Source of the DNA: Burkholderiales bacterium
GTDB lineage: Bacteria; Pseudomonadota; Gammaproteobacteria; Burkholderiales; JABEVD01
Assembly: GCA_019753155.1 (NCBI GenBank)
Contig: JAIELG010000002.1
Coordinates: forward strand, 1-42,504
Length of the DNA: 42,504 nucleotides
Direction: 5' to 3'
Shown here: positions 1 to 42,504 of the stretch, in pieces
Position numbering within the stretch: the first letter of the stretch is position 1
Layout of the letters: each line of letters starts with the position of its first letter
Translations under genes and position numbers: made by a program
Notes under the pieces: generated by a model
Told to the model about the DNA's origin: nothing
The model's database searches: none
The model's input: the letters and a program-made list of their open reading frames with translations, nothing else

Positions 1-296
1 GCCGAAGCCAGCACACTCGCGGCAACAGCCGATTCCAGGAAAGCAGGCACGAAACCGTCGAATCCGAGCAGCCCCCCAGCGAGCATTCCTGCAAGAAAAG
101 ACACCGGGACAAACCAGCGCCCCATGCCGCTGCTGCGCGCCGCCCAAATGCCCACAGCGAGCATGGTCAATACATGGTCCAGACCACTAAAGGGATGAGC
201 GAAGCCGCTCATAAAACCGCCGCCGGGATGTCCCGGATGTGCCCAGGCCGTGACCGGCAGCGTTGCCGCGGCGATTACAAAAAGCAGGCGACTCAT
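1..296 (-). CDS. hupE: HupE/UreJ-family metal permease, N-terminal part (cut by window edge)
   Basis: Reading the minus strand from the ATG at 296 gives 98 codons running off the window. The first about 19 residues are a hydrophobic signal peptide ending near AWA, followed by histidines in HPGHPGG and the family signature HPFSGLDHVLTMLAVGIWA. Two further hydrophobic segments follow. HupE/UreJ proteins are inner-membrane nickel or cobalt permeases or accessory proteins of hydrogenase and urease; the usual length is about 190 residues, so roughly half is present. A GGAGG ribosome site (306-310) lies 9 nt before the ATG and fixes the start. The metal is not decidable here: no hydrogenase, urease or cobalamin-synthesis genes are visible, although a cobalamin adenosyltransferase lies about 5 kb away. 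Confidence 0.82.
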   Translation of the reverse strand, partial: MSRLLFVIAAATLPVTAWAHPGHPGGGFMSGFAHPFSGLDHVLTMLAVGIWAARSSGMGRWFVPVSFLAGMLAGGLLGFDGFVPAFLESAVAASVLAS

Positions 297-418
297 ATAT
301 TCCATCCTCCACACGAACTTTCCAAGCGGCCCTTGCGCTGAAGCAGCCGAAGTGCGCCTTCCAGCAGGAAGCCGATAACGGTGAATATATCTCATATGCG
401 CCGCCGATGAAATAGCCA

Positions 419-442
419 ATTATAGCCGCATGCTTCAGCATG
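419..442 (-). promoter_or_regulatory. possible hupE promoter -10 and adjacent palindrome
   Basis: On the minus strand a perfect TATAAT (419-424) lies in the 150-bp gap between the kinase gene and hupE, just downstream of a perfect palindrome CATGCT-TC-AGCATG (429-442). I see no good -35 box at normal spacing, which would fit an activator- or repressor-controlled promoter with the palindrome as operator. No recognisable cobalamin riboswitch core was seen in the 120-nt leader. The regulatory role is inference. Confidence 0.3.
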
Positions 443-446
443 TTAT

Positions 447-2765
447 CTACAGCTTCTGCTTGATGGCAAGAACAGCCTGATTGCGCATGGTCTTCAGCAG
501 CGAGAGTTCCTTCGCATCGATTTTCAGCCTGTTCGCCTCGATCTGGTCGGCATACAGCATGCCGATCGGTTTCTTGTCGACGATGATGGGAAAAAGGATG
601 AAGGATTTTGCATCGATTCCTGTCCGATACCAGGTCGGTATCCTCCCCCTGATGTTTTCCGCGTCGATGTCGGAAATGAAGATATCCAGCCCTTCTTTCA
701 GCGCCACGAGAAATACGTCGGCCGGCCCGGAAAGCGGGAACCTGAACTGCTTCGCCACAGCCTCCGCGCCCTGACCGAAACCGAAACGGCCCGCCATGAC
801 GTTCTGTTTCGCGTCCTTGATGCAGAGCAATACCCTCGAAAAATCCATGCTGCGGTATATCGTTTCCAGGATCATGCGCAGAAGATCGTTGAGATCGTAT
901 TCCTCGATCATCACGTTGGTGATGTCCTGGATGCCGGCTGCGAGCATGCTCCCGGCATCCTGTTTTGCGGGTTCGAGCGCATTATCGACCTTGATCGTTT
1001 TCTGGAACTCCTCCTCAACGGATTTCGTGTCCCCGGCATGGCCTCCCGACCACTGATTGACGTTTTTCAGGAAAATGCTGTCCCTGCTGTTGAGTCCGAG
1101 TATCTTGGTCTCGATCATGAATTTTTTCATCGATTCCTCGATGGCCCTGCCCAGCATTTTCTCGGAAACAGGCATTGCATCATGATAGCGGGTGGCAAGT
1201 TCATGCAACTTTTGCGACTTTTCACCGGAGTTTCCGGACTGGGCGATCTGGCGCAGTTCGTTGGAAAGGTTGGTCAGCACCCTGAGCTTGCCGAATTCCG
1301 ATTCAGGCTCCCTGATTTTCTCTTCAGTGATTTTCCGCATGCTGGAGACGATTCTATCGGGGAAATGCCAGCTCTGCGCAATCCCGACGCCGAGTTCCTC
1401 GTAGGTGATGCCCAGAACGGAAACTGCCGCAGCTTCTTCGCTCATGCGCTCCAGCAGCTTTCCGATTTCAGCAACCTCTTCCGGAAAATAAAACGCGGCG
1501 AGCAATCTGCCCAGATTGTAGAACATGGCGCAAATGACGCCCTCTTCCGCATTGCTGCCCTTCGGCGCCATCTCCCTCGCCAGGACGCCGCTGAAAAAGG
1601 TGGAAATGATCTCGTCCTTGAGCTTCGCCGCCTGGGATTTGTTCTGCAGATGTTCAAACAGCATGAGTGTGACTGCGACGCTCCTTACCGTATCGAAGCC
1701 CAGTATGACGATGGCCCTCGAAATCGTGCTGATCGCCCCACCGAACTGTCCATAGGTTGCCGCATTGACCAGCTTGATCAGCTTGTTGGTCAAAGAGAAA
1801 TCCCGCAGGATGACGTTCGAAAGGTTGGAAATGCTTTCCCTGTCCGCGGCGACGATCTTGTTGACCGCGCTGATCGCCTGCGAAAGCGCCGGAAAATCCG
1901 ACTTGTGGCGTATCCTTCTGAGCAGGAAATCGAGGGTGCTCTGCTTCCCTTCCGCCTTGACGACGGAAGGTTCGAGGTACGCTTTCAATTCGGCGATCAG
2001 GCTCTCCGCATCCCTGTAGCGATTCTCCGGATCGATGGCGAGCGCCTTCATGACGATGCTGTCCAGCCTTTCATCCAGCGCGGCGTTCATGCTCGAAGGC
2101 GGCTGCACGGGACGGGATGCGATGCTGCGCATGATGTCCTCGGCGCTTTTCCCCGAGACCGGATGCTGGCCCGTCAGCATGTCGTAAAGGACCATGCCCA
2201 TGGAAAAAATATCGGACTGCGGCCCGGAGCATTTTTTAGAAATATATTCGGGCGCCATGTACAGGGGGGAGCCCAGGAGTACGGGAGCCAGCATGGGGGA
2301 GGACGCGTTTTGCGCGATCCCGAAATCCATGATCCTGGGCACGCCTTCCCTTTCGATCATGATATTGGCAGGCTTGATGTCCCTGTGAATGACATTCTGT
2401 CCATGCGCATAGGAGAGTCCTTCCAGTATCCCGAGCGCAATACCTGCCGCCTTGAACTCGGGAAGCGCCCCGTTTTTTTTGATTTCCTGGGCAAGCGTCA
2501 TGCCCTCCACATACTCGAACACCAGGTAAGGCTCGCCATCATGCTCCCCGGCATCGAAAAGCGTGACAATATTGGGATGGCGCAGCTTCGCCACGATCCT
2601 CGCCTCATCGAGCAATCCTTCGAAACCGGAATCGATTGCAAGCACCTTGATCGCAACCTGTCTCCCGAGATGCGGATCCCTGGCAAGGTAAACCTTGCCC
2701 TGGCCTCCCTCTCCCAACAATTTCTCGACATGAAACCGGCCTATGGTTTGCAGCACGTTCACCAT
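447..2765 (-). CDS. Ser/Thr protein kinase with HDOD and GAF domains
   Basis: A 772-residue cytoplasmic signalling protein. Residues about 11-265 are a Hanks-type kinase: glycine loop GEGGQGKVYLARD (18-30), ATP lysine K40, catalytic loop HRDIKPANIM with D129, DFG at 147-149 and APE at 171-173, so it should be active. An HDOD domain (about 285-490; FPALSQAI, ILRDFSLTNKLIKLVN, GFDTVRSVA) and a C-terminal GAF-like sensor domain (about 620-772) follow. No transmembrane segment is visible, unlike many PknB-type kinases. HDOD domains occur in phosphorylation and cyclic-di-GMP signalling proteins; a second HDOD protein lies at 22095-23327. The start ATG at 2765 has only a weak CAGG upstream. The substrate is unknown. 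hupE is downstream on the same strand but 150 bp away, so probably separate. Confidence 0.9.
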   Translation of the reverse strand: MVNVLQTIGRFHVEKLLGEGGQGKVYLARDPHLGRQVAIKVLAIDSGFEGLLDEARIVAKLRHPNIVTLFDAGEHDGEPYLVFEYVEGMTLAQEIKKNGALPEFKAAGIALGILEGLSYAHGQNVIHRDIKPANIMIEREGVPRIMDFGIAQNASSPMLAPVLLGSPLYMAPEYISKKCSGPQSDIFSMGMVLYDMLTGQHPVSGKSAEDIMRSIASRPVQPPSSMNAALDERLDSIVMKALAIDPENRYRDAESLIAELKAYLEPSVVKAEGKQSTLDFLLRRIRHKSDFPALSQAISAVNKIVAADRESISNLSNVILRDFSLTNKLIKLVNAATYGQFGGAISTISRAIVILGFDTVRSVAVTLMLFEHLQNKSQAAKLKDEIISTFFSGVLAREMAPKGSNAEEGVICAMFYNLGRLLAAFYFPEEVAEIGKLLERMSEEAAAVSVLGITYEELGVGIAQSWHFPDRIVSSMRKITEEKIREPESEFGKLRVLTNLSNELRQIAQSGNSGEKSQKLHELATRYHDAMPVSEKMLGRAIEESMKKFMIETKILGLNSRDSIFLKNVNQWSGGHAGDTKSVEEEFQKTIKVDNALEPAKQDAGSMLAAGIQDITNVMIEEYDLNDLLRMILETIYRSMDFSRVLLCIKDAKQNVMAGRFGFGQGAEAVAKQFRFPLSGPADVFLVALKEGLDIFISDIDAENIRGRIPTWYRTGIDAKSFILFPIIVDKKPIGMLYADQIEANRLKIDAKELSLLKTMRNQAVLAIKQKL

Positions 2766-2932
2766 CCTGGATTTGTCACTGAAAGATTCTCGCCGATATT
2801 GTCATGATTCTCCACTTTTCCTTCGAACTTCCCGACATCGCCACTCTTCACGATATCGACATTTGCCGACGGTTCTTGATGCGAATCCGCAGAAACGTTC
2901 TAAAATAGCTTTATTTGAAAAAAGCCGCAATC

Positions 2933-3370
2933 ATGAAAAAACCACCTTTCCTTCCCGTCATCCGCGAACTTGCACGCACATACCAGGCTTTCACCCATTA
3001 TTCTGCGGCGCATATCCGTGAACTCGGGCTGACCCCACCCCAATTCGATGTCATCTGCACACTGGGAAACACGCCCGGCATGCCCCTTTGCAGGCTTGCC
3101 GAAAAAACGCTCATCACCAAGGGAACGCTTACGGGGGTGCTCGACAGGCTGGAACATAAAGGATTGCTCAAACGCATCGTCCCGCCGGAAAACAGGCGCA
3201 GTTTCATCGCAATGCTGACGCCGGAAGGAGAAAAACTGTTCGACGAGGCTTTCCCTGCACACGGCATTCACCTGGAAAAGCGCCTGGGAAAGCTCCCTGC
3301 CGAAGAACTCGATGCAATCAGGGCATCACTGGAAAAATTGAGGAAGGCTTTCGAAGTTGAATTTCCATGA
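2933..3370 (+). CDS. MarR-family transcriptional regulator
   Basis: A 145-residue winged-helix regulator. The recognition region reads PPQFDVICTLGNTPGMPLCRLAEKT then TKGTLTGVLDRLEHKGLLKR, followed by the wing RRSFIAMLTPEGEKLF and a C-terminal dimerisation helix. MarR proteins are dimeric repressors that bind palindromes and are released by small ligands or oxidants. I chose ATG 2933; a TTG at 2915 would add six residues, and neither has a convincing ribosome site. The gene ends 64 bp before the CDGSH-yceI operon, whose promoter overlaps an inverted repeat, so that operon is the likely target. No ligand-sensing cysteine is obvious, so the inducer is unknown. Confidence 0.88.
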   Translation: MKKPPFLPVIRELARTYQAFTHYSAAHIRELGLTPPQFDVICTLGNTPGMPLCRLAEKTLITKGTLTGVLDRLEHKGLLKRIVPPENRRSFIAMLTPEGEKLFDEAFPAHGIHLEKRLGKLPAEELDAIRASLEKLRKAFEVEFP

Positions 3371-3371
3371 C

Positions 3372-3418
3372 TTGCATAATGGAAACATGTACGCTAGAAT
3401 TTGTTCGTGTTAGTACAT
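3372..3418 (+). promoter_or_regulatory. promoter of CDGSH-yceI operon with inverted repeat
   Basis: TTGCAT (3372-3377), a 17-bp spacer and TAGAAT (3395-3400) make a good sigma-70 promoter just after the marR stop. ATGTAC (3387-3392), touching the -10 region, is mirrored by GTACAT (3413-3418), a 6-bp inverted repeat spanning the likely transcription start. This is the natural place for MarR to bind; that binding is inference. The ribosome site AAGGAGAG follows immediately. Confidence 0.6.
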
Positions 3419-3434
3419 TTAAGGAGAGTAAACC

Positions 3435-3650
3435 ATGGAACCATTCGTCATCGACCTCAATCCCGCCACTTACTATTTCTGCTCCTGCGGAAAATCCGGA
3501 AATCTCCCCTACTGCGACGGTGCGCACAAGGACACAGCCTTGCAGCCCTTCCAGGTGGAATTGAAGGAAGCAAAAAAAGTCGGCATTTGCAGTTGCCGCA
3601 AATCCAAAACCAGCCCATTCTGTGACGGCACCCATCTGTCACTCGACTGA
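3435..3650 (+). CDS. small double CDGSH iron-sulfur protein
   Basis: A 71-residue protein with two complete CDGSH-type 2Fe-2S binding motifs of the form C-x-C-x8-CDG-x2-H: C16, C18, C27, H31 and C52, C54, C63, H67 (CDGAH and CDGTH). Each would hold one labile cluster through three Cys and one His, as in bacterial mitoNEET-like proteins, so the protein should carry two clusters. The role of such bacterial proteins is mostly unassigned; redox or iron-sulfur transfer is likely. The strong ribosome site AAGGAGAG precedes the ATG. It lies 10 bp before yceI in one operon downstream of marR, which suggests a redox or stress-response unit. Confidence 0.9.
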   Translation: MEPFVIDLNPATYYFCSCGKSGNLPYCDGAHKDTALQPFQVELKEAKKVGICSCRKSKTSPFCDGTHLSLD

Positions 3651-3660
3651 AGGAGAACCC

Positions 3661-4260
3661 ATGAAAACTTTGAAATTGACCCTGGCCGCGGCAATCGCTC
3701 TCCAGAGCGGCATTGTCCTCGCGGACGACTACAAGGTGCAAAGTGCAAGCCCTGCGGGAAACTACAAAATCGACCCGGTGCATTCCGTGGTCCAGTTCTG
3801 GGTGGGCCATATGGGAGTCAGCGAATTTCCGGGGAGATTCGACACCATCACCGGCACATTCAGCGTGGACGCCGCGCATCCCGAAGCCGACAAGGTCTCG
3901 GTCCAGGTGCCGATGGACAGCCTGGACACCAATTTCGACAAGCGCAACAAGGATCTTCTCGGCCCCGATTTCTTCAATGCAAAGCAGTTCCCGACTATGT
4001 CCTTCGCTTCGACCAGCATCAAGATGAAAAATGCGAACGAAGGTGAACTTACGGGAAGCCTGACCCTGCACGGCGTGACCAAACCCGTCACGTTCAGCCT
4101 CAGGCATATCGGTGCAGGACCTGACCCATGGGGCGGCTATCGCTCGGGTTATGTCGCGAAAACCACCATCCACCGCAGCGATTTCGGCATGAACTACATG
4201 CTCAACGGCATCTCGGACGCCATCGTGGTTCAGCTCAATATCGAGGGCAAGCGCGATTAA
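3661..4260 (+). CDS. yceI: YceI-family periplasmic lipid-binding protein
   Basis: 199 residues. A Sec signal peptide (MKTLKLTLAAAIALQSGIVLA) is followed by the YceI fold: YKIDPVHSVVQFWVGHMGVSEFPGRF, VSVQVPMDSLDTNFDKRNKDLLGPDFF, FPTMSFAST, LTLHGVTKPVTF and DFGMNYMLNGISDAI. YceI proteins are lipocalin-like beta barrels that bind polyisoprenoid or other amphiphiles in the periplasm. I chose ATG 3661 rather than the in-frame upstream ATG because AAGGAGAACCC stands directly before it and it opens a proper signal peptide. It is co-transcribed with the CDGSH gene, and its stop overlaps the next start. Confidence 0.93.
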   Translation: MKTLKLTLAAAIALQSGIVLADDYKVQSASPAGNYKIDPVHSVVQFWVGHMGVSEFPGRFDTITGTFSVDAAHPEADKVSVQVPMDSLDTNFDKRNKDLLGPDFFNAKQFPTMSFASTSIKMKNANEGELTGSLTLHGVTKPVTFSLRHIGAGPDPWGGYRSGYVAKTTIHRSDFGMNYMLNGISDAIVVQLNIEGKRD

Positions 4261-5042
4261 TGGGGCCTTTGCTCCTTTCGATGGTCAGGGAAACCGTTCT
4301 CTGGCCATCGCTCGCAGCACTTGCAATGATGGCAGCGGGCGCATTGCTGCAAAACAGGCTGTTCAACGCCCTGGCGATCGGAACGGGTTTCCTGGTCGGA
4401 TATGCCCTGATCTACGGGAAATTTTCCTTCCCGCCGACTGAAGCGCAGGGCTGGCTGCCCGTTTTCGTCGCATCCGCCTTCATCGTCTTCGCAATCGACG
4501 ACCTGAAAGGCTTCCCCTTCGGCAGCAGGCTTGCCTTGCAGGGGCTTTTTTCGACGGCGGGGGCCATGCTGCTTCTGCTCCCCCTTCTCAAAACGGATTT
4601 CCCGGCCAATCTCGCGGAACTCGTCGCATCTATCCTGCTGTGGTTCGGGCTTTGGATCCTCGTCGACATGCGGCAAGGCCCTGCCCTCTTCTTCGTCTCG
4701 GTGGGCAATGCAGCCGTCTGCGCAACCACGGGCAGCACCATGCTCGGACAGTTGGGGGGCGTTCTCGCAACGGTTCTCGGCATCCATCTCGCGCTGAATC
4801 TCAAACGTCCGCCCGGGCATGCGGGAAGCGCCGTCGCAACCACGATACTCGCGAGCCTCATGCTCATCGGCCATGCCTATGCCGGAACTTCGACGCTTCC
4901 CACCCTCCTGCTTCTGGCGGCTTTCGCGGGACTGGCATTCAAAAGACCCGTATTCGCCTGGTCTTTTTCGCTGCTTCCGGTTGCGATATCGATCGCCCTG
5001 GCAGTGAAGCACTATTTATCGCAAGATGGCGGAGGGTATTAG
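4260..5042 (+). CDS. multi-pass membrane protein of unknown function
   Basis: 260 residues, almost wholly hydrophobic, with about eight to ten predicted membrane segments and a few charged loops (DDLKGFPFGSR, DMRQGP, NLKRPPGH). The ATG at 4260 shares its A with the yceI stop (TAATG), so translation is coupled. I do not recognise the family. The position after yceI suggests a membrane partner of that unit, but the sequence does not show a transport or enzymatic motif. The last four bases overlap the end of the convergent adenosyltransferase gene; no terminator is visible between the two. Confidence 0.75.
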   Translation: MGPLLLSMVRETVLWPSLAALAMMAAGALLQNRLFNALAIGTGFLVGYALIYGKFSFPPTEAQGWLPVFVASAFIVFAIDDLKGFPFGSRLALQGLFSTAGAMLLLLPLLKTDFPANLAELVASILLWFGLWILVDMRQGPALFFVSVGNAAVCATTGSTMLGQLGGVLATVLGIHLALNLKRPPGHAGSAVATTILASLMLIGHAYAGTSTLPTLLLLAAFAGLAFKRPVFAWSFSLLPVAISIALAVKHYLSQDGGGY

Positions 5043-5578
5043 CTCCCCGGCTTCCACAACACATCGGGGCACCCTTCCGAACGGTTGATCGCTCGGGCCG
5101 CAACGAACAGGAGATCGGAGAGCCTGTTGAGATATTTCAGGCTGTTCGGCCCGATCGCTTCGACCCTGGACAAACCCACAAGGGAACGCTCGGCGCTTCT
5201 GGCGACCGTTCTGGCCACATGGCAAAGCGCCGCCGCCCTCGCACCGCCCGGAAGCACGAATTCCGCCAGATGCGGAAGAGTCGAATTCATCCTCTCGAGC
5301 CGGTCTTCCAGTCTGGCGACATGGGACTCCCCTATCCTGGCTTCCCCCGGCAGGCACAATTCCGCCCCGAGTTCGAAAAGATCGTGCTGGATGGTTTCGA
5401 GGCAAATCCTGACGGCTTCGGGAAGGGGTTCGGAAAGGATAAGGCCTATCGCGCTGTTGAGTTCGTCCACATTGCCGATGACTTCGATGCGCAGGCTTTC
5501 CTTGCCGACCCTGGAGCCGTCCCCCAATCCGGTGCTGCCTTCGTCCCCCGTCTTTGTCGAGATTTTCGTCAAACGCAT
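5039..5578 (-). CDS. pduO: PduO-type ATP:cob(I)alamin adenosyltransferase
   Basis: 179 residues. The N-terminal ATP-binding signature KISTKTGDEGSTGLGDG is followed by R-x-x-V-IGNVDELNSAIG and the four-helix bundle segments FELGAELCLP, LEDRLERMN, FVLPGG, CHVARTVARSAERSLV and YLNRLSDLLFVAAR. It transfers the adenosyl group of ATP to cob(I)alamin, giving coenzyme B12. ATG 5578 is preferred over an ATG 18 nt upstream because GGAGGT stands 6 nt before it. The start lies inside the 3' end of glnE (10-bp overlap), so it is translationally coupled. The active-site arginines are present. Confidence 0.93.
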   Translation of the reverse strand: MRLTKISTKTGDEGSTGLGDGSRVGKESLRIEVIGNVDELNSAIGLILSEPLPEAVRICLETIQHDLFELGAELCLPGEARIGESHVARLEDRLERMNSTLPHLAEFVLPGGARAAALCHVARTVARSAERSLVGLSRVEAIGPNSLKYLNRLSDLLFVAARAINRSEGCPDVLWKPGS

Positions 5579-8229
5579 CCGAACACCTCCTTCCACAGGC
5601 GCAATACCGCCCGAACATCCGGCTCGACCTCGTCATGGCCGATGCGCGCATAACGCTCCCCGGCAAGCCTCAACCTGTGCTGCAGCCGCCTGAAATTCCT
5701 GTAAGCCTCCTGCACGCGCGCGCCCAGCTCGCCCGGAATCAAGCCGATCTCGCCCATTTTTCCGAGCAGGGCCAGGTTGCCGATATTGGCCGCGAGTTCG
5801 GGATGCGCCTGGGAATAACCCAGGACCAGGAATTGCACGATGAATTCGACATCCACTATACCCCCTCTGTCGTGCTTGATGTCGAAAAGGGGGCCGGGAT
5901 TCGGATGCCCCTCCAGCATTTTCTGTCGCATCCCACGGATTTCGCTTTTGAGCTTCCCTGTTTCGCGCGTCCGCCTCAAGATCCCTGTCCTGATCGCCTC
6001 GAAATCCTCCCCCACCTTCCGGCTTCCTGCCACGTACCGGGCACGTGTCAAGGCCTGGTGCTCCCATGACCAGGCTTCGTTCAACTGGTACGCTTCGAAA
6101 GCCGAAACGGAACTCACGAGCAGCCCGCTTGCGCCGTTCGGCCTCAACCTCAGATCGGTTTCGTACAGCACGCCGGAGGAAGTGCTGCTGGTGAGCCAGG
6201 TGTTGATGCGCTGCGCGAGCCTCGCATAGGTTTCCTGCGCGCCCGGATGATCGTCTTCATAAAGAAAAATGATGTCGAGATCGGATGCGTAGCCGAGCTC
6301 CCTCCCGCCGAGTTTGCCGTAACCGATGATCGCGAATGCATGAGTCTCGCTGTGACGTCCCTTCAATCCGTTCCAGCACAGCGCAAGCACTTCCGATAAG
6401 ATCAGATCGGCCAGGTCGCTCAGGTGATCGCTCAAAGTCTCAAGCTTCAACAGGCCCTCCAGATCCTTCACGAGGAGCTGGAACACGGTGGAATGGCGGA
6501 CATCCCTCAATATGCCCATCTGTCGTTCGGTATCTCCTTCGGCTTCCAGCAGCCTCGCATCGAGATTCGATCTTGTCATGTCCCAGTCGATCGGGCTGTA
6601 AAGCGTCCTGGTGTCGATCAGTTCGTCGAGCAGAATCGGATGCAGGCGCAGATAATCGCTCGCCCACTGGCTTGCGCTCGCAAGCCTTGCGATCTGCTCC
6701 AGCAGATGCGGGTATTCCCGCAAAAGAGAGAGGTAGGACGAGCGGCGGCTGATCGCCTCCAGCAGGTCGAGCATTCTTTTCAATGTCCGGTCCGGTTCCG
6801 CCTCTGCGGCGGCAGCTTTCACCATCGAGGGGATCAGCTCGTCCACGTTTTTCTGACTTGCGGATGGCAGATGCCTGTACCGGCTGCTCTGCCTCAAGCT
6901 CCGCAGGAATTCGAATATCCCGGATGGGTCCGCAAAGCCGAGCCCGGCAAGCCTGTCGAGCGCATCGCTTTCATCCTGCCAGAGGCGTGGCGATTCGTCT
7001 TCTTCGGGTTCGGAGAATATCTGCCCGAAATGAAATTCCACCCTCAGCCTCCTGGCATCGAGCGCATCCAGGAACGAGGCGTAATCGGGAAACCCCATGC
7101 CGCTCGCGATAATCTCCCGGTCCTGCGGATTTTCCGGAAGGGTTTGCGTCTGGGCATCGTCCAGATATTGCAGCCTGTGCTCCAGATTGCGCAGAAAGAC
7201 GTAGGCCTCGATCAATTCCCTCGTGGCCCCCTCCGGCAGCATATGCTTTTTTTCGAGCAGGCCGAGCACTTTCAGGGTGGCGCGGGCCTGAAGCTCGCTG
7301 TCGCGTCCGCCCCGGATCAACTGGAATACCTGGGCGATGAATTCGATTTCACGGATGCCGCCTGATCCCAGCTTGATGTTCTGGTTCATTTCCCGCCGCC
7401 TGACCTGTTGCCTGATCTGGGCATGCAGTTCGCGCATCGATGCGTAGGCGCCGAAATCGAGATACTTTCTGAACACGAAGGGACGGACGATTTTCATCAA
7501 TTCCTCGATGCGATTTCCCGTGATCGCGCGCCCCTTGATCCAGGCATAGCGCTCCCATTCCCTGCCCTGGGTCAGAAAGTAATCCTCGATCATGGAAAAA
7601 CTCGAAACCAGCGCGCCGCTCTCCCCGTAGGGCCGCAGCCTCATGTCTACCCTGAAGACGAATCCGTGGGAAGTCAGATCGTTCAGGCTCGCGATCAGTT
7701 TTCTGCCCAGCCGCGTAAAATATTCGTGGCAGCTCAGGACGCGCGGCCCCGTCGTTTCGCCGTCTTCCGGATAGACGAAAACGAGATCGATGTCGGAGGA
7801 AACATTGAGCTCCCCTCCGCCCAGCTTCCCCATGCCGACGACATGAAGAAACTGCTCGCCTCCGCTCGCATTGCCGACCGGCATCCCGAATTGCGCCCTC
7901 ATCCAGTTGTCGTGCCTGGCAAGGGAATACCTGAGCGTGACTTCCGCCAGCGCCGTGGCAGTTGCGACGACTTCCAGCATGTCAGCCAGCCCGGAAAGAT
8001 CGCGGCAGATGAGACGCAGCACCACCCCGCGCCTCAATTGCCTCAATGCGCGATTGAGTCCTGCTTCATCCCGAATATCCGCAAATTCCAGGAAGGACTG
8101 CATCTCCAGCGCATCGAAAGGGCGGCCGAAATCCACGAATCTTTTCGATTCAGGGTCGCCCGAGAAAAGCCTGGCGGCGTAACGGCTGTGCTTTTCGGCC
8201 TTCTCCAGAATGTCTTCTTCTGCTCCCAT
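5569..8229 (-). CDS. glnE: bifunctional glutamine synthetase adenylyltransferase/adenylyl-removing enzyme
   Basis: 886 residues, slightly shorter than E. coli GlnE. The two nucleotidyltransferase cores are plain: N-terminal GMGKLGGGELNVSSDIDLVF (about 132-151; adenylyl removal) and C-terminal GYGKLGGRELGYASDLDIIF (adenylylation). Each is followed by an R-LRP-G motif (DMRLRPYGESGALV and DLRLRPNGASGLLV). A linker with GGIREIEFIAQ and the C-terminal GGIVDVEFIVQ complete the fold. It switches glutamine synthetase off and on in response to PII and glutamine. I chose ATG 8229 (MGAEEDILEKAEKHSRYAA); an open frame continues to 8355 but looks non-homologous. It is divergent from yhdP. Confidence 0.95.
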   Translation of the reverse strand: MGAEEDILEKAEKHSRYAARLFSGDPESKRFVDFGRPFDALEMQSFLEFADIRDEAGLNRALRQLRRGVVLRLICRDLSGLADMLEVVATATALAEVTLRYSLARHDNWMRAQFGMPVGNASGGEQFLHVVGMGKLGGGELNVSSDIDLVFVYPEDGETTGPRVLSCHEYFTRLGRKLIASLNDLTSHGFVFRVDMRLRPYGESGALVSSFSMIEDYFLTQGREWERYAWIKGRAITGNRIEELMKIVRPFVFRKYLDFGAYASMRELHAQIRQQVRRREMNQNIKLGSGGIREIEFIAQVFQLIRGGRDSELQARATLKVLGLLEKKHMLPEGATRELIEAYVFLRNLEHRLQYLDDAQTQTLPENPQDREIIASGMGFPDYASFLDALDARRLRVEFHFGQIFSEPEEDESPRLWQDESDALDRLAGLGFADPSGIFEFLRSLRQSSRYRHLPSASQKNVDELIPSMVKAAAAEAEPDRTLKRMLDLLEAISRRSSYLSLLREYPHLLEQIARLASASQWASDYLRLHPILLDELIDTRTLYSPIDWDMTRSNLDARLLEAEGDTERQMGILRDVRHSTVFQLLVKDLEGLLKLETLSDHLSDLADLILSEVLALCWNGLKGRHSETHAFAIIGYGKLGGRELGYASDLDIIFLYEDDHPGAQETYARLAQRINTWLTSSTSSGVLYETDLRLRPNGASGLLVSSVSAFEAYQLNEAWSWEHQALTRARYVAGSRKVGEDFEAIRTGILRRTRETGKLKSEIRGMRQKMLEGHPNPGPLFDIKHDRGGIVDVEFIVQFLVLGYSQAHPELAANIGNLALLGKMGEIGLIPGELGARVQEAYRNFRRLQHRLRLAGERYARIGHDEVEPDVRAVLRLWKEVFGCV

Positions 8230-8354
8230 GTATCCATTATTCCAATAAAAAGCTAAAATTGAGTGTATCCGCATTGAAGCCCGGAATTCAAGCAGGCGGG
8301 TTGGCATCTCACCCATCGAAGAAACATCCCCATGACCGCTAGCAGGTTCCTCCA

Positions 8355-11300
8355 TTGCTGAAGCTCCTGATTCTGACGCACCGGTTGGCGCGCCGATTGA
8401 TCGTGGCCTCCTCCGTCGCCGTATTTTTCGTTCTTGCGTCGCTGATCCTGATTCTGCGCTACTGGTTCCTGCCCAACATCGAAAATTACCATGCCGACAT
8501 CGCCAGAACGATAAGCGCGGCCATAGGAGAAAAAGTTGCCATCGGCAGCATCGAAGCGGACTGGATGGGCGTCAGCCCGCACCTGATACTGCGCAATGTC
8601 CGGATCCTGGACGAATCCGGACAGGCCGCGCTGACCCTCGACAGGGTGGAAAACAGCCTGTCCTGGCTGACCTTCCTGACCGGGGAAATCCGCTTCGCTT
8701 CGCTCGAAATCGATCAGCCCAGGCTCGGCGTCAGGCGGGACGAACAAGGCAGATTCTATGTCGCGGGAATCCCGATGAGCCAGGGGCCGGCAAACAGGGG
8801 CATCTCGGACTGGCTGCTGCGCCAGGATCAGGTCGTGATCAAGGACGGTTTCATCCTGTGGGAAGACGACATGAGGGGAACGCCGCCCCTGATGCTGGGC
8901 TCGGTCAATTTCGCCCTCGTCAATTCCAGACACCATCATCTTTTCGGCCTGCAGGCCACTCCGCCTGCGGAGCTTGCTTCGCCTCTGGACGTGAGGGGAA
9001 ACCTTTTCGGCGATTCCATGAACGAACCCGGGGACTGGCGCGGAAAACTCTATGCCAGGATAGACTACGCCGATATCGCCGAATTGCGAAAATGGCTGCC
9101 CTTCACCCAGCCCATCCTGAGCGGAACCGGGGCCGTGCGCATCTGGCTGGATTTCGCGCAGATGCATCCCGATGCGCTCACTGCGGACATTCATCTTTCG
9201 AAGGTGCGCGCAAAACTGGGAAGCACGCTGCCGGAAATCGGCATGAAGACACTGCGCGGCCGCATCGCCTGGTCGGATCTCGATGGCGGCTACGAAGTCC
9301 GTACCAAACAGCTTGCTCTCGAAACCGACGAGGGAGAATCGATCAAGCCCACCGACTTCCTGATGCAATCCATTCCCGCCCGTGAAAACAGCGCGGAACA
9401 GGGGCAACTCAGCGCCAATTCTCTCGATCTTGGCACGCTCTCCAGGCTGGTCGCGCATTTCCCATTGCCCGATGCAATTCGCGATGCGCTCGTCAAATTC
9501 TCGCCGCGCGGCAAACTCGGCGATCTACAGGTCAAATGGAAGGGCGACGCCCCTGAATCGGACCTTTTCCCGTGGAAAAATCATCCCCGGAAGAAACCCT
9601 CCGGAACATGGCAAATGCCTGCGCACTACAGCGTCGCGGGGCGTCTCGAAAATCTCGGCATCACGCTTTCCGGCAACAGCTTCAGCGGGATCAGCGGCCA
9701 TGTCGACGGCAACGAAAATGGCGGCAGCTTCAACCTGGACGCCCATCATCCGAAATTTCTCCTGCCCGCAACATTCGAATCGGCCGTGGAATTCGACACA
9801 CTGACCGCACAGGCGAAATGGCAAAACGACAAAACCGGCTTCGGCATTTCTTTTAGCAACATTTCCTTCGCCAACCGGGATCTTGCCGGGAATGCATTCG
9901 GCTCCTACGGCAACAATTTCGCGGATTTCACAGGCAGGCTGACGCGGGTGGATGCGAGCCAGGTCTGGCGCTACCTGCCTTCCCTGATCTCGAAGGAAGC
10001 CAGGAACTGGGTGAAGAACGCGATCATCCACGGGGACTCCGACGATGCGAAAATAAGGCTCCAGGGCAAACTGGACGAATTCCCCTTCGACCACAAAAAC
10101 GGAATCTTCCAGGCCGCGGTCAAGGTCAGGGGCGCCACCCTCGCCTATGCTCCCGGCTGGCCCCGGATCGACTCGGTTGCAGCCGACCTGCTGTTCCAGG
10201 GATCGAGGATGGAAATCACATCGCATCAGGGTTCCATGCTCGGCGCGAAACTCGCCCATGTCCAGGCCGGCATAGACGACCTCGACAACCCGAACGCCGT
10301 CCTGGAAATCGAAGGCGACGCATCCGGTGCAACCGACGAATTTCTGCAGTTCATCGAACAGTCCCCCATCACGAAATACATAGACGGCTTCACGACAGGC
10401 ATGCACGCAGCCGGAAACGGGAGCCTGAAACTCAAGCTTGGCATTCCCCTGGCCAGGGCCGAAAACACGAAAGTCTCCGGAAGCTACCAGTTCCTGGGCA
10501 ACGCCATCACCGGCCCCGGCATTCCGGACATCTCGCATCTCAACGGACGCCTGGATTTCTCCGAGTCCATGGTGAGCACCAGAAATGCCGGCGCGACCAT
10601 CCTGGGAGGCACAGCCCTGATCAATGCTTCGACCCAGAAGGATGGCGGCCTGAAAGTGCTGGTCAGCGGAAAAATCGATCCGGACAACATCGCAACCCCG
10701 CTTGCCCGTCATTTTCACGGCAAAGCCGACTGGCGCAGCGCCGTGACCGTCCGCAAGAAGAAAACCGACATCCTGATCGAATCCACACTGCAGGGGCTCT
10801 CTTCCAACCTGCCTGCCCCTTTCACCAAGAATGCAGCAAGCATACTGCCTGTCCGTTTCGAGAAAAGGGCGATCTCCCAAGACGAGGATCTGGTGACCCT
10901 CTCCTACGGAAACATCCTGGCGGCCAGATTCGTCGGCGCCACGAAAAACGGATTCAGGAGATTCGACAAGGGCATCATCTATCTCGACAAAGCCTTGCCT
11001 GCGGAACTTCCTGAAGCGCCCGGAATATGGCTTGCAGGCTCGCTGAAAACGCTGGATGCGGACAGTTGGCGCGACATCCTGGAAGAAGGCGGGGGCGGGG
11101 AAAACCCCATTACGCTCGCCGGAATCGATGTCGATATCGGCTCGCTCTCCTTCCTCGGGAAACATTTCGGCAAACTCGCCATATCCGCAAGACAGAGTGA
11201 GGGCAACTGGCAGGCCGCGCTTTCCGGCGTAGGCGTCAACGGGAGCGTCAAATGGCTGCCCGAAGGAAAAGGGCGACTGATCGCTAAACTCAGGGATCTG

Positions 11301-12188
11301 AGCATCCCCGAGGCCACGCCGGCAGACAGGGAAACTGTAGGGTCGAAAGTCGCCCTCCTGGCAAAAGTCGCCGGCAAGAATCTTCCGGCGCTCGACATCA
11401 CCGCCGACAATTTCGTCGTCAGGAACAAGGAAGTGGGCCGCCTCGAATTCGTCGCCGTGCAGCAGGGCAACGACTGGAAGATCGAAAAGCTGCGCATCAG
11501 CAATCCTGACAGCGTTTTGACCGCGGACGGACTCTGGCAGGGATGGGCCATTCACCCGAGAACGAACGTCAATCTCAAGCTCGATGTCGGCAAGATCGGA
11601 AAATTCCTGTCGCGCTTCGGTTATCCGGACAACATCATGCGCGGCAGCGGAAAAATGGAAGGTACGCTGTCCTGGGCCGGAAGCCCGCAATCCGTCAATT
11701 ATGCAACGCTCAACGGCAACATCGTCATGACCGCAAGCCACGGCCAATTCAACAAGATCGATCCCGGAATAGGCAAACTGCTCGGGATACTGAGTCTCCA
11801 GGAGATCCCAAGACGGATCACGCTCGATTTCCGCGACATATTCAGCGAGGGTTTCGCTTTCGACGACATATCGAGCAGCCTGAAAATCACGGACGGCATC
11901 GCGACCACCGGGGATCTCAAGATCGTGGGTCCGGCAGCGGAAGTCGACATGAACGGCAGGATCGACCTCGACAAGGAAACCCAGGATCTTCAGGTCGTCG
12001 TGAAGCCGCAGCTCGGAGGAAGCTTCTCGATCGCAAGTTCCCTCCTCGGCGGGCCTGTCGTGGGAATCGCCACATGGGTCGTGGGCAAGGTGCTGCAAAA
12101 CCCGCTCGACCAGATCGCCTCCTACGAATACAATATCACCGGAAGTTGGACGGATCCCATCGTGAAAAAAGCCCAGGATCGGAAATGA
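8355..12188 (+). CDS. yhdP: YhdP-family AsmA-like envelope protein
   Basis: 1277 residues, the expected size of YhdP. An N-terminal membrane anchor (about 18-38, VASSVAVFFVLASLILIL) is followed by RYWFLPNIENYHADIARTIS, a long beta-rich periplasmic body with repeated AsmA/TamB-like segments, and the family C-terminus (KIDPGIGKLLGILSLQEIPR, FAFDDISSSLKITDGIATT, GGPVVGIATWVVGKVL). YhdP, TamB and YdbH are bridge proteins implicated in carrying phospholipid to the outer membrane. Start: a TAG at 8340-8342 in this frame leaves TTG 8355 as the only start before the anchor; no strong ribosome site is seen. It is divergent from glnE and overlaps the next gene by 4 bp. Confidence 0.92.
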   Translation: MLKLLILTHRLARRLIVASSVAVFFVLASLILILRYWFLPNIENYHADIARTISAAIGEKVAIGSIEADWMGVSPHLILRNVRILDESGQAALTLDRVENSLSWLTFLTGEIRFASLEIDQPRLGVRRDEQGRFYVAGIPMSQGPANRGISDWLLRQDQVVIKDGFILWEDDMRGTPPLMLGSVNFALVNSRHHHLFGLQATPPAELASPLDVRGNLFGDSMNEPGDWRGKLYARIDYADIAELRKWLPFTQPILSGTGAVRIWLDFAQMHPDALTADIHLSKVRAKLGSTLPEIGMKTLRGRIAWSDLDGGYEVRTKQLALETDEGESIKPTDFLMQSIPARENSAEQGQLSANSLDLGTLSRLVAHFPLPDAIRDALVKFSPRGKLGDLQVKWKGDAPESDLFPWKNHPRKKPSGTWQMPAHYSVAGRLENLGITLSGNSFSGISGHVDGNENGGSFNLDAHHPKFLLPATFESAVEFDTLTAQAKWQNDKTGFGISFSNISFANRDLAGNAFGSYGNNFADFTGRLTRVDASQVWRYLPSLISKEARNWVKNAIIHGDSDDAKIRLQGKLDEFPFDHKNGIFQAAVKVRGATLAYAPGWPRIDSVAADLLFQGSRMEITSHQGSMLGAKLAHVQAGIDDLDNPNAVLEIEGDASGATDEFLQFIEQSPITKYIDGFTTGMHAAGNGSLKLKLGIPLARAENTKVSGSYQFLGNAITGPGIPDISHLNGRLDFSESMVSTRNAGATILGGTALINASTQKDGGLKVLVSGKIDPDNIATPLARHFHGKADWRSAVTVRKKKTDILIESTLQGLSSNLPAPFTKNAASILPVRFEKRAISQDEDLVTLSYGNILAARFVGATKNGFRRFDKGIIYLDKALPAELPEAPGIWLAGSLKTLDADSWRDILEEGGGGENPITLAGIDVDIGSLSFLGKHFGKLAISARQSEGNWQAALSGVGVNGSVKWLPEGKGRLIAKLRDLSIPEATPADRETVGSKVALLAKVAGKNLPALDITADNFVVRNKEVGRLEFVAVQQGNDWKIEKLRISNPDSVLTADGLWQGWAIHPRTNVNLKLDVGKIGKFLSRFGYPDNIMRGSGKMEGTLSWAGSPQSVNYATLNGNIVMTASHGQFNKIDPGIGKLLGILSLQEIPRRITLDFRDIFSEGFAFDDISSSLKITDGIATTGDLKIVGPAAEVDMNGRIDLDKETQDLQVVVKPQLGGSFSIASSLLGGPVVGIATWVVGKVLQNPLDQIASYEYNITGSWTDPIVKKAQDRK

Positions 12189-12508
12189 ACAGGACCATGA
12201 CATGCCTCATTCTGATGTTGACGAGCCGCATGGCCCTTGCCGCATGCACGGTCCCCCAGGAATTCTGGGACTGGCCGAGGTCGGGGGGCAGCGTGCTGGC
12301 CGCACAGGACATGAGGCCCTGCATCGATGCACTCCTGGCGGAGCCGAAGTCGAAGCTCGTCATCCATCATGGCAAGGACAGCGAAAGCGCACTCCACTTC
12401 GATGAATTGCGCGCATGGCTCATCTCCCTTGCGGTCAGTCCTTCCAGAATCCTCGACGCCGATGACCTGCCTGCAAAAGGCCTGTCGCTCGAAACACTCA
12501 ACCTATGA
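12185..12508 (+). CDS. small exported protein of unknown function
   Basis: 107 residues. ATG 12185 overlaps the yhdP stop (ATGA). A signal peptide (MNRTMTCLILMLTSRMALAA) is followed by a short domain with two cysteines and LVIHHGKDSESALHFDELRA and LAVSPSRILDADDL. That pattern faintly resembles the C-terminal half of OmpA-like peptidoglycan-binding domains, but the family cannot be assigned. Coupling to yhdP suggests a periplasmic role beside it. aroF starts 8 bp after the stop. Confidence 0.65.
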   Translation: MNRTMTCLILMLTSRMALAACTVPQEFWDWPRSGGSVLAAQDMRPCIDALLAEPKSKLVIHHGKDSESALHFDELRAWLISLAVSPSRILDADDLPAKGLSLETLNL

Positions 12509-12515
12509 TAGAGAC

Positions 12516-13652
12516 ATGATCCTCATACTGACCCAGGACGCAAAACCGGAAAGCCCTGAATACAGGCAACTGATGGGGCATCTTGCCCACCTCCCCAACA
12601 TCAGGACAAGCATCCACACCGAGAAAGGGGAAGAGCAGGTCCTGACGGAAATCTATCTGATCGGCAACACCCAGGCGCTCGACATCGAAGACATGAAGAA
12701 CCTGCCCTGCGTGGAAAACGTGGTCAGGATATCCGAGGAGTACAGGGTGTTGGGCAGGCATGGCGCGGACCACAGACCCAGCCACTTCGACTACAACGGC
12801 GTCCGTTTCGGGCAGGACACCCTCAACGTCTTCGCCGGGCTTTGCGCGGTAGACAACCCGGAGCATGTCGAAATCATGATGCGGGCATTGCAGGAGAACG
12901 GCCAGAACTGCACCAGAATGGGGGCGTACAAACCGAGGACCAGCCCCTATTCCTTCCAGGGCCACGGCAAATCATGCCTGCACTATGTATTCGAGCTTGC
13001 GGGGAAATACGGCATCAGGGTGATCGCAATGGAGATCACGCACGAATCGCATATCGACGAAATCACGAATGCGCTCGAAAAAACGGGCGACCCGACCGGC
13101 GTGATGCTCCAGATCGGCACGCGCAATACGCAAAACTTCGAACTCCTGAAAATAGTCGGCCGCCAGAGCCGCTTTCCCGTCCTGCTCAAACGCGGTTTCG
13201 GCATCACCCTGGACGAATCGCTCAACGCGGCGGAATACCTCGCCTCCGAAGGCAACAGGAAAGTGATCTTCGGCCTGCGCGGAATGAAAACCAACATGAG
13301 CGACCCGCACCGCAATTTCGTCGACTTCGCCCATGTCCCCGTCGTCAAGAGGCTCACCAGAATGCCGGTCTGCATCGATCCTTCGCATTCGGTGGGTTCC
13401 CGTGCAGGAGGCCCCGAAGGCATACTGGATGTCATGCATGTCACCGCGCAGGGCGTGGTGGCGGGGGCGAACATGGTCCTCGTCGATTTTCATCCCGCGC
13501 CTGCCCATGCGCTCGTCGACGGACCCCAGGCGCTCACGCTGGATGAACTGCCCTATTTCCTCGAAGACGTGGCCATCGCAAGGACAGCCTTCGAGAAACG
13601 CTGCGAGCTGAATGGGAAATTCAAGCACCCCGCCGCAAGCAGCGGGGTATGA
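12516..13652 (+). CDS. aroF: 3-deoxy-7-phosphoheptulonate synthase, class I-beta
   Basis: 378 residues. It condenses phosphoenolpyruvate and erythrose 4-phosphate in the first shikimate-pathway step. An N-terminal ferredoxin-like regulatory domain (about 1-75) precedes the TIM barrel, the architecture of Thermotoga/Bacillus-type enzymes rather than E. coli AroG. Active-site motifs: GAYKPRTSPYSFQGHG, MLQIGTRNTQNFELL, LLKRGFG, GLRGM and the metal motif DPSHSVGSR. The ATG at 12516 has no clear ribosome site, suggesting coupling to the small upstream gene (8-bp gap). The C-terminal codons run into a CCCCGC/GCGGGG hairpin. Feedback inhibition probably acts through the N-terminal domain (family knowledge). 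Confidence 0.93.
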   Translation: MILILTQDAKPESPEYRQLMGHLAHLPNIRTSIHTEKGEEQVLTEIYLIGNTQALDIEDMKNLPCVENVVRISEEYRVLGRHGADHRPSHFDYNGVRFGQDTLNVFAGLCAVDNPEHVEIMMRALQENGQNCTRMGAYKPRTSPYSFQGHGKSCLHYVFELAGKYGIRVIAMEITHESHIDEITNALEKTGDPTGVMLQIGTRNTQNFELLKIVGRQSRFPVLLKRGFGITLDESLNAAEYLASEGNRKVIFGLRGMKTNMSDPHRNFVDFAHVPVVKRLTRMPVCIDPSHSVGSRAGGPEGILDVMHVTAQGVVAGANMVLVDFHPAPAHALVDGPQALTLDELPYFLEDVAIARTAFEKRCELNGKFKHPAASSGV

Positions 13653-13670
13653 ACAGCGCTCTCCAGGCTA

Positions 13671-13704
13671 GCCGTCCTGCGGACGGCCTTCGCCCCCAGG
13701 GGCG
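13671..13704. terminator. tandem GC-rich hairpins between convergent genes
   Basis: GCCGTCC-TGC-GGACGGC (13671-13687) is followed by CGCCCC-CA-GGGGCG (13691-13704), with a third stem at the aroF end. They lie between aroF and the convergent membrane gene. There is no run of T on either side, so this is a transcription barrier or a rho-assisted end rather than a classic intrinsic terminator. Confidence 0.45.
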
Positions 13705-13754
13705 GGGAATAGGGTCCGAAAAATCATACTGTATTCAGTTTCACGGCCTGGAAC

Positions 13755-14156
13755 TCAGGAAAACCACCTGAGGAAAGCGGCGCTCGTGAGCGCGGTGAGC
13801 GCGAGCAGGAAAAGCGCCAGCCATGCCCGGTCGCGGGCGGCTTCCGGCCAGGAATCGCTCTTGCGGATACAGGCAGCCGCGAGGAAAAAACCTGTGGCGG
13901 CGCATGCCATCTTGATGAAAAGCGCCTTGACCGCAACGCCGGCGATGTCGGGAAGGTGTCCGTAAAAGGCATAACTCAACATGCCGAAGAGCGCGCCTGT
14001 CGCCCCCTGAATGGCCCAGCCGGAAAGGACGAGCCATGCGAGCTTCTTCCTTCTGGCCTCGTCGAAGAGCGCGAGAAATGCCCCTCCCGTCACCGCAACT
14101 GCGCCCAGATTATGCGCCGACTGGTCGACGGCATAGGCCAGATTCTGCAGGTTCAC
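13755..14156 (-). CDS. small four-helix membrane protein
   Basis: 133 residues starting at GTG 14156, which overlaps the stop of the upstream gene (GTGA), so it is coupled. Four hydrophobic segments: NLGAVAVTGGAFLALF, LAWLVLSGWAIQGATGALFG, ALFIKMACAATGFFLAAACI and AWLALFLLALTALTSAAFL. A histidine (HNLGAV) in the first segment and H in GHLPDIAG recall small haem-associated or CopD-like membrane proteins, but this is weak and no family is assigned. The open frame extends upstream of the GTG but that part lies inside the neighbouring coding frame. Confidence 0.65.
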   Translation of the reverse strand: MNLQNLAYAVDQSAHNLGAVAVTGGAFLALFDEARRKKLAWLVLSGWAIQGATGALFGMLSYAFYGHLPDIAGVAVKALFIKMACAATGFFLAAACIRKSDSWPEAARDRAWLALFLLALTALTSAAFLRWFS

Positions 14157-14866
14157 GGCAGATCGACCCGGATCCAGATTTTCCTGCTCTCGCCCCGCGT
14201 ATGGACGCTGGCGGAGGCGATTTCCGACGACGAGGATTCGCGCCGATCTTCCATGCCGCCCAGTTCTATCCATTCGCCCAGCCTGCCGGAAATCCTGGTC
14301 GAAAGCCGCTGCAGTTCGATGCCGCCGTCATCGAGCCGGTCCATGACGGGACTGGCGTCAAGCGTCACCGTCTCCCCGTTGAGATGCGCGAGGACATAGA
14401 ATCCCCGTGATGCCTCCCTGTACTGGGCCGATACGCCGCTCCCGTAAGGACCGAAGAAAACGGTATTGTCCTGGACGATCTTGCCCATTTTGATGAAAGC
14501 CGGACTCCCTTCCAGAACCTGGACATAGGAGACATTTTCGCCGCTGCCGGCGGAATCCGTGCTGTAGACCTTCGCGTGGATGCGCCCGCCCGAAATGCCT
14601 ACGCCGCCGGAGAGTGCGCTGATGTTCTCCCCCTGAAAAACGCCGACTTTCAGGTTTCTCGGCGCCCTGTCGATGCTGTCGACTATCTTCCTGATCTCGC
14701 GCATGTTGCCGGTGCGCAATATCAACTGGTTTCCCATGCCGGAAACAGCGCCGCCCCTGGAGATGAAGGGCTGGACGACGGGAATGACTTCTTCGGCGCG
14801 CTTGTATTTCAGCGTGATGACTTCGAGCGCTTCGCCCCGCGCGAGCGCCGAACAGAACAAAAACAA
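14153..14866 (-). CDS. secretin N-domain-like exported protein, probable frameshift at N-terminus
   Basis: 237 residues in the open frame from TTG 14866. EVITLKYKRAEEVIPVVQPF and GNQLILRTGNMREIRKIVDSID form one secretin_N/NolW-type ring domain. No secretin barrel follows; the rest (to DLP) is a beta-rich region, so this is not a pore. The TTG gives only a stub leader (MFLFCSALARG). The better start is TTG 14885, which has AGGGAGA 5-6 nt upstream and begins a real signal peptide (MKYVLILVFV) in the frame one base off. A single-base change in the T-rich stretch near 14855-14865 would join the two. So the gene is either frameshifted, mis-sequenced or recoded. It is coupled to the membrane gene downstream. 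Confidence 0.65.
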   Translation of the reverse strand: MFLFCSALARGEALEVITLKYKRAEEVIPVVQPFISRGGAVSGMGNQLILRTGNMREIRKIVDSIDRAPRNLKVGVFQGENISALSGGVGISGGRIHAKVYSTDSAGSGENVSYVQVLEGSPAFIKMGKIVQDNTVFFGPYGSGVSAQYREASRGFYVLAHLNGETVTLDASPVMDRLDDGGIELQRLSTRISGRLGEWIELGGMEDRRESSSSEIASASVHTRGESRKIWIRVDLP

Positions 14867-14976
14867 GGATCAAGACATATTTCAAGACAGTCTCCCTGCA
14901 TCAGATAGAGTTGAAACTTTTCGCCGCTTTATGTAGTCTTAGTATCACGATAAATGATTTTTCACAAGGAGCAACA

Positions 14977-15654
14977 ATGCAACCCCAATTTACGACCATG
15001 CCCTACGCCCTGGATCAAAACAGGGTGTTGCGAAACACCTACGGGCTTCTCGGCCTCACCATGATTCCCACCGTGATCGGCGCAATAGTGGGGATGGGCA
15101 CCAATTTCTCCTTCCTCGCCCATTCTCCGCTCGTAGGCTCCCTGGTGATGCTTGCCGTGATGTTCGGCCTGATGTTCGCCGTCAGCGCAACGCGCAACAG
15201 CAGTCTCGGCATCCTGTTCCTGCTGATTTTCACCGGGGTGGCCGGCTGGTTTCTCGGCCCCATACTTCAGGTCGCGCTGCACCTGAGAAACGGCCCCGAA
15301 CTGATCGGGATCGCAGCAGGCGGCACGGGTGCGATTTTCCTGAGCCTCGCTACAGTTGCGACCGTCTCCAAACGCGATTTCGGCTTCATGGGGAATTTCC
15401 TGTTCGTCGGGCTGATCCTGCTCATCATCGCATCGCTGGCCAACGCATTCTTCCATGTCCCGGCAGCTTCCCTCGCGATTTCCGCGATCGCCATTCTGAT
15501 CTTTTCAGGCTACATCCTCTTCGATGTGAGCCAGGTCATCCACGGGGGGGAAACCAACTACATCATGGCGACCCTTACGCTCTATCTCGACATCTACAAT
15601 ATCTTCGTCAACCTGTTGAGCCTGCTGATGGCGCTCTCGGGAGATCGGGACTGA
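14977..15654 (+). CDS. Bax inhibitor-1/YccA-family membrane protein
   Basis: 225 residues with seven hydrophobic segments. It begins NRVLRNTYGLLGLTMIPTV and ends with the family signature SGYILFDVSQVIHGGETNYIMATLTLYLDIYNIFVNLL, closely matching the YccA pattern; a conserved aspartate sits in LYLDIYN. YccA-type proteins of the inner membrane interact with and are degraded by FtsH; some Bax1 homologues are pH-sensitive calcium channels. The ATG at 14977 has AAGGAGCAAC directly upstream, so the in-frame extension to 14911 is rejected. A weak promoter TTGAAA (14911-14916), 17 bp, TAGTCT (14934-14939) precedes it. An intrinsic terminator follows. Confidence 0.92.
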   Translation: MQPQFTTMPYALDQNRVLRNTYGLLGLTMIPTVIGAIVGMGTNFSFLAHSPLVGSLVMLAVMFGLMFAVSATRNSSLGILFLLIFTGVAGWFLGPILQVALHLRNGPELIGIAAGGTGAIFLSLATVATVSKRDFGFMGNFLFVGLILLIIASLANAFFHVPAASLAISAIAILIFSGYILFDVSQVIHGGETNYIMATLTLYLDIYNIFVNLLSLLMALSGDRD

Positions 15655-15672
15655 GGTTTCTCACATGGCCGC

Positions 15673-15699
15673 AAAAGCGCCGCCTGATGGCGGCGTTTT
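15673..15699 (+). terminator. intrinsic terminator after the YccA-like gene
   Basis: CGCCGCC-TGAT-GGCGGCG (15678-15695) is flanked by AAAA on the left and TTTT on the right. It can act in both directions. It ends the yccA-like transcript and isolates the coiled-coil gene that starts 22 bp later. Confidence 0.75.
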
Positions 15700-15720
15700 C
15701 ACTTGAAAGGGTAAAAAAAC

Positions 15721-16044
15721 ATGCCAGTCAAAGGAATTGCAGCATTACTCTTCCTTGCCTTCTGTTCCTGCGCCATGTCTGCCGACATCACCACCTTGCA
15801 GGCCGCCCTGGAAGCCGCGAGACAGAATATGGAAAGCGCGAAATCCCAATATGACACGGCCAAAAGCGAGCTTTCCAGCCAGGAAAAAACGGTCGAGAAG
15901 CTGAAAGCCGAACTCGACAAGGAACAGAAGAAACTTTCCGGCGACAGGGATCAGGCAAGGGCTGCCGACAGGAGCTATCTGGACGCCAAGGCAAAACACG
16001 ATCGCGCCCAGGCCATCCTCGACAAGGCGTGGGAAAGCAGGTGA
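15721..16044 (+). CDS. periplasmic coiled-coil protein
   Basis: 107 residues. Signal peptide MPVKGIAALLFLAFCSCAMSA, then an unbroken, highly charged helix rich in A, K, E, Q and D (LQAALEAARQNMESAKSQYD, EKTVEKLKAELDKEQKKL) with heptad spacing: a coiled coil for most of its length. LAFC does not match a strict lipobox, so it is probably soluble. I do not recognise a family; it resembles the adaptor-hairpin or Lpp-like class of structural helices. Its own start lies just behind the terminator, with GAAAGGG as ribosome site. Confidence 0.7.
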   Translation: MPVKGIAALLFLAFCSCAMSADITTLQAALEAARQNMESAKSQYDTAKSELSSQEKTVEKLKAELDKEQKKLSGDRDQARAADRSYLDAKAKHDRAQAILDKAWESR

Positions 16045-16048
16045 GCGC

Positions 16049-16228
16049 TCAATAGCGGGTAAACCACACCTTGTAGAGCTTCATGCAGTACCGGCAACGC
16101 GCTTCCCCGCAGGAAGGATGGCTGTGGAAGGATATCCTGTTTCTTCTGTCGTCGAAACTCGCCTCGGCGAAAACGGCGATCAGCAGCAAACACAGCAAAG
16201 AGACGGTCTCGATGATTACGGCAAACAT
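16049..16228 (-). CDS. 59-residue membrane-anchored cysteine-rich microprotein
   Basis: The minus strand between the coiled-coil gene and ilvE encodes 59 residues from ATG 16228, with GGAAAGGG as ribosome site 5 nt upstream. An N-terminal hydrophobic helix (VSLLCLLLIAVFA) is followed by a basic stretch and HPSCGEARCRYCMKLYK, containing C-x4-C-x2-C plus two histidines, which could bind a metal. It ends WFTRY. Codon use matches the neighbours and the frame fills the gap exactly, so I think it is real; the function is unknown. It ends 5 bp from the convergent coiled-coil gene. Confidence 0.5.
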   Translation of the reverse strand: MFAVIIETVSLLCLLLIAVFAEASFDDRRNRISFHSHPSCGEARCRYCMKLYKVWFTRY

Positions 16229-16321
16229 GCATTCCCTTTCCAGGGTGGCTGGAATACAAGCCTAGTCGACGAATATTGCATATATGTTGCGTAAATTATG
16301 CTGACGGGGAAGCGACGACCG

Positions 16322-16350
16322 CTGAAAATCCGGCTGAAATAGGCTAAAAT
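16322..16350 (+). promoter_or_regulatory. ilvE: probable ilvE promoter
   Basis: CTGAAA (16322-16327), a 17-bp spacer and TAAAAT (16345-16350) lie 29 bp before the ilvE start. The upstream 16265-16320 is AT-rich. No leucine/isoleucine-rich leader peptide or attenuator was seen. Confidence 0.45.
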
Positions 16351-16379
16351 CGCGTTTTGATTTACTTTTGGAGAACTGC

Positions 16380-17300
16380 ATGTCGATGTCCGACCGCGAT
16401 GGTCTGATCTGGTTTGACGGGAAAATGGTGGACTGGCGCGATGCCACCGTTCATGTCCTGACCCATACGCTGCATTACGGAATGGGCGTCTTCGAAGGCG
16501 TGCGCGCCTACCAGACGGACAGGGGAACCGCCATTTTCAGGCTGAAGGAGCACACCGGGCGCCTCTTCAATTCGGCGCATATCCTCGGCATGAAAATCCC
16601 TTTCGATGTCGAAACCCTGGCCCAGGCGCAGATCGATGTCGTATCAAGAAACAAGCTCCTGTCCTGCTATATCCGTCCCATCGTGTTTTACGGTTCCGAA
16701 GCTCTCGGCATCGCTGCGAAAAATCTCAGCGTTCATGTGGCCATAGCGGCATGGCCATGGGGCGCCTATCTCGGCCAGGATGCGCTCGAAAAGGGCATCC
16801 GCGTCAAAACCTCCTCATTCACGCGCCACCACGTCAACATCACCATGTGCAAGGCGAAAGCCACCAGCAGCTATGCGAATTCCATCCTGGCGCACAACGA
16901 GGCTGCCCAGGACGGCTATGACGAGGCGCTGCTCCTGGACGTGGACGGATTCGTCACCGAAGGTTCGGGGGAAAACATCTTCATCGTCAGGAAGGGCAAA
17001 ATCTACACGCCCGACCTCACCTCGGCGCTCGACGGCATCACGCGCGACACGATCATCCAGCTCGCGGGCGAAATCGATGTCCCCGTGATCGAAAAGCGCA
17101 TCACGCGGGACGAAATCTACACTGCGGACGAGGCATTTTTCACGGGAACTGCGGCCGAAGTCACCCCCATCAGGGAACTCGACAACAGGACCATAGGCGG
17201 CGGCAGCCGCGGCCACATCACGGCAAAGCTGCAGAAAATGTTTTTCGATTGCGTCACGGGCAAGTCCGAGGCGCATTCAGACTGGCTGACCTATATCTGA
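16380..17300 (+). CDS. ilvE: branched-chain amino acid aminotransferase
   Basis: 306 residues, the standard length. It transfers amino groups between glutamate and the keto acids of leucine, isoleucine and valine, using PLP. Fold-type IV signatures: HTLHYGMGVFEGVRAY, RLKEHTGRLFNSAHIL, the PLP lysine region KAKATSSYANSILAHNEAA (lysine of KATSS), EALLLDVDGFVTEGSGENIF and FFTGTAAEVTPIRELDNRTIG. GGAG lies 6 nt before ATG 16380. It is followed after 10 bp by the zinc-finger gene, with which it forms an operon. Confidence 0.96.
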   Translation: MSMSDRDGLIWFDGKMVDWRDATVHVLTHTLHYGMGVFEGVRAYQTDRGTAIFRLKEHTGRLFNSAHILGMKIPFDVETLAQAQIDVVSRNKLLSCYIRPIVFYGSEALGIAAKNLSVHVAIAAWPWGAYLGQDALEKGIRVKTSSFTRHHVNITMCKAKATSSYANSILAHNEAAQDGYDEALLLDVDGFVTEGSGENIFIVRKGKIYTPDLTSALDGITRDTIIQLAGEIDVPVIEKRITRDEIYTADEAFFTGTAAEVTPIRELDNRTIGGGSRGHITAKLQKMFFDCVTGKSEAHSDWLTYI

Positions 17301-17310
17301 CGGGATCATC

Positions 17311-17502
17311 ATGAGCGAACCGAAAAGCCGCCTTGTCGAGGTGACGGAAAAGGATCTTCCCCTGCATTGCCCCATGTCCTCGACGACTCCGTGGGATTCG
17401 CACCCCAGGGTTTTCCTGCCCGTGGAAAAAACAGGGGAAGCGCTCTGCCCTTATTGCGGAACGCTCTATGCGCTCAAGGGCGACGCCCGCCATCACCACT
17501 GA
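17311..17502 (+). CDS. zf-CHCC zinc-finger protein
   Basis: 63 residues with the C-H-C-C ligand set LHCPMSS...HPRVFL...CPYCGTLY, the zf-CHCC domain also found in the NDUFS6 subunit of mitochondrial complex I. In proteobacteria this small protein often sits between ilvE and waaF (family knowledge). Its biochemical role is not settled. It lies 10 bp after ilvE, and its last 35 bases overlap the start of waaF. Confidence 0.85.
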   Translation: MSEPKSRLVEVTEKDLPLHCPMSSTTPWDSHPRVFLPVEKTGEALCPYCGTLYALKGDARHHH

Positions 17503-18508
17503 AGTCAGAATCCTGATCGTCTCCCCCGCCTGGGTGGGAGATGCGGTCATGGCGCAGCCTCTTTTCAAGCGCCTCAGGGAGCGCCACGACAATCTCGTGC
17601 TGGACGTGCTCTCGCCCGGATGGTGCGCCCCGCTCTTCTCCAGGATGAGGGAGGTCGATTCCGTGCTCGCCAATCCTTTTGCCCACGGCGAACTCAAAAT
17701 CGGTCGGCGCTACAGGCTCGGCTCGGAACTGAGGGAGAGGCATTACGACCAGGCCATAGTCCTGCCCAACTCGCTCAAATCCGCACTGGTCCCATTCTTC
17801 GCCGCCATCCCCTTGAGAACCGGCTACATCGGGGAAATGCGCAAGGGTCTCCTGAACGATGCCAGGGTGCTGCAGAAATCGCGTTACCCCCTGATGGTCG
17901 AGCGTTTCGCCCTCCTCGCCGAAAAGAAGAATTCGCCCCTGCGCAGGCCATTGCAATATCCATCGCTTTCCTCCAGCGATGAACAAAGAAGCGCCATACT
18001 CGAAAAACTCGGACTCTCCACGAAAAAACCCGTCGCCGTATTCTGCCCCGGAGCCGAATACGGACCGGCAAAGCGCTGGCCCGCCGAATATTTTGCCAAG
18101 CTGTCGAGAATGCTTGCCGGCAGGTTCGATATCTGGCTGATCGGCGGGCAAAAGGATCACGCAACAGGCGAACAGATCCGGCTTGCGAGCGACGACGCCT
18201 GCATCAACCTGTGCGGCAAATCGGCTCTCGACGAAGCCGTGGATCTCGTCTCCTGCGCAGCCTTCGTCGTCAGCAACGATTCCGGCCTCATGCATGTCGC
18301 AGCAGCCCTGGAAAAACCCATGATCGCAATTTACGGCTCATCGAGTCCGGGTTTCACCCCGCCCCTGTCCGACCGGGCGAAAATCGCGAAGCTCGATCTG
18401 CCGTGCAGCCCCTGTTTCGAACGCAACTGTCCCCTTGGGCATTTCGACTGCATGATGAAATTGACCCCGGAAGCCGTTTTCGAAAAAATACCGGAACTGC
18501 AGGCATGA
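17468..18508 (+). CDS. waaF: lipopolysaccharide heptosyltransferase II
   Basis: 346 residues, glycosyltransferase family 9. It adds the second heptose to the LPS inner core at the cytoplasmic face. Motifs: ILIVSPAWVGDAVMAQPLF, a central FCPGAEYGPAKRWPAEYFA (donor site) and FVVSNDSGLMHVAAALEKPMIAIYGSSSPGFTPP. The homologous start would be about residue 13 (RILIVSP), but no ATG/GTG/TTG stands there; the only usual start is ATG 17468 inside the zinc-finger gene. The start is therefore uncertain by about 12 residues. The stop overlaps the next ATG (ATGA). Confidence 0.92.
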   Translation: MRSRATPAITTEVRILIVSPAWVGDAVMAQPLFKRLRERHDNLVLDVLSPGWCAPLFSRMREVDSVLANPFAHGELKIGRRYRLGSELRERHYDQAIVLPNSLKSALVPFFAAIPLRTGYIGEMRKGLLNDARVLQKSRYPLMVERFALLAEKKNSPLRRPLQYPSLSSSDEQRSAILEKLGLSTKKPVAVFCPGAEYGPAKRWPAEYFAKLSRMLAGRFDIWLIGGQKDHATGEQIRLASDDACINLCGKSALDEAVDLVSCAAFVVSNDSGLMHVAAALEKPMIAIYGSSSPGFTPPLSDRAKIAKLDLPCSPCFERNCPLGHFDCMMKLTPEAVFEKIPELQA

Positions 18509-20835
18509 GCTATGTTCCGCCGCCCTGGCTCAAGGGAGGGCACATGCAGACCATCTATCCCGCGAAAATGATCGTCCAGGCTCCTGTCGCCTACCGGCGG
18601 GAAAGGTGGGATACGCCGGACGGGGATTTCATCGATCTCGACCATGTAGGCGGGAGCGGCCCGCTCGTTGTGCTTTTCCACGGACTCGAAGGCAATTCGG
18701 AAAGCCATTATGCGCTTTCCCTCATGCATGCCGTCATGAAAAAGGGGTGGAGAGGCGTCGTGGTGCATTTCAGGGGATGCAGCGGGGAACCCAACCTGCT
18801 CCCGCGCGCCTACCATTCAGGGGATCATGAAGAAATAAACTGGATATTGCGCAGGTTGCGCTCGATTTCAGGTTCGGAAAAGATTTTCGTTGCGGGCGTA
18901 TCCCTCGGAGGCAATGCGCTGCTGAAATGGCTGGGCGAATCGGGAAAGAATGCGCTTCCGGTGATCGATGCCGCAGCTGCGATTTCGGCTCCGATCGATG
19001 TCACGGCTTCGGGGGAGGCGCTGGGGCGTGGCTTCAATCTCACCTATACGCGGGAATTCCTGAAAACGCTCAAGGACAAGATTCTGGCAAAGCTCGAACA
19101 TCATCCGGGAATCGTGGACAGGAAAGCGCTGCTCGCCACCGCAACCTTCAGGCAGTTCGACGACCTTGTCACCGCACCCTTGCACGGCTTTGAAAATACG
19201 GACGATTACTGGAAGCGGGCGAGCAGCCTGGAAGGCCTCAAAAACATTGCGATTCCCACCCTGATCCTCAACGCGAAAAACGATCCATTTCTTCCAGCGG
19301 AAGCATTGCCTGGGAAGGAAGAAGTATCCGACCTTGTCGTGTTAGACTATCCGGATGAAGGCGGGCATGTCGGCTTCGCTTCCGGCCCTTTCCCCGGGAA
19401 TCTGGACTGGCTCCCGCACAGGCTGCTCGATTTTTTCGAAAACTCAAAAGGATTTCAAATGAAACATTTTCCGAAAGAAATTTTCAAGGCTTACGACATC
19501 AGGGGAATCGTGGGAAAGACGCTCACCCCGGAAGTCGTCCAGGACATCGGTCAGGCATTGGGCTCGGAAGCCCTGGCGCGCGGCCAAAGCGCCATCGTCA
19601 TCGGACGGGACGGCAGGCTTTCGGGGCCTGAGCTTTCCGATGCGCTTGCAAGGGGCATAGCGATGAGCGGGGTCGAGGTGATCGACATCGGTCTGGTTGC
19701 AACCCCCATGGTCTATTTCGCGACCCACCACCTCGGCACCCAGTCAGGCGTCATGGTGACGGGTTCGCACAACCCGCCCGAATACAACGGATTGAAAATG
19801 GTCATAGACGGCGAGACGCTCTCCGGAGAAACCATACAGGCGCTTTTCAGGCGCTGCGAAACCGGCGATTTTGCTCACGGGAGCGGCACCATCAGGCAGG
19901 CCGACATCAGCGACGCCTATCTCTCCAGGATAGCCGGGGACATCAAGCTCGCCCGTCCGATGAAAATCGCAGTCGATTGCGGCAACGGCGTCCCCGGCGC
20001 CTATGCGCCCAAGCTTTACAGGATGCTCGGTTGCGAAGTGAAGGAACTCTTCTGCGAGGTCGACGGCAATTTCCCGAATCACCATCCCGACCCGTCACAC
20101 CTCGAAAATCTCGCCGATCTCGTCGAGGAACTGAAGACGGGCGACGCCGAAATCGGCCTCGCATTCGACGGCGACGGGGACCGACTGGGCGTCGTAACGA
20201 AAGACGGCAGCATCATATTTCCGGACCGCCAGCTCATGCTTTTCGCGGCCGACGTGCTGTCCAGGAATCCCGGTGCGGAGATCATCTACGATGTCAAATG
20301 CACGAGAAATCTCGCGCCATGGATCGAAGCGCATGGCGGCAAACCCGTCATGTGGAAGACGGGGCATTCCCTCATCAAATCCAAAATGAAGGAAACCGGC
20401 GCCGCGCTCGCTGGGGAAATGAGCGGGCATATCTTCTTCAAGGAGCGCTGGTACGGATTCGACGATGGCCTGTATGCAGGCGCGAGGCTCCTGGAATACC
20501 TGAGCGGACAGGAGGATCTGAATGCTTCCCTGCACGGGCTTCCCGATGCGGTCAGCACCCCGGAACTCCAGATCAAGCTGAACGAGGGCGAAAACTATGC
20601 CCTTATTTCCAGGCTCCAGTCCACTGCGGTCTTCGAAAATCCGAAGGATGTCATCAAGCTCGACGGGATGCGCGTCGAATACGAAGACGGCTTCGGTCTT
20701 GCCCGCTCATCCAACACCACCCCCGTGATCGTGTTAAGATTCGAAGCGGACAGTCAGAATGCATTGAAGCGGATTCAGGACGATTTCAGGCGAGTGATCC
20801 TGCAGGCGAAACCGGAGGCGGTGTTGCCTTTCTAA
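18505..20835 (+). CDS. YheT-family alpha/beta hydrolase fused in frame to phosphomannomutase/phosphoglucomutase
   Basis: One uninterrupted frame of 776 codons. Residues 1-318 are a YheT-type hydrolase: PPPWLKGGHMQTIYP, oxyanion region LFHGLEGNSESHY, FRGCSGEPN, nucleophile elbow GVSLGGN (serine about 132), acid NAKNDPFLP and histidine EGGHVGFASG. These hydrolases act on short esters; the physiological substrate is unknown. From 319 a complete phosphohexomutase begins (see 19459). There is no stop between them; the hydrolase end LLDFFENSKGF runs into MKHFPKEIF. The ATG at 18505 overlaps the waaF stop. Normally these are two proteins, so this is a true fusion, a lost stop codon or a sequence error. 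LPS context (waaF) fits a sugar-phosphate mutase. Confidence 0.85.
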   Translation: MSYVPPPWLKGGHMQTIYPAKMIVQAPVAYRRERWDTPDGDFIDLDHVGGSGPLVVLFHGLEGNSESHYALSLMHAVMKKGWRGVVVHFRGCSGEPNLLPRAYHSGDHEEINWILRRLRSISGSEKIFVAGVSLGGNALLKWLGESGKNALPVIDAAAAISAPIDVTASGEALGRGFNLTYTREFLKTLKDKILAKLEHHPGIVDRKALLATATFRQFDDLVTAPLHGFENTDDYWKRASSLEGLKNIAIPTLILNAKNDPFLPAEALPGKEEVSDLVVLDYPDEGGHVGFASGPFPGNLDWLPHRLLDFFENSKGFQMKHFPKEIFKAYDIRGIVGKTLTPEVVQDIGQALGSEALARGQSAIVIGRDGRLSGPELSDALARGIAMSGVEVIDIGLVATPMVYFATHHLGTQSGVMVTGSHNPPEYNGLKMVIDGETLSGETIQALFRRCETGDFAHGSGTIRQADISDAYLSRIAGDIKLARPMKIAVDCGNGVPGAYAPKLYRMLGCEVKELFCEVDGNFPNHHPDPSHLENLADLVEELKTGDAEIGLAFDGDGDRLGVVTKDGSIIFPDRQLMLFAADVLSRNPGAEIIYDVKCTRNLAPWIEAHGGKPVMWKTGHSLIKSKMKETGAALAGEMSGHIFFKERWYGFDDGLYAGARLLEYLSGQEDLNASLHGLPDAVSTPELQIKLNEGENYALISRLQSTAVFENPKDVIKLDGMRVEYEDGFGLARSSNTTPVIVLRFEADSQNALKRIQDDFRRVILQAKPEAVLPF
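19459..20835 (+). CDS. algC: phosphomannomutase/phosphoglucomutase (internal start within the fused frame)
   Basis: 458 codons from ATG 19459, a complete mutase on its own. It interconverts hexose 1- and 6-phosphates for LPS, exopolysaccharide and nucleotide sugars. N-terminal FKAYDIRGIVGKTL, the active phosphoserine motif VTGSHNPPEYNGLKM (serine about 103), the metal loop AFDGDGDRLGVV (about 235-246), sugar-binding GEMSGHIFFKERWYGFDDG and C-terminal phosphate-binding RSSNTTPVIVLRFE are all intact. AAAAGGA lies 6-7 nt before this ATG, so independent initiation is likely even though it is in frame with the upstream hydrolase. Confidence 0.85.
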   Translation: MKHFPKEIFKAYDIRGIVGKTLTPEVVQDIGQALGSEALARGQSAIVIGRDGRLSGPELSDALARGIAMSGVEVIDIGLVATPMVYFATHHLGTQSGVMVTGSHNPPEYNGLKMVIDGETLSGETIQALFRRCETGDFAHGSGTIRQADISDAYLSRIAGDIKLARPMKIAVDCGNGVPGAYAPKLYRMLGCEVKELFCEVDGNFPNHHPDPSHLENLADLVEELKTGDAEIGLAFDGDGDRLGVVTKDGSIIFPDRQLMLFAADVLSRNPGAEIIYDVKCTRNLAPWIEAHGGKPVMWKTGHSLIKSKMKETGAALAGEMSGHIFFKERWYGFDDGLYAGARLLEYLSGQEDLNASLHGLPDAVSTPELQIKLNEGENYALISRLQSTAVFENPKDVIKLDGMRVEYEDGFGLARSSNTTPVIVLRFEADSQNALKRIQDDFRRVILQAKPEAVLPF

Positions 20836-20853
20836 CTTCAAAAAGAGTCGAAC

Positions 20854-22095
20854 ATGCAGGAGGAGAACGATTCCCACTATTTGAAGAGCGTCACTACTCT
20901 CGGAGATACGCACAGGATCGTCACCAGCCAGGACATCTATTCGAAGACCGGGATCAAGCTCGCCGGCAAGGGATCGAGCATCAACAGCTCGATTTACGAC
21001 CGTCTCGTCAAGCACAAGCTGATCCCCGCCCTGGACCAGTGCATGACAGTGGAGAATGCCGTGACAGCGGAAGAAATCCTCACCAGGACGAAACAAGTCC
21101 TGGAAGGCGAACCCCATTTTTCGCGCATCGAGGAACTCGCGGACATGGACAGGATCTGGTCCGCAATCTCGAAAGTCAAACTCAATGATGCGCTCGCATT
21201 CAAGCTGACCGTGGCGCGGGAAAAGCGCCCCGAGCTTCTCGAACACAGCCTGAGGATATTGCTGCTCGCGCTTTATCTCGGGGTCAGGCTCGACCTGCTG
21301 GAGTCCCATCTCGTGGCCCTTGCCACCGCATCGCTGTTTCACGACCTCGGGGAATTGCACATCGACCCGGAAATCCTGGCGAAAACACATACCTTTACCG
21401 AAGAAGAGCGCCGCCACATCTACGCCCACCCGATGACCACCTTCATGATCCTGAAGGAATTTCAGGAATACCATCCTCTTGTCAGCACGGCCGTACTCGA
21501 ACATCACGAGAGCCTCGACGGGAGCGGCTATCCTGCCGGCCTCTCCGGCGAAAAGATCACGCCCCTGGCGCAAATCCTGTCGATCGCGGAAGTGACGGGC
21601 GGAATCCTCGACCGGTACCGGCTGGAGATCGTGCTCAAGCTCAACAAGCACAAACTGAACACGGACCTCATCGGCTATCTCGCCGAACTCTTCAGGTCGA
21701 AATATGGGGCAATCCGTTCGGATCTGAGCATCGAGGAGATCAACGAACACCTCGCGCATATGGCCCGTGCTTTCGAGAACTGGGACGACATTTACGGCAG
21801 GCAGAAAAACCAGGATATTCCCATCCTGAGATTCACGAACCTGCGAATCTCGGAACTCAGGCAATCCCTTTTCGATGCGGGATTCAATCCTTCCGAAATG
21901 GGCCGGCTCACCCTGGGGATCGAGAACGATCCGGACGAAATCCAGGATGTCCAGTCCCTGATAAACGAGTCCCGCTGGCAGATCACGAGCCTTGCGAAGG
22001 AATTGAACAGGCTTTGGCCCGGTTTCGAAAAGGGCGAGGAAGCCTCAATCGTGAAAGACTGGATTTCGAATTGTATCGAGTGCATGGAGAATTGA
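20854..22095 (+). CDS. HD-GYP-type domain signalling protein
   Basis: 413 residues, no membrane segment. A 130-residue N-terminal region of unknown fold precedes an HD-GYP-like domain: HSLRILLLALYLG, SLFHDLGELHIDPEIL (HD about 163-164), HPMTTFMIL and HHESLDGSGYPAGLSGEKI (about 216). The metal ligands H, HD, H and HH and the GYP triad are present, so cyclic-di-GMP hydrolysis is plausible. Residues after about 300 form a second helical region. It starts 18 bp after the mutase stop with no strong ribosome site, and its stop overlaps the next start (TGATG). Paired with an EAL-HDOD protein, it suggests a two-gene cyclic-di-GMP unit. Confidence 0.85.
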   Translation: MQEENDSHYLKSVTTLGDTHRIVTSQDIYSKTGIKLAGKGSSINSSIYDRLVKHKLIPALDQCMTVENAVTAEEILTRTKQVLEGEPHFSRIEELADMDRIWSAISKVKLNDALAFKLTVAREKRPELLEHSLRILLLALYLGVRLDLLESHLVALATASLFHDLGELHIDPEILAKTHTFTEEERRHIYAHPMTTFMILKEFQEYHPLVSTAVLEHHESLDGSGYPAGLSGEKITPLAQILSIAEVTGGILDRYRLEIVLKLNKHKLNTDLIGYLAELFRSKYGAIRSDLSIEEINEHLAHMARAFENWDDIYGRQKNQDIPILRFTNLRISELRQSLFDAGFNPSEMGRLTLGIENDPDEIQDVQSLINESRWQITSLAKELNRLWPGFEKGEEASIVKDWISNCIECMEN

Positions 22096-23327
22096 TGAAC
22101 GAACCCCTGTTTCTCGGGCGCCAGCCCATACTCGACCGCGACCAGAACATGGTTGCCTTCGAACTGTTGTTCAGGTCCGGCCATACGAACAGCGCACAAA
22201 TCAGCGACGATTTCACCGCGACCGCGACGGTGATCAATCATGCATTCAACGAATTCGGGATCGAAGCTGCGCTCGGCCCCTACCTGGGATTCATCAACAT
22301 GAGCGAATCGCTGCTCATGAGCGATGTCATCGAGCTGCTTCCCAAGGGCAAGATCGTCATGGAAATCCTCGAAACCGTGAAAGTCAACAGGGCGCTCATC
22401 GAGCGCTGCAAGCTTCTGAAAGCCATGGGATTCAAGCTTGCGCTGGACGATTTCACGGATTACTCGCCGGAAGTCGACCCGCTTCTTGAATTGGTCGAGA
22501 CGGTCAAGGTCGACATACTGGCGGTGGAATCCTCCAGGCTCGCCGAACTGGTAAACACGATCAAGGGGTGGAAAGTCAAGCTTCTCGCGGAAAAAGTGGA
22601 CAGCATCGAGCAGTTCGATTTCTGCAAAGGACTCGGTTTCGACCTGTTCCAAGGCTATTATTTCGCAAAACCCCAGGTCATCACGGGAAAGCGCCTTTCC
22701 CACTCCGAACTCACCCTCATGAAACTGCTCGGACAGGTCATGGCGGATGCCGAGGAACATGAGATCGAGGAAACGCTCAAGGAAAATCCGCTCCTGAGCC
22801 TCAACCTCATGCGCCTCACCAATTCGGTCGCATGCGGCGCGAAGCAGAAAGCCACATCGATCAAGGCGGCGATCACCATTTTAGGCAGGCGCCAGTTGCA
22901 AAGGTGGATACAGATCCTGCTTTATTCGAGCAACGCGCATGGCGACAGTTTCCCGAACCCGCTCCTCCAGCTTGCGGCAATGCGCGGAAAAACAATGGAA
23001 TTGCTCGCCGCGAAAAAACGCGACAGGGAACTCGAGGACAACGCATTCATGACCGGGATCATGTCCCTCATGGATACGCTGCTCGGCATGCCGATAGCCG
23101 AAATCCTCTCTTCCATTTCAGTGAACGAGGAGGTGAAAAACGCGCTCGTCGAAAGAGCCGGCAATCTCGGCAAGCTTCTCACGCTGGTCGAGAATCTTGA
23201 GCGGGACAACCTGACGGATATCGAATCCTGCCTCGCCAGTTGCACCTATATATCGCTCCATGACGTGAGCCTCGCCCAGGCGCAGGCCCTGCAATGGTCG
23301 AACAGCATCGCCCAGACACAGGCTTGA
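22095..23327 (+). CDS. EAL-HDOD (YuxH-family) signalling protein
   Basis: 410 residues. The N-terminal half is an EAL-like domain (LGRQPILDRDQNMVAFELLFRSG, GKIVMEILETVKV, LALDDFTDY, VKLLAEKVDSIEQFDFCKGLGFDLFQGYYFAKP). FELLFR replaces the catalytic EALLR/EALVR signature, which is usual for YuxH proteins, so phosphodiesterase activity is doubtful; it may bind cyclic-di-GMP. The C-terminal half is HDOD (LLGQVMADAEEHEIEETLKE, INEEVKNALVERAGNLGKL-type helices). The ATG at 22095 shares its A with the stop of the HD-GYP gene. It ends 10 bp from convergent alaS with no terminator. Confidence 0.9.
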   Translation: MNEPLFLGRQPILDRDQNMVAFELLFRSGHTNSAQISDDFTATATVINHAFNEFGIEAALGPYLGFINMSESLLMSDVIELLPKGKIVMEILETVKVNRALIERCKLLKAMGFKLALDDFTDYSPEVDPLLELVETVKVDILAVESSRLAELVNTIKGWKVKLLAEKVDSIEQFDFCKGLGFDLFQGYYFAKPQVITGKRLSHSELTLMKLLGQVMADAEEHEIEETLKENPLLSLNLMRLTNSVACGAKQKATSIKAAITILGRRQLQRWIQILLYSSNAHGDSFPNPLLQLAAMRGKTMELLAAKKRDRELEDNAFMTGIMSLMDTLLGMPIAEILSSISVNEEVKNALVERAGNLGKLLTLVENLERDNLTDIESCLASCTYISLHDVSLAQAQALQWSNSIAQTQA

Positions 23328-23337
23328 ATCAGGGCTT

Positions 23338-26013
<2,676 letters not shown>

Positions 26014-26047
26014 CTTTAGCGTTCCAAAAAATCGATCAATTCAGTAT

Positions 26048-27037
26048 TCAGGAAAAAGCGATACCCGCATTTTCCGCAATTTTTTTAGCCAGTTTCTCGA
26101 AATCCGTATAACAATTCCTGACCGCATCCAGATGAGCGCCGATCGCGCCATCTGCGGATTTCAGGGAGAAAATAGGCTTGTGCACTTCCATTGCCATCGG
26201 CATCAGGCTGCGATAATGCTTGAGCAGGGCCAGATTATAAGGATCACTTTGTAAGGCGGGTGAATTATCATTCGTTTCGGCCAATACGCAAACACGATAA
26301 ACCCCTGGAATGCGATCGAGCCACTTTTGATAGGCCTTTACTGGGCGACTCTCCCGTATGCCGTGCTGCATCACCACATAACCTGCGGGTTGCATTGCAC
26401 CAGATGGCGCCGCAATTCCCGAGTTTATCGGCAGTTCATCCAGCCGTTTCTTCCAACCCTTCCTCCAGTCCCGGAGCGAAGGGCCAAAGTTCTTCAAACC
26501 CTGCAACGAAAACATATCCGGAGCCAATGGAATGACGACCTGTTCTGCAGCGATGAGCGCAGAACGATTGATTGCACCCAAATTTGGCCCCACGTCGATG
26601 AGCACAACTTCAGCAGACATTTGTTCTGCGGCCGACACAATGATGCGATGAAAAGCCGTGATGACGCGAAACGCGGAGGGCTCACCATCCAGGCATTTAG
26701 ACCAGTTTTCAGACAGCAAATCTTCAAAGCGTGACAACGCAAGATTACCTGGAATCAATCCGAGGCATTCATTCATACGCTCGACATGGGACGGCAATAT
26801 GTCCCCCGTGCGGTTCATCAATGGCTCAAGGCTGTCATAAATAGTGCTCTTTTCGCCATCATCCCACATCTGGACAAGTCGTTCCTCATCCAGAAACATG
26901 GAACTGAGATTCGCCTGCGGATCGAGATCGACGGCCAGTGTCCTGATCCCGTGTTCTGCGAACATCCATGAGAGGTGATAGACGAGAGAAGTCTTGCCCA
27001 CTCCGCCCTTGTTGTTGAAGAAGGCGATGGTCTTCAT
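26048..27037 (-). CDS. ParA/Soj-like AAA ATPase of the recX-alaS insertion
   Basis: 329 residues. A deviant Walker A motif FFNNKGGVGKTSLVYHLS (KGGVGKT, 10-16) and Walker A' LAVDLDPQANLSSMF place it among ParA/MinD ATPases. LIDVGPNLGAINRSALIAAEQVVIPLAPDMFSLQGLKNF is the ParA switch region. The middle insertion (EERLVQMWDDGEKSTIYDSL) is typical of ParA proteins that work apart from plasmid partition. No ParB or centromere repeats are near. It overlaps the AlbA_2 gene by 4 bp (ATGA), so they form one two-gene unit. It is AT-richer than its neighbours. A role in defence or mobile-element maintenance is inference. Confidence 0.85.
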   Translation of the reverse strand: MKTIAFFNNKGGVGKTSLVYHLSWMFAEHGIRTLAVDLDPQANLSSMFLDEERLVQMWDDGEKSTIYDSLEPLMNRTGDILPSHVERMNECLGLIPGNLALSRFEDLLSENWSKCLDGEPSAFRVITAFHRIIVSAAEQMSAEVVLIDVGPNLGAINRSALIAAEQVVIPLAPDMFSLQGLKNFGPSLRDWRKGWKKRLDELPINSGIAAPSGAMQPAGYVVMQHGIRESRPVKAYQKWLDRIPGVYRVCVLAETNDNSPALQSDPYNLALLKHYRSLMPMAMEVHKPIFSLKSADGAIGAHLDAVRNCYTDFEKLAKKIAENAGIAFS

Positions 27038-28218
27038 TGCGCGCCCAGCCTGATCGTGACTGCAACCACCCGATCTTCGAATCTGAATTCAGCCGATGGA
27101 TTTCCGTTCTCTTCCAGCAATTTTTGCGCCCGTAAAATGCCGAAACCGAACCGGTTGACGTAGCCCATCGACTTCAGAGCCTCGGCCATCACCGGATTGC
27201 GGTAACTGTTGCGGCTCATGAAGGTTTCAGGCGTCACTTCTCCATACAGTCCTCCCGGACTTTGTATTTCGATCCGGTCCGAGAACCAGTAAAACCGGAT
27301 CGGCGTATTGGATTGATAATCGCGGTGCATCACCGCATTATGCAACAGTTCGCGGACCGCCCATTCCGGATAGTCGGGCGACAACCGGTCCTGGAACCCG
27401 CCTCCCTGCGTCATCCCCATCCGGTTGCATGCGCGGAATTTATCGCGCAAGCCGTCCAGCACGGTACGCATGTCCCCCGAAAACTCCGCCTGATCGATGG
27501 GCAGATCCGTCATCGTCGTCCCCGGAAAAAGCAAAAACTGCACATACGCTCCCGGAAGAAAAAAGCGCGGATTATTGCCGAACAGCAGGATTCCCGTGGT
27601 CGTGGGGCATTTTTTGGCCATATCGAACAGCCTCAATGAAGCCAGTTGCTCTTCGAGGCTGCGGTGATTCGCATCAATCACATCGGGCGCGATCACCTGG
27701 GAACGATATTCGCTGAAGAGGCGAAGGGACAAATCATCGAGACTCGCTTCGGGAAAAGGCATCACATCGAAGGTATGCGCGCGGGCAGTGCGCTTCTCGG
27801 TCAATGCCCGTTCTTCCTGTTCGTTGGCGATGGCCTTGCGCGGCCCCACGCGAACATGCACCGACCCCCTGTAGCGGACCGGCGGCATGTCGGACGGCAT
27901 GACTTCGACGACTGCCACATCTCCGCCCTGTAAAGTGAATTTTGCGACGCTCAGCATCGGCTGCGGCAGCACGTTGCCGTCGGAGCGGATCGCCCCGAGA
28001 TTCTGCAAGAGTTGATCCGTAACGCTCAAACCGCACAGGCTGCCGTCATCCCTGACCCCGACCAGCAAATATCCCGGGGCGCAATGGTTCGGCAAGTCGT
28101 TGGCAAAAGCGCAAACAGCCTGGCTGGACTTGTCTGTGTTGTTCGTGGAAGTCGTGCGCTCGACCCGGTCGGATTCCAGATCGGTCAGCAACTCCAGCAA
28201 GGCGTCCTCGGTCAGCAT
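27034..28218 (-). CDS. AlbA_2 (Schlafen-type) domain ATP-binding protein
   Basis: 394 residues. N-terminal Schlafen AlbA_2 domain: VERTTSTNNTDKSSQAVCAFANDLPN, PGYLLVGVRDDGSLCGLSV and VRYRGSVHVRVGPRKAIA. Then a linker domain with TTGILLFGNNPRFFLPGAYVQ, and a C-terminal GHKL-like ATPase fold: PEWAVRELLHNAVMHRDYQ (the N-box), IRFYWFSDRIEIQSPGGL and GFGILRAQKLLEENG. Proteins of this build are annotated as putative DNA-binding regulators or helicase-like, and are common in defence islands. ATG 28218 stands 26 bp after recX. It is coupled to the ParA-like gene. The biochemical activity is unknown. Confidence 0.85.
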   Translation of the reverse strand: MLTEDALLELLTDLESDRVERTTSTNNTDKSSQAVCAFANDLPNHCAPGYLLVGVRDDGSLCGLSVTDQLLQNLGAIRSDGNVLPQPMLSVAKFTLQGGDVAVVEVMPSDMPPVRYRGSVHVRVGPRKAIANEQEERALTEKRTARAHTFDVMPFPEASLDDLSLRLFSEYRSQVIAPDVIDANHRSLEEQLASLRLFDMAKKCPTTTGILLFGNNPRFFLPGAYVQFLLFPGTTMTDLPIDQAEFSGDMRTVLDGLRDKFRACNRMGMTQGGGFQDRLSPDYPEWAVRELLHNAVMHRDYQSNTPIRFYWFSDRIEIQSPGGLYGEVTPETFMSRNSYRNPVMAEALKSMGYVNRFGFGILRAQKLLEENGNPSAEFRFEDRVVAVTIRLGAQ

Positions 28219-28244
28219 ATTGCTTTAATCCGTTATATGAAAAT

Positions 28245-28685
28245 TCAATCTTCCGTATGCCCGATCACCCCGAGTATCTCGTCCAGGGAAAATCCCCTGC
28301 CCTGCAGGAAGCGGACCTGCTGCGCGAGTTCCTTGCGGTTCTCCGGCATTTTACCGAACTTTCTTTGCCAAATTGATTTCAATGCATCGATTTGTGCATC
28401 CATGATCCTCGGCATGGCGGACCGGACGAGGTCTTCGCCTATCCCCTTCGACCTCAGTTCGTGCAGGACATGTTCGCGCCCGTAACGTCCCAGCCGCGCA
28501 TTCAGGATCTGTTCGACATAGCGGGAGTCGGACAGCCAGCCTTCTGCTTCCAGTTCGGAGAGAACCGCATCGACTTCGTCAGGCTGTCCCTCGTCCCGGA
28601 CCAGCCTCGCCCCAAGTTCGACTCTCGAATATTCGCGCCTTGCGAGCAGCCTCAGCGCCTTATGTTTCAGTTCAGGCAGGCTCAT
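28245..28685 (-). CDS. recX: RecX regulatory protein
   Basis: 146 residues. Three tandem three-helix RecX repeats: [60 protein letters not shown] and the last repeat with [16 protein letters not shown]. RecX binds RecA filaments and caps their growth. I chose ATG 28685 ([11 protein letters not shown]), which overlaps the recA stop by 14 bp; an ATG 24 nt upstream would add MRCPRLPR, within the recA frame. It is translationally coupled to recA. Confidence 0.9.
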
Positions 28686-29697
28686 CCGGGGAAGACGCGG
28701 GCATCGCAATCCCGCCGATATGGGCGCGTATCTTCGCTTCGATCTCGTGCGCGACTTCGGGGTTGGCTTTCAGGAATTCCCTGGAATTGTCCTTCCCCTG
28801 CCCGATCTTTTCGCCCTTGTAGCTGTACCACGCGCCGGATTTCTCGATCAGCTTCTGCTGCACGCCGAGTTCGATGATCTCCCCTTCGCGGGAAATGCCC
28901 TCGCCGTACAGGATGTCGAATTCCGCCTGTTTGAAAGGAGGGGATACCTTGTTCTTCACGACCTTCACGCGGGTTTCATTGCCGATCACTTCCTCGCCCT
29001 TCTTGATCGCCCCGGTGCGCCTGATATCGAGCCTCACGGAAGCGTAAAACTTGAGGGCATTGCCGCCCGTGGTCGTTTCCGGATTGCCGAACATGACCCC
29101 GATCTTCATCCTGATCTGGTTGATGAAGATGACCAGGGTGTTGGTGCGCTTGATATTGGCCGTGAGCTTCCTGAGCGCCTGTGACATCAGCCTCGCCTGC
29201 AGGCCCATGTGGGAGTCGCCCATTTCGCCCTCGATTTCGGCTTTGGGCGTGAGCGCGGCGACCGAGTCGATCACGACCACATCGATCGAACCCGAACGCA
29301 CCAGCATGTCCGCGATTTCGAGCGCCTGCTCGCCCGTGTCGGGCTGAGAGATGAGGATATTGGGAACATCCACGCCGAGCTTCTGCGCATACTGGGGATC
29401 GAGCGCGTGTTCGGCATCGATGAAGGCCGCCGTGCCCCCGAGCTTCTGCATCTCCGCGATCACCTGCAGGGCCAAAGTAGTCTTGCCCGAGGATTCCGGG
29501 CCGAATATTTCCACCACGCGCCCGCGCGGCAACCCGCCCACGCCGAGGGCGATGTCGAGCCCGAGAGAGCCCGTGGAAACCACCTCGATGTCCTGGGCGA
29601 CTTCGTTGTCCCCGAGGCGCATGATCGAGCCTTTTCCGAACTGTTTTTCGATTTGCGAAAGCGCTGCCGCGAGCGCCTTGCTCTTGTTTTCATCCAT
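28672..29697 (-). CDS. recA: RecA recombinase
   Basis: 341 residues. Walker [10 protein letters not shown] (66-74), Walker [11 protein letters not shown], loop L1 [20 protein letters not shown], loop L2 [21 protein letters not shown] and the C-terminal [22 protein letters not shown]. It forms the filament for homologous recombination and drives LexA self-cleavage. Ribosome site AGGGG lies before the ATG, and a -10-like CATAAT stands at 29725-29730. No CTGT-N8-ACAG LexA box is visible in the 110 bp upstream on the minus strand, so control may use another operator or a different LexA type. Confidence 0.97.
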
Positions 29698-29802
29698 TTT
29701 GAGTTACCCCTGATTTGATGCTGAATTATGGCATGGCTTGCCGGAATGAGCCAGTTCGGAAATCGGACGCGACAGCCTCACGCTATCCGCTCCCGAGTAT
29801 CG

Positions 29803-29828
29803 AAAAAAAAGCCCGCTGGGGAGCGGGC
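29803..29828 (-). terminator. intrinsic terminator upstream of recA
   Basis: On the minus strand GCCCGCT-CCCC-AGCGGGC (29811-29828) is followed by eight T. It stops minus-strand transcription coming from the toxin-antitoxin pair at 30007-30656 before it reaches recA. This is the clearest terminator in the window and marks the border between recA and the accessory zone. Confidence 0.85.
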
Positions 29829-29841
29829 GGAAAAGGAGGGT

Positions 29842-29992
29842 ATGCGGTTAAGCACGGTGAGACTATACCTCACCAAGATTAAGGAAAGCTTTCACGCCCA
29901 GAAAGGCGGCCGACACGCGCCCGCTGGGTGTCGCCTGTCCCTGCGGCAGCGGCAGCGGCAAGAAATACAAGACATGCAGCATGCCGAAGTGA
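29842..29992 (+). pseudogene. decayed small SEC-C motif protein
   Basis: From ATG 29842 (AAGGAGGG upstream, very close) one frame gives MRLSTVRLYLTKIKESFHA and continues to about 29925. The frame one base later then gives GVACPCGSGSGKKYKTCSMPK and stops at 29992. The second part is a SEC-C zinc motif (C-x-C-x-n-C), with GSGS instead of GSG and the last CC reduced to CS. Joining them with a one-base shift makes a typical short SEC-C protein, as found at the C-terminus of SecA and in many small proteins. The frameshift and lost cysteine suggest a remnant. Alternatively it is chance sequence. Confidence 0.4.
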
Positions 29993-30006
29993 TCCGGAGT
30001 TCGGAC

Positions 30007-30426
30007 TCAGAATCCAAAATTTTCCAGCAACACAATTGAACCCAGATGAGCCGCCTTGCCGTAATAACGCTCGTCAGCCGTAACCAGTGTTGCGCCCGAT
30101 TCGATTGCCACGGCATGATAGAGCGTGTCGAACAGGTGGTGTTCGAGGTTCACTGAAAGTTCGATGGCTCGCCGGTAGGCAGCGGATGACGCCATAATCC
30201 TGCCATTCGCGAAGATCCGCTCGACTTCGTCGAAGCAGGCATCGGCACGATCCGACATTATACGGGACAGGACTGCCGCCACCTCGGTAAGCGCATGAGG
30301 CGGTTCGACGAGCTTTGCCCCATTCAGAATCGAGTCCAGCAAAAGCAGCGCCTGTTCGCTATCCAGCTCATCCGGGCTTGCGATATGCCACTTGATGACG
30401 ACGCTTGCATCGAGCGTCAGGATCAA
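30007..30426 (-). CDS. PIN-domain toxin (VapC-like)
   Basis: 139 residues, a PIN nuclease fold: MILTLDASVVIKWH with D6, E48 in HALTEVAAVL, D100 in HHLFDTLYHAVA and D118 in LVTADERYY, the four acidic metal ligands. VapC toxins cleave tRNA or rRNA when the antitoxin is degraded. The start overlaps the antitoxin stop by 4 bp (ATGA), the usual coupling. It is followed by the terminator before recA. All catalytic residues are present, so it should be active. Confidence 0.9.
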   Translation of the reverse strand: MILTLDASVVIKWHIASPDELDSEQALLLLDSILNGAKLVEPPHALTEVAAVLSRIMSDRADACFDEVERIFANGRIMASSAAYRRAIELSVNLEHHLFDTLYHAVAIESGATLVTADERYYGKAAHLGSIVLLENFGF

Positions 30427-30656
30427 GAACGCCCCGCCTCGCGCGCCTCGCGGATTGCCTCGTCAGCAATGGCGGGACGCTCGCTCCATCGCGATATGAT
30501 TCGCCTGACCGCATCATCGCTCTCCTGCCTGCGCCTGGCTTCGTCGACGGCTTCCCGAAGCAGTTTCGCGACGATGGCGCTCTTGTTGTCATTTGCGAAG
30601 GTCTTGTTGAAAGCATCCTTGATGTCGGCCGGGATGCTGAAATTCATGGTTGCCAT
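30423..30656 (-). CDS. VapB-like antitoxin
   Basis: 77 residues. MATMNFSIPADIKDAFNKTF is a ribbon-helix-helix-like N-terminus (beta strand MNFSIP, then helices), followed by VAKLLREAVDEARRRQ and a charged tail that would wrap the toxin. ATG 30656 has GGAGG 4 nt upstream; the longer open frame is rejected. Promoter and palindrome lie directly upstream, so it probably represses its own operon. It overlaps vapC by 4 bp. Confidence 0.8.
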   Translation of the reverse strand: MATMNFSIPADIKDAFNKTFANDNKSAIVAKLLREAVDEARRRQESDDAVRRIISRWSERPAIADEAIREAREAGRS

Positions 30657-30665
30657 CGCGCCTCC

Positions 30666-30713
30666 ATTATTGAATATTTCAACAATTATAGGCGGCGCTG
30701 AACAGACCTTCAA
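30666..30713 (-). promoter_or_regulatory. toxin-antitoxin promoter and operator palindrome
   Basis: On the minus strand TTGAAG (30708-30713), a 17-bp spacer and TATAAT (30685-30690) make a strong promoter for the VapBC pair. A 21-bp near-palindrome at 30666-30686 (ATTGTTGAA-ATA-TTCAATAAT, one mismatch pair) overlaps the -10 and transcription start; it is the likely antitoxin operator. Confidence 0.7.
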
Positions 30714-30825
30714 GATGGGCTCGAATCTGCGCACATTGCGCGGAAATAAATTCCCACTGGTCCGGAATTTGAACCACCGGGCGGCGTAACATGCTTCGGG
30801 TGCAGAGCCTTCCGAAGGAGCCATC

Positions 30826-31211
30826 ATGTCGCGCCTATCGTTTCTGCAATCCCTGTCCGTTTTCGCGGGTGCCGTCATGCTGCCAGCCGTATCCCGCGCC
30901 GCGTCAAGCTGCGAAATCTTACAGGTATCACCCGCCTCGGGATTCCAATATCATCATGGGAAATGCTCTGGTCGCAATTGGCCGCCGGACCATCCCTCGC
31001 CCTGGTACGCGAAGCGGTAAATCCATACGATGCGTGCGCCGTGCGCGTCGACTGGCGGGGCTTCAAGCTTGGCCACATACCGAGAGCGGACAATGCCGCC
31101 GCCTCGCAGCTTCCGGACCGCGGCGAGAAGCTGGAAGCGAGCATTTACGAACTGAAGGCGTGCTTCAACCCTTGGGATCGGATCAAGATGGAGGTGAGAT
31201 GGAGGGGGTGA
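30826..31211 (+). pseudogene. HIRAN-domain protein, frameshifted
   Basis: ATG 30826 (AAGGAG 7 nt upstream) begins a signal-peptide-like MSRLSFLQSLSVFAGAVMLP and ASSCEILQVSPASGFQYHHG, then leaves frame. One base off, MLWSQLAAGPSLALVREAVN begins at 30963 and continues NPYDACAVRVDWRGFKLGHIPRADN to a stop at 31209-31211. The two halves together match small exported bacterial HIRAN proteins (GFQYH...LVRE-x-NPYD-x-AV-V...LG-IPR). HIRAN binds 3' single-strand DNA ends in HLTF/Rad5. The break is in GGGAAA near 30957-30962, a homopolymer that is prone to indels. The last 13 bases overlap cas3 and contain its start, so decay of HIRAN could still deliver ribosomes to cas3. Confidence 0.7.
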
Positions 31212-33694
31212 GTAAGAAAGATGTTCGGATTGCGCACTATCGTGAAAGTGATGGTGCATATCAATCTGTTGAGCAGCATCTGATCGGTGTCGCAAAGAAA
31301 TCTAGCATGAACGCCCAAAAACTGAATCTTGGGAATCATGGCGAGTTAATTGGCATCCTTCATGACTTGGGCAAATACAGTGATGCATTCCAGTCCTACA
31401 TCAAATCAGCCGTCGGAGTGCTCAACCAGGATGAAGATGAAGAGTTCGTAGATGCTACGGGGTTGAAGGGCAAGATTGACCACTCTACTGCTGGCGCTCA
31501 AATGATTTGGCAGGCACTCTCACAAAAAGGACCATTTGGGCAAATTGCCGGACAAATACTTTCGCTTTGCATTGCCTCGCATCACTCAGGCCTAATAGAT
31601 TGTTTGTCGTCTGACATAGACAGCCTTGGCAAAAATGTATACAGCAAGCGAATGGGGAAACCTGATGAATATACCCACTTGCGAGAGGCCATCGCCAAAG
31701 CGGATACATCTATCCTTAGCCGCGCAAAAGATCTGATTGAAGAGCCAGATCTGCTCAAATCAATGCAGAAGGCTTTTGCAAAGATTGTGCTTGCCGCGCC
31801 GGTAAAAGATGACAAAAGCATTGTCGCTCAACAGCAAATAGGTTTGCTGGTTCGTTTCTTGTTCAGTTGCCTGATCGATGCCGACCGCGTTGACTCCGCA
31901 GATTTTGAAAGCCCCAAAGCAGCAAAGCTCAGGACGAACGGTCAATATGTTGAATGGGATATTCTCTGCGAACGCCTAGAAACTCACCTTGCCGCACTAA
32001 AGCCAAGCAAGCCAATTGACGATCTTCGGCGTGACATCTCAAGGCATTGCCTGAACGCAGCGCCCCGAAACAAAGGGATATATACGCTCACCGTCCCAAC
32101 CGGTGGCGGCAAGACACTCGCCAGCTTGCGGTTTGCACTTCATCACGCGAAAATACACGAGATGGATCGGGTGATTTATGTCATCCCGTTTACATCCATC
32201 ATTGACCAGAATGCGGACGTAGTTCGAGGCATCTTAGAACCAAATGGAACAAGGCCGGGCAGCATAGTGCTCGAACACCATTCCAATTTGACGCCGGAAC
32301 AACAAAGCTGGCGTGGGAAAATCCTGTCCGAGAACTGGGATGCCCCGATGATCTACACCACGAGCGTGCAGCTTCTGGAAACGCTCTTTGGAGCGGGAAC
32401 CCGAGGTGCTCGCCGGATGCATCAATTAGCCAATGCCGTCCTGATTTTTGACGAAATACAGACGCTGCCCATCAACTGCGTTCACCTATTCAATAACGCC
32501 ATCAATTTCCTGGCCGAGCAATGCGGAAGCACAGTAGTCCTGTGCACTGCCACCCAACCACTCCTCGATCGAGTTGATGCCATGCAAGGGGCCATCAGGA
32601 TTCCTCCTGACAATGAACTGATGCCAAATGTCGAAGGATTGTTCAGGGAATTAAAACGGGTCGAGGTGTTGAATCGCCACAAACCTGGGGGCTGGACTCA
32701 AGACGAGGTTGCTCATCTGGCTGTAGAGGAGGCGCGCCGCGCGGGTAGCTGCCTGGCAATCGTCAACACCAAGAGTGCTGCACAAGCCTTGTATCGCATA
32801 AGCAAGGAAATGACCGACATTCCGGCTTATCACCTAAGCACCAATATGTGCCCGTCACATCGCAAAACAATTTTGCACGAGGTTCGAGAGCGATTAGAGA
32901 AAGAATTACCCACACTCTGTTTCAGTACGCAGCTAATCGAAGCCGGAGTGGATGTGGATTTTGGCGCTGTCATCCGCTATACGGCGGGGCTGGATTCAAT
33001 CGCCCAGGCGGCTGGTCGATGCAACCGCAATGGCCGTCCTGAAATGGGGAATGTCCATATCATCAACCCAAAGGATGAAAACTTGGAAATGCTACCAGAC
33101 ATCCGTATCGGACGGGACAAGTCAGAGCGCGTGCTGGACGAATATGAAGATGCCCCTGATGAATTCGGACACGACCGGATCGGCCTTGAAGCAATGAAGC
33201 TTTATTACACTTACTATTTTTTTGATCGACAGCGTGATATGGATTACCCTATTTCAGCCAAAACCATAGGCCATGACGACACGCTGCTCAATCTGCTATC
33301 AACCAATACGCAAGCCATATCTGAGCATGGCAAGCAAACCGGCCAGGCTCCCAATATCTACCTGCGCCAATCTTTCATGTCCGCCGCCAAGGCGTTTAAA
33401 GCCATTGATGCACCGACACGCGGCGTTATTGTCCAGTTCGGAAAAGAAGGACAAGCAATCGTTGCAGAGCTTTGCGCGGCGTACATGCCGGATAAAGAGA
33501 TCGATATGCTACGCCGTGCGCAGCAATTTACTGTCAATGTATTCCCGAACATCTTGGAACGCTTAACAAAAGCAGGAGCCGTTCGGGAAGTACAAGAAGG
33601 AACCGGCATCCTGTATCTTGATTACCGTTACTACAGCGACGAATTTGGTCTTAGCGAAACACCCGTTAGAAACATGGAGGCTCTGAATGCTTGA
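31199..33694 (+). CDS. cas3: CRISPR-associated nuclease-helicase Cas3, type I-C
   Basis: 831 residues. It is recruited by Cascade and unwinds and cuts target DNA. N-terminal HD nuclease: GILHDLGKYSDAF (H55-D56) and CIASHHSGLID. SF2 helicase: Walker A VPTGGGKTLASLRF (about 300), motif II IFDEIQTLP (about 417), LCTATQPLLD, FSTQLIEAGVDVDFGAVIR and motif VI AQAAGRCNRNG (about 603). All catalytic motifs are intact. The open frame extends back to 30791, but ATG 31199 behind GGAGGTGAG is the likely start; GTG 31208 is an alternative. It overlaps the HIRAN remnant and cas5c, and heads the cas operon. Its base composition is AT-richer than the left side of the window, suggesting transfer. Confidence 0.96.
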   Translation: MEGVSKKDVRIAHYRESDGAYQSVEQHLIGVAKKSSMNAQKLNLGNHGELIGILHDLGKYSDAFQSYIKSAVGVLNQDEDEEFVDATGLKGKIDHSTAGAQMIWQALSQKGPFGQIAGQILSLCIASHHSGLIDCLSSDIDSLGKNVYSKRMGKPDEYTHLREAIAKADTSILSRAKDLIEEPDLLKSMQKAFAKIVLAAPVKDDKSIVAQQQIGLLVRFLFSCLIDADRVDSADFESPKAAKLRTNGQYVEWDILCERLETHLAALKPSKPIDDLRRDISRHCLNAAPRNKGIYTLTVPTGGGKTLASLRFALHHAKIHEMDRVIYVIPFTSIIDQNADVVRGILEPNGTRPGSIVLEHHSNLTPEQQSWRGKILSENWDAPMIYTTSVQLLETLFGAGTRGARRMHQLANAVLIFDEIQTLPINCVHLFNNAINFLAEQCGSTVVLCTATQPLLDRVDAMQGAIRIPPDNELMPNVEGLFRELKRVEVLNRHKPGGWTQDEVAHLAVEEARRAGSCLAIVNTKSAAQALYRISKEMTDIPAYHLSTNMCPSHRKTILHEVRERLEKELPTLCFSTQLIEAGVDVDFGAVIRYTAGLDSIAQAAGRCNRNGRPEMGNVHIINPKDENLEMLPDIRIGRDKSERVLDEYEDAPDEFGHDRIGLEAMKLYYTYYFFDRQRDMDYPISAKTIGHDDTLLNLLSTNTQAISEHGKQTGQAPNIYLRQSFMSAAKAFKAIDAPTRGVIVQFGKEGQAIVAELCAAYMPDKEIDMLRRAQQFTVNVFPNILERLTKAGAVREVQEGTGILYLDYRYYSDEFGLSETPVRNMEALNA

Positions 33695-34403
33695 ACGCAA
33701 CAGCATCGAATTCAAGGTATGGGGGAAACACGCACTATTCACCGATCCGCTTACCCGTATCGGCGGCGAAAAATGCTCATACCACGTCCCCACCTATGAG
33801 GCGCTTAAAGGCATAGCCAAGTCGATTTATTGGAAGCCCACATTCATCTGGTTCATTGATGAAGTGCGCGTGATGAAGCGCATTCGCACGCAAACAAAAG
33901 GCACAAAGCCTCTGGATTTTGGTGGAGGAAACACTTTGGCAATTTATACATTCCTGGCCGATGTGGAATATCAGGTGCGCGCTCACTTTGAATGGAACGA
34001 ACATCGCCCCGAATTGGCCGATGACAGAAATGAGAGCAAGCATCACATCATCGCCAAGCGCATGCTGGAACGTGGCGGGCGGCAGGATATTTTCCTGGGC
34101 ACGCGAGACAGCCAAGGTTATGTGGAGCCGTGCAAGTTCGGTTCAGGCGACAGCCCATACGATGGCGAAGGCGAACTGGCCTTTGGCTTGATGTTTCACG
34201 GCTTCGACTATCCCGACGAAATCGGCGAAGACAGGCTCTATGCCCGCTTCACCCGCCCAACGATGATTGACGGAAAAATCCGGTTTGAACGCCCGCAGGA
34301 TTGCACCGTCCGGAAATTCGTCCGCGATATGGGCAAAAAGACATTTTCAAAAGACCGCAATTTGCTCGACGTAGAAACTGAATTTGCGCGGCTGGAGGTT
34401 TGA
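33687..34403 (+). CDS. cas5c: Cas5c (Cas5d) pre-crRNA endonuclease and Cascade subunit
   Basis: 238 residues. In type I-C systems, which lack Cas6, Cas5 cuts the repeat hairpin and holds the crRNA 5' handle. RAMP fold start IEFKVWGKHALFTDP and the GGEKCSYHVPTYEALKG segment (catalytic tyrosine candidate). ESKHHIIAKRML (K118, H119/H120) matches the Y-K-H catalytic set of Bacillus Cas5d. The glycine loop region GYVEPCKFGSGDSPYDGEGEL follows. ATG 33687 overlaps the cas3 stop by 8 bp. The substrate would be the 37-nt repeat whose stem is seen in the array. Confidence 0.95.
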   Translation: MLERNSIEFKVWGKHALFTDPLTRIGGEKCSYHVPTYEALKGIAKSIYWKPTFIWFIDEVRVMKRIRTQTKGTKPLDFGGGNTLAIYTFLADVEYQVRAHFEWNEHRPELADDRNESKHHIIAKRMLERGGRQDIFLGTRDSQGYVEPCKFGSGDSPYDGEGELAFGLMFHGFDYPDEIGEDRLYARFTRPTMIDGKIRFERPQDCTVRKFVRDMGKKTFSKDRNLLDVETEFARLEV

Positions 34404-34404
34404 T

Positions 34405-36348
34405 ATGAGCTGGATTCAAAAACTTTACGAAACATACGAGCAGTGTAAAGGGCATGAGCCTCCCGGCTCATCACGCCTGATGCCGATCAGTCATACGCCA
34501 CAGCAAGCACACATCGAAATTACGTTGGACGACACTGGTAACTTCAAAGGCGCAAAAATTGTTCAGAAAGCGGAAACCATTGTTCCCGCAACTGAAAAAT
34601 CTTCCGGAAGAACAGGTTCAAAACCACCACCCCATCCTCTCTGCGACAAAGTTCAATACTGCGCGCAAGACTATCCGCAATATGGAGGAAAAAAACCGTC
34701 GTTTTTCAATGAGTATGAGGATCTACTTTCTTCATGGTGTAATTCCGAACACGGCCACCCCAAGGCTCGGGCGATACTTGCTTACATTCAAAAACACAGC
34801 GTAGTGGCCGACCTTGTCACGGAAAAAATTCTCCATCTCGGAGCAGATGGAAAATTGCTGACTCAATGGAATGGCGAGTCGGACACGCCTGACATTTTTC
34901 GTTTGCTTACTGCAAAAGATGGAGAACGAGATCAAGGAGATGCGTTTATTCGCTGGCACGTCAGGGAAGGCAACAATCCATGCACGGCAGCTTGGGAGGA
35001 TATCTCCCTACAAGATGCCTGGGGCTCATATGATGCTGACATGAAAGAATTGAAAGGTGCGTGCATGGTTACCGGGGATGCGGATGCCTCGCTTACAACC
35101 AGCCATCCCAAGCGAATTCGCCATGCTGGCGACGGTGCCAAGATTATTAGCGCCAATGATAGTTCTGGCTACACATTCCGGGGGCGATTCACGGACGAGA
35201 CCGGACAACAAGCCTGCGGTGTTAGCTATGCAGTAACCCAAAAAGCACATAACGCCTTGCGATGGTTGATCGGTCGACAGTCTTATCGCAGCGGTGATTT
35301 TGTTGTCGTCGCATGGTCCGTTGCAGGCAAACCGCTGCCCGACCCATTCAAGGATTCGCTTTCACTGATTCTCGACAGCGAAGAGCCACTTCCAGAAACC
35401 ACACCCACCGAGCAACTGGATTTAGGAGATGTCGGACAAGCTTTTGCTCTCAGGCTACGCAAGGCAATTGCAGGCTACGGCGCAAAACTGACGCCCTCCG
35501 AGGACATCGTCGTTATGGCGCTGGACTCTGCGACACCGGGGCGCATGGCGATCACTTTTTATCGCGAACTTAAAGGCTCGGATTTCCTCGCCCGAGTACA
35601 GCGCTGGCATGAGCAATACGCATGGCATCAAAACTTTGGCAAAGACTCAAGATTCGTCGGCGCCCCAGCTCCGAAAGACATCGCCGAAGCAGCCTATGGT
35701 CGCCGACTTGATGACAATCTGCGCAAAGCCACGGTAGAGCGCCTGCTGCCCTGCATTGTTGACGGGCAGACATTACCGCGCGATCTGCTTGAATCAGTCG
35801 TGCGCAGAGTCTGCAACCGGGTCGCCTTCGTGAAAGATAAAAGTGGAAGACAGTGGGAATGGGAAAAATATCTGGGTATCGCGTGTGCCCTGTTCAGAGG
35901 TTCTTACAAGGAAAGGGAATATCAAATGGCATTGGAAACAGAACGAACATCCCGTGATTATCTGTATGGGCGATTGCTATCCATCGCAGAACATATCGAG
36001 GAACGCGCCCTATATGTTGCAGATGAGAAACGCGACACAACCGCTGCAAGACTCATGCAGCGCTTTGCCGATAGGCCTAACAGCACATGGCGAAACATTG
36101 AACTCGCTCTTACGCCATACAAAACGCGTTTGCGAGCCAAGCGTCCCGCTTTCCTGCACGAAATGAAGACGCTGCTTGATGAAGTCATCGCAAAATTTGA
36201 AGGTGACGACTTCCTGAGCGATCGGAAACTTTCCGGCGAGTTTTTATTGGGCTATCACTGCCAGCGCCAGGCGTTGAATCCTCCCAAATCCGCTAAACCG
36301 GGCGGTTCGTCTTCCGAAGACGCCGCCGCCAATACTGAAGATCAATAA
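34405..36348 (+). CDS. cas8c: Cas8c (Csd1), large subunit of type I-C Cascade
   Basis: 647 residues. MSWIQKLYETYEQC opens the Csd1 family, followed by PPHPLCDKVQYCAQDYP, LGADGKLLTQWNGE, CMVTGDADASLTTSHPKRIRHAGDGAKIISANDSS-region motifs (H/G-rich), YAVTQKAHNALRWLIGRQSY and C-terminal LLGYHCQRQALNP. Cas8c recognises the PAM and, from an internal start, usually also yields the small Cas11c subunit; I cannot identify that start with confidence. GGAGG stands 7 nt before ATG 34405; it begins just after the cas5c stop. The sequence is intact. Confidence 0.95.
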   Translation: MSWIQKLYETYEQCKGHEPPGSSRLMPISHTPQQAHIEITLDDTGNFKGAKIVQKAETIVPATEKSSGRTGSKPPPHPLCDKVQYCAQDYPQYGGKKPSFFNEYEDLLSSWCNSEHGHPKARAILAYIQKHSVVADLVTEKILHLGADGKLLTQWNGESDTPDIFRLLTAKDGERDQGDAFIRWHVREGNNPCTAAWEDISLQDAWGSYDADMKELKGACMVTGDADASLTTSHPKRIRHAGDGAKIISANDSSGYTFRGRFTDETGQQACGVSYAVTQKAHNALRWLIGRQSYRSGDFVVVAWSVAGKPLPDPFKDSLSLILDSEEPLPETTPTEQLDLGDVGQAFALRLRKAIAGYGAKLTPSEDIVVMALDSATPGRMAITFYRELKGSDFLARVQRWHEQYAWHQNFGKDSRFVGAPAPKDIAEAAYGRRLDDNLRKATVERLLPCIVDGQTLPRDLLESVVRRVCNRVAFVKDKSGRQWEWEKYLGIACALFRGSYKEREYQMALETERTSRDYLYGRLLSIAEHIEERALYVADEKRDTTAARLMQRFADRPNSTWRNIELALTPYKTRLRAKRPAFLHEMKTLLDEVIAKFEGDDFLSDRKLSGEFLLGYHCQRQALNPPKSAKPGGSSSEDAAANTEDQ

Positions 36349-36366
36349 ATCCAAGGAGACCGTAAC

Positions 36367-37269
36367 ATGAGCACATTGCAAAACAAGATCGATTTCGCCG
36401 TAATTCTTCGAGTCAAGAATGCCAACCCGAACGGCGACCCGCTTAACAGCAATCGTCCGCGCACCAACTATGAGAACTTCGGCGAAATCACCGACGTTTG
36501 CATCAAGCGAAAAATTCGTGACCGGCTGGCCGAACGGTTTGTAACTCTTGGTGGCAAAGAAGGAAAGCCAGAAGCAAAAGGCCAGTCCGTATTTGTCCAA
36601 TCGGATGATCGTAAAGTTGACGATGCCACCAGCCTGCGCGACCGGGCTGAAAAATTCTTCAAGTCGATAGGCAAAACATTGGGAGCCGACGATACGGTCA
36701 ACCTTGCTTGCGCGGAATGGATTGATGTGCGCGCTTTCGGCCAGCTATTCGCGCTATCCAAAAAGAAGAGCAAGAAAGCCGAAGGCGGCGAGGAGGAAGG
36801 CGATACCGGGATCTCCATAGGCATCCGTGGGCCGGTAACCATCCAGTCTGCATTCAGCCTGACGCCTATCGACATCAGCAGTACGCAAATCACAAAAAGC
36901 GTGAACGGTGAAGATACGAAAGATGGCAAGAGAAGCTCCGATACGATGGGCATGAAACATCGCGTAGATCATGGAATTTATGTTTTTTATGGGAGTATGA
37001 ATCCGCAGCTCGCAGAAAAGACAAAGTTCAGTGATGAGGACGCTCTTGTCATCAAGGGAATTCTGCCAAAGCTGTTCGAGAACGACGAATCCAGCGCCCG
37101 TCCTGCAGGCAGTATGGAAGTGCTCAAGGTTTTCTGGTGGAAACACAACTGTAAATCGGGGCAACACTCTTCGGCCAAGGTTCATAACTCGCTGGCGGTT
37201 AGATCGGATGGCACCTTCGAACCCTCGAAGCTGGAAGGACTTGAACCGGAGCAAATTGATGGCTTTTGA
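36367..37269 (+). CDS. cas7c: Cas7c (Csd2), Cascade backbone subunit
   Basis: 300 residues. The Csd2 signature is complete: FAVILRVKNANPNGDPLNSNRPRT, ITDVCIKRKIRDRL, WIDVRAFGQLFAL, a lysine-rich then acidic loop (KKKSKKAEGGEEEGD), ISIGIRGPVTIQSAFSLTPI, DTMGMKHRVDHGIYVFYGSM and VLKVFWWKHNCKSGQHSSAKVH. Several copies coat the crRNA spacer. AAGGAGACCGTAAC precedes the ATG. A 63-bp gap, the longest in the cas operon, follows before hicB. Confidence 0.95.
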   Translation: MSTLQNKIDFAVILRVKNANPNGDPLNSNRPRTNYENFGEITDVCIKRKIRDRLAERFVTLGGKEGKPEAKGQSVFVQSDDRKVDDATSLRDRAEKFFKSIGKTLGADDTVNLACAEWIDVRAFGQLFALSKKKSKKAEGGEEEGDTGISIGIRGPVTIQSAFSLTPIDISSTQITKSVNGEDTKDGKRSSDTMGMKHRVDHGIYVFYGSMNPQLAEKTKFSDEDALVIKGILPKLFENDESSARPAGSMEVLKVFWWKHNCKSGQHSSAKVHNSLAVRSDGTFEPSKLEGLEPEQIDGF

Positions 37270-37332
37270 CGCAGCCAATTTTCTGTTAGGTGTATCATTG
37301 ATGCGTGTGGTGAACTAGATAAAGGAGAGCTT

Positions 37333-37539
37333 ATGAACGAAATTCTTTTTCTCGTGGAGCAGGCTCACGAAGGCGGATACATTGCCCGTGCGCTGGGCGA
37401 GTCGATTTTCACCGAAGCAGACACCTTGCCTGAATTGCGCCTGATGGTTCAGGAGGCGGTGCATTGCCATTTCGACGAACAGGACATGCCCAAAATCATC
37501 CGCCTGCACATCGTGCAGGAAGAGGTCATGGCCGCATGA
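37333..37539 (+). CDS. hicB: HicB-like antitoxin inside the cas operon
   Basis: 68 residues with the partial RNase H-like HicB fold: MNEILFLVEQAHEGGYIARALGESIFTEADTLPELRLMVQEAV. It lacks the C-terminal HTH or ribbon-helix-helix DNA-binding domain found in longer HicB proteins, so it may not autoregulate. Strong ribosome site AAAGGAGAG precedes the ATG. Its stop overlaps the hicA start (ATGA). It neutralises HicA by direct contact (family knowledge). Placement between cas7c and cas4 is unusual. Confidence 0.85.
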   Translation: MNEILFLVEQAHEGGYIARALGESIFTEADTLPELRLMVQEAVHCHFDEQDMPKIIRLHIVQEEVMAA

Positions 37540-37778
37540 GGCTGCCACGCGACTTGACTGGCGCAGAGCTGATCAAGCGCCTGTCGAAACTGGGCTACCG
37601 TCAAACGCGTCAGACCGGCAGTCACATCAGGGTGACATGCGACACACCGAAGCAGCATCACGTTACGATTCCTCTACACGATCCGCTGCGGATAGGAACG
37701 CTTGCCGCCATTCTCGGCGACGTGGCCGAAGCGCACGGAATGGATCGGAATGATCTGTTGGAGCGGATGTTTTCCTGA
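37536..37778 (+). CDS. hicA: HicA toxin (double-stranded RNA-binding mRNA interferase) inside the cas operon
   Basis: 80 residues with the complete HicA fold: LTGAELIKRLSKLGYRQTRQTGSHIRVT with catalytic H30, HHVTIPLHDPLRIGTLAAIL and C-terminal helix. HicA cleaves mRNA in a ribosome-independent way. The catalytic histidine and the GSH-x-R motif are kept, so it is predicted active. It follows hicB with an ATGA overlap, and its stop abuts the cas4 ATG with no gap, so it is fully embedded in the cas transcript. Confidence 0.9.
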   Translation: MRLPRDLTGAELIKRLSKLGYRQTRQTGSHIRVTCDTPKQHHVTIPLHDPLRIGTLAAILGDVAEAHGMDRNDLLERMFS

Positions 37779-38399
37779 ATGGAACCCCAGGATCCCGTCA
37801 TGCTCTCGGCGCTCCAGCACTGGAGCTATTGCCCGCGCCAGTGTGGGTTGATTCATCTGGAGCAGGCGTTCGAGGAAAACGTCCACACCATGCGCGGCAA
37901 TGCTGTGCATGAGCGTGTGGATGAGCCCGGATTCGAGACATTCGAAGGCGTGCGCTCGGAACGCGCCCTGCCCGTCTGGTCGGACCGGCTGGGGCTCATT
38001 GGTAAATGCGACGTGGTGGAATTCCACCCTGACGGGCGAATTTCTCCCGTCGAATACAAGCACGGCAAGAAGCGTGAAGAACTGCACGACGACATGCAAC
38101 TCGCGGCGCAGGCGATGTGTCTCGAAGAGATGACCGGCAAATCCATCACGCGGGGTGCGATTTATCATCACGGCTCGCGCCGCAGGCGGGAAGTGGAAAT
38201 CACGCCGGAACTGCGGCGAAAGGTCGAGGAAACCGTAGCTGCCATTCGCGCCATGCTGGATTCCGGCAAGCTCCCGCCTCCTGCCAACGATGCCCGTTGT
38301 CGCGAATGCTCGCTCAAGGAAATCTGCCAGCCCGAAGCTGTTGCCGCGCTCGATGCGCAACATGAAATGATGAATTCCCTTTTCGATGTGGAGTCCTGA
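37779..38399 (+). CDS. cas4: Cas4 nuclease of the adaptation module
   Basis: 206 residues. N-terminal cysteines WSYCPRQCGLIH (C18, C22), RecB-type nuclease motifs KCDVVEFHPDGRISPVEYKHGKK and DMQLAAQAMCLEE, and C-terminal CRECSLKEIC complete the iron-sulfur cluster set. Cas4 trims prespacers and selects the PAM for Cas1-Cas2. ATG 37779 directly follows the hicA TGA; ATG 37800 (MLSALQHWSY) is a possible alternative start. It is joined to cas1 without gap. Confidence 0.95.
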   Translation: MEPQDPVMLSALQHWSYCPRQCGLIHLEQAFEENVHTMRGNAVHERVDEPGFETFEGVRSERALPVWSDRLGLIGKCDVVEFHPDGRISPVEYKHGKKREELHDDMQLAAQAMCLEEMTGKSITRGAIYHHGSRRRREVEITPELRRKVEETVAAIRAMLDSGKLPPPANDARCRECSLKEICQPEAVAALDAQHEMMNSLFDVES

Positions 38400-39729
<1,330 letters not shown>

Positions 39730-39907
39730 ATTCGCGAACCCCGAGCTGCGGCGATATGCCGGGAGGTTCGCGCAACGTGCAATATATTGTAATCATGAAG
39801 ATTTTATATTCACCCCCGCCAAACCCGGCCTTCGCAGAATCCTTTCTTCGAAGGTTCGCGCATCCACGCCAGAATCTTTTTTGGTATCATCGAGTTGTAG
39901 CTGTACT
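39730..39907 (+). promoter_or_regulatory. CRISPR leader
   Basis: 178 bp between the cas2 stop and the first repeat. CGCGAACC (39733-39740) is inverted as GGTTCGCG (39765-39772), and the same GGTTCGCG recurs directly at 39853-39860, 48 bp before the first repeat. The middle (39780-39815) is AT-rich. TATCAT near 39885-39892 could be a -10 for array transcription, without a good -35. The repeated element may be a leader anchor for Cas1-Cas2 or a host factor (inference). No gene is seen here. Confidence 0.75.
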
Positions 39908-42504
39908 GTAGCGCCCGTCTTTCGAGACGGGCGAGGATTGAAACAATTCTGTATAATATGCCAGCATGATCCCGACTGGGTAGCGCCCGTCTTTCGAGAC
40001 GGGCGAGGATTGAAACGTTGCTGTATTCGACGATCACCGCAAGGATGAGGTAGCGCCCGTCTTTCGAGACGGGCGAGGATTGAAACGATTGTCATGCCCA
40101 ATTCTCGCGCACGTTCCGCGTAGCGCCCGTCTTTCGAGACGGGCGAGGATTGAAACAAGAAAACGCCTCCGGAATATTGCAGAGCAATTGAGGTAGCGCC
40201 CGTCTTTCGAGACGGGCGAGGATTGAAACATGATTTTTGTCATTTCCTGCTGGGCTGCTGCATAGTAGCGCCCGTCTTTCGAGACGGGCGAGGATTGAAA
40301 CATGAAAAACGCCTTCGGCGGTTTTGGCCTGCTCAAGTAGCGCCCGTCTTTCGAGACGGGCGAGGATTGAAACCTTTGCCATCACGCGAAGCGCGGTGAC
40401 CATCTCCGTAGCGCCCGTCTTTCGAGACGGGCGAGGATTGAAACAACTGTTACATCGGGATAGTTACGCCGCAACGTCGTAGCGCCCGTCTTTCGAGACG
40501 GGCGAGGATTGAAACCTGGAAGGCGTTGAATGCGTAGGCAGGCATCTGGGTAGCGCCCGTCTTTCGAGACGGGCGAGGATTGAAACCCGCATATCTGGCT
40601 TGGAGCGTACAAGGAAGCGGGTAGCGCCCGTCTTTCGAGACGGGCGAGGATTGAAACCTGCATAAAAGCAGTTTTTACCAACCGCCTCGCGGTAGCGCCC
40701 GTCTTTCGAGACGGGCGAGGATTGAAACAATCATGCCGTCGATATATTCCGGGTCTGAGATGGTAGCGCCCGTCTTTCGAGACGGGCGAGGATTGAAACC
40801 GCATGAGTTGCTCGCACTGCTCCCACAAATCCAGTAGCGCCCGTCTTTCGAGACGGGCGAGGATTGAAACATAACCCGGAAGAAGCGGGAGTGATCCTGC
40901 TCAATGTAGCGCCCGTCTTTCGAGACGGGCGAGGATTGAAACAGGACGAAATGGTCCTCACCCTGCGCAAGCCGGTCACGGTAGCGCCCGTCTTTCGAGA
41001 CGGGCGAGGATTGAAACCTTGTATTCGGGCTGATTGACAATGCTGCGGCCCGTGTAGCGCCCGTCTTTCGAGACGGGCGAGGATTGAAACCTCTGATTGT
41101 TTAGCTCCCTCATTCTCGGGTCTAGTAGCGCCCGTCTTTCGAGACGGGCGAGGATTGAAACCTTCGCCGTCTGGCGCGATTAAAAAGGGTTGGTTGTAGC
41201 GCCCGTCTTTCGAGACGGGCGAGGATTGAAACATGCTCCAGCGCATCCGCGAAGCTTGCGGCAATGGTAGCGCCCGTCTTTCGAGACGGGCGAGGATTGA
41301 AACTTTTGCCTTTTAGTCCAGATACCAGGTGCCCGCCGGTAGCGCCCGTCTTTCGAGACGGGCGAGGATTGAAACCCTCCGGCAGCCCCAACGGACAGCT
41401 TGTACGTTCGTAGCGCCCGTCTTTCGAGACGGGCGAGGATTGAAACTTTTACTAAGGGTGAATTAACGGTACCCGACCGAGTAGCGCCCGTCTTTCGAGA
41501 CGGGCGAGGATTGAAACAGAAGTTGGCCGTCGAGAACGCTGCGGACATCAAGTAGCGCCCGTCTTTCGAGACGGGCGAGGATTGAAACAGGAGAAGGAAA
41601 AATGGCACGGAGACGACTTGTAGGTAGCGCCCGTCTTTCGAGACGGGCGAGGATTGAAACCCGAGTATCGGAGCAGCGGCGGCAGCGTTACTGGGTGTAG
41701 CGCCCGTCTTTCGAGACGGGCGAGGATTGAAACGTCGAGTCGTGTGGATTCGCGGGATTTTTTACGTGTAGCGCCCCGCTTTAGAGAAGGGCGCGGAATG
41801 AAACCGGTTGATGCGGATCCGCCGGACCCGATTGTTAATGTAGCGCCCGTCTTTCGAGACGGGCGAGGATTGAAACCCAACTACAACCGGCGATACCGTA
41901 ACGTTCCCGGGTAGCGCCCGTCTTTCGAGACGGGCGAGGATTGAAACATCAAGAACAATGAGACCATGACGCGACTCATCAAGTAGCGCCCGTCTTTCGA
42001 GACGGGCGAGGATTGAAACATTACGGCTACCTCGACTGGATCTCCAGGCAGGCGGTAGCGCCCGTCTTTCGAGACGGGCGAGGATTGAAACAGGTGTTAG
42101 TTTGGGTCTGCTCATTTCGCTGCGCGTAGCGCCCGTCTTTCGAGACGGGCGAGGATTGAAACTTCTTCTACTGCCAGACCCCCCCTTGATATATTGGTAG
42201 CGCCCGTCTTTCGAGACGGGCGAGGATTGAAACAACTGTTGCGGTCCCGGCAAAGTCGAGGGAAAGGAAGTAGCGCCCGTCTTTCGAGACGGGCGAGGAT
42301 TGAAACCCGTGCGGCGTCATTCAGGGGGTCGAGATATTGGGGTAGCGCCCGTCTTTCGAGACGGGCGAGGATTGAAACAATAGGCTGCTTGCCTTGAGCG
42401 AGCAGCCCACTGGTAGCGCCCGTCTTTCGAGACGGGCGAGGATTGAAACAGCTTCCAGATATCGTCATATTCTTTCAGCAGGCGTAGCGCCCGTCTTTCG
42501 AGAC
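39908..42504 (+). CRISPR. type I-C CRISPR array, 37 repeats, open at the window end
   Basis: Repeats of 37 nt start at 39908 and recur every 70-75 bp to 42484, where the last copy is cut after 21 nt. I count 37 repeats and 36 spacers of 33-38 nt (most 34-35; the longest, 38 nt, at 40943-40980). Each repeat begins GTAGCGCCCGTC, has an 8-bp stem CGCCCGTC/GACGGGCG around TTTCGA, and ends GAGGATTGAAAC, the 3' sequence typical of I-C handles. Copies look identical except that at 41768. No two spacers look the same. The leader and cas2 lie at 39439-39907, so newest spacers are at the left. Open frames across the array are repeat translations, not genes. Confidence 0.98.
41768..41804 (+). repeat. 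degenerate CRISPR repeat in the middle of the array
   Basis: Repeat 27 differs from the consensus at six positions (10 G to C, 11 T to G, 16 C to A, 21 C to A, 27 A to C, 31 T to A), which weakens the stem on both sides and changes ATTGAAAC to AATGAAAC. Length and flanking spacers are normal, and the repeats on both sides (41697 and 41840) are perfect. A crRNA processed here could fail, merging or losing spacers 26 and 27. Confidence 0.9.

Follow-up and report, generated by a model that had tools for sequence, protein, structure and literature searches.

The question raised by this locus is why a type I-C CRISPR-Cas operon carries two small genes, hicB and hicA, between cas7c and cas4, and whether such a toxin-antitoxin pair is a passenger there or does something for the cas locus. 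Here we analyzed the pair in its own operon and surveyed the same position in related loci. The window, by which we mean the whole stretch of 42,504 nucleotides that was analyzed, is one whole contig of a 2.66-Mb assembly in 59 contigs.

The window carries cas3, cas5c, cas8c, cas7c, cas4, cas1c and cas2 in this order together with a CRISPR array, and the operon is assigned to type I-C on this basis; all of these features are on the forward strand. The cas3 ORF (30791..33694) was recognised by TIGR01587, TIGR01596 and PADLOC Cas3c, and the gene start probably lies at about 31211. It is followed by cas5c (33687..34403; TIGR01876, 243.3 bits), the cas8c ORF (34384..36348; TIGR01863, 397.6 bits) and cas7c (36367..37269; TIGR02589, 307.8 bits), which is the last gene of the effector module. 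Then come a gap of 63 bp (37270..37332), the hicBA pair, and the adaptation operon with cas4 as its first gene (37779..38399; PF01930, PADLOC Cas4c), cas1c (38400..39437; TIGR03640, 505 bits) and cas2 (39439..39729). The TIGR01573 and PADLOC Cas2c matches were obtained on a longer ORF (39265-39729), and the start of cas2 was set at the Met where the family match begins. The array (39908..42449) has 35 exact repeats of 37 nt and one degenerate repeat and reaches the contig end; the degenerate copy (41768-41804) lies inside it, where the flanking exact repeats are 106 bases apart. A stretch of 13 bases is common to one spacer and cas4, which was taken as chance. The four nearest named relatives of the Cas7c protein come from Sideroxydans, Gallionellaceae, Gallionella and Nitrosomonas MAGs. 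Just upstream of cas3, on the reverse strand (30007-30878), stand a PIN-domain gene (PF01850, 38.8 bits) and a small overlapping partner ORF, for which Pfam and NCBIfam gave no match; the two probably form a VapBC-type pair, which would border the cas operon on its far side.

The hicB antitoxin gene (37333..37539, forward strand, 68 aa) was recognised from its ORF, an alignment and a modelled fold, and the hicA toxin gene (37536..37778, forward strand, 80 aa) from PF07927 and an alignment. The two genes overlap in an ATGA, with the hicA start inside the overlap, and the ATG of cas4 at 37779 stands directly after the hicA TGA with 0 bp between. HicA matches Pfam PF07927 (HicA_toxin) with 49.3 bits against a cut-off of 27, and it had no NCBIfam or PADLOC match at E 0.001. 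HicB had no match in Pfam, NCBIfam or PADLOC, and a PDB sequence search with both proteins returned nothing useful. Two cyanobacterial plasmids (L160, L161) each encode, immediately before an annotated HicA toxin, a protein with 64% identity to HicB; the records name one of these proteins '2-oxoisovalerate dehydrogenase' and the other 'hypothetical protein'. The HicB model (pLDDT 92) is one domain with the order strand-strand-strand-helix-strand, and among its Foldseek neighbours, all at E-values above 0.001, are E. coli HicB3 (6u0i; prob 0.95, rmsd 1.5 over 44 columns), 1wv8/2yzt (prob 0.99) and 3k6q, which is another antitoxin. The fold model settles the protein as the predicted HicB-fold antitoxin partner. 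The 68 aa of this single domain leave no room for an RHH or HTH, so control of the operon by HicB alone is unlikely; short forms of HicB exist, and autoregulation by a DNA-binding HicB is not required of HicAB. The earlier note had described two small HicB and HicA genes, ATGA-coupled and without a gap to cas4, the HicB lacking a DNA-binding domain, and this description is confirmed by the exact coordinates, the HicA Pfam match and the modelled one-domain fold. By its genes and motifs the pair appears to be an ordinary type II HicBA toxin-antitoxin module, with toxicity of HicA and neutralisation by HicB predicted.

Conserved synteny in other I-C loci had been named in the earlier note as support for a functional link, and absence of the pair from all related I-C loci as evidence against it. 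The pair is not absent: hicBA was found between cas7 and cas4 in nine further loci. The junctions of the operon were surveyed in the 80 loci with the nearest Cas7c, one genome per species, in which cas genes were located by tblastn with the window proteins; this choice of loci favours the window's own kind, and gene starts were estimated from the matches. Inserts of at least 300 bp were found at the cas7-cas4 junction in 31 of 76 loci, at cas4-cas1 in 7 of 73, at cas3-cas5 in 1 of 70, and at cas5-cas8 (0/74), cas8-cas7 (0/77) and cas1-cas2 (0/68) in none, the denominators differing with contig ends or unrecognised genes. The five junctions other than cas7-cas4 sum to 8 inserts in 362, and the asymmetry in favour of cas7-cas4 is strong, even against cas4-cas1 alone. 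The further claim that I-C loci normally run without a gap holds for the 45 of 76 near loci which have no insert of this size at cas7-cas4 and fails for the other 31. In one locus (L028) a gap of 901 bp at cas4-cas1 stands outside the 7/73 count, probably because of unread bases there.

Toxin-antitoxin genes of six kinds were found in 22 of the 31 inserts at cas7-cas4. The occupant is hicBA in 5 loci (L015, L016, L020, L027, L064) and ParE and/or its antitoxins in 12 (L013, L018, L022, L025, L031, L046, L059, L061, L069, L070, L083, L091); in L059 and L061 only an antitoxin family was found, and in L018, L025, L031, L069 and L091 only the toxin was scanned. The remaining kinds are PIN (L014), DUF433 with DUF5615 (L053, L089), which we take to be toxin-antitoxin families, a Gp49-like gene with a HI1420-type antidote (L076) and PemK/MazF (L088). 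The nine inserts which have no toxin-antitoxin genes hold AAA/DUF4143 (L034), NucS_C (L071), HEAT (L074), Bro-N in three loci (L067, L072, L078) and two Y1-transposase-like genes below the cut-off (L041, L045), and in L036 no gene was recognised by eye. The pair is not special to the site but one of several exchangeable occupants, and the recurrence of the same or different toxin-antitoxin pairs suggests a real exchangeable slot rather than an accident. The main rival explanation is that toxin-antitoxin and other small mobile genes insert genome-wide and that in cas operons mainly those at the boundary of effector and adaptation genes, and at cas4-cas1, survive selection; hicBA would then be a selfish passenger which is kept by its own addiction and brings no benefit to CRISPR. 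The nine inserts without toxin-antitoxin genes suit this explanation, and the near emptiness of the other junctions argues against it; we consider it possible, though on the improbable side.

The cas4-cas1 junction is a second toxin-antitoxin slot. A MazF/PemK-type toxin with an RHH partner stands there antisense in L016, L028, L091 and L156, and L016, L091 and L156 have a module at cas7-cas4 as well. Phd with PIN was found in L096, ParE with antitoxin in L101, and HEPN with a nucleotidyltransferase in L154 (6021-6744); L153, of the same genus as L154, has no gap at this place, which points to a recent insertion or loss. The SMODS nucleotidyltransferase with SLATT effector in a Haemophilus I-C locus (L079, 9537-10831) is apparently a second defence system inside the cas operon. 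Other inserts at this junction are Bro-N (L037), DUF1643 (L087) and unrecognised genes (L060, L084). Genes of the Bro-N (L067, L072, L078, L037) and RhuM (L098, L114, L116) families recur at one or the other of the two junctions. Insertion at tolerated sites would agree with the toxin-antitoxin genes that are found at cas4-cas1, as well or instead, in three of the ten hicBA loci (L016, L154, L156) and in L028, L091, L096 and L101.

A broader sample was taken from the genomes of the window's relatives (150) and of its class (369), and 37 loci were examined: 8 of 10 relatives rows, the window's own and one below the cut-off being out, and 29 of 41 class rows, the own row and 11 for which no locus was retrieved, most of them partial, second or weak matches, being left out. 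In 31 of these loci cas4 was in view, and 11 of the 31 have an insert of at least 300 bp at cas7-cas4, with toxin-antitoxin genes in 8 of the 11. HicBA occupies 4 of the 31 loci (G133, G398, G424 and G170, the last two of one genus); the other occupants are DUF5615, ParE, DUF433/DUF5615 and DUF4258 with an MqsA-like match below the cut-off, in one locus each, and RhuM in three. In all 8 toxin-antitoxin cases cas4 is at least 56% identical to that of the window (in L099 over 33 residues only). Toxin-antitoxin genes thus stand at cas7-cas4 in 8 of 14 loci with cas4 at or above 56% and in 0 of 17 below (Fisher 0.0004); this cut was chosen afterwards, and other cuts give Fisher 0.003-0.01.

The 39 I-C genomes other than the window's contain 62 HicA matches (E up to 0.001), which are common away from the junction, and ParE is common elsewhere in the same genomes; such abundance is in line with genome-wide insertion of small mobile genes. 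Four of the 62 HicA matches, two of them in one genus, stand at cas7-cas4, where about 0.03 would be expected for a slot of 1.5 kb, any enrichment being judged against the other cas junctions and this within-genome HicA rate only. Among the ParE matches listed, one stands at the cas7-cas4 junction (G158) and another follows cas7 closely (G298). Matches to a HicB profile were rare: with the window's own genome included each time, they were found in 12 among the 369 genomes of the class, in 7 among the 150 relatives and in 2 among the 398 genomes of the phylum; the profile was built from ten cas-linked sequences, so the cas-linked share of its matches (4/12, own included) is biased. An origin of HicB from phages or plasmids was considered and is not supported: 50,697 phage records gave 0 matches, the two plasmids with HicB are both cyanobacterial and have no annotated cas genes in the stretches read, and two loci are in viral_contigs.

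The spacing of the pair was found to vary little on the cas4 side and widely on the cas7 side. All ten hicBA loci have between -4 and +15 bp from the hicA stop to the cas4 start by candidate start codons, or 0 to 18 bp by homologous position, and from cas7 to hicB the distance varies from 10 to 370 bp. In 4 of the 10 loci hicB begins 10-23 bp behind the cas7 stop, which leaves little room for a promoter of its own. A promoter scan of 37000-38500 in the window gave no consensus sigma-70 site, and this consensus may not fit the host; about 44 bp before hicB recur with 2 differences in a genome of the same genus (G001), behind a different upstream sequence. Half of the 22 modules of all families (11, of which 5 are hicBA) are on the sense strand, and 10 of these 11 are nearer to cas4 than to cas7 (median 8 vs 75 bp). 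The 11 antisense modules are all of ParE type or its antitoxins, and in 8 of them the cas7-side end lies within about 30 bp of the cas7 stop. The occurrence of both orientations is what a merely tolerated insertion site would give; that sense modules hug cas4 and not cas7 is not.

The same spacing may also be read as a sign that the toxin-antitoxin genes and cas4-cas1-cas2 form one stress-responsive unit, in which the antitoxin runs short under infection or translation stress, the cell is slowed by the toxin, and spacer acquisition gains from this delay or from derepression of the operon. The close fit of hicA to cas4 in all ten loci and the grouping of hicBA with the adaptation side rather than the effector are consistent with it, and a link of suicide or dormancy to immunity is put forward as a general idea in the consulted part of Makarova et al. 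2012 (PMC3506569). Against it, antisense ParE modules cannot be co-transcribed with cas4, so that co-transcription is not general across the 22 modules, and a HicB without DNA-binding domain is a poor candidate for the operon's regulator. We regard this coupling as quite unlikely.

In a Cas1 tree of 75 loci, made by a quick method, most of the toxin-antitoxin cases of cas7-cas4 fall to one side of a branch with good support, with 21 of 28 rows on that side and 2 of 47 on the other; after removal of the window and the four loci added for hicBA the counts are 16 of 23 and 2 of 47, the rows not being independent and host taxonomy being confounded with the Cas1 clade. Subject to this confounding, such concentration speaks against a site open to all comers. 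The hicBA label requires at least 7 changes on the tree, 4 of them forced by well supported branches, so the slot has changed occupants repeatedly; among the closest kin of the window, ParE is found in L013 and L091, PIN in L014 and hicBA in L015. In two loci (L155, L156) cas7 shares no more than 30-31% identity with that of the window, while still scoring above the I-C Cas7 cut-off, and cas4 shares 68-71%. These loci group with L020 and L027 in the hicBA tree (bootstrap 90), and the cas4 tree has all four in one wider clade (bootstrap 96) which also holds ParE loci. The placement of hicBA in L064 disagrees with the cas1 and cas4 trees. From these trees hicBA would appear to go mostly with cas4-cas1-cas2, and the slot probably belongs to one lineage of I-C adaptation modules and not to Cascade. 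A single clade of cas-linked hicBA was also considered and was rejected, as its support is low and the copy of the same-genus genome G003, which has no cas4, nests beside that of the window.

This bears on the proposal of the earlier note that the pair is linked to Cascade, of which the known form is the CreTA guard, where Cascade with a crRNA-like guide represses a toxin gene and loss of Cascade releases the toxin. The pair does adjoin the Cascade genes, and CreTA is known for other type I systems, as given in the consulted portions of PMC9458426, PMC10097628 and PMC8501985. No repeat-like element was detected in an ungapped test: the best match in 2.2 kb round hicBA was 19/37, where 30 crude shuffles gave 19-21, and the best in the whole cas region was 22, at 36272 inside cas8, where 10 shuffles gave 19-22. 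Before position 39900 neither strand of the window contains ATTGAAAC. A protein antitoxin is present, hicBA is joined to the adaptation genes and is kept with a very different effector, and in relatives other toxin-antitoxin families fill the slot, 11 of the 22 modules being on the opposite strand, which makes control specific to Cascade unlikely. The proposed Cascade link is not supported by this evidence, and we consider a CreTA-like guard highly improbable.

Both reading frames are intact in all ten cas-linked hicBA loci. An alignment of HicB from the window and nine cas-linked homologues has 29 invariant columns, and that of HicA from the ten loci has invariant His and Arg residues, among them H30, the His of the 'GSH/GNH' (GxH) motif, which is invariant in 10 of 10 and which we take to be the catalytic His. 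Omega was estimated by a counting method, without confidence limits, and the values for hicB and hicA were 0.070 and 0.088 between the window and L015, 0.058 and 0.104 between L153 and L154, and 0.065 and 0.076 between L020 and L027, where dS is near 2; the comparison of the window with L016 was saturated. The window and G003 gave 0.109 and 0.100, and a pair that is not cas-linked (L141-L142) gave 0.27 and 0.41. The values of cas7, cas4 and cas1 for window-L015 and L153-L154 are 0.045-0.111, like those of hicB and hicA. The sampled cas-linked hicBA pairs are under purifying selection.

Decay was observed in the same-genus genome G001, which is 88% complete, has no Cas7c match and carries a decayed copy of the region. 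Its hicB is intact (96% identical), its hicA is cut short after the first codons and its cas4 is internally deleted. The region also holds a DUF5615 piece, two Unstab_antitox frames, a DUF2281 match just below the cut-off and a full-length DUF4258 frame (40 bits); ParE- and PIN-like pieces were seen by eye only, and Pfam gave nothing for them. The loss of hicA fits the idea that the toxin dies first. The pattern is not specific, because an intact hicB with a truncated hicA was also found in L144 and L151, away from cas4, cas1 and cas7, and the full-length DUF4258 frame, by which not all toxin-like genes are dead, does not help that idea. In the other same-genus genome (G003) hicA is intact, hicB is cut by the contig end and no cas4 follows, so hicBA can persist on its own. 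Next to the decayed I-C junction of G001, L148 (9872-10345) has an array with a different repeat, which we take to resemble type II-C repeats, and it is possible that one CRISPR type was replaced by another here. The decayed toxin genes which a sister genome has at this locus would suit the view that the window's pair is an inactive remnant kept by chance; the intact frames in ten loci, the invariant His and Arg residues and an omega of 0.06-0.10 in the three measurable cas-linked pairs oppose it, and of all the readings weighed here we give it the least credence.

The explanation which we prefer, at roughly even chances, is that the window has a HicBA module in an exchangeable toxin-antitoxin slot heading cas4-cas1-cas2 of one I-C lineage, the likeliest net effect being addiction. 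One transcript would carry hicB, hicA, cas4, cas1 and cas2, and HicA would be a toxin that cleaves RNA and that HicB holds in check. If the locus were lost or silenced, HicA would be set free, because HicB would be the shorter-lived partner. A CRISPR locus with such a slot would in this way be expensive to give up, and the choice of toxin-antitoxin family would not matter, which explains both the exchange of families and the two orientations; these two features favour addiction or self-maintenance over a specific signal. Protection of the cas locus against loss would be a plausible role of the pair. The nine inserts without toxin-antitoxin genes count against the addiction reading, as they are expected of a merely permissive site. 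So do the 45 of 76 near loci with no insert of 300 bp, the 11 antisense modules, for which co-transcription with cas4 does not hold, the full-length DUF4258 frame and the non-specific decay pattern of G001, the pair of G003 that stands without cas4, and the conflicting trees of L064. An unlikely further step, to which we give only slightly more weight than to stress-coupled adaptation, would be that cas4 is flanked by toxin-antitoxin slots in one I-C lineage with sense modules heading the adaptation operon, that toxin dormancy and spacer acquisition are coupled, and that the module is a functional, family-agnostic part of adaptation and no passenger.

The value of the locus lies in a defined, repeated arrangement with natural replacements in related loci, namely hicBA, ParE-type, PIN, PemK/MazF-type and DUF433/DUF5615 modules, and one such locus is that of Acidithiobacillus ferrianus MG (L020), whose record bears the title of a strain and not of a MAG. 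A single swappable slot makes stabilisation of the locus, as against help to adaptation, directly testable. The HicAB type II toxin-antitoxin family was reportedly described by Makarova, Grishin and Koonin in 2006. The window pair agrees with that family in its HicA_toxin member with GxH, its HicB-fold partner directly upstream and its overlapping genes, and differs in that its HicB is a minimal protein of 68 aa without DNA-binding domain, is missed by the Pfam models and is embedded in a cas operon. Cooperation of CRISPR-Cas and toxin-antitoxin systems has been discussed since 2006 (PMC1462988) and 2012 (PMC3506569), going by the consulted parts of these papers. The part of Makarova et al. 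2006 (PMC1462988) available to us lists HicB/HicA among 'genes loosely associated with CASS' (e.g. MCA0653, MTH321), considers HicB near cas genes a possible toxin-antitoxin module and names COG2442 and PIN too; within that part no fixed position, slot, exchange or adaptation link is given. No account of a toxin-antitoxin slot between cas7 and cas4 was found in the literature searched, which leaves most subscription papers outside, and the accessible portions of PMC6360697, PMC3150331, PMC11742911, PMC3794950, PMC4742961 and PMC4886054 have nothing on it. By term search, HicA is absent from a 2025 review on toxin-antitoxin/CRISPR coupling (PMC12737573), and the 2025 classification paper (PMC12669027) uses toxin terms in just two places, a sentence on how Cas13 arose and a reference title.

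With CreTA, as the consulted extracts describe it, the window pair shares that a toxin-antitoxin system is tied to a type I system and punishes its loss; CreTA is an RNA pair repressed by Cascade via a degenerate repeat, whereas the window pair is two proteins near which no repeat-like element was found. The shuffling of effector and adaptation modules, with the adaptation side fixed, is set out in the available part of Koonin and Makarova 2019 (PMC6452270). Our loci agree with that description in that cas4-cas1-cas2 is combined with more than one kind of effector module, L155 and L156 being examples, and they differ from it, so far as that part goes, in that the toxin-antitoxin slot of the window's lineage goes with the adaptation side.
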